Positions 1 to 64,000 of a stretch of 64,000 nt of DNA are shown in pieces; position 1 is the stretch's first letter, and each line of letters starts with the position of its first letter. The position numbers were made by a program, and so were the translations under genes. The stretch is from Alphaproteobacteria bacterium (GTDB lineage Bacteria > Pseudomonadota > Alphaproteobacteria > Sphingomonadales > Sphingomonadaceae). The stretch lies in assembly GCA_018823325.1 (NCBI GenBank), contig JAHJIJ010000002.1, forward strand, positions 62,001 to 126,000, read 5' to 3'. A model generated the notes under the pieces. The model was given only the letters and a program-made list of their open reading frames with translations. It was not told the DNA's origin and searched no databases.

Positions 1-438
1 GATGTTCATGACCTTCTGATCGGCCCCGTAGCCGTAGCGCAGCCCGACTTCCTCCGGGAGAATGTCGATGCGGGCAATGGCTTCCGCCGGAAGCCGCGCA
101 ATCTCCCGGAAGCTGGCAATGCGATGCCCTTCGAGCAGGGTAACCGGCGGGCGCCCGCTGGCGCTCTGCAGTTCCGGGCCGAGCTCGGTCAACAGGTCGC
201 TGATCGTGCTGACGCCGAGCGCGCGAATATCCGCAGGCCGCAACTGCGTCTCGGGGATCGCGTTCCCCAACACGGCGCCCCGCTCGCGTTGCCCGCTGAC
301 GATGACCTCCTCAATTTCGCCCTCGGCAAAATCGTCCTGAGCAATCGCGCCCTCCTGCGCCGCTGCCGCGACCGAAGACAGCGCCAAACATGAAGTCGCC
401 ACCAGAAAAGTGGCGGTCGAGCGATATCTTGGTGGCAT
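1..438 (-). CDS. TonB-dependent receptor, N-terminal part (cut by window edge)
   Basis: Only the first 146 codons lie in the window; the gene continues past position 1. Read on the minus strand, the protein begins MPPRYRSTATFLVATSCLAL, a signal peptide ending in AAAAQ. It is followed by an acidic stretch with EEVIVSGQRERG, which resembles a TonB box, and then a plug-like segment with the pattern D-I-R-A-L-G-V-S-T-I-S-D-L-L and R-I-D-I-L-P-E-E-V, typical of TonB-dependent receptor plug domains. The family sits in the outer membrane and imports ligands with energy from TonB-ExbB-ExbD. The substrate cannot be told from this part. It is divergent from the SnoaL-like gene to its right, so they share a 187-bp control region. 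Confidence 0.75.
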   Translation of the reverse strand, partial: MPPRYRSTATFLVATSCLALSSVAAAAQEGAIAQDDFAEGEIEEVIVSGQRERGAVLGNAIPETQLRPADIRALGVSTISDLLTELGPELQSASGRPPVTLLEGHRIASFREIARLPAEAIARIDILPEEVGLRYGYGADQKVMNI

Positions 439-585
439 GTAGACCTTCAGAGCAAGCCAGGCTGGCAGGGCGGGGGCGGAAGCGGATTGGGACGTCAATA
501 TCGCGCCGAGCAGGTGCTGCTCAGCACGCTTGCATTGCAAAATGCGTAGAGAGCCTTCAATCCTGCAATTTGTACTAAAATGTCG

Positions 586-604
586 TCTTCCCAAACGGGA
601 AGAT
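586..604. promoter_or_regulatory. Small inverted repeat before SnoaL-like gene
   Basis: TCTTCCC and GGGAAGA face each other across a short AAAC spacer, ending 22 bases before the start of the SnoaL-like gene. The place would suit an operator or a small hairpin in the 5' leader. No known regulator site was recognised. Confidence 0.3.
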
Positions 605-625
605 GCGCCGCTTCAGGAGAGGAGC

Positions 626-1123
626 ATGATGACGTTACCGATTGAAGACAGGCTGGGCCTGCAGGACCTCATCGCCAACTACAGCTGGGCACTGGATACG
701 GGCGATGTCGATGCGCTCGTCGCCTGCTTCACACCGGACGCGCGGATGGTGGAGGAAGTGTTCGAGGACCCCGACATCTGGGAAGGGCATGAGGGAATTC
801 GGGGCATTGCCGAACATTATCGCAATGCGCCGGGCTTTCCGGGGCGGCAGCACCATGTCACCCAGACCCAGTTCATGCCGCAGTCCGATGGATCGGTGAA
901 GATGCGCTCCTTTGCGTTCGTCACGGAATGCGAGGGCGAACCACCCTATCTGCTGCGTTTCGCCGGCTGGTATGACGATCTTGCGGTGAAGGATGCAGAC
1001 GGCCAGTGGCTTTTCCATCGCCGGACCGTCCGGCTGTGGGACGGCGAAGTGCTGAAGAACTTCCCCGGCAAGGGCGACTGGGTGCCGCGCAAGCGACCGC
1101 CTTCGCTGATCATCAAACGGTAA
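626..1123 (+). CDS. SnoaL-like / NTF2-family protein
   Basis: A 165-residue protein with the layout of the SnoaL-like branch of the NTF2 fold. The N-terminal helix has LGLQDLIANYSWALDTGD, followed by LVACFTPDARM, the usual pattern 'xxxYxxxLDxGDxxxLxxxFxxDA'. Near the end come FHRRTVRLW and a short basic tail. These small cone-shaped domains act as isomerases, dehydratases or hydroxylase partners, often in aromatic or steroid catabolism; the substrate here is unknown. The start is the first ATG of an ATGATG pair, 6-10 bases after AGGAGAGG. An upstream in-frame ATG at 530 has no such site. It ends 9 bases from the convergent cysQ stop. Confidence 0.75.
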   Translation: MMTLPIEDRLGLQDLIANYSWALDTGDVDALVACFTPDARMVEEVFEDPDIWEGHEGIRGIAEHYRNAPGFPGRQHHVTQTQFMPQSDGSVKMRSFAFVTECEGEPPYLLRFAGWYDDLAVKDADGQWLFHRRTVRLWDGEVLKNFPGKGDWVPRKRPPSLIIKR

Positions 1124-1132
1124 TTGCGGCAA

Positions 1133-1867
1133 TCACGCCGCCTGGGCCCGCACCAAATCCAGAACCGGCCCGGCGTGCGCGGGGCGGCAGATGAGCAGAT
1201 CCGGCAAATAGACATCCGCGCAGTTGTAAACCAGCGGCGCGCCGTCGATGCGTGAGCAGTGCAGGCCATGGGCCTGAGCGACGGCGACAGGCGCGCAGCT
1301 GTCCCACTCATATTGCCCGCCTGTGTGGAGGTAGATGTCCGCCGCGCCGCGCACGACGGCCATGGCCTTCGCGCCTGCTGACCCCATGGGGATAAGCTCG
1401 GCACCAAGGGTCTCGGCGATGGCGAGAGCCTCCTGTGCGGGACGAGTACGGCTGACGACCATGCGGAGCGTGGTCGGGGCCGGTGGCACTTGCACGGGCC
1501 GATCCGATCGCATCACGACGCCCAGGTCCGGGAGCGCAACGGCGCCGAGCGTTGCGACGCCGTCAATCGCCAGCGCGACATGGACGGCCCAGTCGGGGCG
1601 TGCTTCGCCATATTCCCGCGTGCCATCGACCGGGTCGATGATCCACACACGAGACTTGGCCAGCCGGTCGTTGGTTTCGCTGCTTTCTTCCGAGAGCAAA
1701 CCATCATCGGGGCGCGCCTGCCGGATAGCATCGCATAGAAAGGCATTTGCGAGCGCATCGCCTTCGATGCCGAGCGTCTTGCCCTCGAATTTGCCGGACG
1801 TCCGCAGGGCGACCAGCCGCCGCCCCGCTTCCTCGGCGAGGTGGGCGGCCACCTCCGCGTCGGTCAC
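1133..1867 (-). CDS. cysQ: 3'(2'),5'-bisphosphate nucleotidase CysQ
   Basis: A 244-residue member of the inositol-monophosphatase superfamily. It hydrolyses the 3'-phosphate of PAP (and PAPS), clearing the by-product of sulfate assimilation. Visible metal-binding motifs are LLSEESSE (Glu ligands), [12 protein letters not shown] (the D-P-x-D-G-T signature) near residue 77, and [16 protein letters not shown] near the C-terminus. The start is GTG; its GTGA overlaps the stop of cysNC by four bases, so translation is probably coupled. It is the last gene of cysD-cysNC-cysQ, which supports the CysQ role over a general inositol phosphatase. Confidence 0.9.
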
Positions 1868-3792
1868 AGGTCGGGACTCCAGACGCCGACGATCCGCTCG
1901 ACAATCAGATCCGCAGCCTGCTCGGGCGTCAGGGCCTGGGTATCGATGCGGATTTCCGGCTTTTCGGGCGGTTCATAGGGGCTGTCGATGCCCGTGAAGT
2001 TCTTGAGCTCCCCTGCCCGCGCCTTCTTGTACAGGCCCTTGACGTCGCGCCGCTCGGCTTCAGCAAGTGGCGTGTCGACGAAAATTTCGATGAACTCTCC
2101 GGCAGGCAGCATCGCGCGCACCATGTCACGCTCGGCCCGGAAGGGCGAGATGAAGGCGGTGATGACAATCAGTCCGGCGTCGGCCATCAGCTTGGTCACT
2201 TCACCGACGCGTCGGATATTCTCGATCCGGTCGGCTTCGGTAAAGCCGAGATCCTTGTTCAGCCCATGACGCACATTGTCGCCATCGAGCAGGAAGCTAT
2301 GCCGACCAAGGGCGAAGAGCTTCTTCTCTACGATATTGGCAATCGTGGACTTGCCCGAACCTGAGAGGCCAGTGAACCACAGCACTGCCGGCTGTTGCCC
2401 CTTCTGAGCCGCATGTGCCTCGCGACTGACATCAACCGCCTGCCAATGAACATTCTGGGCGCGCCGCAGCGAGAAGTTGAGCATGCCGGCCGCAACGGTG
2501 GAATTGGTGATCTTGTCGATGAGGATGAAGCCGCCGAGCGTGCGGTTATCCGCGTAGGGCTCGAACACGATGGCCTTGTCGGTCGTCAGCTCGGCGACGC
2601 CGATGGCGTTGAGCTCCAGCGTCTTGGCCGCCAGATGCTCCATGGTGTTGACGTTGACGACATACTTCGGCGGCTGGACTGTCGCGGAAACGGTCTGCGT
2701 GCCGATCTTGAGCCAGTAGGCGCGGCCCGGAATCAGGGCCTCGTCGGACATCCACACCACGGTGGACTCAAACTGATCTGCGGCCGGGGGGGGACTGTCC
2801 GCCGCCGCGATCACATCGCCGCGTGAGCAGTCGATTTCGTCGGCGAAGCAGAGCGTGACCGACTGGCCGGCGACGGCCTCATCGAGATCGCCGTCAAGCG
2901 CGACGATGCGCGTCACCTTGCTGGTCTTGCCCGAGGGCAGCACGCGCACCTCTTCACCCGGCTTGACCGTACCGCTGGCAATCAGGCCCGAGAAGCCCCG
3001 GAAATCGAGATTGGGCCGGTTCACCCACTGCACCGGCATGCGGAACGGGCGGGCCTGCGCCGTGCTGTTATCGACCTCGACCGTTTCGAGATACTCGACC
3101 AGCGTCGGCCCCTGATACCAGGGCGTGTTGGCCGAAAGGGTCGTGATATTGTCGCCCTTGAAGCCGGAGATGGGCATGGGCACGAACTGCTCGATGCCGA
3201 TTTCCTTGGCGAAGGCGGCATAGTCCTCGACGATCTTGTCGAACACGGCGCGGTCATAGCCGACGAGATCCATCTTGTTCACGGCTAGCACGATGTGGCG
3301 GATGCCGACCAGCTTGGCGAGATAGCTGTGCCGCCGCGTCTGGGTGAGCACGCCCTTGCGCGCGTCGATGAGGATCACCGCGAGGTCGGCGGTCGATGCG
3401 CCGGTCACCATATTGCGGGTATATTGCTCGTGGCCCGGCGTATCGGCGACGATGAACTTGCGCTTTTCCGTCGTGAAGAAGCGATAGGCGACATCGATGG
3501 TGATGCCCTGCTCGCGCTCGGCGGCGAGGCCATCGACCAGCAATGCGAAATCGATCTCCTGCCCCTGCGTGCCGACGCGCTTGCTGTCGGCTTCCAGCGC
3601 GGCGAGCTGATCCTCGAAGATCATCTTGCTGTCGTAGAGCAGGCGACCGATCAGCGTGGACTTGCCATCATCGACGCTGCCGCAGGTGATGAAGCGCAAC
3701 AGCGACTTGTGCTGATGCTGGTCCAGATAGGCGTCGATATCCTGCGCGATGAGGGCATCGGTTTGGTAGATGGGGTCAGCGATATCCGACAT
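1864..3792 (-). CDS. cysNC: Bifunctional sulfate adenylyltransferase subunit 1 / APS kinase
   Basis: A 642-residue fusion. Residues about 30-240 form the CysN GTPase: P-loop GSVDDGKS at 38-45, DTPGHEQY near 117, NKMD at 172-175. Two beta-barrel domains follow. From about residue 475 the APS kinase (CysC) begins with its own P-loop GLSGSGKST, then [10 protein letters not shown] and ISPFRAERD. CysN uses GTP hydrolysis to drive APS formation by CysD; CysC phosphorylates APS to PAPS in the cytoplasm. The fusion is common in Alphaproteobacteria. It lies 124 bases after cysD with an inverted-repeat element between them, and overlaps cysQ by 4 bases. Confidence 0.97.
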
Positions 3793-3803
3793 TAAAGAAC
3801 CTC

Positions 3804-3894
3804 GTCATGCTGAACTTGGTTCAGCATCCATGGGGCCGTCGCGGCCTTCGATTTACCGGGAAGAATGGACCCTGAAACAAGTTCAGGGTGACGG
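3804..3894. repeat. Inverted-repeat (REP-like) element inside the cys operon
   Basis: The outer ends CGTCA and TGACG face each other. Inside are two hairpins: ATGCTGAAC/GTTCAGCAT at 3807-3827 and CCCTGAA/TTCAGGG at 3870-3888. The arrangement is that of a palindromic intergenic repeat of the kind scattered in sphingomonad genomes (from memory). It fills most of the 124-bp gap between cysD and cysNC and could form a stem in the operon mRNA. Confidence 0.7.
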
Positions 3895-3916
3895 ACAAGA
3901 GGCGTTACCTGGCTCA

Positions 3917-4822
3917 TCAGAAATAGCCCTCCTGCTTCTTCTTCTCCATGCTCGCGGCGCCGCCATCCTTGTCGATGATGCGGCCCTGCCGTTCGCTGGT
4001 GGTGGTGAGCAGCATTTCCTGAATAACTTCGGACAGCGTGCTCGCCTCGCTCTCGACCGCGCCGGTGAGCGGATAGCAGCCAAGCGTACGGAAGCGGATC
4101 GAGCGCATGACCGGCTCTTCGCCGGGGCGGAGCGGAAAGCGCTCGTCATCGACCATCAACAGCAGGCCGTCCCGCTCTACGGTCGGGCGCGGCTCGGCGA
4201 AATAAAGCGGCACGATGGGGATGCGGTTGAGCTGGATATATTGCCAGATGTCCAGCTCGGTCCAGTTGCTGATCGGGAAGACGCGGATGCTTTCGCCCTT
4301 TGCCTTCTTCGCGTTGTAGAGGTTCCACAGCTCGGGCCGCTGGTTCTTCGGGTCCCAGCCGTGGCTGGCAGTGCGGAATGAGAAGATGCGCTCCTTCGCG
4401 CGGCTCTTTTCCTCATCGCGCCGGGCGCCGCCAAAGGCGACGTCAAAGCCATAGAGGTTAAGGGCCTGCTTGAGGCCTTCGGTCTTCCACATGTCCGTGT
4501 GCAGCGGGCCATGATCGAACGGGTTGATGCCCCGCTCTTTCGCTTCCGGGTTCTGATAGACGAGCAGTTCCATGCTGCTCTCTTCCGCCATGCGGTTGCG
4601 CAGCTCGTACATCGCCTTGAACTTCCATGTCGTATCGACATGGAGCAGCGGGAAAGGCGGCGGCGAGGGATAGAAGGCCTTGCGCGCGAGATGGAGCATC
4701 ACCGCGCTGTCCTTGCCCACCGAGTAGAGCATCACGGGCTTTTCCGCCTCGGCAGCCACTTCACGCATGATGTGGATGCTCTCGGCTTCGAGGCGTTCGA
4801 GATGCGTCAGGGTGCGAGTCAT
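3917..4822 (-). CDS. cysD: Sulfate adenylyltransferase subunit 2
   Basis: A 301-residue protein of the PAPS-reductase/ATP-sulfurylase (adenine nucleotide alpha-hydrolase) fold. The PP-loop is [16 protein letters not shown] near residue 33-50; [30 protein letters not shown] and [15 protein letters not shown] follow, all typical of CysD. It couples ATP and sulfate to form APS together with CysN. It is the first gene of the leftward operon cysD-cysNC-cysQ. The ATG at 4822 is the first Met and gives the normal family length. No cysH, cysI or cysG is in this window, so the reduction steps must be elsewhere. Confidence 0.97.
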
Positions 4823-5135
4823 TGAAGGTCCTGGACTTTATGGGCCGGGTGTTGCGGCAAGATATCTGGCCATGCTGCTAGCCCAGCGCCAGATGCGGTG
4901 CAGCAAGGATTTGCTACGATCCGGCACAGTTTGGCTTTGGCAGGGCGCTCTTTTGGCAGATCAAGGCGCGGAACGGCGCCGGATCATCACGCGTCCAACA
5001 CCAGAAAATGGCGGATTCCAGACATTCCCTGCGCGGAACTTCGCTAACATCGCGCATATGAGCCATGGTGATTCCAGGCAAAATCCGCCTGCGGGCGAGA
5101 GAGCGGGCAGATTCGGGAGGGGGATGAACAGCTTC
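4823..5135. other. Gene-free interval between cysD and the topA terminator
   Basis: About 310 bases with no convincing reading frame on either strand. It must hold the cysD promoter. On the minus strand a TTGCTG sits near 4903, but no good -10 element at normal distance was found, and no riboswitch was recognised. A GGCGCC-containing weak hairpin lies near 4964-4982. Confidence 0.5.
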
Positions 5136-5168
5136 AAAGAGCGGCGCGCGCGGGGCGCGGGCTGCTCT
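5136..5168 (-). terminator. Possible terminator after topA
   Basis: On the minus strand AGAGC ... GCTCT encloses a very GC-rich imperfect stem, followed by TTTG. It lies 66 bases after the topA stop. The T tract is short, so efficiency is uncertain. Confidence 0.45.
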
Positions 5169-5233
5169 TATGACCGGAAGACGCGCAGTAGGACAGGCTG
5201 GCCCGCCCATCCCCGCTAAGCCCTGCCCCGCTG

Positions 5234-7801
5234 TTACGCCTTGGCAGCGGCTTTCTTGGCCGGTGCTTTCTTGGTTGCGGCCTTCTTTGCAGGCGCCTTG
5301 GCCGTTGCGGTTTTCTTCTTGGCCGGTGCCTTCCTGCCCTTCTTCTTGGCTGGAGCCGCAGCCGCGCGCGCGTCGATCAGCTGCGCGGCCTCCTCAAGCG
5401 TCAACGCATCGGGCGTAACACTCTTCGGCAGGGTCGCATTGGTCGTGCCGTCGGTGACATAGGGGCCATAGCGGCCTTCCATCAGCTTGATCTCGGCTTC
5501 CGTGCGGGGATGCGCGCCGAGCACCTTGAGCGGTTCGGCCGCCTTGCGCGCGCCGCCGCGATTGGCGGCATCGGCCAGCTTGGCGACGGCGGCATTCATG
5601 CCGGTCTCGAAAATCTCGGCCGTCGAACCCAGCCGGGCATATTTGCCTTCGTGCGCCAGATAGGGGCCATAGCGCCCGAGGCTGGCGGTGATCGGCTTGC
5701 CGGTCTCCGGATGGTCGCCAATGGTGCGCGGCAGGGAGAGCAGCTTCACCGCCCAGTCGAGCGTCAACTCACCATCGGGCAGATCCTTGGGGATCGAGGC
5801 TCGCTTGGCTTCCTTGCCGTTGCCCATCTCAACATAAGGCCCAAAGCGCCCTGATTTGCGCAGGATCGGCTCCCCAGTTTCGGGATGCTTGCCCAGTTCC
5901 TCGGGGCCGGTATCCGCCTCACCCGTGCCGCCCGGCTGGCCGAACTTGCGAGTAAACTTGCACTCGGGATAGTTGGAGCAGGCGATGAACGCGCCGAAGC
6001 GTCCGCCACGCAGCGACAGCCGACCATCGGCGCAAAGCGGGCAGGCGCGCGGATCGCTGCCGTCCGCCTTCTCCGGGAACAGCATGGGCGCAAGAAACTC
6101 ATCCAGCTCGGCGGTGATCTCGGACGGCTTGCGGTCCATGATCTCGACCGTCTTGGGCTTGAAATCCCGCCAGAAGGCTTCGAGCACGGCCTGCCATTGG
6201 GCGCGCCCGCCGGAAATCTCGTCCAGCTCGTCTTCGAGACCGGCGGTGAACTCATAGGCCACGTAACGCTCGAAGAAGCGCTCGAGGAATGCCGTGAGCA
6301 GCCGCCCGCTTTCCTCCGCGAAGAAACGGTTCTTCTCGACGCGGACATAGTCGCGGTCCTTGAGCGTCTGAATCGTCGAGGCATAAGTGGACGGACGCCC
6401 GATGCCCAACTCCTCCAGTCGCTTGACGAGGCTTGCCTCAGAATAACGCGGCGGCGGCTGCGTGAAGTGCTGCTCGGCGCGCACATCCCGCTTGGCGGGT
6501 TGATCGCCGGCCTTCATCGCGGGCAGCAGCTTGCCGTCCTCATCCGCCACATCATCGCGGCCTTCCTCATAAAGCGCGAGGAAGCCGGGGAAGAGCACGA
6601 CCTGGCCGGTGGCGCGCAGGGCATGCTGGCCGGTGCCGTCCGTGAACTCGATGGCGGTGCGCTCCAGCCGGGCAGACGCCATCTGGCTGGCCAGCGCGCG
6701 CTTGAAGATAAGATCGTAAAGCTTGGCGTGGACGCCGGACCCGACGCTCTCCCGCGTGAACTCGGTGGGGCGGATGGCTTCGTGCGCTTCCTGAGCGTTC
6801 TTGGCCTTGGTCTGATACTGGCGGGGCTTGTCCGGCAGATAGCCTGCGTCATACCGATCCGCGATAGCCTTGCGTGCGGCGGAAATGGCGCTGCCGTCCA
6901 TCTGCACGCCGTCCGTCCGCATATAAGTGATCGCGCCATCCTCGTAGAGCTGCTGGGCGATACGCATCGTCTCGTTGGCAGACAGGCCCAGCTTGCGCGA
7001 GGCCTCCTGCTGGAGCGTGGATGTCGTGAAAGGCGGCGGAGGATTGCGGCTTGCGGGCTTGGTCTCGACCGAGGCGACCGTGAAGCGACCGTTCTCGACA
7101 TCGGCCTTGGCAGCGAGCGCGTCACCTTCCTTGCCGATGGTCAGGCGATCGATCTTCTCGCCGCGCCAGCGGACCAGTCGCGCCTCGAAGCCCTGCCCGG
7201 CCTGTTCCAGATCGGCCGTGACGGACCAATATTCCTGCGGCGTGAAGGCCTCGATCTCGCGCTCACGCTCGACGATGATACGCAGCGCCACGGACTGAAC
7301 ACGACCGGCCGACTTGGCGCCCGGCAGCTTGCGCCAGAGAACCGGCGAGAGCGTGAAGCCCACCAAATAATCGAGCGCGCGCCGGGCACGATAAGCATCG
7401 ATGAGATCCTCATCGAGCGCGCGCGGCGCCTTCATCGCCTCGGTGACGGCAGCCTTGGTAATGGCGTTGAAGGTCACGCGATCGACCTTTGCCGGCAACG
7501 CCTTCTTGGCGCGCAGCACTTCCTGCACATGCCAGCTGATTGCCTCGCCCTCGCGATCAGGGTCAGTCGCGAGGATCAGACGGTCGGCCTTCTTCGCCTC
7601 GTCCGTGATCGCCTTGAGCTGGCGCGCCTTGTCGCCATAATTTTCCCAGGCCATCGAGAAGCCGTCGTCCGGATCAACCGAGCCATCCTTGGCGGGCAGA
7701 TCGCGCACATGGCCGTAGGAAGCCAGCACCCGGAAGTCGCCTCCCAGATATTTTTCGATGGTCTTGGCCTTGGCCGGCGATTCGACGATGACGAGTTGCA
7801 T
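5234..7801 (-). CDS. topA: DNA topoisomerase I
   Basis: An 855-residue type IA topoisomerase that relaxes negative supercoils. The Toprim domain starts at the N-terminus (VIVESPAKAKTIEKYLG) and carries LATDPDREGEAISWH near residue 78-91. The catalytic tyrosine is Y293 in AITYMRTDG. After the four core domains there is one clear four-cysteine zinc finger (CPLC ... CSNYPEC) near residue 590, then further repeats of the pattern ETGEPILRKSGRFGPYVEMG, and a long Lys/Ala-rich tail, as in other alphaproteobacterial enzymes. The start ATG at 7801 gives the canonical N-terminus. It lies downstream of dprA and dedA on the same strand, with about 100 bases upstream for its own promoter. Confidence 0.97.
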   Translation of the reverse strand: MQLVIVESPAKAKTIEKYLGGDFRVLASYGHVRDLPAKDGSVDPDDGFSMAWENYGDKARQLKAITDEAKKADRLILATDPDREGEAISWHVQEVLRAKKALPAKVDRVTFNAITKAAVTEAMKAPRALDEDLIDAYRARRALDYLVGFTLSPVLWRKLPGAKSAGRVQSVALRIIVEREREIEAFTPQEYWSVTADLEQAGQGFEARLVRWRGEKIDRLTIGKEGDALAAKADVENGRFTVASVETKPASRNPPPPFTTSTLQQEASRKLGLSANETMRIAQQLYEDGAITYMRTDGVQMDGSAISAARKAIADRYDAGYLPDKPRQYQTKAKNAQEAHEAIRPTEFTRESVGSGVHAKLYDLIFKRALASQMASARLERTAIEFTDGTGQHALRATGQVVLFPGFLALYEEGRDDVADEDGKLLPAMKAGDQPAKRDVRAEQHFTQPPPRYSEASLVKRLEELGIGRPSTYASTIQTLKDRDYVRVEKNRFFAEESGRLLTAFLERFFERYVAYEFTAGLEDELDEISGGRAQWQAVLEAFWRDFKPKTVEIMDRKPSEITAELDEFLAPMLFPEKADGSDPRACPLCADGRLSLRGGRFGAFIACSNYPECKFTRKFGQPGGTGEADTGPEELGKHPETGEPILRKSGRFGPYVEMGNGKEAKRASIPKDLPDGELTLDWAVKLLSLPRTIGDHPETGKPITASLGRYGPYLAHEGKYARLGSTAEIFETGMNAAVAKLADAANRGGARKAAEPLKVLGAHPRTEAEIKLMEGRYGPYVTDGTTNATLPKSVTPDALTLEEAAQLIDARAAAAPAKKKGRKAPAKKKTATAKAPAKKAATKKAPAKKAAAKA

Positions 7802-7836
7802 AGGGCTCCGCTAGCCTTCCTTACGTGTACGCGCGA

Positions 7837-7865
7837 GTCTGGAAACGGCTCGACCGCAACGTCAA
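7837..7865 (-). promoter_or_regulatory. Candidate topA promoter
   Basis: On the minus strand a good -35 element TTGACG (7865-7860) is followed after 17 bases by CCAGAC (7842-7837), a poor -10. It ends 35 bases before the topA start codon. The -35 is convincing, the -10 is not. Confidence 0.3.
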
Positions 7866-7899
7866 GCGAAATGCTGAAGGGCCAGTCGGCCTCCGGCTG

Positions 7900-8535
7900 T
7901 CAATCTTCGGCTTGGCTTTGCGCGCTGTTTCCGTGCCGACGATGCCAAGTCGCCTGCCGCCAGACGTAAAGCGCAATGATGAACAAGATGATGCCGGTGG
8001 AAATTGGCCCCAGGAATTGCTCGATATTCTCGAAGCGGCGGCCAAGCGCCCACCCTGCGATGGCGAGCCCCGAACTCCAGGCGACAGTGCCCACGGTGGA
8101 CCAGACGAAGAAGCGGGCGAGCCGCATGCGCAGGATTCCGGCGGGAATGGAAATCACCGAGCGAATGGTGGGGATAATCCGGCCGATCATGACAATTGGC
8201 CCGCCGAAGCGCCGGAACAGACCCTGCGCCCGCTCCACCTCCGGCCAGTCGAGCGTGAGCCAGCGGCCATGGCGCTCGATAAGCGGGCGGAAGCGCGCCA
8301 GGCCGATCATGCGCGCCAGCGTGTACCAGAAGAGATTGCCGACCATTGCTCCAGCTGTCCCGGCCAGAATGACGCTCCCCAGTCCCATGCCGCCCCGCGC
8401 GGCGATGACACCGGCGACCGGCATGATGACCTCCGATGGAATGGGCGGGAAGACGGTCTCCAGCAGCATGAGCAGGAACACGCCTAACAGGCCAGCGCTT
8501 TCAACAACATCGAAGACCCAGCCCTGCATCCACAA
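7900..8535 (-). CDS. DedA family membrane protein
   Basis: A 211-residue integral membrane protein of the DedA/SNARE-associated (VTT) family. Seen are LLMLLETVFPPIPSEVIMPV near the N-terminus, GxxxGN-like AGAMVGNLFWYTLAR, and the family motif RFGGPIVMIGRIIPTIRSVISIPAG in the middle, followed by two further hydrophobic helices. DedA proteins are linked to lipid (undecaprenyl phosphate or phosphatidylethanolamine) translocation and to envelope stress resistance; the exact substrate here is not known. A second Met at residue 3 is an equally possible start. The C-terminus is short, basic and hydrophilic. Confidence 0.88.
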   Translation of the reverse strand: MWMQGWVFDVVESAGLLGVFLLMLLETVFPPIPSEVIMPVAGVIAARGGMGLGSVILAGTAGAMVGNLFWYTLARMIGLARFRPLIERHGRWLTLDWPEVERAQGLFRRFGGPIVMIGRIIPTIRSVISIPAGILRMRLARFFVWSTVGTVAWSSGLAIAGWALGRRFENIEQFLGPISTGIILFIIALYVWRQATWHRRHGNSAQSQAED

Positions 8536-8569
8536 ATTCCTGATCAGCTTGTTTCGGCATCATGCGAAA

Positions 8570-8593
8570 CCGGGGCCGGCGAACCGGCCCCGG
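8570..8593 (-). terminator. GC-rich hairpin after small membrane protein gene
   Basis: CCGGGGCCGG and CCGGCCCCGG form a ten-pair stem with a four-base loop, 15 bases after the stop of the small gene to its right. On the minus strand only a weak TTT follows. It probably separates this gene from dedA. Confidence 0.5.
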
Positions 8594-8607
8594 AACGGTG
8601 AAAACGC

Positions 8608-8913
8608 CTAATGCGGCAAATGGTTGAGGACGGCATAGATCACGCCGCCGCAAAGCAGCAGCAGAAGCGCGAACAGCGCATAGTTCAGCGGCGATATCCG
8701 CGCGACATGGTCCGCGTAAAAGCGCTCATATCCGGGGCGCAGATCGTCGCGGGCGGAGAGCATGGCGACGTCATAGGACGAGGCCTCGCGCCGATACCAG
8801 CGGAGCAAAAGCCGCATATCGTCTTCGGCAAGATCGGGATAGGCCGCGATCAGAGCCTCTATTCGGGAACGCGCAGCGGCGTCCCCGCTGTGGAGAGCAT
8901 TTATATCGTTCAT
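8608..8913 (-). CDS. Small tail-anchored membrane protein of unknown function
   Basis: About 101 residues if read from the Met of MNDINALHSGD; an upstream ATG at 8949 would add 12 residues, and neither start has a strong ribosome site. The soluble part is acidic and helical (SRIEALIAAYPDLAEDD, LLLRWYRREASSYDVAML). The C-terminus has one hydrophobic helix, ALFALLLLLCGGVIYAVL, followed by a few polar residues. This is the form of a tail-anchored inner-membrane protein. No family was recognised. It stands between dedA and another small gene downstream of dprA. Confidence 0.6.
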   Translation of the reverse strand: MNDINALHSGDAAARSRIEALIAAYPDLAEDDMRLLLRWYRREASSYDVAMLSARDDLRPGYERFYADHVARISPLNYALFALLLLLCGGVIYAVLNHLPH

Positions 8914-8969
8914 GGGATTGTCCGGAGTTCGGGTGAACATTCGCGTCATCGGGGACGCGGCTGCCGAGC

Positions 8970-9305
8970 TCAGAATGCAGGCGGTGGCCGGGGGGCGCGG
9001 TTAAGCTTGCCTGCGCCGTCCCTCAGTCGAACGACGGAAACGGGATGGAGATCAATTGCATCGTCGGCCAGCCATCTCGGGAAGCCTGTGACGATGCGCG
9101 CCATCATGGGCACCGGCGGAAGGGGCAGATTCTCGACGGTGCTGACGACGTCGCTGCGCCCCGGCGGCGCGAGCGCGACGTCGAGAGTGGACGCGCTGAA
9201 AGCAGAGCCATATCGCGGCTGGAATGTCGCGGCGCTGCTGGGCAAGGCCTGCAGCGCGATCATGCCGAGCACGAGCAGCGCGAAAAGGCGGCGCATCATC
9301 GCCAT
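8970..9305 (-). CDS. Small secreted protein of unknown function
   Basis: About 111 residues read from MAMMRRLF. It begins with a good signal peptide (MMRRLFALLVLGMIALQALP, then SSAA). The mature part is about 90 residues, has no cysteines, and contains LDVALAPPGRSDVVSTVENLPLPPVPM and a proline-rich end. No domain was recognised. The longer frame would start at a TTG and overlap the dprA stop by eight bases; the Met at 9305 leaves 13 bases between the genes and puts the signal peptide at the N-terminus. It probably shares the plsY-dprA transcript. Confidence 0.55.
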   Translation of the reverse strand: MAMMRRLFALLVLGMIALQALPSSAATFQPRYGSAFSASTLDVALAPPGRSDVVSTVENLPLPPVPMMARIVTGFPRWLADDAIDLHPVSVVRLRDGAGKLNRAPRPPPAF

Positions 9306-9318
9306 TTGCGGCCGGGCG

Positions 9319-10410
9319 TCAGGCAAGGCTCACCCGCCCACCGGCATGACGCTGCAACCGCCCGGCAATTTCCAGTTCGAGCAGCGCCGTCTGTACGGAA
9401 GCAGGCGGGAGGCCGCTTTGCCGGATCAACTCGTCCACTGCCACGGGGCTGAGGCTCATCAGGCCGATAATGCGCGCGCGATCCGCCTCGGCAAGATCGT
9501 CGGGCGGCGGCTGGGAGAAGAAATCGCGCTGGCGGGAACGCAATGCGCGCGGATCGATGGTGCCGATCGCCTCGAGGATGTCCTGCGCGCTCTGCACTAG
9601 CGTGGCGCCTTCGCGGATGAGGGCATTGCAGCCAGTCGCGCGCGGATCGGCGGGGAAGCCGGGGACGGCCATGACCTCCCGCCCCTCTTCGCCAGCCAGT
9701 CGCGCGGTGAGCAGGGAGCCTGAGCGGGGCGCGGCCTCGACGACGACGGTGCCGATGCTCATCCAGGCAATGATCCGGTTGCGGGCCGGGAAGTGGCGCG
9801 CCAGCGGCTCGGCGCCGGGTGGCAGCTCCGTGATCAGCAGGCCCTCGCGCGCAATGCGCTCCTGCAGATCGGCATTTTCGGGCGGGAAGCTGACATCGAT
9901 GCCGGCGCCAATGACGGCAGCGGTGCGGGCAATGCCGGCGCCCTGATGCGCTGCGGTGTCGATGCCGCGGGCAAGGCCGGAGACGACTATGATGCCGGCT
10001 TGCGACAGAGCATGCGAGAGCTCGCGCGCGAAGCGGCACGCCGCAGCGGAGGCATTGCGCGCGCCCACGATAGCGACGCAGCGCTCCTGCCCCAGCGCGG
10101 TGTCCCCGCGCACGATGAGTACCGGCGGCGCCCCTTCGGCCTGCGCAAGCAGCGGTGGATATGCGGGATCGCCCAGAAAGATGTAGCGCGCCTCCAGCCG
10201 GGCGACTTTGGCGATCTCGGCATCGATCATGCGCCCGTCCGCTGGCGTGAAACGGCGGTTTCCGCCCCGTGACGCAAGGTCCGGCAAGGCTTCGAGAGCG
10301 CGCGCGGCCGCGCCGAAGCGCAGCAGCAGCTGGCGATAGGCGACCGGGCCGATATGCGGCGTACGGATAAGCCGCAGGCGGTCGCGACGATCCGCGTCGA
10401 GCAGGCTCAT
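9319..10410 (-). CDS. dprA: DNA-processing protein DprA
   Basis: A 363-residue DprA/Smf protein. The Rossmann-like core has CVAIVGARNASAAACRFARELS, VSGLARGIDTAAHQGA and VVVEAAPRSGSLLTARLAGEEGREVMAVPG, the clear family signatures. A SAM-like N-terminal part and a C-terminal winged helix (LMSLSPVAVDELIRQSGLP...) flank it. DprA binds single-stranded DNA during natural transformation and loads RecA. The ATG at 10410 is chosen because its ATGA overlaps the plsY stop by four bases; the longer frame lacks support. No comEC or pilus gene is near, so competence cannot be inferred. Confidence 0.95.
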   Translation of the reverse strand: MSLLDADRRDRLRLIRTPHIGPVAYRQLLLRFGAAARALEALPDLASRGGNRRFTPADGRMIDAEIAKVARLEARYIFLGDPAYPPLLAQAEGAPPVLIVRGDTALGQERCVAIVGARNASAAACRFARELSHALSQAGIIVVSGLARGIDTAAHQGAGIARTAAVIGAGIDVSFPPENADLQERIAREGLLITELPPGAEPLARHFPARNRIIAWMSIGTVVVEAAPRSGSLLTARLAGEEGREVMAVPGFPADPRATGCNALIREGATLVQSAQDILEAIGTIDPRALRSRQRDFFSQPPPDDLAEADRARIIGLMSLSPVAVDELIRQSGLPPASVQTALLELEIAGRLQRHAGGRVSLA

Positions 10411-11021
10411 CCCTTGCGCGAGCCACCCACGCGGGGCTCTTCGCCCCGCAGCAGCCGGGCGATGTTCAGCCGGTGCCGCCACAGCACGATGAGGGCCATC
10501 CCGGCGAGCGGTGCGGCAAGATCGGGCCGGCCGGCGAAAAAGGCAGCCAGCGGCGCACTGATCGCAGCACTCATGCCGCCGACCGAGCTGATCCGGAATA
10601 GCGCCAGTGCACCGAGCCAGACCACGGCAAAGACGAGGCCGACAATCCAGAAGAGCGCAAGGCAGACGCCAAGCATCGTGGCGACACCCTTACCGCCCCG
10701 GAAGCGCAGCCAGAGCGGGTAGCAATGGCCCACAAAGGCCATCACGCCGCCGATGGTCGCGCCGCTCAGGCCCGCGTCACCGACGGGCATGAGCCAGGCG
10801 CCGATGAGGACACCGACGGTGCCCTTTGCGCCATCCAGCAGCAGCGTGGCGGCAGCGAGGCCCTTTCGGCCTGTGCGCAGCACATTGGTGGCGCCGATAT
10901 TGCCCGAGCCAATCGCCCGCAGATCGCCGGCACCAGCGAGGCGCGTGAGAATGATGCCGAAGGGGATGGACCCCAGAAGATAGCCGACGAGTGCGACCAG
11001 CGCCGGCAGCTGCCATTCCAT
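10407..11021 (-). CDS. plsY: Glycerol-3-phosphate acyltransferase PlsY
   Basis: A 204-residue inner-membrane enzyme that transfers an acyl group from acyl-phosphate to glycerol-3-phosphate, the first step of phospholipid synthesis. The conserved loops are GYLLGSIPFGIILTRL near the N-terminus, DLRAIGSGNIGATNVLRTG, and FVGHCYPLWLRFRGGKGVAT, separated by five hydrophobic helices. The start is the Met of MEWQLPALVAL, with AGGAGC eight bases before it; the longer frame adds a polar stretch that does not fit. It is the first gene of plsY-dprA and overlaps dprA by four bases. Confidence 0.95.
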   Translation of the reverse strand: MEWQLPALVALVGYLLGSIPFGIILTRLAGAGDLRAIGSGNIGATNVLRTGRKGLAAATLLLDGAKGTVGVLIGAWLMPVGDAGLSGATIGGVMAFVGHCYPLWLRFRGGKGVATMLGVCLALFWIVGLVFAVVWLGALALFRISSVGGMSAAISAPLAAFFAGRPDLAAPLAGMALIVLWRHRLNIARLLRGEEPRVGGSRKG

Positions 11022-11049
11022 CGAATTCTGCTCCTGTTGTCGGTGGCGA

Positions 11050-11101
11050 CCTTTGCGCGGCGACGTTCCGTCTTGCAAGCGGGGATCGCAGTGACTTTTA
11101 T
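11050..11101. promoter_or_regulatory. Candidate divergent promoters plsY / ParA gene
   Basis: The palindrome TTGCAA at 11073-11078 can serve as a -35 element in both directions. To the right, TTTTAT (11096-11101) follows after 17 bases and would drive the ParA gene. To the left, CAAAGG (11055-11050) follows after 17 bases and would drive plsY. If both are used they exclude each other. Confidence 0.35.
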
Positions 11102-11130
11102 TTGCAACATTTCTGTCACGCGTCCATCAC

Positions 11131-11886
11131 ATGCGCATGGCACGCACCCCGGAAATGAAGACAATCGCGGTGTTCAGCCTCAAGGGAGGCGTCGGCAAAT
11201 CCACGTTCGCCGTCAATCTCGCCTGGGCGTCCGCGACTCTCTCGGCGCGGCGGACATTGCTGTGGGATCTCGATCCGCAGGCCGCCGCGACCTGGCTGCT
11301 GGCGCCCGGCTCAAAAACCCGCGATGCCGCCAGCGCGGTCTTTGCCAGGCAGCTCGATCCCGAAGATATCTGCCAGCCGACGGCCATTCCCGGCCTCGAT
11401 CTTCTTGCGGCGGACATGTCGCTGCACGGCCTGGAGCGGCTGTTGTTCGAGCTCGGCAAGAAGCGGCGGCTCGCCAAGCTGCTGGACGGCCTTGCGCAGC
11501 GATATGACCGGATCATTCTCGATTGCCCGCCGGGGCTCACCGAGACTGCCGAGCAGGTGCTGCGGGGCGCGGACATCATCGTAGCGCCCGTGATCCCCTC
11601 CCCGCTCGCGCGCAAATCGCTGGATGATCTGGCCGACATTCTCATTCGGCGCGGCGGCAAGCATCCGCCCATCCTCCCCGTGTTCTCGATGGTCGACCGG
11701 CGTCGGAAGCTGCACGCCGAGGCGCTGGAAACCTACCCCGATTGGCCGATGGTCAGCTATTCCAGCCTTGTCGAGCAAATGGGCATCAAGCGCGCACCGC
11801 TCGCCGTCTATGCCGGGCATAGCCAGCAGGCCGAGCAGTTCGCCGCGATCTGGCAGGCCATCGAGCGGCGTCTGGCCAAGGCCTGA
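11131..11886 (+). CDS. Orphan ParA/MinD-family ATPase
   Basis: About 251 residues from the first ATG; Mets at 11137 and 11155 are possible starts, and none has a strong ribosome site. The deviant Walker A motif is FSLKGGVGKSTFAVNLAW, with LLWDLDPQAAATW (Walker A' region) and IILDCPPGLTETAEQVLRGAD (Walker B). Such ATPases position DNA, chemoreceptors, polyhydroxyalkanoate granules or enzyme complexes by ATP-dependent dimerisation. No parB or centromere-like partner is adjacent. The neighbours are plsY and a GGDEF-EAL protein on the opposite strand, so the cargo is unknown. It is distinct in context from the chromosomal parAB, which normally sits near the origin. Confidence 0.85.
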   Translation: MRMARTPEMKTIAVFSLKGGVGKSTFAVNLAWASATLSARRTLLWDLDPQAAATWLLAPGSKTRDAASAVFARQLDPEDICQPTAIPGLDLLAADMSLHGLERLLFELGKKRRLAKLLDGLAQRYDRIILDCPPGLTETAEQVLRGADIIVAPVIPSPLARKSLDDLADILIRRGGKHPPILPVFSMVDRRRKLHAEALETYPDWPMVSYSSLVEQMGIKRAPLAVYAGHSQQAEQFAAIWQAIERRLAKA

Positions 11887-11898
11887 AACGCGTTCCGG

Positions 11899-14292
11899 TC
11901 AGGCGACGCGGGTGTCCGTCTGGCCGAACAGGGCGGCCGTATCGTCCAGAGACATGGGCCGACCGAAATAATAGCCCTGGATCTTCGAGCAGCCGAGCGC
12001 CCGGATGATCTCATATTCCGTCTCGGTCTCGACCCCTTCTGCGGTCGTATCGAGGCCAAGGCTGGTGGCCATCGCCACGACGGCATTCACGATCGCCAGA
12101 CTTTCCCGCTGGCCGCGTGCTGCGCCGGTCACGAAGCTGCGATCCACCTTGATGGTGTTGAAGCGCGTGCGGGAGAGGTAGCCGAGCGAGGAATAGCCAG
12201 TGCCGAAATCGTCAAGGGAAAGCCGGATGCCCCGCCGCGTCAATTGCTCCAGAGCCTGTGCCGCGCCCGTCCCCTCGCGCATGAAGACGCTCTCGGTGAC
12301 TTCCAGCTCAAGCCGATTGGCCGGGAGGCCGGAGCGGCTCAACGCCCCTGCGATCAATTCGATGATATCGGGGTCGTTGAGCTGTTCGGCGGAGATGTTG
12401 ACGGAGATGCTGACATCCTCGGGCCAGTGGCATGCCGCCTGACAGGCCGTTTCCAGCACCCAATGGCCAAGCTTGGAGATCAGCCGCGTATCCTCCGCAA
12501 TCGGAATGAAACGGCTCGGCGGAATCGGCCCGAGTTGCGGATGCGTCCAGCGGCAAAGTGCCTCGAACCCCGTTACTGCGCGACTACGGGCATTCACGAT
12601 GGGCTGGTAGACCAGATGAAACTGATCCTTCTCCAGCGCACTACGCAGCGCCAGTTCCAGTGTACGCCGTTCCTCGGCATCTGCATGCATGGAGAGCGCA
12701 AAGCGAAGATGCTTGCCGCGCCCTGCCTCCTTGGCGCGATACATGGCAAGATCGGCACTGCGCATCAGCGCATCGACATCGTCGCCATCCTGCGGCGCCA
12801 TGGCAGAGCCAATGCTGGCACCGATGAAGAGCGTCTGGTTATCGACCTGATAGGGCTTGGACACGGCATCGATGATCGCGCTCGCCAGCCGATCCACGTA
12901 AATCGGGTCTGAGACTTCGCGGACGACGACGGCAAATTCGTCACCGCCAAGGCGGCCACAAACCTCATTGAGCGAACAGACCCTGCGCAGCCGGTCGGCC
13001 ACCTGAGCGAGCAGCTGATCCCCGACATGATGGCCCAACGTATCGTTGACGGACTTGAACCGATCGAGATCGATCATCAGGAAGGCGCAACGGGTCTTCC
13101 ATGTTTTCATGGCCTCCACGGCCAAAGCGAGCTCTTCGCCCAGATGCAGGCGGTTCGGCAGATTCGTAAGCGTATCGAAGCGAGCAAGCTGGGCAATGCG
13201 CTCGCTGGATTCCTTCTGCACGGTCACATCGGAGCCGACGCCGCGGAAGCCCAGGAAATTGCCTTTTTCATCGAGCCGCGGCGAGGCAGAAAGCGACCAC
13301 CATCTGCGTGCGCCGTCGACTTCGACAGACAGGCAGACATCCGAGAAGCCGGCACGTTCCTTGAACTTTTCTGCAAGGAGATGCAGCGCGGGATCGAAAT
13401 TGCCATCCGTCCAGGCCGATCCGGCCAGCATCTGCAGGATGGACTGGCCCTCGACGTCCTCCACGCGCTTGCCCAGCATGCGCGCAAATAAAGGCGAAAC
13501 GCCAGTCAGGCGCCTTGCAGCATCGGTCTGCCAGAGCACATCTGCTGCTTCATTGCCGTGCTCACGCAGCAGCAGGCTCACGACTTCCCGCTTTTCGGCG
13601 AGCATTTGGCTGGTCGTGAGCTGAACGCCGAACAAGTGAGCTTGCCAAAGGCTGGTACCCAGGGCCAGCACCGCATAAGTCGCCACAACCCCTGCCAGCA
13701 AGGGGTCGGCATGGCGCAGCATCATCCAGATGGCGCCTCCGCCAACCGAGAGGATGAAACCGCTCGCCGACAATGGCGTGGACTGGAACGAAATCGCCAC
13801 CGATGCCATCAGGCAGCAGGCGATCGTCCACAAGGTCACGACTTCTTCCGGCCTGGCATCATGCGTGAACAACAGCATGGCCGAGACCCATACCGCGCCT
13901 TGCAGGGACGAGAGTGCCCCATGCCAGAGCATTGTCCCGCGCGCCGCAGTCACATAATCGGCAGCCACGTTCATCCGGCGCATGCGCAGCAGAGGCACGT
14001 GAGCGGCGACCATGCCCAGAGCCCACATAGCAAGCATCCAGATCGGCACATGCGCGAAGAAACGGAAGCCGACCAGCAGGACGGAGATCGTCACGAGCGT
14101 GGAATAGAAGCCGAGCATGCGATCAGCCGCACGCAGCTGACTGCCATGCACGAACTCGACATGGTCCGCCGGCAACGGCCGAAGGCCCGTCAACAGCCCG
14201 AGCGAGAGCGACTCGGGCGGTTGCGTAACACGCAAATCTGGGGGGCATGAACGCTTTGTCACGCCGCGGTCATATCGCGTGCTGGTTATCAA
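11899..14292 (-). CDS. Membrane-anchored PAS-GGDEF-EAL protein (c-di-GMP turnover)
   Basis: A 797-residue signalling protein. The N-terminal third has five or six hydrophobic helices (about residues 60-225), then a PAS-like domain (WQTDAARRLTGVSPLFARMLG ... FRGVGSDVTVQKESSERIAQ), a GGDEF domain with intact RLGGDEFAVV, and an EAL domain. The EAL part keeps FEALCRW, NISAEQL, DDFGTGYSS, KVDRSFV and AEGVET, so phosphodiesterase activity is likely. The inhibitory RxxD site before GGDEF reads SLNE and seems lost. It may make or break c-di-GMP, which controls motility and surface attachment. The true start is uncertain because the first 50 residues look non-conserved. It converges with the ParA gene. 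Confidence 0.92.
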   Translation of the reverse strand: MITSTRYDRGVTKRSCPPDLRVTQPPESLSLGLLTGLRPLPADHVEFVHGSQLRAADRMLGFYSTLVTISVLLVGFRFFAHVPIWMLAMWALGMVAAHVPLLRMRRMNVAADYVTAARGTMLWHGALSSLQGAVWVSAMLLFTHDARPEEVVTLWTIACCLMASVAISFQSTPLSASGFILSVGGGAIWMMLRHADPLLAGVVATYAVLALGTSLWQAHLFGVQLTTSQMLAEKREVVSLLLREHGNEAADVLWQTDAARRLTGVSPLFARMLGKRVEDVEGQSILQMLAGSAWTDGNFDPALHLLAEKFKERAGFSDVCLSVEVDGARRWWSLSASPRLDEKGNFLGFRGVGSDVTVQKESSERIAQLARFDTLTNLPNRLHLGEELALAVEAMKTWKTRCAFLMIDLDRFKSVNDTLGHHVGDQLLAQVADRLRRVCSLNEVCGRLGGDEFAVVVREVSDPIYVDRLASAIIDAVSKPYQVDNQTLFIGASIGSAMAPQDGDDVDALMRSADLAMYRAKEAGRGKHLRFALSMHADAEERRTLELALRSALEKDQFHLVYQPIVNARSRAVTGFEALCRWTHPQLGPIPPSRFIPIAEDTRLISKLGHWVLETACQAACHWPEDVSISVNISAEQLNDPDIIELIAGALSRSGLPANRLELEVTESVFMREGTGAAQALEQLTRRGIRLSLDDFGTGYSSLGYLSRTRFNTIKVDRSFVTGAARGQRESLAIVNAVVAMATSLGLDTTAEGVETETEYEIIRALGCSKIQGYYFGRPMSLDDTAALFGQTDTRVA

Positions 14293-14328
14293 CCCGTAAG
14301 CGAGACGGAACCTTGCTGATTTACCCGG

Positions 14329-16047
14329 TCAGGCCGCAATATCATAAGGCACGATCTCGCCGGTCAGATAGAGCGTGCGCGCCTTCGATCGACTGAGCTT
14401 GCCGGAACTGGTGCGCGGCAGGGAGCGCGGGGGCACCAGCTCGACCACGCAGTTCATACCGGTGATCGAACGGACGCGCTCACGGATTTCCTCGCGCAGG
14501 CGGGCACGCTCGACATTGTCCGACACGCGGCAATGGACGAGGACGGCGGGCGCCTCTTCGCCACCAGCCGTCGTGATCGCGAAGGCCGCGATATCACCCT
14601 GCTTGAAGCCGGGCAGCTGCTCCACGGCCCATTCGATGTCCTGCGGCCAGTGATTCTTGCCGTTGATGATGATCATGTCCTTGGCGCGGCCGACAATGTA
14701 GAGATAGCCGTCCGAGAGATAGCCCATGTCACCGGTATCCAGCCAGCCATCGACCATGCAGGCATCGGTCGATTCCTGATCGCGGAAATAGCCGACCATG
14801 AGCGACGGGCCGGTCGTCCAGACCTTGCCGATCGTGCGCTCAGGCAGCAGGCCGCCGAATTCATCGCGAATCTCCACGGTCATGCCCATGACCGGCTTGC
14901 CGCAATTGACGATGGCGCGGAAACGCTGCGGGCGATCCTCAACGGCATGGCCGCCGGAAAGCTCGGTTTCCTCAACCAGCTCCACCATGATGCCTTCACC
15001 CGGCGGCATGATGGTGACGGCAAGCGTCGCCTCGGCCAGGCCATAGCTGGGCAGGAAGGCCTTGGGCGAGAAGCCTGCTTCTGCAAAAGCATCGACAAAT
15101 TGCTGCATCACATCGGGCCGGATCATGTCCGCGCCATTGCCGGCAAGCCGCCAGCGCGACAGATCGAAGCGCTCGGACGCGCGGGTCTGGCTGGACATGC
15201 GGCGCGCGCAAATGTCATAGCCGAAGGTCGGTGAATAGCTGATCGCGGTGCCATCGTGGCGCGAGATCATGTCCAGCCATGCGAGCGGGCGCCGCGCAAA
15301 ATCCTCGGTCTTGAGGTAATCGGTGGACACCTGATTGGCGACGACCGACAGGAAGCAGCCGACCAGACCCATGTCATGATACCAGGGCAACCAGCTGATG
15401 CAGCGGTCGCTCGCGATAAGCTCCATGCCATGGCTGTGCGCGGCAAGATTGCTGAGCAGCGCCTTGTGCGTCACCGCCACGCCATGCGGAAAGCGCGTCG
15501 AGCCGCTGGAATATTGCAGATAGCAGATGTCGTCCGTGCTCGCCTTTGGCAGATCGCAAGGCACCACGGGCGCGGCAAGGAAATCGGAGAAGCTGAGCGG
15601 CTCGACACCCTGGCGGCGCGCGGCCTCACTGGCCATCTCGCTCAGCTCGGCGGGATAGAACAGCATGGTCGGATCGCAGCTTTGCAGCTGGACGCAAAGC
15701 TGATCGATATAGCTTTCCTTGCCGCCGAAGCTGGTCGGCAACGGCAGCGGCACCGGCCACGCGCCGGCATAGACGATGCCGAAGAAGAGCTGGGCGAATT
15801 CCGGGCCGGTCTCGGCAATCAGGGCGATCCGCTCCTGAGGCTTAACGCCACGCGCGATCAGCCGATGCGCGCAGGCCAGTGCCTCATCGCGCATCTCCGA
15901 AAAGGGATAAGGGCGCGCAAGATTGCCGCGCGCATCATGAAAGTTAAGACCGCGAACGCCCTGCGCGGCATAATCCAGCGCGGCGCCCAAAGTCTCGAAA
16001 TCGGCAAAGCGCCGCGCAAGCCGATCTTCCGTCGGTGTTGGCTGCAT
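14329..16047 (-). CDS. Fatty acyl-AMP ligase
   Basis: A 572-residue adenylate-forming enzyme. The ATP motif is YLQYSSGSTRFPHGVAVTHKALLSN near residue 180; further signatures are SWLPWYHDMGLVG, SYGLAEATLAV, and DGWLDTGDMGYL with GRAKDMIIINGKNHWPQDIE. The WLPxYHDMGL and YGLAEATL patterns and the end of the protein match FAALs rather than acyl-CoA synthetases: these load fatty acids as acyl-AMP onto an acyl carrier protein. No carrier protein, polyketide or peptide synthetase is next to it. In Caulobacter a related enzyme takes part in sphingolipid synthesis (known), so a similar role in this likely sphingolipid maker is possible but inferred. Confidence 0.9.
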   Translation of the reverse strand: MQPTPTEDRLARRFADFETLGAALDYAAQGVRGLNFHDARGNLARPYPFSEMRDEALACAHRLIARGVKPQERIALIAETGPEFAQLFFGIVYAGAWPVPLPLPTSFGGKESYIDQLCVQLQSCDPTMLFYPAELSEMASEAARRQGVEPLSFSDFLAAPVVPCDLPKASTDDICYLQYSSGSTRFPHGVAVTHKALLSNLAAHSHGMELIASDRCISWLPWYHDMGLVGCFLSVVANQVSTDYLKTEDFARRPLAWLDMISRHDGTAISYSPTFGYDICARRMSSQTRASERFDLSRWRLAGNGADMIRPDVMQQFVDAFAEAGFSPKAFLPSYGLAEATLAVTIMPPGEGIMVELVEETELSGGHAVEDRPQRFRAIVNCGKPVMGMTVEIRDEFGGLLPERTIGKVWTTGPSLMVGYFRDQESTDACMVDGWLDTGDMGYLSDGYLYIVGRAKDMIIINGKNHWPQDIEWAVEQLPGFKQGDIAAFAITTAGGEEAPAVLVHCRVSDNVERARLREEIRERVRSITGMNCVVELVPPRSLPRTSSGKLSRSKARTLYLTGEIVPYDIAA

Positions 16048-16241
16048 GTGAAGTGACCCTTCTTTTTCCGCCTGAAATCATCCTCTTAATACAAGGCTTG
16101 GCGGCTGTTCTCTTGCGTCTACGCCTGGCTGGCTTGCGCTTGTCTGAACCGAGAAGCCGCACTCTTGCCTGGCCCTCCCCCATTCTTTCGCGGGTTAGGC
16201 GCGTTTACTTTAAGACAGGGAGTGTGGCACAAAAATGGCGC

Positions 16242-16796
16242 ATGAGGCCACGTCCGCAAAAATCACCCCCAAAACCGCTTGTTGAAGCGACGCTTGAAGC
16301 GCTTGCCATCAGCTATGTGGGGCGATTTGCCACGAGCCGGGGCCGCCTCGCTGCCTACCTCGCCCGCAAGCTGCGCGAACGGGGCTGGGATGGCGCCGGG
16401 CAGCCGCCGGTCGAGCGGATCACCGAAAAGCTGGTCGGGCTCGGCTATGTGGATGACCGGGCCTATGCGGAAATGAAGTCCGGAGCGATGCAGAGGCGCG
16501 GCCTGGGGCAGCGGCGGATTGCGCAGACATTGCGGCATGACGGGATCGACGAGGACCTCTCCGAAAAGGCCGCGCCCAACGCCGCCGAACGCTGGGATGC
16601 AGCCGAACGCCTCGCGCGGCGCAAGCGGATCGGCCCTTTTGCCACCGCGCTGGCCCATCGTGCGCTGCGCGAGAAGCAGATCGCCACCTTCCTGCGGGCC
16701 GGGCATGATCTTCAGACCGCGCGCCGCTGGACCGAAAGCGCGCCGGGTGAGTTGCCGGAGCGACCGGAGACGATAGCGGCGGAGGACTGGGAGTGA
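16242..16796 (+). CDS. recX: Regulatory protein RecX
   Basis: About 184 residues. The three-helix repeats of the RecX family are visible: LEALAISYVGRFATSRGRLAAYLARKLRERGW, then LVGLGYVDDRAYAEMKSGAMQRRGLGQRRIAQTLRHDGI, then a third degenerate repeat. RecX binds RecA filaments and tunes recombination and the SOS response. The start is uncertain: the ATG at 16242 lacks a well-placed ribosome site, whereas AGGGAG at 16217 sits just before an in-frame GTG at 16224. RecA is not in the window, and no LexA box was seen upstream. The stop overlaps the next gene by four bases (GTGA). Confidence 0.88.
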   Translation: MRPRPQKSPPKPLVEATLEALAISYVGRFATSRGRLAAYLARKLRERGWDGAGQPPVERITEKLVGLGYVDDRAYAEMKSGAMQRRGLGQRRIAQTLRHDGIDEDLSEKAAPNAAERWDAAERLARRKRIGPFATALAHRALREKQIATFLRAGHDLQTARRWTESAPGELPERPETIAAEDWE

Positions 16797-17380
16797 CGAT
16801 GAGAAGAACCGCTCGTGGGACCGGTCGGATTTCCGTGCCGCTGGCGAGTATCGCGTCGGCCCTGCTGCTTGCGCTCGCGGCCTGCAACGCCGGCCCAGCC
16901 AACGACGCAGAGGGTGCCGCTGCTGAGAACAGCACCGCGATACCGGCAGACAGCGTGGAAGTGCGGATAAGCACCGCCGATGGGCAGACCCATCGCTTCA
17001 TCGCCGAGGTGGCGCTGGACAAGGAAGCCCAGCAACAAGGACTGATGGGGCGCACATCGCTGGCAGACGACGCCGGCATGCTCTTCCCCTTCGCCTATCC
17101 CAACATGGCCTCGTTCTGGATGAAGGAAACGAACGTTCCGCTTGATCTCCTGTTCATCCGGAATGACGGCACCATCGTCGACATTCTTCCGGGCGAGCCG
17201 GGCAGTCTGCGACCGATTGCCGCGAACGAACCGGTGACGGCGGTGCTGGAGATCCGGCAAGGACGCGCTGAGGCGCTCGGCATCGCCAAGGGCGACCGGA
17301 TCGAATGGGGCGCGTGCGACCAGGAGCCTGCTCCAGCCCCGGCCATCTGGCAGGCAGACCGTTTCTGCCCGGCGAGCTAG
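16793..17380 (+). CDS. DUF192 family lipoprotein
   Basis: A protein of 193-195 residues. The N-terminus is a lipoprotein signal (ALLLALAAC, lipobox L-A-A-C near residue 31). After a low-complexity linker comes the DUF192 domain: EVALDKEAQQQGLMGRTSLADDAGMLFPF and FWMKETNVPLDLLFI, then VLEIRQGRAEALGIAKGDRI. The function of DUF192 is not established; it is a small beta-rich periplasmic domain. The frame opens with GTG at 16793 overlapping the recX stop; an ATG two codons later is equally likely. It is part of a tight series recX-DUF192, with NDUFA12 and DUF2155 following. Confidence 0.87.
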   Translation: MTMRRTARGTGRISVPLASIASALLLALAACNAGPANDAEGAAAENSTAIPADSVEVRISTADGQTHRFIAEVALDKEAQQQGLMGRTSLADDAGMLFPFAYPNMASFWMKETNVPLDLLFIRNDGTIVDILPGEPGSLRPIAANEPVTAVLEIRQGRAEALGIAKGDRIEWGACDQEPAPAPAIWQADRFCPAS

Positions 17381-17448
17381 TCATGCGCGCTCAGCTCGCG
17401 CGATTCTCCGTTGCCAATCATCGGTGAGTGCGGCTAAGCGCTCTGGCC

Positions 17449-17844
17449 ATGGGACTGCTTGGCAAGATCTTCACCTGGTGGGACGGCGCCACCATTGGCA
17501 CCGCACTCTTCACGTCGCGCAAGGGCACGAAGGTGGGCGAGGACCATCAGGGCAATGTCTATTATGAAGGCGGCACTGACCCCAATGGCCTCACGCGCCG
17601 CTGGGTGATCTATAACGGCGCCAATGATGCGAGCCGCGTGCCCGCCGAATGGCATGGCTGGCTGCATCACAGCATCGAGGGCGCGCCCGAGAGCCATCTG
17701 CCGCCGCCGCGCATCTGGGAAGCCGAATTCACGCCTAACCAGACCGGCACGCCACAGGCTTATCTGCCCTCCGGCGCAATCGCAGCCGGTGGACGCCGCC
17801 AGATGGCGACCGGCGACTACGAAGCCTGGAACCCGGATACGTGA
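17449..17844 (+). CDS. NDUFA12 family complex I accessory subunit
   Basis: A 131-residue protein beginning MGLLGKIFTWWDGATIGTAL. It contains GTKVGEDHQGNVYYE and RRWVIYNGANDASRVPAEWHGWLHH, the hallmark of the NDUFA12/B17.2 family, followed by a proline-rich stretch. This accessory subunit of NADH:ubiquinone oxidoreductase is found in mitochondria and Alphaproteobacteria (known). The frame is open from a GTG at 17428, but the conserved N-terminus begins at the ATG at 17449. Its stop overlaps the GTG start of the DUF2155 gene by four bases. The nuo operon itself is not in the window. Confidence 0.95.
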   Translation: MGLLGKIFTWWDGATIGTALFTSRKGTKVGEDHQGNVYYEGGTDPNGLTRRWVIYNGANDASRVPAEWHGWLHHSIEGAPESHLPPPRIWEAEFTPNQTGTPQAYLPSGAIAAGGRRQMATGDYEAWNPDT

Positions 17845-18476
17845 CACACATCCGGTCCGCGCGGCCGGGCCGGTGGTTGCTCGCGCTCGGCAGTCTTGCA
17901 TCGCTCGCGGCATGCGGTGATCCCGAAGCCGCTCGAAACGTGGCGGTAGCGCCCGAGGAGCGCACACAGGATGAGCGCCCGGTTCAGGTGGAAACCGGCC
18001 TGCCCGGCACGCCGATGGCCGAACGGGTGGCCGAGGTTGGCCTGCTCAACAAGCGCAACGGCATTACCCAGAAATTCTCGATGAAGCCGGGCGAGGCGCT
18101 CCGTGCGGGCAATGCCATCATCCGCCTGCGCGCCTGCGAGACCTCCGCGCCATGGGAAATGGACAAGGAAACCGGCGCCTTCGTTCAGCTCGACGTGCTT
18201 GAGAGCCGCGACAACAAGTGGCACCGGGCCTTCTCCGGTTGGCTGTTCAAGGAACGACCGGACCGCAATGTCGTGCTGCATCCGATTTACGACGTCTGGG
18301 TGATCAGCTGCACGATGAGCTGGCCCGAGGCCGGGCCGGATACTGTGCGGGTGGCGGACAGGGCTTCGCGCGCCTCGAACTCCCCAACCAGCGAATCAAG
18401 CGCCTCGAATGAAACCGAGTCGCCCCCTGCTCCGTCGGAGCCGGCGGCCAGCGCTTCCCCCAGCAACCCCGAATAA
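17841..18476 (+). CDS. DUF2155 domain lipoprotein
   Basis: A 211-residue exported protein. The signal ends in LASLAAC, a lipobox-like site near residue 25. The DUF2155 domain covers roughly residues 60-155: VGLLNKRNGITQKFSMKPGEAL, IIRLRACETSAPWEM, VFSGWLF-like AFSGWLFKERP, and HPIYDVWVISC. The function of this domain is unknown. The last 55 residues are a Ser/Glu/Pro-rich low-complexity tail. The start GTG overlaps the NDUFA12 stop by four bases. The 3' 190 bases, including the end of the domain and all of the tail, run antisense to the 3' end of aat. Both reading frames look genuine. Confidence 0.87.
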   Translation: MTHIRSARPGRWLLALGSLASLAACGDPEAARNVAVAPEERTQDERPVQVETGLPGTPMAERVAEVGLLNKRNGITQKFSMKPGEALRAGNAIIRLRACETSAPWEMDKETGAFVQLDVLESRDNKWHRAFSGWLFKERPDRNVVLHPIYDVWVISCTMSWPEAGPDTVRVADRASRASNSPTSESSASNETESPPAPSEPAASASPSNPE

Positions 18477-19027
18477 GTCTCCGCGCTGATCTCGATCGCG
18501 CCCAGCGAGGCGAGATGCGGGGTCATGAACTGGCAGTCCAGCAGCGTGAACCCGCCAAAGCGCAGCCGCGCGACCAGCCAGGCCATCGCGACCTTCGAGG
18601 CATCGCGGCGCCGGCTGAACATGCTTTCGCCGAAAAACGCCCGCCCGAGCGCGAGGCCATAGAGCCCGCCAACGAGATGACGCTCACCCGCCTCATGGCT
18701 CCACACCTCGATGCTGTGGGCGAGCCCCCGGTGGTGAAGCCGGATGAAGGCCTCCTCAATGTCCTGATTGATCCAGGTTGTCGGGCGGTCCTCGGCACTT
18801 TGCGCGCACAGGCGGATGACCCGCTCGAAAGCGGTGTCCGCCGTCACCTCGAAGCGATCGACGCGAATCGTCTTGCGCAAGGATCTGGAGAGATGGAAGC
18901 AATCGAGCGGCAGGACCGCCCGACGCTCCGGCTCCACCCAGAACACAGAATCCGCCGCCCGGTCATCAGCCATCGGGAACAGACCGACAGCGTAAGCGCG
19001 CAACAGAATCGGCAAATCTATGGCCAT
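18287..19027 (-). CDS. aat: Leucyl/phenylalanyl-tRNA--protein transferase
   Basis: A 246-residue aminoacyl transferase of the N-degron pathway. It adds Leu or Phe to proteins with N-terminal Lys or Arg so that ClpS/ClpAP degrades them. Family signatures are LRAYAVGLFPMAD near the N-terminus, WVEPERRAVLPLD, TWINQDIEEAFIRLHHRGLAHSIEVW, LVGGLYGLALGRAFFGESMF and LLDCQFMTPHLASLGA. The normal domain ends near residue 200. The last 46 residues form an extension encoded in the DNA antisense to DUF2155. No good ribosome site precedes the ATG at 19027. The DUF2155-aat neighbourhood is common in Alphaproteobacteria (from memory). Confidence 0.95.
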   Translation of the reverse strand: MAIDLPILLRAYAVGLFPMADDRAADSVFWVEPERRAVLPLDCFHLSRSLRKTIRVDRFEVTADTAFERVIRLCAQSAEDRPTTWINQDIEEAFIRLHHRGLAHSIEVWSHEAGERHLVGGLYGLALGRAFFGESMFSRRRDASKVAMAWLVARLRFGGFTLLDCQFMTPHLASLGAIEISAETYSGLLGEALAAGSDGAGGDSVSFEALDSLVGEFEAREALSATRTVSGPASGQLIVQLITQTS

Positions 19028-19188
19028 GGCAGGCGTCTAACAGGAGCAGCGAACGCTGTCGCGCCTGTGCCTCGGCAGATTGTCTTCCGGTGGCGCGGCA
19101 TCGGATGGGGTGTGCGTGGATCAGGACTGGATTGACGGATAACAGCAATATAGCGCTGCGCCGAGACGATCAGGAGAGGATAAGAGAT

Positions 19189-19875
19189 ATGGCAACTTTC
19201 GTGCTGGTTCATGGCGCCTGGGGCGGCAGCTGGGGATATGCGCCGCTGGCGCGCGCCTTGCGGGCGGCCGGACACGAGGTGCATGTCCCTTCGCTCACTG
19301 GCCTCGGCGAGCGGGCGCATCTGGCTCATGGCGGCATTACGCTCTCCGACCATATCAGCGACGTCGTCGGGCTGATCGACTGCGAAGGCCTTTCGGACAT
19401 CATCCTCGTGGGCCACAGCTATGGCGGGATGGTGATTACCGGCGCCTCCGCGCAGCGCGGCAGTCGCATCCGCAGCCTCATCTATCTCGATGCGTTCCTC
19501 CCGCAGGATGGGCAGATGCTCTGGGATATCGTCGATGACGGCACCCGCGCGATGTATATCGAGAATCAGAAGGGCTCGCCGGGGCTGGTCCAGCCAATCT
19601 TCCCCGTTTCGCCCGGTCGTGCCGGGCGTGTTTCGGGACATCCGCTTCTCACGCTGCTCGAGCCCGTGAAGCTCGGCGGTGAGGAAGGCGCGATCGCGCG
19701 GCGGACCTATGTCTATGCCAGCGCCAGCCCGCTCGGCTCTTTCGCGCCGTTCCGCGCCCGCTGCGCGGCGGACCCGGCGTGGCAGGTCCACGATCTCCCC
19801 ACCAGCCACATGATGTGGGACGATGACCTGCCCGGCATCACCCGCATCCTGCTGGAAGACGCCGCGAAGAACTGA
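19189..19875 (+). CDS. Alpha/beta hydrolase
   Basis: A 228-residue alpha/beta-fold hydrolase. The oxyanion-hole region is FVLVHGAWGGSWGY at the N-terminus; the nucleophile serine lies in LVGHSYGGMVITG near residue 80; the catalytic His is likely in TSHMMWDD near residue 207. The form is that of small esterases such as the EstC/pyrethroid-hydrolase and plant methylesterase-like group. No substrate can be given. The start is the ATG at 19189, seven bases after CAGGAGAGGA; the longer frame from 19090 is not supported. It stands alone between aat (divergent) and tRNA-Trp. Confidence 0.88.
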   Translation: MATFVLVHGAWGGSWGYAPLARALRAAGHEVHVPSLTGLGERAHLAHGGITLSDHISDVVGLIDCEGLSDIILVGHSYGGMVITGASAQRGSRIRSLIYLDAFLPQDGQMLWDIVDDGTRAMYIENQKGSPGLVQPIFPVSPGRAGRVSGHPLLTLLEPVKLGGEEGAIARRTYVYASASPLGSFAPFRARCAADPAWQVHDLPTSHMMWDDDLPGITRILLEDAAKN

Positions 19876-19908
19876 TCCCGCCAAGTTCAGGAAAGCGCCG
19901 CTCCCCGC

Positions 19909-19937
19909 TTGCGCGCGCCTTCGCCTCGCGTTAAGGG
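19909..19937 (+). promoter_or_regulatory. Promoter of tRNA-Trp
   Basis: TTGCGC (19909-19914), 17 bases, TAAGGG (19932-19937). Transcription would begin about 12 bases before the mature tRNA. The same TTGnnn-N17-TAnnGG layout recurs before other translation genes in this window. Confidence 0.5.
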
Positions 19938-19955
19938 CAGCGCCTTCACCGGCAC

Positions 19956-20031
19956 AGGGGTGTAGCTCAGCTGGTAGAGCGTCGGTCTCCAAAACCGAAT
20001 GTCGTAGGTTCGAATCCTATCGCCCCTGCCA
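19956..20031 (+). tRNA. tRNA-Trp (CCA anticodon)
   Basis: A 76-base cloverleaf. The acceptor stem AGGGGTG pairs with CGCCCCT with one T-G pair; the D-loop region is GCTCAGCTGGTAGAGC; the anticodon loop CTCCAAA has anticodon CCA; the T arm is GTAGGTTCGAATCCTAT. The 3' CCA is encoded. A single tRNA-Trp directly before secE-nusG is the usual arrangement in Proteobacteria. Confidence 0.97.
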
Positions 20032-20035
20032 AAAC

Positions 20036-20064
20036 TTGCCCCGAGGCGCCCGAGCGCGTAGAGG
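20036..20064 (+). promoter_or_regulatory. Candidate secE-nusG promoter
   Basis: TTGCCC (20036-20041), 17 bases, TAGAGG (20059-20064), directly after the tRNA-Trp gene and about 110 bases before secE. It matches the window's common promoter layout. Read-through from the tRNA promoter is also possible. Confidence 0.45.
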
Positions 20065-20176
20065 CAGGGACGGTTGCGATATGCAGGCGGCGGGCCGGCC
20101 GGAGAAAAGCTCCGGGTGCGGTCCGCTTTCTTGTGTTTCGAAGAGTTCTGGTTTCATCTGAAAGAGCAGGCTGAGC

Positions 20177-20383
20177 GTGGCGAAAACCTCCCCCATCGAA
20201 TTCGTGAACCAGGTCAAGGCCGAGTGGAACAAGGTCACCTGGCCGACGTCGCGCGAGACGATCATGACCACGATCATGGTGGTGATCATGACGACCGTGC
20301 TCGGCCTCTTCTTCTTCGGCATCGACTCGCTGTTCGGCTGGGTCGTGCGCACGCTGCTGAGCCTCGCTTCGGGCCAGGGCTGA
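20177..20383 (+). CDS. secE: Preprotein translocase subunit SecE
   Basis: A 68-residue, single-helix SecE. The amphipathic segment EFVNQVKAEWNKVTWPT is the conserved SecE signature, followed by the membrane helix TTIMVVIMTTVLGLFFFGID and a short C-terminal tail. It is an essential subunit of the SecYEG channel. The start is GTG with GAGC just upstream. It lies between tRNA-Trp and nusG, the conserved position. Confidence 0.95.
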   Translation: MAKTSPIEFVNQVKAEWNKVTWPTSRETIMTTIMVVIMTTVLGLFFFGIDSLFGWVVRTLLSLASGQG

Positions 20384-20428
20384 TCGCTGCCCTTCCCGAC
20401 CAAGACGAATTGAGGAAAAGATAAAGAT

Positions 20429-20965
20429 ATGGCGCGCTGGTACATCATCCACGCTTATTCGGGCTTCGAGAACAAGGTCCGCGAATCCATCCTGTCCGAA
20501 GCCGAGCGCATGGGTCTTGCCCAGCTCATCGAACAGGTCGAGGTGCCGACCGAAACCGTGACCGAAGTGAAGCGCGGCAAGAAGGTTCAGGTCGAGCGCA
20601 AGAACATGCCGGGCTATGTGCTCGCCAAGCTCAGCATGAACGATGACGTCTACCACCTCATCAAGAACACGCCGAAAGTGACCGGCTTCCTCGGCACGTC
20701 CGGCAAGCCGCAGCCGATCAGCGAAGCGGAAGCCGCGCGCTTCTTCAGCTCGCGCGAGGAAGCTGCCGCGCAGCCGCGTCACAAGGTCAATGTCGATTAC
20801 GAGATCGGCGACAGCGTGAAGGTGATGAGCGGCCCGTTCGCGAGCTTCATCGGCACCGTCGAGGAGCTGGACTTCGAGAAGAGCCGCGTGAAGGTCTCCG
20901 TCTCGATCTTCGGCCGCGCGACGCCGGTGGAACTGGACTTCGAGGAAGTCGAGCTCTCCAAATAA
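20429..20965 (+). CDS. nusG: Transcription termination/antitermination factor NusG
   Basis: A 178-residue NusG. The NGN domain starts RWYIIHAYSGFENKVRESI and contains KNMPGYVLAKLSMNDDVYHLI, while the C-terminal KOW domain has IGDSVKVMSGPFASFIGTVEELDFEKSRVKV. NusG binds RNA polymerase and links it to Rho or to ribosomal S10. It follows secE by 45 bases with AGGAAAAG before the ATG. A strong terminator follows, and the usual next gene rplK is about 6.3 kb away. Confidence 0.97.
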   Translation: MARWYIIHAYSGFENKVRESILSEAERMGLAQLIEQVEVPTETVTEVKRGKKVQVERKNMPGYVLAKLSMNDDVYHLIKNTPKVTGFLGTSGKPQPISEAEAARFFSSREEAAAQPRHKVNVDYEIGDSVKVMSGPFASFIGTVEELDFEKSRVKVSVSIFGRATPVELDFEEVELSK

Positions 20966-20984
20966 GCTGCCGACAATGATTTTC

Positions 20985-21016
20985 AGAGCCGCCGGTCCAT
21001 GATCGGCGGCTCTTTT
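20985..21016 (+). terminator. Intrinsic terminator after nusG
   Basis: AGAGCCGCC (20985-20993) and GGCGGCTCT (21005-21013) form a nine-pair stem followed by TTTT, 20 bases after the nusG stop. It shows that secE-nusG is closed off from the genes that follow. Confidence 0.85.
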
Positions 21017-21040
21017 CGTATGCCGCCCCGGCAACTTGCT

Positions 21041-21068
21041 CGTCATTCCCGTGAACGCGGGAATGACG
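21041..21068. repeat. Palindromic intergenic repeat
   Basis: CGTCATTCCCG (21041-21051) and CGGGAATGACG (21058-21068) form a perfect 11-bp inverted repeat with a six-base spacer. This 'cattcccg...cgggaatg' palindrome is of the kind dispersed in many proteobacterial genomes. It differs from the other two repeats in this window. Confidence 0.7.
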
Positions 21069-21229
21069 GGAAGGAAACGCCTGAGAGGCACAACTGCGCC
21101 GCGTCTGCCTTCCGGCCGTTCTTCCACCTCATCCAACCGGACCATCGCGCAGGGCGATTGCGTTGGCGTGGAGAATGACCGTTTGATTGGACAAGCACCG
21201 CAAGGGTGCCGCATCAGGAGAGGTTGGAC

Positions 21230-23374
21230 GTGGCGGGGAGCAGGAGAACGTGGATCGCAGGCCTTGCGCTGATAACGGCGCCGCTGCTCCTTGCAGGACA
21301 GGACGCCCGGCCAGGCGAACTGCAGCCAGCCAAGGTCACCAGCGAGCGCATGCGCGCACCGGACGCGCCCGCCAGCGCCGGAAGCTGGATGTCCTACGGG
21401 CGCAGCTATGACGAGCAGCGCTTCTCGCCCCTCACGCAGATCAACGACAGGACCGTCCAGCGCCTGGGGCTGGCCTGGTATGACGATCTGAACACTTACC
21501 GCGGTGTGCAGGCAACGCCACTGGTCGTCGATGGCGTCATCTACAATGCCTCGGCCTTCAACATCATCACCGCTTATGACGGGCAGACGGGTCGCAAGCT
21601 GTGGACCTATGACCCACAGGTCGAGCGGCAATGGGCACGACTCGCATGCTGCGGCCCGTCGACCCGGGGCATCGCCGCCTGGAACGGCAAGATTTATGTT
21701 GCCGCGCTCGATGGCAGGCTGATCGCGGTGGACGCGCGGACCGGCCAGGAAGTCTGGACCGTCCAAACCTTCGACCGGGCGCATCCCTATTCCATCACCG
21801 GCGCGCCGCGCGTGTTCGATGGCAAGGTCGTGATCGGCCATGGCGGCGCGGACTATGGCGTGCGCGGCTTCGTCACCGCCTGGGACGCGGAAACAGGCAG
21901 GCAGCTCTGGAAATTCTACACCGTGCCCGGCAATCCGGCTGACGGCCCCGACGGCGAGGCCTCCGACGCAGCCATGAAGATCGCCCGGCCGACCTGGCAC
22001 GGGGCGTGGTGGAAATATGGCGGCGGCGGAACGGCGTGGGACAGCTTCGTCTACGATCCCGCCCTCAACCTCGTCTATATCGGGACGGGCAACGGCTCCC
22101 CGCTCAGCTGGCATTTCCGCAGCGAGGGCAAGGGCGACAATCTGTTCCTCTGCTCCATCGTCGCCGTGGATGCCGATACGGGCGCCTATCGCTGGCACTA
22201 TCAAGCGGTGCCGGAAGAAGACTGGGATTTCACCTGCACGCAGCCGATGATGCTCGCCGACCTGAAAATCCGGGGCAAGACCCGTCAGGTCATCATGCAA
22301 GCGCCCAAAAACGGCTTCTTCTACGTGCTCGACCGAAAGACCGGTGAACTTCTCTCCGCCGAGAAATTCGTGCCGAGCAACTGGGCCAGCCATATCGACA
22401 TGAAGACCGGACGGCCGGTGCTCTATCCCGGCGTTCACCTGACGACCACGCCCCAGCGCATCACGCCAAGCCTGCTCGCGGCGCATAGCTGGCACCCGAT
22501 GTCGTTCAGCCCGCAGACCGGCCTCGTCTACTTCCCGGCGATGGAGCAATCCATCGTCTATGCGCGGCAGCGGGACGAGGACTTCAAGTTCGTGCCGTTC
22601 CGCAACAATGCCGGCTATGATTATGTCGGCGCGACGCCGGAATGGGCCGCGCGGCGCAAGGCCTTACAGGCCGAGGCGGATGCCATGGAAAAGGGCTATC
22701 TGCTCGCCTGGAACCCGGTGACGCAGAAGGAAGCCTGGCGCATGCCCTATTCGCTGCCCGGCTCGGGCGGCACGCTGGCGACGGCGGGCAATCTGGTCTT
22801 TCAGGGCACCATCGAAAAGACCTTTGCTGCCTATCGCGCGGACAACGGGCAGAAGCTGTGGGAAACGAATGTCGACAATGTCGCCATCGGCGGGCCGGTG
22901 ACCTACGCCATCGACGGGGTGCAATATGTCGCGGTGAACGTCGGCTGGGGCGGCTCGATCGTGGCGGGGCTGAGCAAGATCCCCGGCGGTTTCCGGGTGT
23001 CACCGGCGCGGCTGCTGGTGTTCAGGCTGGATGCGCGCGGCGTCTCCCTGCCGCCTTTGCCGCCGCCGACCGCCCTGCCCCGCCCGCCCTTCCTGCGCGC
23101 GAGCGAGGCCGAGGTGCGGCTGGGCGCACAGCTCTATGGCGAGGCCTGCGCCCGCTGCCATGGCGAAAATGCGCGCGGCGGCCTCAAGGACCTGCGCTAC
23201 ATGACGCCGGAGGTGCGCGCGCAATTCCTCGACATCGTGCTGGAGGGGACGAAGGCGGAACTAGGCATGGCCGGCTTCAAGGGCGTGCTGAGCAAGGCCC
23301 AGGCGGAGGCGATCCATGCGTATCTGATCGCGCGGGGGAATGAGGACTGGCAGGATGATGCGGTGCGGGAGTGA
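21230..23374 (+). CDS. PQQ-dependent alcohol dehydrogenase with cytochrome c domain
   Basis: A 714-residue quinohaemoprotein of the type II alcohol dehydrogenase family. A signal peptide (AGLALITAPLLLAGQDA) is followed by the eight-bladed beta propeller with tryptophan-docking repeats (e.g. WTYDPQVERQWARLACCG, LWKFYTVPGNPADGPDGE). The adjacent cysteine pair in LACCGPSTRG and WDFTCTQPM near the active-site Asp mark the PQQ pocket. The C-terminal haem site is CARCHG near residue 640, with a late Met ligand possible in LGMAGF. It oxidises alcohols in the periplasm and passes electrons to a cytochrome. The start GTG at 21230 follows AGGAGAGG by six bases; the longer frame has none. No PQQ-synthesis gene or partner cytochrome is next to it. 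Confidence 0.9.
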   Translation: MAGSRRTWIAGLALITAPLLLAGQDARPGELQPAKVTSERMRAPDAPASAGSWMSYGRSYDEQRFSPLTQINDRTVQRLGLAWYDDLNTYRGVQATPLVVDGVIYNASAFNIITAYDGQTGRKLWTYDPQVERQWARLACCGPSTRGIAAWNGKIYVAALDGRLIAVDARTGQEVWTVQTFDRAHPYSITGAPRVFDGKVVIGHGGADYGVRGFVTAWDAETGRQLWKFYTVPGNPADGPDGEASDAAMKIARPTWHGAWWKYGGGGTAWDSFVYDPALNLVYIGTGNGSPLSWHFRSEGKGDNLFLCSIVAVDADTGAYRWHYQAVPEEDWDFTCTQPMMLADLKIRGKTRQVIMQAPKNGFFYVLDRKTGELLSAEKFVPSNWASHIDMKTGRPVLYPGVHLTTTPQRITPSLLAAHSWHPMSFSPQTGLVYFPAMEQSIVYARQRDEDFKFVPFRNNAGYDYVGATPEWAARRKALQAEADAMEKGYLLAWNPVTQKEAWRMPYSLPGSGGTLATAGNLVFQGTIEKTFAAYRADNGQKLWETNVDNVAIGGPVTYAIDGVQYVAVNVGWGGSIVAGLSKIPGGFRVSPARLLVFRLDARGVSLPPLPPPTALPRPPFLRASEAEVRLGAQLYGEACARCHGENARGGLKDLRYMTPEVRAQFLDIVLEGTKAELGMAGFKGVLSKAQAEAIHAYLIARGNEDWQDDAVRE

Positions 23375-23429
23375 GGAGAGCGGAGGGGCGCAGCACCCTG
23401 CCCGCCAGACTCAGTTCTCCATCCCTGTT

Positions 23430-23516
23430 CCGGTCGGGCTGAGCTTGTCGAAGCCCTACCGCTATTCTTGAGTACAGCGTGAAAAGAGGCCCTTCGACAA
23501 GCTCAGGGCGAACGGG
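23430..23516. repeat. Inverted-repeat element (GAGCTTGTCGAAG type)
   Basis: CGGTCGGGCTGAGCTTGTCG at 23431-23450 faces CGACAAGCTCAGGGCGAACG near 23495-23514, forming an imperfect inverted repeat around a 35-base centre. This 'gagcttgtcgaagg/ccttcgacaagctc' repeat is a known dispersed intergenic element of sphingomonads and other GC-rich bacteria (from memory). It lies between two convergent genes, where it may also end transcription. Confidence 0.7.
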
Positions 23517-23538
23517 CATAGAGACGAAGCTCCGGACC

Positions 23539-24213
23539 CTACACTCGCCGCTGGGCGAACCAGATCACATGGCGCGGCCCCTTGCCATTTTCGCGAGCTT
23601 TCACCGCCACTTCATCGACGATGAAGCCCGCACTTTTCAGGCGTCGCGTGAACGCTTCGTCCGAACCGGCGGACCAGACGGCGAGGATGCCGCCGGGCTT
23701 CAGGGCCCGCATCGCCTGAGCGAGGCCCCGCGCGGAATAGAGGCGGTCGTTTGCCGGCACGGTGAGGCCATCCGGGCCATTGTCGACATCCAGCAGGATG
23801 GCATCGTAGCAGCCCTGCCCGGCCTCGATCAGATCGGCAACGTCACGCTCGACGAGATCGACGCGGGGATCATCGAGGCAGCCGGCGGCGAGCTCAGCCA
23901 TCGGGCCGCGCGCCCATGCGATGATCTCCGGCACCAGTTCCGCGACCGTCACCTTCGCCTGCGTATCGAGTGCGCCCAGCGCCGCCCGCAGCGTGAACCC
24001 CATGCCATAGCCACCGATGAGCAGGTGCCGGCCGGATCGCTCCCGCAGCCGCTCCAGCGTCATCAGTGCCAGCGCCTTTTCCGATCCACTCATCCGGCTG
24101 TTCATCAGCTCATTGCGATCGAGCACGATCATGAAATCGTCGCCACGGCGGAACAGGCGCAGATCCTCTCCGCCGGGCACTTTGGCGGTGCCGAGATGTT
24201 CACGGGGCTTCAT
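23539..24213 (-). CDS. Spermidine-synthase-like protein (SAM-methyltransferase fold)
   Basis: A 224-residue protein with the fold of polyamine aminopropyltransferases. Seen are LLIGGYGMGFTLRAAL (nucleotide loop), VTVAELVPEIIAWARG (acidic residue that binds the ribose), and YDAILLDVDNGPDGLT. In true spermidine synthases the corresponding motif is D-x-x-D-P with a Y-rich gate; here the residues around the putative amine site differ, so the substrate is open. The start is MKPREHLG with AAGGACC seven bases before; the longer frame would overlap the divergent promoter. It is divergent from the exoribonuclease gene. Confidence 0.8.
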   Translation of the reverse strand: MKPREHLGTAKVPGGEDLRLFRRGDDFMIVLDRNELMNSRMSGSEKALALMTLERLRERSGRHLLIGGYGMGFTLRAALGALDTQAKVTVAELVPEIIAWARGPMAELAAGCLDDPRVDLVERDVADLIEAGQGCYDAILLDVDNGPDGLTVPANDRLYSARGLAQAMRALKPGGILAVWSAGSDEAFTRRLKSAGFIVDEVAVKARENGKGPRHVIWFAQRRV

Positions 24214-24328
24214 GATCGGTCCTTTTCGGCTAGGCGGTCGCTCTGGCAGACTGCCGGGCATCGCGCAAACCTTCCCTTCGCGCTATGCCGACCGCTTCTC
24301 TGCTGCCCAAATCCACGTCCGGAGCCTC

Positions 24329-24790
24329 ATGCGCTACTTTCTCGATACCGAATATAATGGCTTTGGCGGCGCGCTGATCAGCCTGGCACTTGTGCCGGAG
24401 GATGGCGATCAGGAGCTGTATCTCTCGCTGCTGCCGATCCCCATGCCGCTTCACCCGTGGGTCGAGCATAATGTGATCCCTTATCTGCGCCATGTGCCAA
24501 CCGGCCTCGACTATGCCGTCGAGCGCCCCAATGCGAGCGAACTGCTCGCCACCTATCTGGCGGGTGACCCGCATCCGCTCATCGTGGCGGACTGGCCGGA
24601 AGATATCGCGCATTTCTGCACGTTGCTGATGACCGGGCCGGGCGAAATGGTGAGCGTAAGCCGGGTTCGCTTCGAGTTGATCGACGCCACCGGCTTCAGC
24701 AGCGCGCGCAACAGCCAGGTGCCGCACAATGCCCTGCATGATGCACGCGCGCTGCGGGATTTCGTCCTTTCGACGGAGGCGCTGGACTGA
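24329..24790 (+). CDS. DEDDh 3'-5' exoribonuclease, Rv2179c-like
   Basis: A 153-residue protein beginning MRYFLDTEYNGFGGALISLALV. The D-T-E at residues 6-8 is the first metal motif of DEDD exonucleases; IVADWPEDIAHF gives the second acidic cluster; HNALHDARALRDF carries the His and last Asp of the DEDDh class. The short length and 'DTEFxxxG' type opening match the Rv2179c family of small exoribonucleases, which trim RNA 3' ends in vitro (known for the family). The ATG at 24329 is preceded by GGAG. It is divergent from the spermidine-synthase-like gene. Confidence 0.8.
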   Translation: MRYFLDTEYNGFGGALISLALVPEDGDQELYLSLLPIPMPLHPWVEHNVIPYLRHVPTGLDYAVERPNASELLATYLAGDPHPLIVADWPEDIAHFCTLLMTGPGEMVSVSRVRFELIDATGFSSARNSQVPHNALHDARALRDFVLSTEALD

Positions 24791-24810
24791 ACGCGGCGGA
24801 CCGCCGACCA

Positions 24811-24852
24811 CCGTTAGTGCTTGCCGCCAGAGCATAGATTGCTAACTAACGG
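24811..24852. promoter_or_regulatory. Inverted repeat CCGTTAGT-N26-ACTAACGG before MFS gene
   Basis: CCGTTAGT (24811-24818) and ACTAACGG (24845-24852) form a perfect 8-bp inverted repeat 48 bases before the transporter start. A TTGCCG and AT-rich stretch lie between and beside the arms, so it overlaps the likely promoter. It could be the operator of a dimeric regulator; no regulator gene is adjacent. Confidence 0.4.
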
Positions 24853-24900
24853 ATAATTGCCTTGCGAACGAATCACGGCAAGCCGGAGAGGAAAGCCAGC

Positions 24901-26277
24901 ATGGCCAGCGCACCCCGTTCGATCGACATCGCGACATTCATCAATGGCCGGAAGCTCGGCCCGTTCAATTACAAGCTGATCATCCTGTCCTGGCTGATCA
25001 CGGTGTTCGACGGGTTCGACATGATGCTGATCAGCTTCACCGCGCCCTGGATGCGCGATGATCTGGGGTTGTCCACCCATATGCTGGGCAATGTCTTCTC
25101 AGCCGGGCTGCTGGGCATGATGGTGGGCGGTTTCGCTTTTTCCTATATCGGTGACCGGATCGGGCGGCGGCAGACGATCATCTGGGCCGCCTTCGCTTTC
25201 GGCATCCTCACCGCCGCTACAGCGTTCGCGCAGACATATGAGCAATTGCTGATCCTGCGCTTTCTCGATGGCTTTGCCATCGGTGGCATGCTGCCGCTCG
25301 CCTGGGCGCTGAACATCGAATATGTGCCGGGCAAATATCGCTCGACCGTGGTGACCGTCATCATGGTCGGCTACAGCCTCGGATCATCGCTTGCCGGCCC
25401 GGTGACCGTGTGGTTGGCGCCCGATTACGGCTGGGAAGGCGTGTTCGTCTTCGGCGGGCTGGGGACGATCATCTGCGCGTTTGCTCTGCTGTTCTGGCTG
25501 CCGGAGTCCGTGCGCTTCCTGGCCAGCAAGAATCTCAAGCCCAATCTGATCGCGCATACGCTCAACAAGGTCGATCCGTCGCTCGGCGCCACGGCGCAGG
25601 ACCGCTTCCTGCTCAGCGACGAGAAGCAGGACACCAGCAACTTCACCGTCGGCAAGCTGTTCACCGGCGACCTCAAATGGCTGACGCCGCTGCTTTGGAT
25701 GGGCTATATTGCGAGCACGCTGGCCGTCTATTTCAAGGCCAATTGGGGGCCCATCGTCTATGAGGACCTCAATTTCTCGCGCGAGACGGCAGCCTATGTG
25801 TCATCGATCGGCGGGATGGCCGGCGCCGGGCTCGGCCTGCTGCTGATGCGCTTCACCGACGGCAGGGGGCCTTATGCCGTCGCGGTGTATCCGGCGCTCG
25901 CTTTCCCGATGCTTCTGCTGGTCGGTCTGGTCCCCATGGACCCGGCGGTCTTCCTTGTCGTGTCAGTGGCAGCGACCAGCTTCGTAGGCGGCGCTCATTT
26001 CGGCATTCTCTCCATCGCCGGCGTCTTCTACCCCTCCTCCATTCGCGCGAACGGCGCCGGTTGGGCCACCTCCATTGCCAAGGTTGGCGGTATCGCCGGT
26101 CCGATCATCGGGGCCTTCGTGCTGGCAAGCGGACTGCCGATCGTCCGCAGCTTCGCCATCCTCGCAATCTGCCCGGCCGTTCTGGCTCTGTGCGCCTTCG
26201 GCATCGGGGCCGTGGTGAAGCGCCGCAAGGCGCCCGCAGCCATGCCCGTCGCAGCCCAACCCGCGCCGGCCGAATGA
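24901..26277 (+). CDS. MFS transporter, aromatic acid:H+ symporter type
   Basis: A 458-residue, twelve-helix transporter. Diagnostic loops are FDGFDMMLISFTAPWMRDDLGL in helix 1, YIGDRIGRRQTIIWAAF after helix 2 (the MFS A-motif DRxGRR), FLDGFAIGGMLPLAWALNIEYVPGKYR, and LPESVRFLASKN before the central loop. This pattern is that of the AAHS family (PcaK, BenK, MhpT), which takes up hydroxylated aromatic acids. The substrate is not set by the sequence and no catabolic genes are close. GGAGAGGAAAG precedes the ATG at 24901; an in-frame ATG at 24862 is less likely. Confidence 0.88.
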   Translation: MASAPRSIDIATFINGRKLGPFNYKLIILSWLITVFDGFDMMLISFTAPWMRDDLGLSTHMLGNVFSAGLLGMMVGGFAFSYIGDRIGRRQTIIWAAFAFGILTAATAFAQTYEQLLILRFLDGFAIGGMLPLAWALNIEYVPGKYRSTVVTVIMVGYSLGSSLAGPVTVWLAPDYGWEGVFVFGGLGTIICAFALLFWLPESVRFLASKNLKPNLIAHTLNKVDPSLGATAQDRFLLSDEKQDTSNFTVGKLFTGDLKWLTPLLWMGYIASTLAVYFKANWGPIVYEDLNFSRETAAYVSSIGGMAGAGLGLLLMRFTDGRGPYAVAVYPALAFPMLLLVGLVPMDPAVFLVVSVAATSFVGGAHFGILSIAGVFYPSSIRANGAGWATSIAKVGGIAGPIIGAFVLASGLPIVRSFAILAICPAVLALCAFGIGAVVKRRKAPAAMPVAAQPAPAE

Positions 26278-26383
26278 GCGGCGGCGCGAGGGACTGAAAG
26301 CCGGGCTTGGCCGGCAAGGGGAAAACTTCGCTGGTCTCCGGAGCAAAGGCAGGCGATTAGCCGCTCAACACCCTTCCTTCCGG

Positions 26384-27112
26384 ATGACCGCAACGCCAGC
26401 ACAGCGACCCCAGATGACGAGACAGCTCCTCTTCCGTCCTATCCTTGCCGGCGCCCGGCTATTCCCGCGCCTGTTGGCGGTCATCGGTGCGACGGCGGGG
26501 ATCGGGCTGACAATCGTCCTGTGCCTTCAGTTTCCGATTTCTTCTGCCGACCTCCCCATCATCGTCGCGCCGATCGGTGCCTCGGCGGTGCTGGTTTTTG
26601 CCGTGCCGACCAGCCCGCTCGCCCAGCCATGGCCGGTGGTCGGCGGCAACATCTTGTCGGCGCTGGTCGGCGTGGCGGCAGCGCAATGGATTCCGCAGAT
26701 GGCGCTGGCCGCCGGTGTGGCAGTGGGCGGCGCGATCCTCGTCATGTCGCTCTGCCGCTGCCTGCATCCGCCCGGTGGCGCGGCTGCGCTGACCGCCGTG
26801 ATCGGCAGCCAGAGCATCCATGAGGCCGGCTATGCCTTCGCCTTTGCGCCGGTGGGCCTCAATTCCATCGCGCTGGTTTCGCTCGCCATGTTCTTCCACC
26901 GGATGACCGGACACAGCTACCCGCATGAGCCTGCTGCGCCGGCGAACCAGATCGACCGGATGCGCAAAGCCTCCGGCCTGCACAGTGAGGATATCGACAA
27001 GGCGCTGGAGGATATGGGCGAGAGCTTCGATATCAGCCGGGACGATCTTGACCTGCTGCTTTCCCGCGCGGAACTGCACGCCCTTGCCCGCCGCGCGCCG
27101 GCGCAAAGGTGA
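26384..27112 (+). CDS. HPP family membrane protein
   Basis: A 242-residue protein with four to five membrane helices. The signature LHPPGGAAALTAVIGS lies near residue 130, after VVAPIGASAVLVFAVPTSPLAQPWPVVGGN. HPP proteins are integral membrane proteins; plant relatives transport nitrite, bacterial roles are unclear. Many bacterial homologues carry CBS domains at the C-terminus. Here only a linker-like end (SEDIDKALEDMGESFDIS, then RDDLDLLLSRAELHAL) remains, with no CBS domain. The Met at 26414 is another possible start. It stands 100 bases after the MFS gene and before rplK. Confidence 0.85.
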   Translation: MTATPAQRPQMTRQLLFRPILAGARLFPRLLAVIGATAGIGLTIVLCLQFPISSADLPIIVAPIGASAVLVFAVPTSPLAQPWPVVGGNILSALVGVAAAQWIPQMALAAGVAVGGAILVMSLCRCLHPPGGAAALTAVIGSQSIHEAGYAFAFAPVGLNSIALVSLAMFFHRMTGHSYPHEPAAPANQIDRMRKASGLHSEDIDKALEDMGESFDISRDDLDLLLSRAELHALARRAPAQR

Positions 27113-27127
27113 ATCGGAAGACGGCTC

Positions 27128-27156
27128 TTCCCTTTTGCCCCGCTCGCCGCTATAGG
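27128..27156 (+). promoter_or_regulatory. Candidate rplK promoter
   Basis: TTCCCT (27128-27133), 17 bases, TATAGG (27151-27156). The -35 is imperfect; the -10 and spacing match the common layout in this window. It would leave a 5' leader of about 125 bases, room for the L1 autoregulation site known in other bacteria. Confidence 0.35.
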
Positions 27157-27289
27157 CGCGCCCTTCCGGAAGGTCTTTGAGGCCCGATGGAAGCCCATTG
27201 CGGGAGGATGCACCTTCGGGTCGTCTGTTTGACCGCTAAGCTTGAACCGGGCGGCGCCGACTGGCCCCGCCTTCTACAGAGTGAGTTAA

Positions 27290-27721
27290 ATGGCCAAGAA
27301 AATCACGGGCTATATCAAGCTCCAGGTGCCCGCTGGAGCCGCCAACCCCTCGCCGCCGATCGGCCCTGCACTGGGTCAGCGCGGCGTGAACATCATGGAA
27401 TTCTGCAAGGCGTTCAACGCGGCGACCGAGAAGGAGCAGAAGGGTACGCCCCTGCCCACGATCATCACCGTTTACGCCGATCGCAGCTTCTCCTTCATCA
27501 CCAAGAAGCCGCCGGCAACCTATCTCATCAAGCAGGCCGTGAACCTCAAGTCCGGCTCCAAGGAGCCCGGCAAGGTTTCCGCCGGCAAGATCACGCGTGC
27601 CCAGCTCGCCGAGATCGCCGAAGCGAAGATGGCCGACCTCAATGCCAACGACATCGAGGCCGCGACGAAGATCATCGAAGGCAGCGCCCGCGCGATGGGC
27701 CTGACCGTGGTGGAGGGCTAA
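27290..27721 (+). CDS. rplK: 50S ribosomal protein L11
   Basis: A 143-residue L11 that starts [20 protein letters not shown] after Met. It has [20 protein letters not shown] (flexible N-terminal part that contacts the GTPase-associated centre) and ends with [20 protein letters not shown]. It is part of the L11 stalk base where EF-G and RelA act. The ribosome site is weak (GTGAGTTAA before ATG). Downstream rplA follows by 4 bases, so both are cotranscribed. Confidence 0.98.
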
Positions 27722-27725
27722 GAAC

Positions 27726-28424
27726 ATGGCAAAGCTGACAAAGAAGGCCAAGGCTCTGGCCGCCGCGATCGACCGTGACAAGCTGCACGGCGTCGATGAA
27801 GCGATTGCGCTGATCAAGAAGAATGCCACCGCCAAGTTCGACGAGACCGTTGAAGTTGCGATGAACCTGGGCGTTGACCCCCGTCATGCCGACCAGATGG
27901 TCCGTGGCGTCGTCACGCTTCCGGCCGGCACCGGCAAGGACGTGCGCGTTGCCGTCTTCGCCCGCGCCGACAAGGCCGATGCTGCCAAGGCAGCCGGCGC
28001 CGAGATCGTGGGTGCCGAGGATCTTCTGGAGCACATCCAGAACGGAAATTTCGACTTCGACCGCGTGATCGCGACCCCGGACATGATGGGCCTCGTTGGC
28101 CGTCTCGGCAAGGTGCTCGGCCCCAAGGGCATGATGCCGAACCCGAAGCTCGGCACCGTGACCCCGAACGTGGCGGAAGCCGTGAAGGCAGCCAAGGGCG
28201 GCCAGATCGAGTTCCGCGTCGAGAAAGCCGGTATCATTCACGCCGGCCTGGGCAAGGCCAGCTTCACCGAAGCTGATCTGCGCAAGAACTTCGATGCGTT
28301 CGTGGACGCGATCGTCAAGGCGAAGCCCTCGGGCTCCAAGGGCAAATATGTCCGCAAGATCGCCCTCTCCTCCTCGATGGGGCCGGGCGTGAAGGTCGAC
28401 GTGGCGGAAGTCGCCAGCGCCTGA
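27726..28424 (+). CDS. rplA: 50S ribosomal protein L1
   Basis: A 232-residue L1 with the family signature [21 protein letters not shown] near residue 120-140 and [19 protein letters not shown] after it. L1 forms the mobile stalk at the E-site and in other bacteria represses its own operon by binding the mRNA. It is preceded by AAGAAC 4-9 bases after rplK. A terminator follows, so rplKA is a two-gene unit, separate from rplJL. Confidence 0.98.
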
Positions 28425-28444
28425 TCTTGTCGAACAAGGAAAAC

Positions 28445-28478
28445 GCCCCGCCCGGTAATGACCGCGGCGGGGCTTTTT
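28445..28478 (+). terminator. Intrinsic terminator after rplA
   Basis: GCCCCGCC (28445-28452) and GGCGGGGC (28466-28473) pair in an eight-base stem followed by TTTTT, 20 bases after the rplA stop. Confidence 0.9.
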
Positions 28479-28516
28479 CGTATCAGGCAACTATGCTTTT
28501 ACTTTCCGGGGTATTG

Positions 28517-28542
28517 GGAACTCATCCCGTAAATCGGCTGTT
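28517..28542 (+). promoter_or_regulatory. Possible EcfG (general stress) promoter
   Basis: GGAAC (28517-28521), 17 bases, TGTT (28539-28542). The alphaproteobacterial EcfG consensus is GGAAC-N16/17-CGTT, so one base differs in the -10. It stands 70 bases before the GTG start of the next gene. Confidence 0.3.
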
Positions 28543-28611
28543 AACCCTGCGGTGGCATTGCTTGGCGAGGCACGCGACGGTAATATTTCAGCCAGAAACA
28601 GGGAATGTGCG

Positions 28612-29634
28612 GTGAAGAAGCGACATCCGACCGCCGAACAGGACGCTTACGACCGGGCGTCGAAGCAGCTCAACCTGGCGGTTCGACTGCTTGGCTTCTG
28701 GATTGCGATTGTAAGCCTTTTCTTCCTTTTTCAAGCGCTTGATTATCGCGGTCTGATCGCGCGTCTGGCGGAATGGCAGTTTCTTCATTTCGATCGCTAT
28801 TGGCCGACACTGACCTTCGTCGCGGTCACGGCGCTCTTCTCCGCGCCACTGATTGCCGCCGTCTGGCTGCTGCGCGTCCGCCAGCGGCGCACCGAGTCCT
28901 TCGGCCCCGCCCGGCAGGACGATCTGCGCATCGTCAAAGGCCGGCTCGCGCGCCTTCAGGGTTTCTTTGCGGGCATCTGCGTCGGCAGCCTGCTGGCCGC
29001 CGTCATCATCCTGATCCTGCGCCTGCAGCTTCCGTCTGACGAGGGCACGCCCCGGAGCATCGTCGTCGGCTCGCCCGATGCGATTGCGCCGGTGGAAGGC
29101 CGCGCCGTGATCACCGGCAGCATCGACCTGCGCGAAACGGCGCAGTTCAACGAGGACCTGCTGCTGGTCAAGCGCTCGCTCTATTTCGCGCCGGTTCGGT
29201 CCGGCCCGGATGACACGTCGCCCCTGCGCTACTTCGTCGAAGTGCGCCGGAACGACGTCCCCGAGGGCTTCCACCCGATCGAGTTCCCCAAGGATGAAGA
29301 ACTGGTGCGCGTCTGGCGTTTCCGCCTCTCGCATCTGGTATTTACCCCTTATCTCGACGGCATCCTGCGCCGGGAGGCCCTGCCCGGGGAAATCGTCAAC
29401 CTCTATCGCCATGCCGGCTATGAGGTGGAAGACGACAATTTCGTGCTGTTCAGCGATCTCGACAAGCTGACCTGGCGCTACAATGTCCTCGCCGCCGAGT
29501 TCGGCATTTCCGCGCTGATTTCCGCCATTGCGGCATTTATCTTTGGCCGCCGCCGCCGCCGCGTGAAGCAACGCCTCGAGGAAGAAATGGAAGCCTCGCG
29601 CGTGGCCGAAGCGACCCCAGCGCCCGCAGCCTGA
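28612..29634 (+). CDS. Membrane protein of unknown function
   Basis: About 340 residues from the GTG at 28612, which follows AGGGA by seven bases. A membrane helix near residue 25-45 (LLGFWIAIVSLFFLFQAL) is followed by helices near 62-90 and 115-135, then a soluble region of about 170 residues, and a last helix near 295 (EFGISALISAIAAFIFG) with a basic end, FGRRRRRVKQ. The soluble part (SIDLRETAQFNEDLLLVKRS, VFTPYLDGILRREALPGE) is probably periplasmic. No family was recognised. It stands alone between rplA and an aspartic protease gene, possibly behind an EcfG promoter. Confidence 0.7.
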   Translation: MKKRHPTAEQDAYDRASKQLNLAVRLLGFWIAIVSLFFLFQALDYRGLIARLAEWQFLHFDRYWPTLTFVAVTALFSAPLIAAVWLLRVRQRRTESFGPARQDDLRIVKGRLARLQGFFAGICVGSLLAAVIILILRLQLPSDEGTPRSIVVGSPDAIAPVEGRAVITGSIDLRETAQFNEDLLLVKRSLYFAPVRSGPDDTSPLRYFVEVRRNDVPEGFHPIEFPKDEELVRVWRFRLSHLVFTPYLDGILRREALPGEIVNLYRHAGYEVEDDNFVLFSDLDKLTWRYNVLAAEFGISALISAIAAFIFGRRRRRVKQRLEEEMEASRVAEATPAPAA

Positions 29635-29729
29635 TCGCGCTCAAGCGACCGAATTTCAGTTCGTCGATTAATGCGCCGCTAACCCAATCTCGCAACGCCT
29701 TCTTGGTGGAGGTTGAGCGATGATAAGGC

Positions 29730-30257
29730 ATGTTCGGTCTCCATCTCGAATTCGGCAGCATCATGGCAGCGACGGCATCCATCGCTGTCGCGCTCAGCAC
29801 GCCGTTTTCCGATGACCGCAACCACCAAAAGGAAGCAGCGGCGCACATCGCCGTTCCCGAAAGCATTTCAGCTGACCAGTCAGGCATCACGCTGCCTGCC
29901 AGCACCGTTCAGCGCCACAGCGATGGGCTATTCTACGTCGAGGCGCAGGCCAATGGCCATTCGATCCGCTTCATCGTGGATACCGGCGCCACGGTCGTCG
30001 TGCTCAACCGTGCCGATGCCGCCAAGCTCGGCCTGGCCTATGAAAGCCTGCCGGGCCGCGCCAGCATGCGCACGGTGAGCGGATCATCGGACATGCGCTG
30101 GGCGAAAATCGAACGTATGGAAATGGCCGGCAAGCAGATCGAGGGCATCAGTGCCGCTGTGATCGATGGCGCCCTGCCCGTCTCGCTGATGGGCCAGAAT
30201 GCCCTGGAGCAGCTGGGCACGGTCACGCTGCGCGGCGACACGCTCACGATCCAGTGA
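29730..30257 (+). CDS. Retropepsin-like aspartic protease (TIGR02281-type)
   Basis: A 175-residue protein with a single membrane-type N-terminus (FGSIMAATASIAVALS) and a clan AA protease domain. The active-site motif is FIVDTGATVVVLNRADAAKLGL near residue 80-100. The matching second region is ISAAVIDGALPVSLMGQNAL, with the usual hydrophobic-hydrophobic-G before the C-terminus. One motif per chain means it works as a dimer, as in retropepsins and SpoIIGA-like enzymes. The target is unknown. The start is uncertain (ATG at 29730 or 29763); GGAGG lies 18 bases upstream of the first. Confidence 0.82.
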   Translation: MFGLHLEFGSIMAATASIAVALSTPFSDDRNHQKEAAAHIAVPESISADQSGITLPASTVQRHSDGLFYVEAQANGHSIRFIVDTGATVVVLNRADAAKLGLAYESLPGRASMRTVSGSSDMRWAKIERMEMAGKQIEGISAAVIDGALPVSLMGQNALEQLGTVTLRGDTLTIQ

Positions 30258-30300
30258 GCGCCCGAGACAGTCAGAACCTCTCCAACATCGGCCGAAAAAG

Positions 30301-30332
30301 AAAAGGCCGGTCCCCCCGGACCGGCCCTTTCA
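30301..30332. terminator. Bidirectional terminator
   Basis: GGCCGGTCC (30305-30313) and GGACCGGCC (30318-30326) form a nine-pair stem with a C4 loop. An A tract lies to the left and TTT to the right, so it can stop both the protease gene and the convergent PEP-CTERM gene. Confidence 0.85.
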
Positions 30333-30352
30333 GCGGGAAACTGTTTTCCTGA

Positions 30353-31006
30353 TCAGCCGTAAGTGACGCTGACCTGCACCCGGCGACGGCGCAGCGACGC
30401 ACCGACCATGCCGAAACCCGCGATCATCAGCGCCCAGGTGGACGGCTCAGGCACCGCGCCGAAAACCGGCGGCACGAAATCGGGCAAGGGAATGGGGATG
30501 CCGGGGATGAACCCGCCGCCACCACCACCGCCTACCGAAGGCGGGGTAAAGGCTGCCGGCGTCGGCGTCAGGCCGGGCTGCGAAATGACCAGAGGTCCAC
30601 CCATGCCAGGCGTGAACGGGGCATCCTGCGGCGCAGCGAAGAACGCGGCCGGCTCAACCAGCGGCTTGGGCTTTTGAACGAGCGGGCTGCTGCCCTTGCT
30701 GCGTTCGCGGGCCGGGCCGCAATCGGCGCGATTGACGAGCTGCGTCAGATCGCCCGAAGCATTGGTGAAGGTCGGCGAACAGCCATCGTGCAGATAGCCC
30801 ATGATCGCAGAGCGCAGAGAGGTCTGCTCCGGCTCGGGAATGGCGGCGAATGCCGAAGGAAATTCCGGAATCGTGAACATCCGCCGCTCATTGTGCGGAG
30901 CGGCCGCAATCAGCGCGCTTGCAACTACGGCAAGACCGATCAGGGCACGATGCCGGTCTTTTTCCCGGCGGGCCCAGCGGAGCGAATCTGACGACAAGCT
31001 GTTCAT
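30353..31006 (-). CDS. PEP-CTERM sorting-domain protein
   Basis: A 217-residue secreted protein. The N-terminal part has a membrane segment near residue 22-36 (ALIGLAVVASALIAAA), then a region with two cysteines (HDGCSPTFTNAS, NRADCGPARERSKG), then a proline- and glycine-rich spacer with a run of seven glycines. The C-terminus is VPEPSTWALMIAGFGMVG followed by ASLRRRR: the PEP-x-x-W-A sorting signal, a helix and a basic end. Such proteins are handled by EpsH-like exosortases and belong to the extracellular matrix. The exosortase is not in this window. The body has no known domain. Four TTAA motifs lie upstream. Confidence 0.85.
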   Translation of the reverse strand: MNSLSSDSLRWARREKDRHRALIGLAVVASALIAAAPHNERRMFTIPEFPSAFAAIPEPEQTSLRSAIMGYLHDGCSPTFTNASGDLTQLVNRADCGPARERSKGSSPLVQKPKPLVEPAAFFAAPQDAPFTPGMGGPLVISQPGLTPTPAAFTPPSVGGGGGGGFIPGIPIPLPDFVPPVFGAVPEPSTWALMIAGFGMVGASLRRRRVQVSVTYG

Positions 31007-31037
31007 GAGCCATCTGCTATACCCCCGCCGAAAACAA

Positions 31038-31099
31038 TTAAAGCGGCTTAACCTTCTTTTCCCACAGCTTAACCATTTTTTCAGAGCTCAGTTGGTTAA
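31038..31099. promoter_or_regulatory. Cluster of TTAA motifs upstream of PEP-CTERM gene
   Basis: TTAA occurs at 31038-31041, 31048-31051, 31069-31072 (as TTAACCAT) and 31096-31099 in a GC-rich genome. The stretch is the likely control region of the leftward PEP-CTERM gene. TTAACCAT resembles a CtrA half-site, but the canonical TTAA-N7-TTAA spacing is not met (6 bases between the first two). Confidence 0.3.
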
Positions 31100-31186
31100 C
31101 GTGTCTGGGCTGCAACGCCGCTCACACCGCCCGTTCGGCCAGCCTGCCCCTGTTGCGCCCATTCATCGCAGCGAACAGGAAAAGGC

Positions 31187-31215
31187 TTGCTTTTCCTCGC
31201 CCCCACGCCTAACGG
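31187..31215 (+). promoter_or_regulatory. Candidate rplJL promoter
   Basis: TTGCTT (31187-31192), 17 bases, TAACGG (31210-31215). It lies just before the L10 leader structure and matches the promoter form seen before tRNA-Trp and rpsB. The mRNA leader would be about 275 bases. Confidence 0.5.
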
Positions 31216-31244
31216 ACCCTCGCTCATCGGGATCCGTCCCGGTG

Positions 31245-31304
31245 CACCGTCCGAGACAGCTGGTGATGGGGTCTGCCCATCTTAATCTCCAGCCGAGACG
31301 GGGA
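31245..31304 (+). ncRNA. L10 leader (ribosomal protein autoregulatory mRNA element)
   Basis: CCGTC (31247-31251) pairs with GACGG (31297-31301), GCTGG (31259-31263) with CCAGC (31289-31293), and ATGGG (31266-31270) with CCCAT (31276-31280). The internal TGA opposite TTAAT resembles the kink-turn of known L10 leaders, where the L10(L12)4 complex binds and represses translation of rplJL. The place, in the long leader before rplJ, agrees. Confidence 0.75.
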
Positions 31305-31496
31305 AAAGTTCTTGCCGGAAGGCGCCCCGCTCCATTGCGCGGCTCAATCCGGGTCTGTCCGTGCCGCTATCGGCGCTGGACCAGTCAACCCTTCCCCTCG
31401 GACTAATACGCCGCATGCGGCCCACCTCGGGTCGTGCGCGGCATTCTGTGTGAACGCGGCCGGGCCTGTTCGGGCCTTGCCGCAGAGGAGAATGGC

Positions 31497-32012
31497 ATGG
31501 ATCGCAATGAAAAGACCGAGGTCGTTTCCGCGCTTCACGAATCTCTGAAGGAAATGGGCGTGGTCGTCGTGACCCGCAATCTGGGCATGAGCGTCGCTCA
31601 GTCCACCCAGCTCCGTCAGAAGATGCGCGAAGCCGGTGCGACCTACAAGGTAACGAAGAACCGCCTTGCCAAGATCGCCATCAAGGACACCGATTATGCC
31701 AGCATCGAAGAGATGCTGGTTGGTCCGGTGGGCCTGGCGACGTCTTCCGATCCGGTTGCGGCTGCAAAGGTCGCGATCGATTTCGCCAAGACGAACGACA
31801 AGCTGGAGATCATTGGCGGCGCCATGGGCACTACGCTCCTGGACGCCAACGGGATCAAGGCGCTGGCTTCGATGCCGTCGCTTGACCAGATGCGTGCAAC
31901 GCTGATCGGCCTCATTCAGGCCCCGGCGACCAAGCTCGCAGTCGTCACCAAGGAACCGGCCGCGCAGCTCGCGCGCGTCTTCAACGCTTATGCCACCAAG
32001 GAAGCTGCCTGA
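31497..32012 (+). CDS. rplJ: 50S ribosomal protein L10
   Basis: A 171-residue L10. It opens MDRNEKTEVVSALHESLKEM and has VVVTRNLGMSVAQSTQLRQKMREAGATYKVTKNRL, the RNA-binding part, then LVGPVGLATS and a C-terminal helix (EPAAQLARVFNAYATK) that holds L7/L12 dimers. The ATG at 31497 follows GAGGAGAATGGC. The frame is open upstream to 31434 but the L10 N-terminus starts here. It is cotranscribed with rplL after an L10 leader. Confidence 0.98.
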   Translation: MDRNEKTEVVSALHESLKEMGVVVVTRNLGMSVAQSTQLRQKMREAGATYKVTKNRLAKIAIKDTDYASIEEMLVGPVGLATSSDPVAAAKVAIDFAKTNDKLEIIGGAMGTTLLDANGIKALASMPSLDQMRATLIGLIQAPATKLAVVTKEPAAQLARVFNAYATKEAA

Positions 32013-32095
32013 TCTTTCAGGCCGTTCCCCGGCAAACAGTTGCAACCAATTGACTTGGGCCAGACCCGGCCCCGCTAGAAAATGGAGTGAATAAC

Positions 32096-32479
32096 ATGGC
32101 TGATATCAACTCGCTCGTCGACCAGCTCTCCGCGCTGACCGTTCTCGAAGCTGCTGAGCTTTCCAAGGCTCTCGAAGAGAAGTGGGGCGTTTCCGCTGCT
32201 GCTGCCGTCGCCGTCGCTGGCCCGGCTGCCGGTGGTGCCGGTGGCGATGCGCCCGCCGCTGAAGAGAAGACCGAATTCGACGTCATTCTCGTCAACGACG
32301 GTGGCAAGAAGATCAACGTCATCAAGGAAGTCCGCGCGATCACGCAGCTCGGCCTGACCGAAGCCAAGGCGCTCGTCGAAGGCGCGCCGAAGGCTGTGAA
32401 GGAAGGCGTCAACAAGGCGGAAGCCGAAGAGCTGAAGAAGAAGCTCGAGGAAGCCGGCGCGACCGTCGAAATCAAGTAA
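32096..32479 (+). CDS. rplL: 50S ribosomal protein L7/L12
   Basis: A 127-residue stalk protein. The N-terminal dimerisation part ([27 protein letters not shown]) is joined by an Ala/Gly hinge ([20 protein letters not shown]) to the C-terminal domain ([40 protein letters not shown]). It recruits translation factors. The start ATG at 32096 follows TGGAG; a GTG three codons earlier is less likely. A terminator ends rplJL, and rpoB is 3.3 kb away, unlike the usual rplL-rpoB arrangement. Confidence 0.98.
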
Positions 32480-32524
32480 GCCATACAGGACGGGGACGGC
32501 CAGACCGTTCCCGCCCGGCTATTC

Positions 32525-32559
32525 AGAAGCGCGTCCGGAGCGATCCGGGCGCGCTTCTT
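32525..32559 (+). terminator. Intrinsic terminator after rplL
   Basis: AGAAGCGCG...CCGG and CCGG...CGCGCTTCT make a long stem (32525-32558) with a short AGCGAT loop and a TTCTTGTTT end, 46 bases after the rplL stop. Confidence 0.8.
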
Positions 32560-32637
32560 GTTTGTCCGCTATGATTTCTGGCTTGCGAGGGAGCTGCCCG
32601 AACGTGGGCGCTTCGCGATGAGCGCGCAGGCGGCTGC

Positions 32638-33462
32638 TCAGGCCCGCGCCGCCACTGAGGCCTTCATGGCTGCGATGGCTTCCTGCAAAGTCTCGTACCG
32701 GCCTTCGGCTGGCGGTCCATCCGTGCGCGCGCCGCGCCGAGCCAGCGAGGCACCGTGAGCCGCATGCGCGTCACCATTGCGCGCTCGCATGCCCAACCGC
32801 CAGAATAACAGGCTGGCAAGCAGCACCAGGCCAGCGATAAACGCAGCCTGCTGCCAGGGCGCCGAAAGATATTGCGCCAGCCCAAGTCCCTCAGCCTGCC
32901 CCCGGGTGGTCCTCTGCAGGGCAGGCGTCGCATTCTGCGCCATGGTTGGAACGGCAGAAAGCGCAACCGGCGCAACGGGGAAGCCCTCATTCTCGACAGT
33001 TACCGTCGGCACATTGCGCTGTGCAGTGGCGTTGGGACGTGGATCGGCCTCGAACAGTTCGGGCCGCACCGCCCTGACTTCTTCGAAGGGGCGCGCCAAA
33101 GGATCGCGGCTTTCCGGCCTCTCGCCCGTCCGCTGGCGATAGGCCGCAACCTCCCCCACCGGACGCGCCAGGCGATCGCGTGTTTCAGGCCGGCCGACGG
33201 AGGGATTCAGAGGGACTGCCAGCCGGTCCCGACTGTCCGGCCTCATTTCATTGGCGATGAGCATGGGCGCCCGCACCTGCTCATCCTGCCCGAATGCGGG
33301 TGGCAGCAGCAGGCCGGTCACACGCTCAAGATTCAATTGCTGGAGATCGCCCAGGCCAAAGCCGCGCTCGGCGAATGCATTTTCAGCTTGCCCTGGCGCC
33401 GGGCAAGCGACGAGAATGCAGGCAAGCGATGCCAATCCCGGAATGACAACAGGCAATCTCAT
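32638..33462 (-). CDS. Repeat-containing exported membrane protein of unknown function
   Basis: About 274 residues from MRLPVVIPGLASLACILVAC, a signal sequence with a lipobox-like L-V-A-C. Three degenerate repeats follow near residues 75-130: RPDSRDRLAVPL, RPETRDRLARPV and RPESRDPLARPF, spaced about 20 residues. After a low-complexity region one membrane helix appears near residue 210 (AAFIAGLVLLASLLFWRLGM), then a basic cytoplasm-like tail ending in ETLQEAIAAMKASVAA. No family was recognised. A longer frame begins at 33558 but the signal peptide sets the start at 33462. It points toward rplL and away from apt. Confidence 0.7.
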   Translation of the reverse strand: MRLPVVIPGLASLACILVACPAPGQAENAFAERGFGLGDLQQLNLERVTGLLLPPAFGQDEQVRAPMLIANEMRPDSRDRLAVPLNPSVGRPETRDRLARPVGEVAAYRQRTGERPESRDPLARPFEEVRAVRPELFEADPRPNATAQRNVPTVTVENEGFPVAPVALSAVPTMAQNATPALQRTTRGQAEGLGLAQYLSAPWQQAAFIAGLVLLASLLFWRLGMRARNGDAHAAHGASLARRGARTDGPPAEGRYETLQEAIAAMKASVAARA

Positions 33463-33605
33463 ATGACCCCACCGACCCATTTTGGGACAAGGCGCGATCA
33501 GCATATCGTCGCGCCAATGTAAAGCTTGATAGTCACAAGCTGCCCTGTCCCGCCCCACAGCTACGCCGACACGTTAATTTATCCAAGGATATAAAGGAAT
33601 ATATC

Positions 33606-34169
33606 ATGGCCGATGCGCCGTCTGCCGTAGCGTTGTCCAATGACGATCTGAAGGCTCTGGTCCGCACGATTCCCGACCACCCCATTCCGGGCATCCAATT
33701 TCGCGACGTGTCGACTCTGCTGCTCGACGGCGCGGGCTTTCGCGCGACGATCGACCGGCTGGCCGAACTTATCGATCCCGATCAAATCAGTCTGATCGCC
33801 GGCGTTGAGGCGCGCGGCTTCATCGTGGCCGCTGGCCTTTCCTACAAGCTGGGCAAAGGCAAGCTGATGCTCCGCAAGAAGGGCAAGCTGCCCGGCGAAA
33901 CCGTGGGCATCGACTATGCGCTCGAATATGGCTCAGACCGGATCGAGATGCATCAGGGCGCGATCACCCCCGGTCAGCGCGTGCTGCTGGTGGACGACCT
34001 GCTCGCGACTGGTGGAACGGCGCTCGCAGGCACTGCCCTGCTGCGCGGTCAGGGCGCGATTGTCGAGCAAGCTTTGTTCATCATCGATTTGCCCGAGCTG
34101 GGCGGCGCCGCGCGTTTGCGCGACGCCGGCGTCGAGCCTCTGTCCCTCATGACCTTCGAAGGGCACTGA
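33606..34169 (+). CDS. apt: Adenine phosphoribosyltransferase
   Basis: A 187-residue type I phosphoribosyltransferase that turns adenine and PRPP into AMP. Signatures are IPDHPIPGIQFRDVSTLL near residue 20, ISLIAGVEARGFIVAAGL, and the PRPP motif VLLVDDLLATGGTALAG near residue 125. AGGATATAAAGG lies before the ATG at 33606. The next gene, an MTA/SAH nucleosidase, follows after 6 bases, so the two make and reuse adenine in one operon. Confidence 0.96.
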   Translation: MADAPSAVALSNDDLKALVRTIPDHPIPGIQFRDVSTLLLDGAGFRATIDRLAELIDPDQISLIAGVEARGFIVAAGLSYKLGKGKLMLRKKGKLPGETVGIDYALEYGSDRIEMHQGAITPGQRVLLVDDLLATGGTALAGTALLRGQGAIVEQALFIIDLPELGGAARLRDAGVEPLSLMTFEGH

Positions 34170-34175
34170 GCAACC

Positions 34176-34838
34176 ATGCGCATTCTGGTGCTGGCAGCCC
34201 TGCCGGAGGAGGCGGACGCCTTTATGCCCGAGGTGGGCGACAGACTCCCCGGCGACTGGCCGAGCGTCCGGCGGATCGAAACCGGGCGGCATCTGGTCCA
34301 CATCGCCACGACAGGCATCGGCAAGGTCAACATCGCGACCGCAGCGGCAAGGCTGCATGCCCTGCATGGCGCGGACCTTCTGCTGACACTGGGCACAGCC
34401 GGCAAGCTGAGCGCTCTGGCGGGCGACTGCTTCTGGCTCGCGCGTGCCGTGCAGCATGATTATGGCGCCCGGCGACCGGATGCTTTCGTCCATTACCCCG
34501 CCGGCGCCTGGCCGATGGGGCCAGCGCATGTCGAACCCTATGAAGCCATGGCCGATCCCGGCAGCGCCCTGCCCCATGCCTGCATCGCCAGCGGCGACGC
34601 CTTCATCGAGGATGGCGCTTATGCCGCCCATCTTATTGCCGCGCTCGACGCCGATGTCGTGGACATGGAGACTGCCGCGGTGGCGCAATATGCCACGCAG
34701 TCCGGCCTGGCATGGGGCGGCATCAAGGCAACGACCGACGAGGCCAATCAGGAAAGCGCCGGCGATTTTCACGCCAATCTGCGCGCAGCCTCGCGCCGCG
34801 CTGCCCTTGCCATGGAAAGACTGCTCGACCTGCTTTGA
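34176..34838 (+). CDS. mtnN: 5'-methylthioadenosine/S-adenosylhomocysteine nucleosidase
   Basis: A 220-residue nucleoside phosphorylase-fold protein. It has MRILVLAALPEEADAF at the N-terminus, TTGIGKVNIATAAARL, LGTAGKLS, SGDAFIED, VVDMETAAVAQYA (ribose-binding Met-Glu) and KATTDEANQ with the catalytic Asp. These match MTAN, which cleaves MTA and SAH and frees adenine. It overlaps nothing but is 6 bases after apt. The gene symbol follows the enzyme name; a related nucleosidase with another substrate cannot be excluded. Confidence 0.85.
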   Translation: MRILVLAALPEEADAFMPEVGDRLPGDWPSVRRIETGRHLVHIATTGIGKVNIATAAARLHALHGADLLLTLGTAGKLSALAGDCFWLARAVQHDYGARRPDAFVHYPAGAWPMGPAHVEPYEAMADPGSALPHACIASGDAFIEDGAYAAHLIAALDADVVDMETAAVAQYATQSGLAWGGIKATTDEANQESAGDFHANLRAASRRAALAMERLLDLL

Positions 34839-34893
34839 CCTTGCTCGCCAAAGCGGTAGATTGCGTGCATCGCATTGCCCAACATAGAGAGAC

Positions 34894-35448
34894 ATGATGG
34901 CTCATTTTGCTGCTTCCCCCCTTCTCCTCCTCGCGACGGGCCTCTGCCTGGGCTTGCAGGGCTGCGGCGCCAAGGCGCCGGCCGGTCCGCTGCCGACCCC
35001 GGAGCCGTTTGCAGAAGCGATTCTCTATGACGGCCAGGGCAACCGCACGGGCATTGCGACGTTGGTGCCGGAAAACGGGCATCTGCGCGGGAGCGTCGAG
35101 GTTACGCGCAATCTCACGCCAGGAGCTCATGGCATGCACATTCATGCGATCGGCAAATGCACCCTGCCCGATTTCACCTCAGCAGGCGGACATCTCAACC
35201 CCGATGGCAAGCAGCACGGCACGGAGAACCCGCAGGGGCCGCATGCCGGCGATCTCCCGATGGTCAATGCCGATACGCGCGGGGAAGCGAAGGTGACGTT
35301 CATGGCGCACACGACACTGGCCACGCTGCTGGACGAGGACGGTGCGGCTCTGGTTATCCACGCCGATGCCGACGACATGCGCACGGACCCGACCGGCAAC
35401 AGCGGCGGGCGCGTGATGTGCGGCGTCTTCTACCGCAAGCTGCCATAA
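34894..35448 (+). CDS. sodC: Cu-Zn superoxide dismutase, lipoprotein
   Basis: A 184-residue periplasmic SodC. The signal sequence ends in LGLQGC, a lipobox. Metal ligands are seen in HGMHIHAIG (two Cu His), GGHLNPDGKQHG, HAGDLPMVNADT (bridging His and Zn ligands), and ALVIHADADDMRTDP (last Cu His). The paired cysteines in GKCTLPDF and RVMCGVFY form the usual disulfide. It removes superoxide outside the cytoplasm. It starts 56 bases after the nucleosidase gene, and the terminator before rpoB is the first one seen downstream. Confidence 0.95.
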   Translation: MMAHFAASPLLLLATGLCLGLQGCGAKAPAGPLPTPEPFAEAILYDGQGNRTGIATLVPENGHLRGSVEVTRNLTPGAHGMHIHAIGKCTLPDFTSAGGHLNPDGKQHGTENPQGPHAGDLPMVNADTRGEAKVTFMAHTTLATLLDEDGAALVIHADADDMRTDPTGNSGGRVMCGVFYRKLP

Positions 35449-35495
35449 GCCGATCCGCTCATCAAGCTCCAGCATTGCAAGCGGCCGCAAGCCCC

Positions 35496-35523
35496 TTGCA
35501 ATGCGCGGCAACGTCTCTATATC
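35496..35523 (+). promoter_or_regulatory. Promoter of the sodC-rpoB intergenic RNA
   Basis: TTGCAA (35496-35501), 16 bases, TATATC (35518-35523): the best sigma-70-like match in this intergenic region. Transcription would begin near 35530 and run rightward into a structured region. Confidence 0.5.
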
Positions 35524-35529
35524 GCTGGT

Positions 35530-35682
35530 CATTCGGATTGGCGCGGCTTGTTGCTCGCCAGTCGCCTGCCATCACCCGGGCAAGCATGCCGCGTTGCGCA
35601 CGACATGCATCACATATGGGGTGACGGCCAGGTTCATATGACGCTGAAGTGCGGATCGGACAGCCCCGGCCCGCACTTTTTT
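35530..35682 (+). ncRNA. Candidate structured small RNA or rpoB attenuator
   Basis: A promoter-like site at 35496-35523 is followed by a long stem: GCCATCACCC (35568-35577) pairs with GGGTGACGGC (35619-35628) with one mismatch, extended by CCT/AGG. It encloses GCATG/CATGC (35584-35588, 35604-35608) and a GCG-TTG-CGC tip. An intrinsic terminator closes it at 35682. No ORF fits. No Rfam family was recognised. Confidence 0.5.
35647..35682 (+). terminator. Intrinsic terminator 117 bases before rpoB
   Basis: AAGTGCGG (35647-35654) pairs with CCGCACTT (35671-35678), followed by a run of six T. It could end the sodC transcript, the candidate small RNA, or act as an attenuator in the rpoB leader. 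Confidence 0.8.
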
Positions 35683-35798
35683 GCGTGCTTGCAGCACTCG
35701 TCCAAGAGTGTGTTTGCACCGCAAAAGGCTGAATTTTCGCTGCAATGCGAAAAATATTATCGGGACCACATTACGCAGGAAGGTCAGGTATCTCTGGC

Positions 35799-39974
<4,176 letters not shown>

Positions 39975-40056
39975 CAGGGTTGGGGCGCTGCCCACGCGGC
40001 GCCCCTCCCCCTTCGCCCCTTTGAACGAACTTCAGCCCTCTGCAGGGAATTGAGAC

Positions 40057-44313
<4,257 letters not shown>

Positions 44314-44338
44314 CTCCAGCCCCTTCGGACGAAATCAG

Positions 44339-44375
44339 AAGGCCCGCCGGAGCGATCCGGCGGGCCTTTGTTTTT
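44339..44375 (+). terminator. Intrinsic terminator after rpoC
   Basis: GGCCCGCCGG (44341-44350) and CCGGCGGGCC (44357-44366) form a ten-pair stem with a six-base loop, followed by TTTGTTTTT. It stands 28 bases after the rpoC stop. Confidence 0.92.
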
Positions 44376-44625
44376 GTGTACCCCGCCGAACGACGTGCGG
44401 AAATCAGAAGCCCGTGGCGCGCGGTCCAGTCCGTGCAGCGGCACTGTCGACAGTTCGCCAAGGAACGCGCCACGCTGCGATCGCCTAACGCGGCATGGGC
44501 CACTGCGTCGCCGATTGACCGCCAAGCGGCCAGAACGAGGGAACGCGCGCGATCCGCTCGAAGGAGTTCCCTCACCTCCCTCAGTGCTCAGTATCCTCCC
44601 CAGCGATGGCCGCCTCCCGCGGACA
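44376..44625. other. Gene-free interval between rpoC and rpmE
   Basis: About 250 bases lie between two facing terminators. No reading frame, tRNA or recognised RNA was found. GGGAAC and GTTCCC form an inverted repeat at roughly 44537-44570. Short frames seen here are GC-rich noise. Confidence 0.5.
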
Positions 44626-44656
44626 AAGAAAAAGGCCCCGGAAACCGGAGCCCTTC
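44626..44656 (-). terminator. Intrinsic terminator after rpmE
   Basis: On the minus strand GGCTCCGG and CCGGGGCC pair (44634-44652) with a short TTT loop and a following T tract (the AAAAA at 44628-44633). It stands 28 bases after the rpmE stop. Confidence 0.8.
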
Positions 44657-44679
44657 TCGTTTCATCGCTGAGCGTGTGA

Positions 44680-44907
44680 TCAGCTCTTCTTGAGCGTGAG
44701 CCCGCCGAAGCGCTTGTTGAACTGGGCAACGCGGCCGCCCTGATCGAGCTGGCGCTGGCCGCCGGTCCATGCCGGGTGCGAGGTGGGATCGATATCCAGC
44801 GTCATCGTGTCGCCTTCCTTGCCCCAGGTCGAGCGGGTCTGGAAGCTGGTGCCGTCAGTCATCTGCACGGTGATGAAGTGGTAATCGGGATGCGTGTCAG
44901 TCTTCAT
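44680..44907 (-). CDS. rpmE: 50S ribosomal protein L31
   Basis: A 75-residue L31 starting [20 protein letters not shown]. It has [20 protein letters not shown] and [20 protein letters not shown] followed by FNKRFGG. There is no cysteine, so it is the zinc-free form usual in Alphaproteobacteria. It is transcribed alone from a promoter overlapping the fabZ terminator, and its own terminator follows. Confidence 0.96.
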
Positions 44908-44963
44908 GTCATTGCTCCAAAAATGACCGGTTTCCGACCGGTCCGGGGCGTGTGGAAGCGCGG

Positions 44964-44992
44964 CCCTTAGCGGGAAAGAGCCGCGCTGGCAA
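44964..44992 (-). promoter_or_regulatory. Candidate rpmE promoter
   Basis: On the minus strand TTGCCA (44992-44987), 17 bases, TAAGGG (44969-44964), 57 bases before the rpmE start. It is one of the clearest copies of the window's common promoter form. Confidence 0.5.
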
Positions 44993-44998
44993 GGCTCT
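44974..44998 (-). terminator. Possible terminator after fabZ
   Basis: On the minus strand AGAGCC and GGCTCT pair around a ten-base loop (44977-44998), followed by TTTCCC. It lies 21 bases after the fabZ stop and overlaps the rpmE -35 and spacer. Confidence 0.5.
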
Positions 44999-45018
44999 GC
45001 GAGCCCGGTTGGGTAAGA

Positions 45019-45501
45019 TCAGTCCTTCGGCGGATCGGCAATCATGGCCACGCAATGCGCCTCGGCGCAAAGCTTGCCATCGATGCTGGCCTTGCCGGAG
45101 AATTTGCAGACGGAGCCACGCAATTGCGTGAACTCCACATGCAGATCCAGCAAATGACCCGGCTCGACCGGCGCGCGGAACTTGGCGCCTTCGATGGCCA
45201 TGAAATAGACCAGCTTGCCAGTGCCGGCGAGCCCCAGCGATTCAACCGCCAGGATGCCCGCCGTCTGCGCGATCGCCTCGACGATGAGCACGCCCGGCAT
45301 GATCGGGCGACCGGGGAAATGCCCCTGGAAGAACTGCTCGTTCATGGAGACGGCCTTGACCGCATGGATCGAGGTCTTTGGAACCATCGAGACCACGCGG
45401 TCGACCAGCAGCAATGGGTAACGATGCGGCAAGGCGGCCATGATGCGGCGGATATCAAGTCCGCCGGTCTGTTCAGCCGCCACGCTTTCCCCCTCGCTCA
45501 T
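45019..45501 (-). CDS. fabZ: 3-hydroxyacyl-ACP dehydratase FabZ
   Basis: A 160-residue hot-dog-fold enzyme that removes water from beta-hydroxyacyl-ACP in fatty acid synthesis. The active-site His is in [15 protein letters not shown] near residue 60, and the active-site Glu in [23 protein letters not shown] precedes it. It ends the series bamA-skp-fabZ; skp is 6 bases upstream. In most Gram-negatives lpxD lies before fabZ and lpxA after it; neither is present here. Confidence 0.97.
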
Positions 45502-45507
45502 CAGTGA

Positions 45508-46173
45508 TCAGCGCCCCTCGCCGGCGGGCGGCGTCGTAGCGGCAGGCGCTGCGCCCTGCTGCTGACCCTGACCGCCCGGCTGCCAGCCCTGCGGCGGCGT
45601 GATGCTGACGGACGGCACGAGTGCGTTGATTTCCTGCACGAGCAGACGGGTCACGTCCGCCGACGGCTGAAAGGCCTCGGCAGCCTCCGCCTTCACCAGC
45701 AGATCGATCTTGTTCTTGGTCATGACGTTGCGCATGGCCTCGGGCAGCTTTGCACCAATCTGCTCGAGCACATAAGCGCGTGCCAGCTGGAGCGGCTGCT
45801 CGAGCTGCTGAAGCTCGGCCTGAGCCTCCTGAGCGCGGCGCTGAAGCTCATTATACTGGGTCTGCAGATTGGTCTGCGTGGCGGCCGGCGGGTTCTGGCC
45901 TGCGGCCTGTGCTGCGGTCTGCAGCGCCGTCTGCTTCTGCTGGATTTCGGTCTGCAGCGCGGTGCGGCGGGTGTTCAGCTGATCGATATTCGCCTTGTAG
46001 GTCACCTGCATCTGCTGGCTTGCCGTGGTGGCAGCGCTCGATTGGCCAATCGCCTGATCAATGTTGACCACGGCAATCGCCTGCTTGACCTGTGCGGAAA
46101 CCGGAGCGGAAACGCCCAGCGCAACGGCCGAGGCCGTTGCAAGCGCAACGGCAGAAAAGATGGAGTTACGCAT
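45508..46173 (-). CDS. skp: OmpH/Skp family periplasmic chaperone
   Basis: A 221-residue exported protein. Signal peptide RNSIFSAVALATASAVALG ends near APVSAQ. The body has long amphipathic helices with many Gln and Ala (LNTRRTALQTEIQQKQTALQ, YNELQRRAQEAQAELQQLEQ), the coiled-coil tentacles of Skp, then AYVLEQIGAKLPEAMRNVMTK. The C-terminal 30 residues are Gly/Gln/Ala-rich. Skp holds unfolded outer-membrane proteins for BamA. Its ATG overlaps the bamA stop by one base (TGATG). Confidence 0.9.
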   Translation of the reverse strand: MRNSIFSAVALATASAVALGVSAPVSAQVKQAIAVVNIDQAIGQSSAATTASQQMQVTYKANIDQLNTRRTALQTEIQQKQTALQTAAQAAGQNPPAATQTNLQTQYNELQRRAQEAQAELQQLEQPLQLARAYVLEQIGAKLPEAMRNVMTKNKIDLLVKAEAAEAFQPSADVTRLLVQEINALVPSVSITPPQGWQPGGQGQQQGAAPAATTPPAGEGR

Positions 46174-48908
46174 CAGAATTGTGTCCCTATGTTGAAGGTT
46201 ACAAGCTTGGTATCATCGCCCTCGACTGTCAGCAGTGCCTTGGCGATATCGATCCGGAATGGACCGAATGGCGAGTTCCAGTTCACGCCGAAGCCGACCG
46301 AAACGCGCGGTTTGGGCGTGTCGCCCAAGAAGAACTCTTTGAAACCGCCCACCGAGGTCCCGACGAGTGTCGTTCCGGTGGGGCAATCCACGCCATCGGG
46401 AATCGACGACACGCTGCCTGGCGTCGTGTCCGTTGCCGGCGTGCTGCACTGCCTGAGACCGTTGGCATCGCGCTGAGGCAGGGTGATATATTCTTCAAGG
46501 TCAAGGAGCGACGGACGGCGAACGCCGAAGACCGCACCCACGTCTGCAAAGATTGATGGACGCAACCCCATGTCCCGAGCGCCCGCGCCGAGCGGAATCT
46601 CGATTTCGAAGTGCGCGAGATAATAGGCACGTCCGCCCAGGGAGTCGTCTGACCAGCTTTCCCGGTCTTCATTGACTCCGGTGGCCACCGTTGCCCCATC
46701 GACGGTCTCGTAGATGTAAGGTTTGCGCACAATACGCGGACCCACACCCCGGATGTCAAAACCGCGCAACTGGGGTTCACCAAGGAAGAAACGGTCCACG
46801 AGGCGGACAGGGTCGGAATTCGGCCCGGCACTATCCTCGAAGGAATGGATGTAGCCCGCCTCGCCCTTGATGGAGAAGATGAACCCGCCACCCAGCGGCC
46901 AGTATTTGTCCGCCGAGAGTCTGTTGCGCAGATAGCGAACATTGCCGCCCAGTCCCGCGAAATCCTGGCTGAAGGTGATGCTGTGTCCACGCGTTGGCCG
47001 GATGCGGTTGTCGCGCATGTCGTAGATCAGCGAATAGCCAAGCGTCGATGTCGTCCGCTTGCCGATGGCATCGCAGAGATACTGGCCGGCGAGCAGCGGG
47101 TCGCACTGGAAATTTCCGGCCTGCTGGCGATCCGTATAATAAGTCGATTCATCCAGCGTCACGTTATCGAACGAGAGACCGTAGCGAAGCGCCATCGAGA
47201 GATATTCGGTGATCGGCAGACCGGCGCGAAGCTGGAAGCCGGTCCGGATCTGGCTGTAGATCGTGTTGCGATCATTACCCGAGATGTAGTTGAACGAATT
47301 GGTGTCCTGCCGAAAGATGTCGCCGCCCAGCGCGATATTCTTGTCCATGAAATAAGGCTCGGTGAAGCCGATGTTCACGGACTTGGAATAGCTGGAATAA
47401 TTGATCGACGTGCGCAGTTCCTGACCCATGCCACGGAAATTCCGCTGGGTGACGGACGCCGCCAGAATGAAGCGCTCAAGGCTGGAGAAGCCGGCGGAAA
47501 GCTGCAGTTCGCCGGTTGCCTTCTCCTCGACATTCGTTTCCAGAATGATGCGGTCAGGCGCGGAGCCGGGCTTCTGCTCGATTTCCAGCCGCTCCTGGAA
47601 GAAGCCGAGCGAATTGATGCGATCCTGCGAACGACGCACCTGGAAGGTGTTGAACGCATCACCCTCGTGCAGGCGGAACTCACGACGGACCACCTTGTCC
47701 TGCGTCAGCGTATTGCCGTTGATGTCGATCCGCTCGACATAAACGCGCGGCGCGTTGGCGATGCGGAAGGTGATCCCCATAGTGAGGTCTTCGCGGCTGC
47801 GATTGAACTCGGGCTGCACGTCGGCAAAGGCATAGCCGAACAGGCCCGCCGTCTGGTTGAGCTGCTCGACCGTGTCCTCGACGGCCTTGGCGTTATACCA
47901 GTCGCCTTCCTTCATGCGCAGCGAGCGGGACAGCCCGTCTGAACTCAGGTCACGAATATCGCTCTCGACGGTCACGTCGCCGAATTTGTAGCGCTCGCCT
48001 TCCTCCACCACATAAGTGATGATGAAGTCCTGCTTGTTGGACGTCAGCTCGGCGACAGCGGAGACGACGCGGAAATCCGCATAACCTTCGGTCAGGTAGA
48101 ATTGGCGGACCTTCTGCTGGTCATAGGCAAGCCGGTCGGGATCGTAAGTGGTGCCGGAGGAGAAGATGCGGAACCAGCGCGCTTGCTTGGTCGCCATCTC
48201 GCTGCGCAGGCGCCCGTCCGAGAACTTGTCGTTGCCGATGATGTTGATCTGGCGGACCTTGGATTTGGGGCCTTCCGAGATTTCATAAACGATATCGACG
48301 CGGTTCTGGTCGAGCTGCACCAGCTTGGGATCGACGACCGCCGCAAAACGGCCCTGCCGACGATATAGCTCGATGATCCGGGCAACGTCAGCACGCACCT
48401 TTGAGCGCGTGTAGATCTGCCGGGGTGCCATGCGGATTTCCGGAAGGATCTTGTCGTCCTTCAGGCGGCGATTGCCTTCCAGCACGATGCGGTTGATCAC
48501 CGGGTTCTCGGTCACCTGAATGGTGAGCGCGCCAAGATTGTCACGGATCTGAACGTCGGAAAACAGTTCGCTCGCATAAAGCTCGCGCAACGCCTCATCG
48601 AGCGATTCACGGGTATATTTATTGCCGACGCGCAGCTTTGTGTAGGAGAGCACCGTATCGGGTTCGAGGCGCTGGGCGCCCTCCACCGTGATGGAGGCGA
48701 TGGTGCGCTCCTCGGCCGTCACAGGTTCGGCAGCAGGGGCCACCGGCAGCGCAGGGGCAGCCTGCGCCGCTTCGCCGCCCGTGGCCTGCGCCATGGCAGG
48801 CGCATGACCCAGACCAGCCAAAATGGTTCCACACAGGAGCAATGGCGCGAGGCGGCCCTGTGTCGATGAAATGCGTCCTGCTTCTCTCAAACTCAGCTTC
48901 CTCGACAT
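46173..48908 (-). CDS. bamA: Outer membrane protein assembly factor BamA
   Basis: About 911 residues from MSRKLSLREAG. An exported N-terminus (LAPLLLCGTILAGLGHAPAM) is followed by POTRA repeats, e.g. ITVEGAQRLEPDTVLSYTKL, NRIVLEGNRRLKDDKIL and INIIGNDKFSDGRLRSEMAT, and a C-terminal 16-strand barrel with FFLGEPQLRGFDIRGVGPRI and GFGVNWNSPFGPFRIDIAKA. It folds outer-membrane proteins. The open frame extends to a TTG at 48977 overlapping rseP; the Mets at 48941 and 48908 are better starts, but no ribosome site is strong. Confidence 0.96.
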   Translation of the reverse strand: MSRKLSLREAGRISSTQGRLAPLLLCGTILAGLGHAPAMAQATGGEAAQAAPALPVAPAAEPVTAEERTIASITVEGAQRLEPDTVLSYTKLRVGNKYTRESLDEALRELYASELFSDVQIRDNLGALTIQVTENPVINRIVLEGNRRLKDDKILPEIRMAPRQIYTRSKVRADVARIIELYRRQGRFAAVVDPKLVQLDQNRVDIVYEISEGPKSKVRQINIIGNDKFSDGRLRSEMATKQARWFRIFSSGTTYDPDRLAYDQQKVRQFYLTEGYADFRVVSAVAELTSNKQDFIITYVVEEGERYKFGDVTVESDIRDLSSDGLSRSLRMKEGDWYNAKAVEDTVEQLNQTAGLFGYAFADVQPEFNRSREDLTMGITFRIANAPRVYVERIDINGNTLTQDKVVRREFRLHEGDAFNTFQVRRSQDRINSLGFFQERLEIEQKPGSAPDRIILETNVEEKATGELQLSAGFSSLERFILAASVTQRNFRGMGQELRTSINYSSYSKSVNIGFTEPYFMDKNIALGGDIFRQDTNSFNYISGNDRNTIYSQIRTGFQLRAGLPITEYLSMALRYGLSFDNVTLDESTYYTDRQQAGNFQCDPLLAGQYLCDAIGKRTTSTLGYSLIYDMRDNRIRPTRGHSITFSQDFAGLGGNVRYLRNRLSADKYWPLGGGFIFSIKGEAGYIHSFEDSAGPNSDPVRLVDRFFLGEPQLRGFDIRGVGPRIVRKPYIYETVDGATVATGVNEDRESWSDDSLGGRAYYLAHFEIEIPLGAGARDMGLRPSIFADVGAVFGVRRPSLLDLEEYITLPQRDANGLRQCSTPATDTTPGSVSSIPDGVDCPTGTTLVGTSVGGFKEFFLGDTPKPRVSVGFGVNWNSPFGPFRIDIAKALLTVEGDDTKLVTFNIGTQF

Positions 48909-48969
48909 GTCCTGAATGCACTTCATCTGGAGAAGTCGCATTTGCGCTGCTCCCCCTGCCCCAACCTGT

Positions 48970-50106
48970 TCAGCCAATCAAGCCGCTCAGCCCTCGCCAG
49001 ACCCCAAAGGACGCCAGATCGTTCAGGGTCACGAAGATCATGAGGCCCAGCAACAGCGCAAGACCGGAGCGAAACGCCATTTCCTGAAACCGTGGGCTAA
49101 CCGGCCTGCGCTGGATAGCTTCTATCCCGTAGAAGAACAAATGACCCCCGTCGAGCATGGGAATTGGCAAGAGGTTGATGAACCCCAAGTTAATCGAGAT
49201 GAGGGCAATGAAGGCGATCAGCGCTTCCGGGCCTAGCGCAGCCTGCTCACCGGAGATCTGAGCGATCTTGAGCGGTCCGCCCAGCTCTTCCAGCGAACGA
49301 CGACCGGTTATGATATCGACAAGGCCGCTAGCCATCATGCCGATAAGCTCACCGGTTCGGCGCACGCCCACAAGCGGCGCTTCCAACAGGCTCACCGGTC
49401 GCGAAACCGATTCCAGACTGCGCACGCCAAGAGCGCCATAGCGATACTCGTTCCCGAATCGATCGACCTGGACCATCTCGCCAATGGTCACGGGAATCTC
49501 GCGCGATGTGTCGCCACGCTCAACCTTCAGCGTGACTTCCTCACCCGGCAGTTTGGTGACGATGATCTGGCGCAACTCGCCGAACAGTTCGACTGGCGTA
49601 CCATCAACGGCACGGATCTTGTCACCCGGCAAGATTCCGGCGCGATCCGCAGCGGAACCGGTTTCCACCGCCGTCACATCGGCAGGGGTGACATTCTCGC
49701 CATAGGCATAGGCAAAGCCGCCCAGAATGAGTGCCGCGAAGATCAGGTTGATAAGCGGCCCGGCCAGCACGATCAGCGCCCGCTGCCCGACCGACTTGGA
49801 CTGGAATGTGCGGTTGCGCTCGTGCGGCGGCAGTTCCAGCCAGCTTGAATCGGACTGGCTCGCCGCGTTCATGTCGCCGGCAAACTTGACGTAACCGCCA
49901 AGAGGGAGCGCCGCGAGCCGCCAGCGGGTGCCGCGCTTGTCGTGCCAGGCAAACAGCTCCTTGCCAAAGCCGATCGAGAACGTCTCGGCATGGACGCCGA
50001 ACCAGCGGCCGACAAGATAGTGCCCCATCTCGTGAACGAACACGAGCGGCCCGATCACGAGCAGAAAGGCAAGAACCGTGAAAAGGAAACCGGGGTTGTC
50101 GGTCAA
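48970..50106 (-). CDS. rseP: Site-2 intramembrane protease RseP
   Basis: A 378-residue zinc metalloprotease of the S2P family. The metal motif HEMGH is near residue 25 (VFVHEMGHYLVGRWFG), and the C-terminal LDGGHLFFY holds the third ligand. A PDZ domain lies near residues 125-210 (AADRAGILPGDKIRAVDGTP). Four helices place it in the inner membrane, where it releases membrane-bound sigma-factor regulators. The ATG at 50106 overlaps the dxr stop by four bases. Confidence 0.96.
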   Translation of the reverse strand: MTDNPGFLFTVLAFLLVIGPLVFVHEMGHYLVGRWFGVHAETFSIGFGKELFAWHDKRGTRWRLAALPLGGYVKFAGDMNAASQSDSSWLELPPHERNRTFQSKSVGQRALIVLAGPLINLIFAALILGGFAYAYGENVTPADVTAVETGSAADRAGILPGDKIRAVDGTPVELFGELRQIIVTKLPGEEVTLKVERGDTSREIPVTIGEMVQVDRFGNEYRYGALGVRSLESVSRPVSLLEAPLVGVRRTGELIGMMASGLVDIITGRRSLEELGGPLKIAQISGEQAALGPEALIAFIALISINLGFINLLPIPMLDGGHLFFYGIEAIQRRPVSPRFQEMAFRSGLALLLGLMIFVTLNDLASFGVWRGLSGLIG

Positions 50107-51269
50107 TTGATAAGCTCCGCCGTCAGCCTCTCAGCTATATGCCGCGCTGACCTGTCGATGGCCTGAACGTCCTCGAGACTTTCGATCCGCCCGGCCTCTG
50201 CGCGCGCTAGCACGTCTTCGACAATTCGGCCAATATCAAGAAAGCCGATGCGCCCGTCCAGAAACGCCCCGACCGCGATTTCATTGGCGGCATTGAGCAC
50301 CGCAGGCGCACCACCGCCGGCCTCTATGGCCTCGCGCGCAAGCCGGAGCGCCGGAAAGCGCACCTCATCGGGTGCCTCGAAATCGAGACGACCCAATGTT
50401 GCCAGATCGAGCGCCTCGCACGGGGTCTCCATGCGCTGCGGCCATGCCAGCGTGCTGGCGATGGGAATGCGCATGTCCGGGCAACCCAGCTGTGCAATGG
50501 TCGAGCGATCGCGATATTCCACCATCGAGTGAATGACCGACTGCGGGTGGACGAGGATCGAGAACTTGTCGAGGCCGATCGGGAACAGGTGATAGGCCTC
50601 GATCAGTTCGAGCCCCTTGTTCATCATCGTGGCGCTATCGATGCTGATCTTGCGGCCCATTGACCAGTTGGGATGTTTGACCGCCTGCGCCGGTGTAACC
50701 GCGCGCATCGCCTCGCGGGAGAGCGTGCGGAACGGGCCGCCGCTGGCGGTGAGCGTGATCTTGCGGACGGCCTCCAGGCCACCGCTCGCGAGGCACTGGA
50801 AAATCGCGTTATGCTCGCTGTCGACGGGCAGCAGCGCGGCGCCGCTGCAGGCAACGGCGGCCATCATGACGTCACCGGCCGAAACCAGCGCTTCCTTGTT
50901 GGCGAGTGCCACCGTCTTGCCGTTGGCCACGGCTGCGAGCGTGGGGGCAAGGCCTGCACATCCGACAATGGCCGCCATGGTCCAGTCCGCGCCCATCTGA
51001 GCCGCCTCGATGAGCGCATCGCTCCCGGCGGCCGCCTCGATCCCGCTGCCATCAAGCGCCGCCTTGAGGTCGCCATAGCGCGCTTCATTGGCAATCACCG
51101 CACGGCGCGCGCGGTGGGCGATAGCAATGGCGGCAAGCTTCTCGACGTCGTCACCGGCAGTGACGGCTAGCACCTCGAAGGCCTCCGGCTCGCGCGCGAT
51201 CAGATCGAGCGTCGATGTGCCGACGGAACCTGTCGCGCCAAACACCGAAACCGTACGCGGGGCCATCAT
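50103..51269 (-). CDS. dxr: 1-deoxy-D-xylulose-5-phosphate reductoisomerase
   Basis: A 388-residue NADPH enzyme of the MEP isoprenoid route. The nucleotide motif is [18 protein letters not shown] at the N-terminus; [27 protein letters not shown] and [12 protein letters not shown] give the active-site region, with [21 protein letters not shown]. The ATG at 51269 is chosen because its ATGA overlaps the cdsA stop by four bases; the open frame extends upstream in non-coding-like sequence. Confidence 0.97.
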
Positions 51270-51931
51270 CCCAACATTCCCCCCGCGCTCACCAGAGCAC
51301 CGACAATCACGGCCAAAAGCAGGCCATCCACGCGGTCGAACATGCCGCCATGTCCGGGGATCAAGTTGCCACTGTCCTTCACCCCGGCCCGCCGCTTCAT
51401 CCAACTCTCAAAAAAATCACCGACTTGCGCCACGACAGCAATCGCCGCGCCGAGCAAGGCGCTGAGGAGTATGAAGCCCGGCTGAAGGCTCATGCTCGCC
51501 ACCCCTGCCATGAGGAGCGCCGACGCCAGCATGCCGCCACCCAAACCCGCCCAGGTCTTGGACGGGCTGATCGCCGGCGCGATCTTGGGGCCGCCAATCG
51601 TTCGTCCCGCGAAATAGGCACCGACATCGGTCGCGATGACGATGCCGATCAGCATCCAGCGCGCTGCACTACCCAGCGACAAAAGTGCCAGAGCCGCGCC
51701 GCCGATATAGATTACGCCGAAAAGCAGCCAGAGCAGCCGCGCCACGGCACCATCCGGGAAACGCCTGACCAGCCCGCGCCATTCCCACAACACGAGCGCG
51801 CTCACGAGGAGCACAAGCATCATGAGCACGGCGCCCTCGGCCCACAGAGCCAAACCCGCCGCCACGAGCAGAACGATCGCAGAGCCGGTGCGAACCGCCA
51901 GATCGGAGCGCGGCGGACTGTTGGCCATCAT
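51266..51931 (-). CDS. cdsA: Phosphatidate cytidylyltransferase
   Basis: A 221-residue integral membrane enzyme that makes CDP-diacylglycerol from phosphatidate and CTP. The signature near the end is [20 protein letters not shown]. About seven hydrophobic helices precede it, with [20 protein letters not shown] and [12 protein letters not shown] as conserved parts. It lies between uppS and dxr with four-base overlaps on both sides. CDP-diacylglycerol feeds PssA, encoded 5 kb away. Confidence 0.96.
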
Positions 51932-52692
51932 CTGCCTCCGTAGCGCCGTTCACGCCGGGCATAGCTTTCAATCGCGGCCACCAGCGCTGCCTCATCGAAA
52001 TCGGGCCACAGCGTGTCAGTAAAATATAGCTCGGCGTAGGCAGCTTGCCAGAGCAGGAAGTTGGACAGGCGCACTTCCCCGGACGTGCGGATAAGCAGGT
52101 CAAGCGGTGGCAGGTCGGCCGTATCAAGCTGCGCGGCGATCGCTTCCGGCGTGATCTCGGACGGAGCCAGCGTGCCTGCCTTCACTTGCTCGGCCAGGCG
52201 TCGCATCGCGCGCGCAAGCTCGTCCTGTGACCCGTAATTAAGAGCGACGACCAGCGTCGAAGCGCGGTTGTCAGCGGTGCGTGCCACGGCAGCGTCAACC
52301 ATCGCAGCGGCCTCCGGCTCGAACGCATGATGATCGCCGATGATCTTCAGACGAATGCCGGCCTCGTGAATCTCATCCAGCTCGGAGCGGAGAAATTGCT
52401 TCATGAGACCCGTGAGGTCGGCGATCTCCTCTTCAGGCCGCTTCCAGTTCTCCGATGAGAAGGCGTAGAGCGTGACACACTCGATGCCGAGCTTGCCAGC
52501 AGCCCGCAAAGTGCGCCGAACCGCCTCGGCACCGGAGCGATGCCCGGCCAGCCGTGGCAGCCGACGCGCCTTTGCCCACCGGCCGTTGCCGTCCATGATG
52601 ATTGCGATATGGCGCGGCACGGCACCCTGCCCACCTGTCTCGACAGGCGCCGGCGCAGGCTTGCGCGAAATCCTCGACCGCAGCAGGCTCAT
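51928..52692 (-). CDS. uppS: Undecaprenyl diphosphate synthase (UppS/IspU)
   Basis: A 254-residue cis-prenyltransferase. The catalytic Asp is in [20 protein letters not shown] near residue 30, followed by [27 protein letters not shown] and [21 protein letters not shown]. The product is the lipid carrier for peptidoglycan. The start [11 protein letters not shown] at 52692 is the more likely one; a Met nine codons upstream has no better site. It lies between frr and cdsA. Confidence 0.96.
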
Positions 52693-52731
52693 AATCGCCC
52701 CCGGCCTCTCCCCCGGCAATCGCAGGACCGA

Positions 52732-53289
52732 TTATTTGCCAAGGATTTCCTTTTCCTTGGCCTGCGCCGCCGCATCGATTTCGGCGATGGTGGAATCGGT
52801 CAGCTTCTGAACCTCGGCTTCAGCGCGCTTGCGCTCGTCCTCGCTCATCTCGCCCTTTTTCTCGTCGGTCTTGAGATTGTCCATGCCGTCACGACGAACA
52901 TTCCGCACTGCCACGCGAGCCTTTTCCGCATATTGGCCGGCAAGCTTGGCAAGCTCCTTGCGGCGCTCTTCGGTGAGGTCGGGAATCGGCAGCCGGACAT
53001 TCTGGCCATCGACGATCGGATTGAGACCGAGGCCGGCCGAGCGGATCGCCTTGTCAACCGGTCCGACATTGGACTTGTCCCAGACCTGAACCGAGAGCAG
53101 GCGCGGCTCTGGTGCGGAAACCGTAGCCACCTGGTTAAGTGGCATCTTCGCCCCGTAAACCTCCACCATGACCGGATCGAGCAATCCGACATTCGCGCGA
53201 CCGGTCCGCAGACCGTTCAGATCATGCTGCAGTGCTTCCACCGCACCGGCCATGCGGCGCTCCAGATCAGCCTTGTCATATTTTGCCAT
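52732..53289 (-). CDS. frr: Ribosome recycling factor
   Basis: A 185-residue protein with the three-helix-bundle signatures of [22 protein letters not shown] near residue 30, [21 protein letters not shown], and [34 protein letters not shown]. With EF-G it splits post-termination ribosomes. It follows pyrH by 18 bases and is read in the same direction. Confidence 0.98.
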
Positions 53290-53307
53290 ATTGCCTCTCC
53301 GATTTGC

Positions 53308-54030
53308 CTAACGTCCGCTGTCGACGAGGGTCGAGACGCCCTCGCCGCGCAGCACGCGGGCAAGATTGCCTTGCTCGCGAATGTTGAACACGATGATAGG
53401 GATCGCATTGTCGCGGCAGAGCGCGACGGCGCTGGCATCCATCACCTTGAGATTCTGTGTAAGCACCTGATCGTAACTCACACGATCAAAACGTTTTGCT
53501 GCCGGCACGAACTTGGGGTCGGCATCGTAGACGCCGTCTACCGAAGTGCCTTTGTAAAGTGCATCGCAGCCCATCTCGGCGGCGCGAAGCGCGGCGCCGC
53601 TATCCGTCGTGAAATACGGATTTCCGGTGCCGGCGGCGAAAATCACGACGCGGCCCTTTTCTAGATGCCGCTGCGCACGGCGGCGGATATAGGGCTCGCA
53701 GACGCTCGCCATCGGAATGGCTGACTGAACGCGCGTAGCCACGCCGAGATGCTCGAGAGCATCCTGCATGGCCAGGGCGTTCATCACAGTGGCCAGCATG
53801 CCCATATAATCGGCATTGGCGCGATCCATGCCCTGTGCCGCGCCAGCCATGCCACGGAAGATGTTCCCCCCGCCGATCACGAGGCAAAGCTCGAAACCTG
53901 ATTCCTTGGCTTCCTTCACCTCGCCAGCGACGCGTGCCACAGTTGCAGGGTCAATGCCAAAGCTCTGGTCGCCCATCGCGGCTTCGCCCGACAGCTTGAT
54001 GAGAATGCGCTTGGGGGCGGTTGTCGTCAT
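53308..54030 (-). CDS. pyrH: UMP kinase
   Basis: A 240-residue amino acid kinase-fold enzyme. It has [20 protein letters not shown] at the N-terminus, [20 protein letters not shown] with the nucleotide loop, and [20 protein letters not shown]. It phosphorylates UMP for pyrimidine nucleotides. It is preceded by its own promoter-like site at 54067-54095, so it may be transcribed apart from rpsB-tsf. Confidence 0.98.
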
Positions 54031-54066
54031 GAATGCCTAACAAGTTCCAGAGACGGGAGCGGCGCG

Positions 54067-54095
54067 GACCTTAGTAAGCCCGCGCCGCCATGCCA
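54067..54095 (-). promoter_or_regulatory. Candidate pyrH promoter
   Basis: On the minus strand TTGGCA (54095-54090), 17 bases, TAAGGT (54072-54067), 37 bases before the pyrH start. A GCGCCG/CGGCGC hairpin just upstream (about 54095-54115) may end rpsB-tsf. Confidence 0.45.
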
Positions 54096-54136
54096 AGCGC
54101 CGAGCGAGCCCGGCGCACAATATTTGAAGATGAAGA

Positions 54137-55063
54137 TCAGGCGCCGACGGCGGCTGCTACTTCCGCCGCGAAATCCTTCTCTTCTTTCTCGATGCCTTCG
54201 CCGAGCTGGAAGCGGACATAGTCCTTGAGAACGATCGTCGTCCCGGCATCCTTGGCAGCCTTGGCCACGACATCCGCGATGGGGGTCTTGTTGTCCATCA
54301 CGAAGATCTGCGAGAGCAGCGCCTGCTCCTTGGCAAACTTAGCCACCGCGCCATCGACCATCTTGGCGACGATGTCAGCAGGCTTGCCCGACTCAGCCGC
54401 CTTCTCGGTTGCGATCTTGCGCTCGCGCTCGAGAATCTCGGCCGGAATGTCGTCAGCCTTGAGCGCGACGGGGAAAGCTGCTGCAATGTGCATCGCGATC
54501 TGCTTGCCGAGTGGCGCCAGAACGTCAGCACCCGCCGGGCTTTCAAGCGCGACAAGCACGCCGATCTTGCCGAGCGACGGCGCGACGGCGTTGTGCATGT
54601 AATCCACGACGAGACCCTGATCGACGGAAACCGCCTTCACGCGACGCAGCTGCTGGTTCTCACCGATGGTGGCAACGTTCGTCACCAGCGCATCGTTGAT
54701 AGTGCCACCGGCCGGATGCGGCGCGGCGAGCAGGGCTTCGGCATCGCCGATCGCGTTGCTGAGCGCGACATCGCCTGCGGTGCGCACGAAGCTCTGGAAC
54801 TGATCGTTCTTGGCAACGAAGTCGGTCTCGCTGTTCACCTCGACGGCAACACCACGCGTGCCATCAACTGCGACGACGACCAGACCTTCAGCAGCGGTCC
54901 GGCTCGACTTCTTCTGGGCAGCAGCCAAGCCTTTGGCGCGCAGCCAATCCACGGCCGCCTCAACGTCACCATTGGTTTCGGCAAGCGCCTTCTTGCAATC
55001 CATCATGCCAGCGCCCGAGCGCTCGCGCAGTTCCTTGACGGCGGCTGCGGTAATCTCTGCCAT
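54137..55063 (-). CDS. tsf: Translation elongation factor Ts
   Basis: A 308-residue EF-Ts starting [20 protein letters not shown]. It has [25 protein letters not shown] (UBA-like N-terminus) and [12 protein letters not shown], the EF-Tu-contacting motif T-D-F-V. It reloads EF-Tu with GTP. The frame opens five codons earlier, but this Met gives the conserved N-terminus and has GAGGAAC upstream. It follows rpsB with a 113-base gap containing the palindrome TCAGGCG/CGCCTGA (55105-55120). Confidence 0.98.
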
Positions 55064-55176
55064 GTCTCTGTTCCTCAAATCTCTGGGATTTCATGTTGCT
55101 CAATGTCAGGCGGGCGCCTGAACCGTTCCCGATCCGGCGCCCTGCCCGCACATTGTTGCGTGCGTTTGACGGCGCC

Positions 55177-55935
55177 TCAGGCTTGCGCGAGCGCTTCCTC
55201 AGCCGGCGGCTCGTCCATCGCGCCGAAATCGGCACCCGAAACGACAGCAGCGTTCTGGTTGCCACGGGTGGCAGCCTGGGCCAGCGCTTCGCAGTAAAGG
55301 CGGATCGCGCGGCTCGCATCGTCATTGGCGGGGACCGGGAAAGCGATGCCCGACGGATCGACGTTCGAGTCGAGGACCGCGACCACCGGAATACCGAGCG
55401 TGTTGGCTTCCTTGATCGCCAGCTCTTCCTTGTTCACGTCGATCACGAACATCACGTCCGGAATGCCGCCCATGTCGCGGATGCCGCCCAGCGACAGCTC
55501 GAGCTTGTCGCGCTCGCGAGTCATCTGAAGGACTTCCTTCTTGGTCAGACCGTGGGTGTCGCCCGAGAGCTTCTCCTCAAGCGACTTCAGGCGCTTGATC
55601 GAACCGGAAATCGTCTTCCAGTTGGTGAGCATGCCGCCCAGCCAGCGATGATTGACGAAATGCTGGCCCGAACGACGGGCTGCCTCGGCAATGGACTCCT
55701 GCGCCTGACGCTTCGTGCCCACGAACAGCACCTTGCCGCCGGCGGCAACAGTCGACGACACGAAGTCGAGCGCGCGCGCAAAGAGCGGAACGGTCTGCGA
55801 GAGATCGATGATGTGAATGCCATTCCGCTCGCCGAAAATGTACGGCTTCATGCGGGGATTCCAGCGGTGCGTCTGGTGGCCGAAATGTGCGCCGGCCTCG
55901 ATCAATTGGTGCAGGGTGACGACAGGTGCCGCCAT
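55177..55935 (-). CDS. rpsB: 30S ribosomal protein S2
   Basis: A 252-residue S2. Signatures include [20 protein letters not shown] at the N-terminus, [21 protein letters not shown], and [16 protein letters not shown], then [20 protein letters not shown]. It starts with ATG at 55935, seven bases after GGAAGGAG. It is the first gene of the long leftward series rpsB-tsf-pyrH-frr-uppS-cdsA-dxr-rseP-bamA-skp-fabZ. Confidence 0.98.
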
Positions 55936-56024
55936 AAGATAATCTCCTTCCGGTTAAGCCTCTGGGATTCTGTGACCGCGAAGCGGCACCGGTATGTGCG
56001 AATCCCATGTGGGTTAGGGGTGCG

Positions 56025-56053
56025 CCCTTAGAACAAAGGCGGCCACGACACAA
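56025..56053 (-). promoter_or_regulatory. Candidate rpsB promoter
   Basis: On the minus strand TTGTGT (56053-56048), 17 bases, TAAGGG (56030-56025). The mRNA leader would be about 80 bases. The -10 equals that of tRNA-Trp and rpmE in this window. Confidence 0.5.
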
Positions 56054-56056
56054 GGC

Positions 56057-56086
56057 TTGACTCCGCCCCTGATATAGAACAAATAG
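56057..56086 (+). promoter_or_regulatory. Candidate promoter of the 77-residue protein gene
   Basis: TTGACT (56057-56062) is a good -35; after 18 bases AAATAG (56081-56086) is a plausible -10. The SOS box overlaps this -10, which is the usual place for LexA repression. Confidence 0.35.
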
Positions 56087-56091
56087 AGAAC
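56077..56091. promoter_or_regulatory. LexA (SOS) box, alphaproteobacterial type
   Basis: GAACAAATAGAGAAC is an exact GAAC-N7-GAAC direct repeat (GTTC-N7-GTTC on the other strand), the known LexA consensus in Alphaproteobacteria. It lies 45 bases before a 77-residue ORF and, on the other side, about 140 bases before rpsB. Position favours control of the small ORF. Confidence 0.6.
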
Positions 56092-56135
56092 ATATCGCCA
56101 ATATGCAGCTTCAGGCGGATAAGAAAGGAACAACG

Positions 56136-56369
56136 ATGTTCTATCTTTTGGGATGTGCGCTTTTCGCAATGGCAGGCCTCAGCGCCCTCATGATCATGGC
56201 AAAAGACGTCCACCACTATCATGGCATCATGATGCGCTCGCTGAAGACGCTCAGTTTGGATGGCTGGAATCCGGCGGTGGCCGAAAGGCAGGAGCTGTCT
56301 GCGCTGGAACTTAATCCTGCTGTGTTGACGATGCGCCCGAGAGCCGCCGTTGCACTCGCGCGTAACTGA
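56136..56369 (+). CDS. Small membrane protein behind a LexA-type box
   Basis: A 77-residue protein beginning MFYLLGCALFAMAGLSALMI, one hydrophobic helix with a short N-terminus. The rest is soluble: DVHHYHGIMMRSLKTLSLDG, then WNPAVAERQELSALELNPA and a basic end. AAGAAAGGAAC lies before the ATG. No family was recognised. Upstream lies an exact GAAC-N7-GAAC box over the likely promoter, so it may be induced by DNA damage. Its last 59 bases overlap the 3' end of convergent pssA. In Caulobacter, SOS induces the small membrane division inhibitor SidA (known); a like role here is only a guess. Confidence 0.6.
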   Translation: MFYLLGCALFAMAGLSALMIMAKDVHHYHGIMMRSLKTLSLDGWNPAVAERQELSALELNPAVLTMRPRAAVALARN

Positions 56370-57132
56370 TGATGCCGACAGGCAGCAATGCGATATAAGC
56401 CACCGACAGTATAAGCAGAGCGTGCCAAGGCGCCACCATCAGGCTCGCCGCAAAGACGCCAGCCAGGAGAATGGCAAAGAGGCGCCAGGCCGGCGGCACG
56501 CGCAGCCCCTTCCAGCCCAATGTGGGCAGGCTGGAGATCATCAGGAACGCTGAAACGACGATCCATGGCGCGACAAGCCGCCAATCCCGAAAGACGTCCA
56601 GACCAGTGATGAACCAGGCATAAAGTGGCAGGAGCGCGATACCCGCTCCCGCCGGCGCCGGTACGCCTGTAAGGAAGCCAGCGGCCTTGCGAGGCTGGTC
56701 GACAATATCGAGGCTTGCATTGAAGCGGGCCAGTCGAAGCGCACAACTCAGCGCCAGCACCAGGGCAACAATCCAGCCGAAACGCGGCATTGACTGGAGC
56801 GACCAGAGATAGACGAGAAGAGCGGGCGAGACGCCAAACGCAATTGCATCCGAGAGGGAATCAAGCTCAGCACCGAAGCGGCTATCGGCCCGGAGCAATC
56901 GGGCAACCCGACCATCGATACCGTCCAGAACGCCAGCAAAGATGATCGCAGCGACGGCAAGCTGCCATTCGCCGGAGATCCCATACCGAATGGCGGTAAG
57001 ACCGAAGCAAAGCGCCATCGCAGTGATGGCATTAGGCGCGACCTGACGCAGCGTAATGCCCCTGCTCATCCGCAGGGACATGGGGCGCGGGCGCCTCGTC
57101 ACTTTGGCCCCGCTTTTAGACGCGCTCTGCAC
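56311..57132 (-). CDS. pssA: CDP-diacylglycerol--serine O-phosphatidyltransferase
   Basis: A CDP-alcohol phosphatidyltransferase of up to 273 residues; the conserved part begins near SLRMSRGITLRQVAPNAITA, so a start around residue 18-22 is possible. The catalytic motif is DGRVARLLRADSRFGAELDS followed by LSD, matching D-G-x2-A-R-x8-G-x3-D-x3-D. Several membrane helices follow. It makes phosphatidylserine, which Psd, encoded just upstream, decarboxylates. The 3' end overlaps the small LexA-box gene by 59 bases. Confidence 0.95.
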   Translation of the reverse strand: MQSASKSGAKVTRRPRPMSLRMSRGITLRQVAPNAITAMALCFGLTAIRYGISGEWQLAVAAIIFAGVLDGIDGRVARLLRADSRFGAELDSLSDAIAFGVSPALLVYLWSLQSMPRFGWIVALVLALSCALRLARFNASLDIVDQPRKAAGFLTGVPAPAGAGIALLPLYAWFITGLDVFRDWRLVAPWIVVSAFLMISSLPTLGWKGLRVPPAWRLFAILLAGVFAASLMVAPWHALLILSVAYIALLPVGIISYARVQRRLSGASSTQQD

Positions 57133-57157
57133 ATGGGATGTTTCCGCCGTTGTTCAC

Positions 57158-57904
57158 TCATTGCAGAACACCCGAGATCGCCTGTTCGTCGCCAAGATGT
57201 GCCAAAATTGTTTCGCCGGCCACGGTATGAGTGCCCAGCGCAACCTTGGGGGCGGTGCCGGCGGGTAGATAGACATCCACCCGACTGCCAAAGCGAATGA
57301 GGCCGACGCGCTGGCCCGCCGCGACGATATCTCCACGCTTGACGAACGGAACAATCCGCCGCGCGACCAGTCCCGCTATCTGCGTGAAGCCAATCCGCAC
57401 ACCATCGCTGCGCTCGACAAGAATATGCTGGCGCTCATTATCCTCGCTCGCCTTGTCCAGATCCGCATTCACGAATTTGCCGCTGATATAGACGACATCC
57501 TTGATGGTGCCGCTGATCGGCGTCCGGTTGATGTGGACATCAAACACACTCATGAAGATGGACACGCGCGTCATGGGTGCGTCGCCCAGCTTGTCTGGCC
57601 CCGCCATTTCCGGAGGCGGCGGAACAACCTGGATGAGCGTGACCAATCCGTCAGCGGGCGCGATGATCGCGCGCTCATCCTGCGGAACGGCACGGATCGG
57701 ATCCCGAAAGAAGGCGAAAACCCAGATGGTAACGCCCACCATCAACCAGGCCGGAATTGACCAGCCAACCAAAGCAAAAATGAGAGTGATCGCTGCGGCA
57801 ATCGCACCAAAGCGACGCCCCTCCGGGTGAACCGATGGAAAGCTCCACTTGACGCTTGTCCGTGAAGGGGCGACCGGCTGCGTGCCCGAAAATTCTGTTG
57901 TCAT
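57158..57904 (-). CDS. psd: Phosphatidylserine decarboxylase proenzyme
   Basis: A 248-residue short-type Psd. Two hydrophobic segments near residues 35-65 ([28 protein letters not shown]) are followed by [22 protein letters not shown] and [16 protein letters not shown]. The self-cleavage site that makes the pyruvoyl group is in RFGSRVDVY near residue 213 (Gly-Ser). It produces phosphatidylethanolamine. A promoter-like site ends 7 bases before the ATG, so the message may have almost no leader. pssA follows 25 bases later. Confidence 0.95.
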
Positions 57905-57910
57905 TGACCC

Positions 57911-57939
57911 TGTTTAGGATGAGCGGAGGATTGGCACAA
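57911..57939 (-). promoter_or_regulatory. Candidate psd-pssA promoter
   Basis: On the minus strand TTGTGC (57939-57934), 17 bases, TAAACA (57916-57911). The expected transcription start falls at or next to the psd ATG at 57904. AGGG four bases before the ATG could still serve as a ribosome site if transcription begins earlier. Confidence 0.35.
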
Positions 57940-58003
57940 TCCCTGACGGTTCATTCCGGCATCTTGATAGCCCTGGACTTGCATTCCCGGGCACCCACGA
58001 GAG

Positions 58004-58032
58004 TTGATCATCGCAACGACCTTCCCTAGAGG
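58004..58032 (+). promoter_or_regulatory. Candidate icd promoter
   Basis: TTGATC (58004-58009), 17 bases, TAGAGG (58027-58032), about 70 bases before the icd start. The -10 equals that of secE. Confidence 0.45.
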
Positions 58033-58102
58033 CTTGAGAAAGGGCAACGGGCCTTGCACGTCCGGGGCTGTGTCCGCGATATCGAACAGGGAAAAGGCAC
58101 GC

Positions 58103-59323
58103 ATGAGCAAGATCAAGGTTAAGAACCCGGTCGTCGAGATCGACGGCGACGAAATGACCCGGATCATCTGGGAGTGGATTCGCGAGCGACTGATCAAGCC
58201 CTATGTCGACATCGACCTTCACTATTACGACCTGAGCGTCGAAGAGCGCGACCGCACGAACGATCAGATCACCATCGATTCAGCCGAAGCCATCAAGAAG
58301 TATGGCGTGGGCGTGAAGTGCGCCACCATCACCCCCGACGAACAGCGCGTCGAAGAGTTCAAGCTCAAGCAGATGTGGAAGTCGCCCAACGGCACGATCC
58401 GCAATATTCTGGGCGGCGTTGTGTTCCGCGAGCCAATCGTGATCAAGAACGTCCCCCGGCTCGTTCCAGGCTGGACGGACCCGATTGTCATTGGTCGTCA
58501 TGCCTTTGGCGACCAGTATCGTGCGACCGACTTCCTCGTTCCGGGCCCCGGCAAATTGCGTCTGGTCTTCGAGGGTGACGACGGGAAGGTGATTGACCGG
58601 GAGGTCTTCCAGTTCCCGGGCTCGGGCGTGGCGATGTCGATGTACAATCTCGACCAGTCGATCATCGACTTCGCACGGGCGTCCATGAATTATGCGCTCG
58701 ACCGCAAATGGCCGCTTTATCTCTCCACCAAGAACACGATCATCAAGGCATATGATGGCCGGTTCAAGGACCTGTTCCAGGAGATATTCGACAGCGAATT
58801 CAAGGACAAGTTCTCTGCTGCTGGCATCGAGTATCAGCATCGTCTGATCGACGACATGGTCGCCTCCGCCCTGAAGTGGAGCGGTAAGTTCGTCTGGGCT
58901 TGCAAGAACTATGACGGCGACGTGCAGTCCGACACGGTAGCGCAGGGCTTCGGCTCGCTCGGCCTGATGACCTCCGTGCTGATGACGCCCGATGGCAAGA
59001 CCGTGGAAGCCGAGGCAGCACACGGCACGGTCACGCGCCATTATCGCCAACACCAGCAGGGCAAGGCTACCTCGACGAATCCGATTGCATCTATTTTTGC
59101 TTGGACGGGCGGGCTCAAGTTCCGTGGCAAGTTTGATGAGACGCCGGACGTGGTGCGCTTTGCCGAGACACTGGAGCGCGTGTGCGTTCAGACCGTGGAA
59201 AATGGCGAGATGACGAAGGATCTCGCGATCCTCATCGGGCCGGATCAGGCCTGGATGACGACGGAGCAGTTCTTCGAGGCGATCCGCCGGAACCTCGAGA
59301 ACGAAATGAGCAACTGGTCCTGA
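58103..59323 (+). CDS. icd: NADP-dependent isocitrate dehydrogenase
   Basis: A 406-residue enzyme of the eukaryotic-like (type II) NADP-IDH subfamily, common in Alphaproteobacteria. It starts [20 protein letters not shown] and has [37 protein letters not shown] and [17 protein letters not shown] near residue 305. It oxidises isocitrate to 2-oxoglutarate in the citric acid cycle and supplies NADPH. The frame extends upstream, but the family N-terminus begins at 58103. Confidence 0.97.
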
Positions 59324-59332
59324 TACGCGACA

Positions 59333-59377
59333 AGGGGGCAACTTCGATGAGATCGATCCTCGCTCGAAGTGCCCCCT
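59333..59377 (+). terminator. Long hairpin after icd
   Basis: AGGGGGCAACTTCGA (59333-59347) pairs with TCGAAGTGCCCCCT (59364-59377) with one bulged A. No T tract follows, so it may be a Rho-type or processing end rather than a full intrinsic terminator. Confidence 0.5.
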
Positions 59378-59639
59378 ACCTGCAAGCGACCGACTCAAGC
59401 CGGAGGAGCGCTAACGACCACGCGTCGGCGGCATGCGCAGCATCTGAGGAGCGCAGCCCTTCGGTGGAATGCCACTCATCTGCAGCATCCACTCCCTCTG
59501 TGCTATCCGGCCAATTCGCGGCATCCGGTCGATCATCAGCCTCCGGCCCAATAGCGGGCCGCGGCCCATCGGCGGCTTGCAGCTGGATCCTCCAGCCCGG
59601 CGCTAGTCGAACCCGAACCGACCGGAACGGACTGATCTC
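59378..59639. other. Gene-free interval before the antiporter gene
   Basis: About 260 bases with no supported gene. Open frames here are short, arginine/serine-rich and overlap icd or the antiporter. No promoter of the common form was found. Confidence 0.45.
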
Positions 59640-61424
59640 ATGATCCACGGGCCGTACGGCAGCCAGGCATTCAACGAGGCGCTGGTTATCCTCGGCGCTG
59701 CCGGGCTCGTGATCCCGGCTTTCGCCCGTTTCCGCATCAGCCCCATTATCGGCTTCATTCTGGTGGGATTGCTCGTCGGCCCGTTCGGCCTCGGGCGGTT
59801 CGTGGCCCAGTATCCGGCGCTGAACCACGTTACAATCTCCCGTGAATCGGCGATCACATCCTTTGCCGAGCTCGGCATTGTGATGCTGCTCTTCTCGATC
59901 GGCCTTGAACTCTCCTTCAAGCGCCTGTGGTCGATGCGCCGCTTCGTCTTCGGGACCGGTGCGGCGGAATTGCTGGGCAGCGCCGCGCTGATCGGGACTG
60001 GCTTATACCTGCTCGGCAACAGCCTTTATGCCTCGATCGGCCTCGGCCTTGCCCTCTCGCTTTCATCGACGGCGCTCGTCATGCCGATTGCCGGGACGCA
60101 TTCGGCAGTCGGGAAATCCGCATTCGGCATGCTGCTGTTCGAGGACCTGGCGATCGTCCCCATCGTGTTCGCGCTCGGCGCGATGGCGCCCAACGTGGCT
60201 GATGAGGGATGGACAGACCTTGCATCCGTACTCCTCACCGGTGGCGCCGCGGTGGTCGCGCTGCTCATCGGTGGCCGGCTCCTGCTCCCGCGACTCTTTG
60301 CCCAGGCGGCCCGCGCGAAGCGGCCGGAAGTCTTTCTGGCTGCAAGCCTGCTCGTGGTGATGGTTTCGAGCCTGATCACGACCGCTGCCGGCCTCTCGCC
60401 CATTGTCGGCGCGCTCGTGGCGGGGCTGCTGATCGCGGAGACGGACTATCACGGCCAGGTCGAAGGCATGACCGAACCGTTCAAGGGGCTGGCGCTCGGC
60501 GTGTTCCTGATCACCGTGGGCATGGCAATCGATCCTGTGGCGTTGCTCGCCCAGTGGGATACGCTGCTGCTCGCGATCACCGGCGTGGTGCTGACCAAGG
60601 TGGCCGTCACCAGCCTGCTGCTGCGCCTCGCCGGGGCACGACGCGGCGTTGCGCTGGAAACCGCCATATTGATGGGAAGCCCCTCGGAAACGACGCTCAT
60701 CGTGCTGGCGACCGCCATGACCGCCAATCTGATCAGCCCGGACACGGCCGCCTTCTGGCAGATGGCGACCGCAATCGGCCTGACGCTCACCCCCATTTTT
60801 GCCAAGTTCGGCCACAATATGGCGTTGCGTGTCGAACTGAACACGATGGATTCGGACATCGACGATGCGGGCGCAGCATCCCGCGATGCCATCATTCTCG
60901 GGTTCGGTCGCGTGGGGCGGACCGTGGCGGACCTGCTGCGTGTCCACAATATTTCCTACATCGCCGTGGAGAATGACATCGATATTGTCGCAAAGGGACG
61001 AGCCGATGGATATGTGGTGCACTTTGGCGACGTGTCACGCCCCGAGACGCTGGACCGGCTGAGGCTGGGCCACGCACAGGCCCTCATCATCACGATGGAC
61101 GACCCGGTGCTGGCCATGCGCATCACCCAGCGGGTGCGGGGCTGGCTGGACGAACTGCCGATCATCGTCCGCGCCCGAGACACCGACCATGCCGCCCAGC
61201 TCTATCGCGCAGGTGCCAGCGATGCGGTGCCCGAGACGCTGGAAAGCTCGCTGCATCTTGCAGAGACGGCGCTGGTCGATCTGGGCCTGCCGATGGGACC
61301 GGTGATCGCCTCGGTTCACCAGAAGCGCGAGGATTTGCAGAACGAGATCAAGGCCGCGGCGGAGATGGATGTTGCGCCGCGACTGCGCAGCCGGCGCCTC
61401 GATGAGGCTGGCAAGAGCGCCTGA
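59640..61424 (+). CDS. Monovalent cation:proton antiporter (CPA2, KefB-type)
   Basis: A 594-residue protein. The first 400 residues have about twelve helices of the Na+/H+ exchanger fold: ISPIIGFILVGLLVGPFGLG, ELGIVMLLFSIGLELSFKRLW, LSLSSTALVMPI, and LSPIVGALVAGLLIAETDY. From residue 415 a TrkA-N (Rossmann) domain begins, AIILGFGRVGRTVADLLRVH, with EMDVAPRLRSRRLDEAGKS at the end. The form matches KefB/KefC/YbaL potassium efflux proteins. The usual small partner (KefG-like) is not adjacent. The start ATG at 59640 gives the expected length. Confidence 0.92.
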   Translation: MIHGPYGSQAFNEALVILGAAGLVIPAFARFRISPIIGFILVGLLVGPFGLGRFVAQYPALNHVTISRESAITSFAELGIVMLLFSIGLELSFKRLWSMRRFVFGTGAAELLGSAALIGTGLYLLGNSLYASIGLGLALSLSSTALVMPIAGTHSAVGKSAFGMLLFEDLAIVPIVFALGAMAPNVADEGWTDLASVLLTGGAAVVALLIGGRLLLPRLFAQAARAKRPEVFLAASLLVVMVSSLITTAAGLSPIVGALVAGLLIAETDYHGQVEGMTEPFKGLALGVFLITVGMAIDPVALLAQWDTLLLAITGVVLTKVAVTSLLLRLAGARRGVALETAILMGSPSETTLIVLATAMTANLISPDTAAFWQMATAIGLTLTPIFAKFGHNMALRVELNTMDSDIDDAGAASRDAIILGFGRVGRTVADLLRVHNISYIAVENDIDIVAKGRADGYVVHFGDVSRPETLDRLRLGHAQALIITMDDPVLAMRITQRVRGWLDELPIIVRARDTDHAAQLYRAGASDAVPETLESSLHLAETALVDLGLPMGPVIASVHQKREDLQNEIKAAAEMDVAPRLRSRRLDEAGKSA

Positions 61425-61429
61425 GGCCC

Positions 61430-61828
61430 TCAGCGTGGCTCGTGCTCGGTGCCTGTTCCGGCGGTGATGAAGAGCAATCGTGCTTCCCCCGTGATGTCCG
61501 CCGTGTGCCAGACATTGGCAGGATTGATCGCATATTGCCCGCCTGACAGGAAAATCTCGACCTCGCTGCCATCATCGCGCCTTTGCCGGAGCCTTGCCTG
61601 CCCCGAGATGCAGTAGACGATCTCATCGCCAAGAGGATGCCGTTCCCACATCGGCCAGTTCTGTGTGAAGAGATACTCGGTGACCAGACGACCGTCGACG
61701 CCATCATCGCCATGACGCGCATTATAAGCCGCGAACCACGCCGGATCGGACGTCATCAGCGGCTGAGCGACGGCGCGCCCTGCCCGCCCGAGATGAACAG
61801 GATGATCGGCCAGATGTTTCGTCGTCAT
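61430..61828 (-). CDS. Cupin domain protein
   Basis: A 132-residue single-domain cupin. The metal-binding pattern is seen in MWERHPLGDEIVYCISGQAR near residue 60, with E and H ligands, and NPANVWHTADITGEARLLFI near residue 105 with the last His. The small cupin barrel binds a metal and often acts as an enzyme or sugar/ligand sensor. The function is unknown. It converges with the antiporter gene (5 bases apart) and lies downstream of alaS. Confidence 0.83.
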   Translation of the reverse strand: MTTKHLADHPVHLGRAGRAVAQPLMTSDPAWFAAYNARHGDDGVDGRLVTEYLFTQNWPMWERHPLGDEIVYCISGQARLRQRRDDGSEVEIFLSGGQYAINPANVWHTADITGEARLLFITAGTGTEHEPR

Positions 61829-61880
61829 GCGTCCACCTCCACAACCAAGCCATTGCCTGACCGGGCGGCGGCGCCGCAGA

Positions 61881-64000
61881 TCAGCTTCCGGCGATGAGGG
61901 CCTTTATTGCGTCGATCGCGGCTGGTGCCGCAGCGCCATCCGGCCCGCCGCCCTGCGCCATGTCCGGACGGCCACCGCCACCCTGCCCGCCCAGCGCGGC
62001 AACGCCGGCACGGACCAGATCGACAGCGCTGAACGTGCCCGTCAGATCATCCGTAACACCTACGGAAATGCTAGCCCGGCCATCATTGACGGCCACAACG
62101 ACGGCAATGCCGCTGGCAAGCCGGCCCTTCGCATCATCGACGATGCCGCGCAGGCCCTTGGGATCGAGTCCTTCGAACTGTTGGGCAAGAAGCTTGTAGC
62201 CATTGACGATTTCCGGCGCGGCTTCGGCCGAGGCACCACCGCCGGATGCGCCGGCCAGCGCCAGGGCTTTCTTCGCCTCGGCAAGCTCGCGCTCCAGCTT
62301 GCGGCTCTGCTCGGCCAGCGCGGCAACGCGTGCGGTGGCTTCCTCTGGCGTTGTGCGCAAGGTCGCGGCGATGGCACGTAGCTGGTCATCCCGCTGGGTA
62401 AGCCAGAGGCGTGCCGCTTCGCCGGTCAGGGCTTCGATCCGGCGGACGCCGCTTGCGACGGCGCTTTCGCTGACGATCTTGAACAGTGCGATGTCGCCGA
62501 GTGCGCGCACATGCGTGCCGCCGCACAATTCGACGGAATAATTGCCTTCATCGCCAAGGCCCATGGAGAGGACGCGAACTTCGTCGCCATATTTCTCGCC
62601 GAACAGCGCCATGGCGCCCGCGGCAATGGCATCCTCGGGCGACATGAGGCGCGTGCTGACCTCGGCATTGCCGCGGATCTGCGCGTTCACATCAGCCTCG
62701 ACCTGCGCGATTTGCGCAGGTGTGAGCGCCTCGGGATGCGAGAAATCGAAGCGCAGCCGGTCCTCGGCAACAAGGCTGCCCTTCTGCGTGACATGCGGAC
62801 CGAGCGTCTTGCGCAGGGCGGCGTGCAGGAGATGGGTTGCGCTGTGGTTCGAGCGGATACGGGCGCGCCGATCGGCATCGACCTCCATATGGACGATATC
62901 GCCAACCGAGATCGTGCCGGCCTCGATCGTGGCTTGATGGGCATGGAGCCGGCCGAGCGGCTTGGCAGTGTCCGAAACCGTAGCAGCAAGACCATCGGCC
63001 TTGCTGATCCGACCGGTATCGCCGGCCTGACCGCCGCTCTCGCCATAGAATGGCGTCTGATTGGTGATGACGGTCACGCTCTCGCCGGCCTTGGCCTGTT
63101 CGACGCGGGCGCCATCCCTGACCAGCGCGACAACGCGCCCCTCCCCGGCCTCGCTCAGATAGCCTGTGAATTCGGTAGAGCCTTCCGTTTCGGCAATATC
63201 GAACCAGACATCTTCCGATGCCTTCTGGCCCGAGCCCTTCCAGGCCGCGCGCGCGGCGGCCTTCTGGGCGGCCATGGCAGCATCGAAACCGCCGCGATCG
63301 ACGCTGAGGCCCTGCGCGCGCAGGGCGTCCTCGGTCAGATCATAAGGGAAGCCATAAGTGTCGTAGAGCTTGAAGGCCGTCTCGCCGGGGAGCGTGGCGC
63401 CGGGCGTGAGACCGACGACGGCTTCGTCGAGCAGCTTGAGGCCCTTGTCGAGCGTCTGGCGGAAGCGGGTTTCCTCGCGCAGCAGCGTTTCCTCAATGAG
63501 GGGCTGGGCACGGATGAGTTCCGGGAAGGCCGCGCCCATCTCGCCGCTCAGGCCGCCGACGAGACGGTGCATCAGAGGCTCGGCAGCACCGAGCAGATGG
63601 GCATGGCGCATGGCGCGGCGCATGATCCGGCGCAGCACATAGCCGCGCCCTTCATTGGCGGGCAGAACGCCGTCGGCAATGAGGAAGCCCGCCGAACGCA
63701 AGTGATCGGCAATGACGCGATGGCTGGCCGCCTGCTCGCCTGTAGCGGACGTCTTGGTCAGCGCGGCGGAGAGATCGATGAGGGCGCGGAACTGATCGGT
63801 ATCGAAGACGCTGTGGACGCCCTGAATGACCGTGGCGGCACGCTCGAGACCCATGCCCGTGTCGATGGACGGTCGCGGCAGATCGCCGACGATTTCGCCG
63901 CCCAACTGCTCGAACTGCATGAAGACGAGGTTCCAGATTTCGACGAAGCGATCGCCATCCTCATCCGGCGAGCCGGGAGGGCCACCGGGAACGGAAGGAC
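61881..64000 (-). CDS. alaS: Alanyl-tRNA synthetase, C-terminal part (cut by window edge)
   Basis: The last 706 codons of AlaS; the gene begins beyond 64000. From the window edge it reads [20 protein letters not shown], part of the catalytic core, then the anticodon-recognition helices. The editing domain has [19 protein letters not shown] (zinc HxxxH) and [20 protein letters not shown] (CGGTH zinc ligands), and the C-terminal DHHA1 region contains [13 protein letters not shown]. It charges tRNA-Ala and removes misloaded Ser and Gly. A Met at 63920 is internal, not the start. Confidence 0.97.

Follow-up and report, generated by a model that had tools for sequence, protein, structure and literature searches.

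SulA is a soluble, SOS-induced inhibitor of cell division that is removed by proteolysis, SidA of Caulobacter is a protein of 29 amino acids, and TisB is an SOS-linked peptide with a single helix. According to PMC4211646, the target of SulA is FtsZ, and SidA and DidA act on FtsW/FtsN, ring formation not being stopped. Constitutive SidA makes lexA mutants of Caulobacter filament (PMC12700426). The YneA protein binds FtsW by its helix (PMC13396833) and is cleared by the proteases YlbL and CtpA (PMC6051672). Searches of open-licence papers yielded no description, for sphingomonads, of an SOS- or LexA-controlled gene like the one presented here, or of a damage-induced division brake. The window analysed, i.e. 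the whole stretch of 64 kb from a member of the Sphingomonadaceae, contains a small gene behind a LexA-type box which is a strong candidate for a new brake induced by DNA damage and acting, probably, on cell division.

Promoter region of the small gene

The sequence GAACAAATAGAGAAC, a GAAC-N7-GAAC repeat on the + strand (56077-56091), is located 44 bases 5' of a 77-codon gene for an SOS-associated small membrane protein (56136-56369, + strand). It matches GTTC-N7-GTTC, the LexA motif of Alphaproteobacteria (PMC12700426). A -35-like hexamer, TTGACT, is found at 56057-56062 (+), and a spacer of 17 bases separates it from the -10-like hexamer CAAATA (56080-56085, +), which falls within the box. 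This confirms the preliminary description of a perfect repeat over the likely -10; CAAATA, a weak match to TATAAT, is read as a putative -10. The same description began the feature at 56057, a coordinate that belongs to the -35-like hexamer, while the box proper starts at 56077. A ribosome-binding-like AAAGGA (56124-56129, +) lies 6 bases 5' of the ATG. The flanking genes are rpsB (55177-55935, - strand), a divergent neighbour which served as the anchor of the comparison, and a convergent, pssA-like CDP-alcohol phosphatidyltransferase gene (56311-57132, - strand; start uncertain, function read by eye), the 3' end of which, with its stop at 56311, is overlapped by the small gene over 59 bases.

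No other GAAC-N7-GAAC is present in the window, and shuffling gives a mean chance expectation of 1.26 per 64 kb. As a lone box per 64-kb window is at chance level, the box alone is not significant and needs outside support. Judged from the sequences compared, its significance comes from the context, namely its genome-wide rank and its retention in syntenic loci.

LexA-type motifs in the genome

The whole genome contains 97 perfect motifs, versus 78 for the reversed motif. Outside the window, 38 of 96 motifs are intergenic, compared to a noncoding share of 15.1% in the fetched regions (binomial p = 5e-9), these regions being centred on boxes and the coding/noncoding assignment relying on our own codon-score gene calls. 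The reversed motif occurs only three times in the fetched regions of this genome, too rarely for a coding/noncoding control. The same motif precedes lexA, recA, uvrA, dinB, radA, nrdA, rmuC and mmcB, as recognised by NCBIfam or Pfam (RmuC falls below the NCBIfam and above the Pfam cut-off). A UvrD/PcrA helicase gene, cut by the region end and scoring below its cut-off, also stands behind the motif, as do genes of the ImuA-like (below the curated cut-off), radical-SAM and metallophosphoesterase types. Recognised repair or replication genes stand behind about a dozen of the 38 motifs in intergenic positions; the others precede unrelated or unrecognised genes, or no gene.

The box in the window ranks first of the 97 when scored with a matrix built on 12 sites that precede genes judged repair-related; these sites were chosen by hand, exclude the window's own and are themselves among the 97 ranked. 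The genome scan with GTTC-N7-GTTC suggested in the preliminary description is thus in favour of its LexA reading, the motif standing before lexA and recA in the same genome and the window's box heading the list. Methylglyoxal raises lexA and radA together in Sphingobium chlorophenolicum (PMC6247019), and this agrees with the motif shared by the two genes here. Sequence evidence makes it highly probable that the small gene is under LexA control.

Other genes near such boxes were also seen. A DUF6771 gene of 59 amino acids (L010:1526-1702) starts 10 bp behind a LexA-type box, and may encode an SOS protein. An abortive-infection gene of the AbiJ type (L023:165-1466, minus strand) starts about 34 bp from a GAAC-N7-GAAC box, which hints at a damage-linked phage defence. 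The radical-SAM gene (L075:2194-3270) is situated 9 bp behind its box and adjoins rmuC, which has a box of its own.

Conservation across relatives

A direct protein search gave matches in only 3 of 61 genomes, the own genome included, because the protein evolves too fast; the two diverged homologues found are both in the same place. With a profile of three rows, matches were obtained in 23 of 94 genus genomes, again including the own, at E <= 0.1. Both rpsB and pssA were found beside 16 of the 27 profile-matched places, the rest being judged chance matches, and a perfect box is present in 14 of these 16 syntenic loci (L042 and L043 have only degenerate boxes). Since protein similarity was too weak to depend on, the comparison was anchored on rpsB. 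The 140 rpsB loci comprise 30 genus genomes (29 without any protein match and one with a chance match), the best 30 of 113 order-wide matches (all from the same family, Sphingomonadaceae, with the window's locus among them) and the best 80 of 570 named-record matches. Of these, 138 were usable, L153 and L241 being dropped as too short. As the genome collections overlap, the loci counted below are not all independent genomes, and proteins were therefore counted as distinct sequences.

Both rpsB and pssA are in place in 121 of the 138 usable loci, and pssA is not in place in 17. According to the preliminary description, a small membrane protein with one helix, possibly a new SOS effector, is expressed from an SOS (LexA) box, and loss of the box from relatives had been set beforehand as the possible refutation of this proposal. 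The box is kept, and so supports the proposal: it is perfect between rpsB and pssA in 120 of the 121 syntenic loci, the remaining one (L147) having one mismatch, and it is also found at most of the shifted copies. The reversed motif is absent between rpsB and pssA in all 121 loci, and a GAAC pair with a spacing of 6 or 8, taken as a control, occurs in 10 of these regions; we think that such control matches arise partly from a third GAAC half-site. A box in the opposite orientation is found in 8 of the 138 loci. In the 30 genus loci, average agreement is 80% for the spacer bases and 57-60% for the 45-base flanks, the identity of 100% in the half-sites being a product of construction, as the boxes were found by those very bases.

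The promoter layout is retained in two forms. TTGAC is located at -20/-19 of a box in 42 of the 110 distinct loci and at -9 to -12 in another 65, i.e. at fixed places before the box in 107 of the 110. Where TTGAC lies near -20 (42 loci), the -10 place reads CATAAA in 12 and CATAAG in 12. The box thus either covers the -10 or fills the gap between -35 and -10, and both layouts fit repression. Two or three full boxes are present in 23 of the 110 distinct loci. Separately, a third GAAC half-site is seen 5 bases past the box in at least nine tenths of 30 loci (L110-L139, consensus). Five further regions from the family were read, and four of them contain the box and the gene while L215 contains neither.

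Displaced copies

In the window the divergent rpsB starts about 140 bp from the box, and the box might consequently serve rpsB rather than the small gene. The loci in which the usual arrangement is broken bear on this question. Nine of the 17 loci without pssA in place are from named records, and in each of these nine a perfect box precedes a one-helix gene; the distance to rpsB is the usual one in L268 and 0.7-1.1 kb in the remaining eight. The genomes of the other eight loci, together with those of L147 and L153, make up ten genomes that were re-searched with a profile of 65 rows. In five of the ten, a homologue directly behind a perfect box lies at 0.7-4.8 kb from rpsB (L302-L305 and L307). 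In L306, which is from the same genome as L147, the homologue is in the ordinary place behind a box with one mismatch. A weak profile match (L308; E = 0.0026) is located more than 400 kb from rpsB and has a one-mismatch box, TTGAC before it and an LAA end. The 65-row profile detected no convincing homologue in three of the ten re-searched genomes (G198, G209 and G181). Regulation of rpsB by the box is rejected as very improbable: the promoter elements point toward the small gene, the perfect box stays directly ahead of the small gene in copies lying 0.7-4.8 kb from rpsB, and even the weak match far from rpsB has its near-perfect box.

The encoded protein

The 77-codon ORF is very likely a real gene, as suggested by the AAAGGA 5' of it, the MFYxLG start that two homologues have in common and the dN/dS values of its relatives. 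An ORF with one helix follows the box in 118 of the 138 loci, corresponding to 110 distinct proteins of 52-102 amino acids (median 75). The ORFs were chosen by hydrophobicity, start position and start-site features, the C-terminus not being used. Three boxed loci had no ORF at first choice: in L249 and L279 the gene is slightly further off, ends with AAA and EVA, respectively, and is outside the 110, and in L161 none was found. In L270 the box is at 427, beyond the first limit of 420 bases, and the search behind this box gave no ORF. Over 94 pairs of relatives that are 70-97% identical, the median dN/dS is 0.21 and the maximum 0.56; these pairs are not independent, and the window protein is in no pair that close. 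The mean column identity across 65 chosen proteins is only 19%, with five nearly invariant columns (F10, P46, R67, A71 and A72). The proteins are fast-evolving and under purifying selection.

AlphaFold2 (alignment A2) predicts a single long helix at residues 2-38 (56139-56249, +), with the membrane segment in about the first 20 residues, followed by a tail of low confidence at codons 39-77 (56250-56366, +), which ends in PRAAVALARN, AA or AAA being the usual end among relatives, and includes a short uncertain helix at 46-52. The block pLDDT is 95-98 for residues 1-30 and 82 for residues 31-40. The 77-residue gene with one membrane helix reported in the preliminary description is upheld by the ORF, by the homologues and by this prediction. 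The tail carries a net positive charge in all 110 proteins (median +6), its commonest residues near the end being Pro, Arg and Ala, and 106 of the 110 carry no net charge ahead of the helix. By the positive-inside rule a basic flank stays in the cytoplasm, and a basic tail combined with a neutral N-terminal flank therefore places the tail, probably, in the cytoplasm.

Membership in a known Pfam, NCBIfam or PHROG family was rejected, as none fits: Pfam and NCBIfam gave only matches to one member each among the 65 at E <= 0.01, and PHROGs gave no match for the family proteins. The PDB gave two matches, neither of them convincing: a weak one to PscE, a chain of 35 residues (E = 0.017), and a worse one.

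Ala-Ala forms the C-terminus of 98 of the 110 distinct proteins and a final Ala is found in 107, compared to an Ala-Ala end in 15 of 282 proteins predicted from the window and from the regions fetched elsewhere in this genome; the Ala codons at this end vary among the family proteins. All eight further proteins outside the first count also end in Ala-Ala. The window protein ends in ARN and is one of three distinct proteins that do not end in Ala. Neither the Ala-Ala end of the family nor its absence from the window protein featured in the preliminary description. Its last residues (56337-56366, PRAAVALARN) align as RAA followed by an extension, VALARN, which likely reflects the loss of the old stop in this species and could also be an assembly error. 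CtrA of Caulobacter is one case of an Ala-Ala end recognised by ClpXP. ClpXP commonly recognises Ala-Ala as a degradation signal in Caulobacter, another example being CdnL (PMC11034885). Most of the family proteins have an end that matches this C-degron, and the window protein does not. By analogy, clearance of the Ala-Ala family proteins by ClpXP is somewhat favoured, and the ARN end means that this step cannot apply unchanged to the protein of the window.

These data also bear on whether chance alone produced the ORF or the box, as the expectation of one box per window might suggest. Against it stand the 120 perfect boxes in 121 syntenic loci, the 110 one-helix proteins, their Ala-Ala ends, the dN/dS of 0.21 and the displaced copies. 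A chance origin of either is ruled out by this conservation, and we regard it as exceedingly improbable.

Distribution beyond the Sphingomonadaceae

Five other families of the order were represented by 15 regions, and none of these regions has a box within about 3 kb upstream of rpsB. The class was sampled with 20 regions from other families, and three of them (L185, L195 and L199) have a LexA-type box before a one-helix ORF of 35-56 amino acids, just upstream of a dnaE-like gene (dnaE read by eye) and about 4 kb upstream of rpsB. The gene for SidA in Caulobacter is CC1927, next to dnaE, CC1926. The designation of CC1926 as dnaE of Caulobacter is given in PMC1839093. The arrangement in the three regions resembles the place so assigned to SidA. 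A SidA-like boxed gene was also sought before dnaE of the window's genome and none is there, the 1.5 kb upstream containing no box even with one mismatch allowed. The sphingomonad gene may hence do the job of SidA from another place, by analogy.

Possible function

The explanation that we find best, and consider slightly favoured overall, is that of a LexA-repressed small inner-membrane protein which acts as a division brake and is cleared by ClpXP. Its directly supported parts are the box, the promoter layout, the conservation, the coding signal, the helix prediction and the conserved Ala-Ala end. In the absence of damage, LexA bound to the box would block transcription, the box covering the -10 here and occupying the stretch between the two promoter hexamers in other genera. 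Upon damage, RecA would trigger self-cleavage of LexA and the small gene would be switched on. The protein would then insert by its N-terminal helix, the basic tail probably being in the cytoplasm, and would delay division, in the manner of SidA and YneA, via the complex for septal wall synthesis (FtsW/FtsI/FtsN). Once repair is complete, ClpXP would remove the protein through its C-terminal Ala-Ala, a step not expected for the window's own protein. Whether the protein is indeed a division brake is, from the analogies available, evenly balanced. The basic, probably cytoplasmic tail is unlike the peptidoglycan-binding LysM domain of YneA, which counts against the analogy.

An SOS box before a small protein with one helix would fit equally well with a LexA-controlled, membrane-active growth-arrest peptide of the TisB/DinQ type, which would lower the membrane potential or slow metabolism and leave the septum unblocked. 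DinQ of E. coli is such an SOS-regulated, toxic single-helix peptide (PMC3567139). However, the length of 52-102 amino acids, the long basic tail and the conserved C-terminus suggest more than a pore or leak activity, and we consider this type of peptide rather unlikely. Alternatively, the LexA-controlled protein could serve as an adaptor or modulator in some other process of the membrane or of repair, its basic tail tethering a repair factor or a protease to the membrane, for instance. The net basic charge of the tail in 110 of 110 proteins (median +6) and the prevalence of Pro, Arg and Ala near its end are consistent with such a role, but the poor conservation of the protein, with merely five nearly invariant columns among the 65 aligned, is not what an adaptor would suggest, and its probability appears similarly low.

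If the division brake is the correct reading, the Sphingomonadaceae may have their own, undescribed SOS checkpoint protein, usually located by rpsB: a fast-evolving one-helix protein, expressed from a LexA promoter that hardly varies, with its basic tail in the cytoplasm and a built-in Ala-Ala degron through which ClpXP would set the time of release from arrest. This protein would have arisen separately from SidA and would replace it. This wider proposal is tentative, and we hold it with somewhat more doubt than confidence. The family supplies a candidate division brake in many culturable species, and a single small alteration of its Ala-Ala end would put recovery from arrest directly to the test. 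The combination of a near-invariant control region and a fast-changing protein could help to show how checkpoint proteins are reinvented. Anchoring on synteny and operator, in turn, finds unannotated small genes where protein similarity fails.

Comparison with known systems

TisB and DinQ are also SOS-linked one-helix peptides, whereas the sphingomonad protein is longer and has a basic tail and a conserved C-terminus. SulA is soluble and acts on FtsZ, in contrast to the predicted membrane protein of the sphingomonads. SidA is an SOS-controlled membrane protein with one helix, features which the window protein shares at the level of sequence and prediction. It is shorter, with its 29 amino acids, and is presumably located by dnaE, whereas the sphingomonad gene is located by rpsB and pssA. 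SidA of Caulobacter crescentus is an SOS-induced membrane division inhibitor from an alphaproteobacterium (PMC4211646, PMC12700426). DidA of the same species is a damage-induced division inhibitor of 71 amino acids with one membrane helix (PMC4211646). DidA is SOS-independent and driven by DriD, whereas the sphingomonad gene has a conserved LexA box. YneA of Bacillus, ChiZ of Mycobacterium and SosA of Staphylococcus are also SOS- or damage-induced membrane proteins that act late in division. YneA and ChiZ carry a LysM domain, whereas the sphingomonad tail is basic, probably cytoplasmic and mostly ends in Ala-Ala; no Pfam match to LysM after the helix was obtained at E <= 0.01 in the 65 members. 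An SOS-induced small membrane protein is thus of a known kind, while the sphingomonad family and its built-in Ala-Ala end appear to be new.
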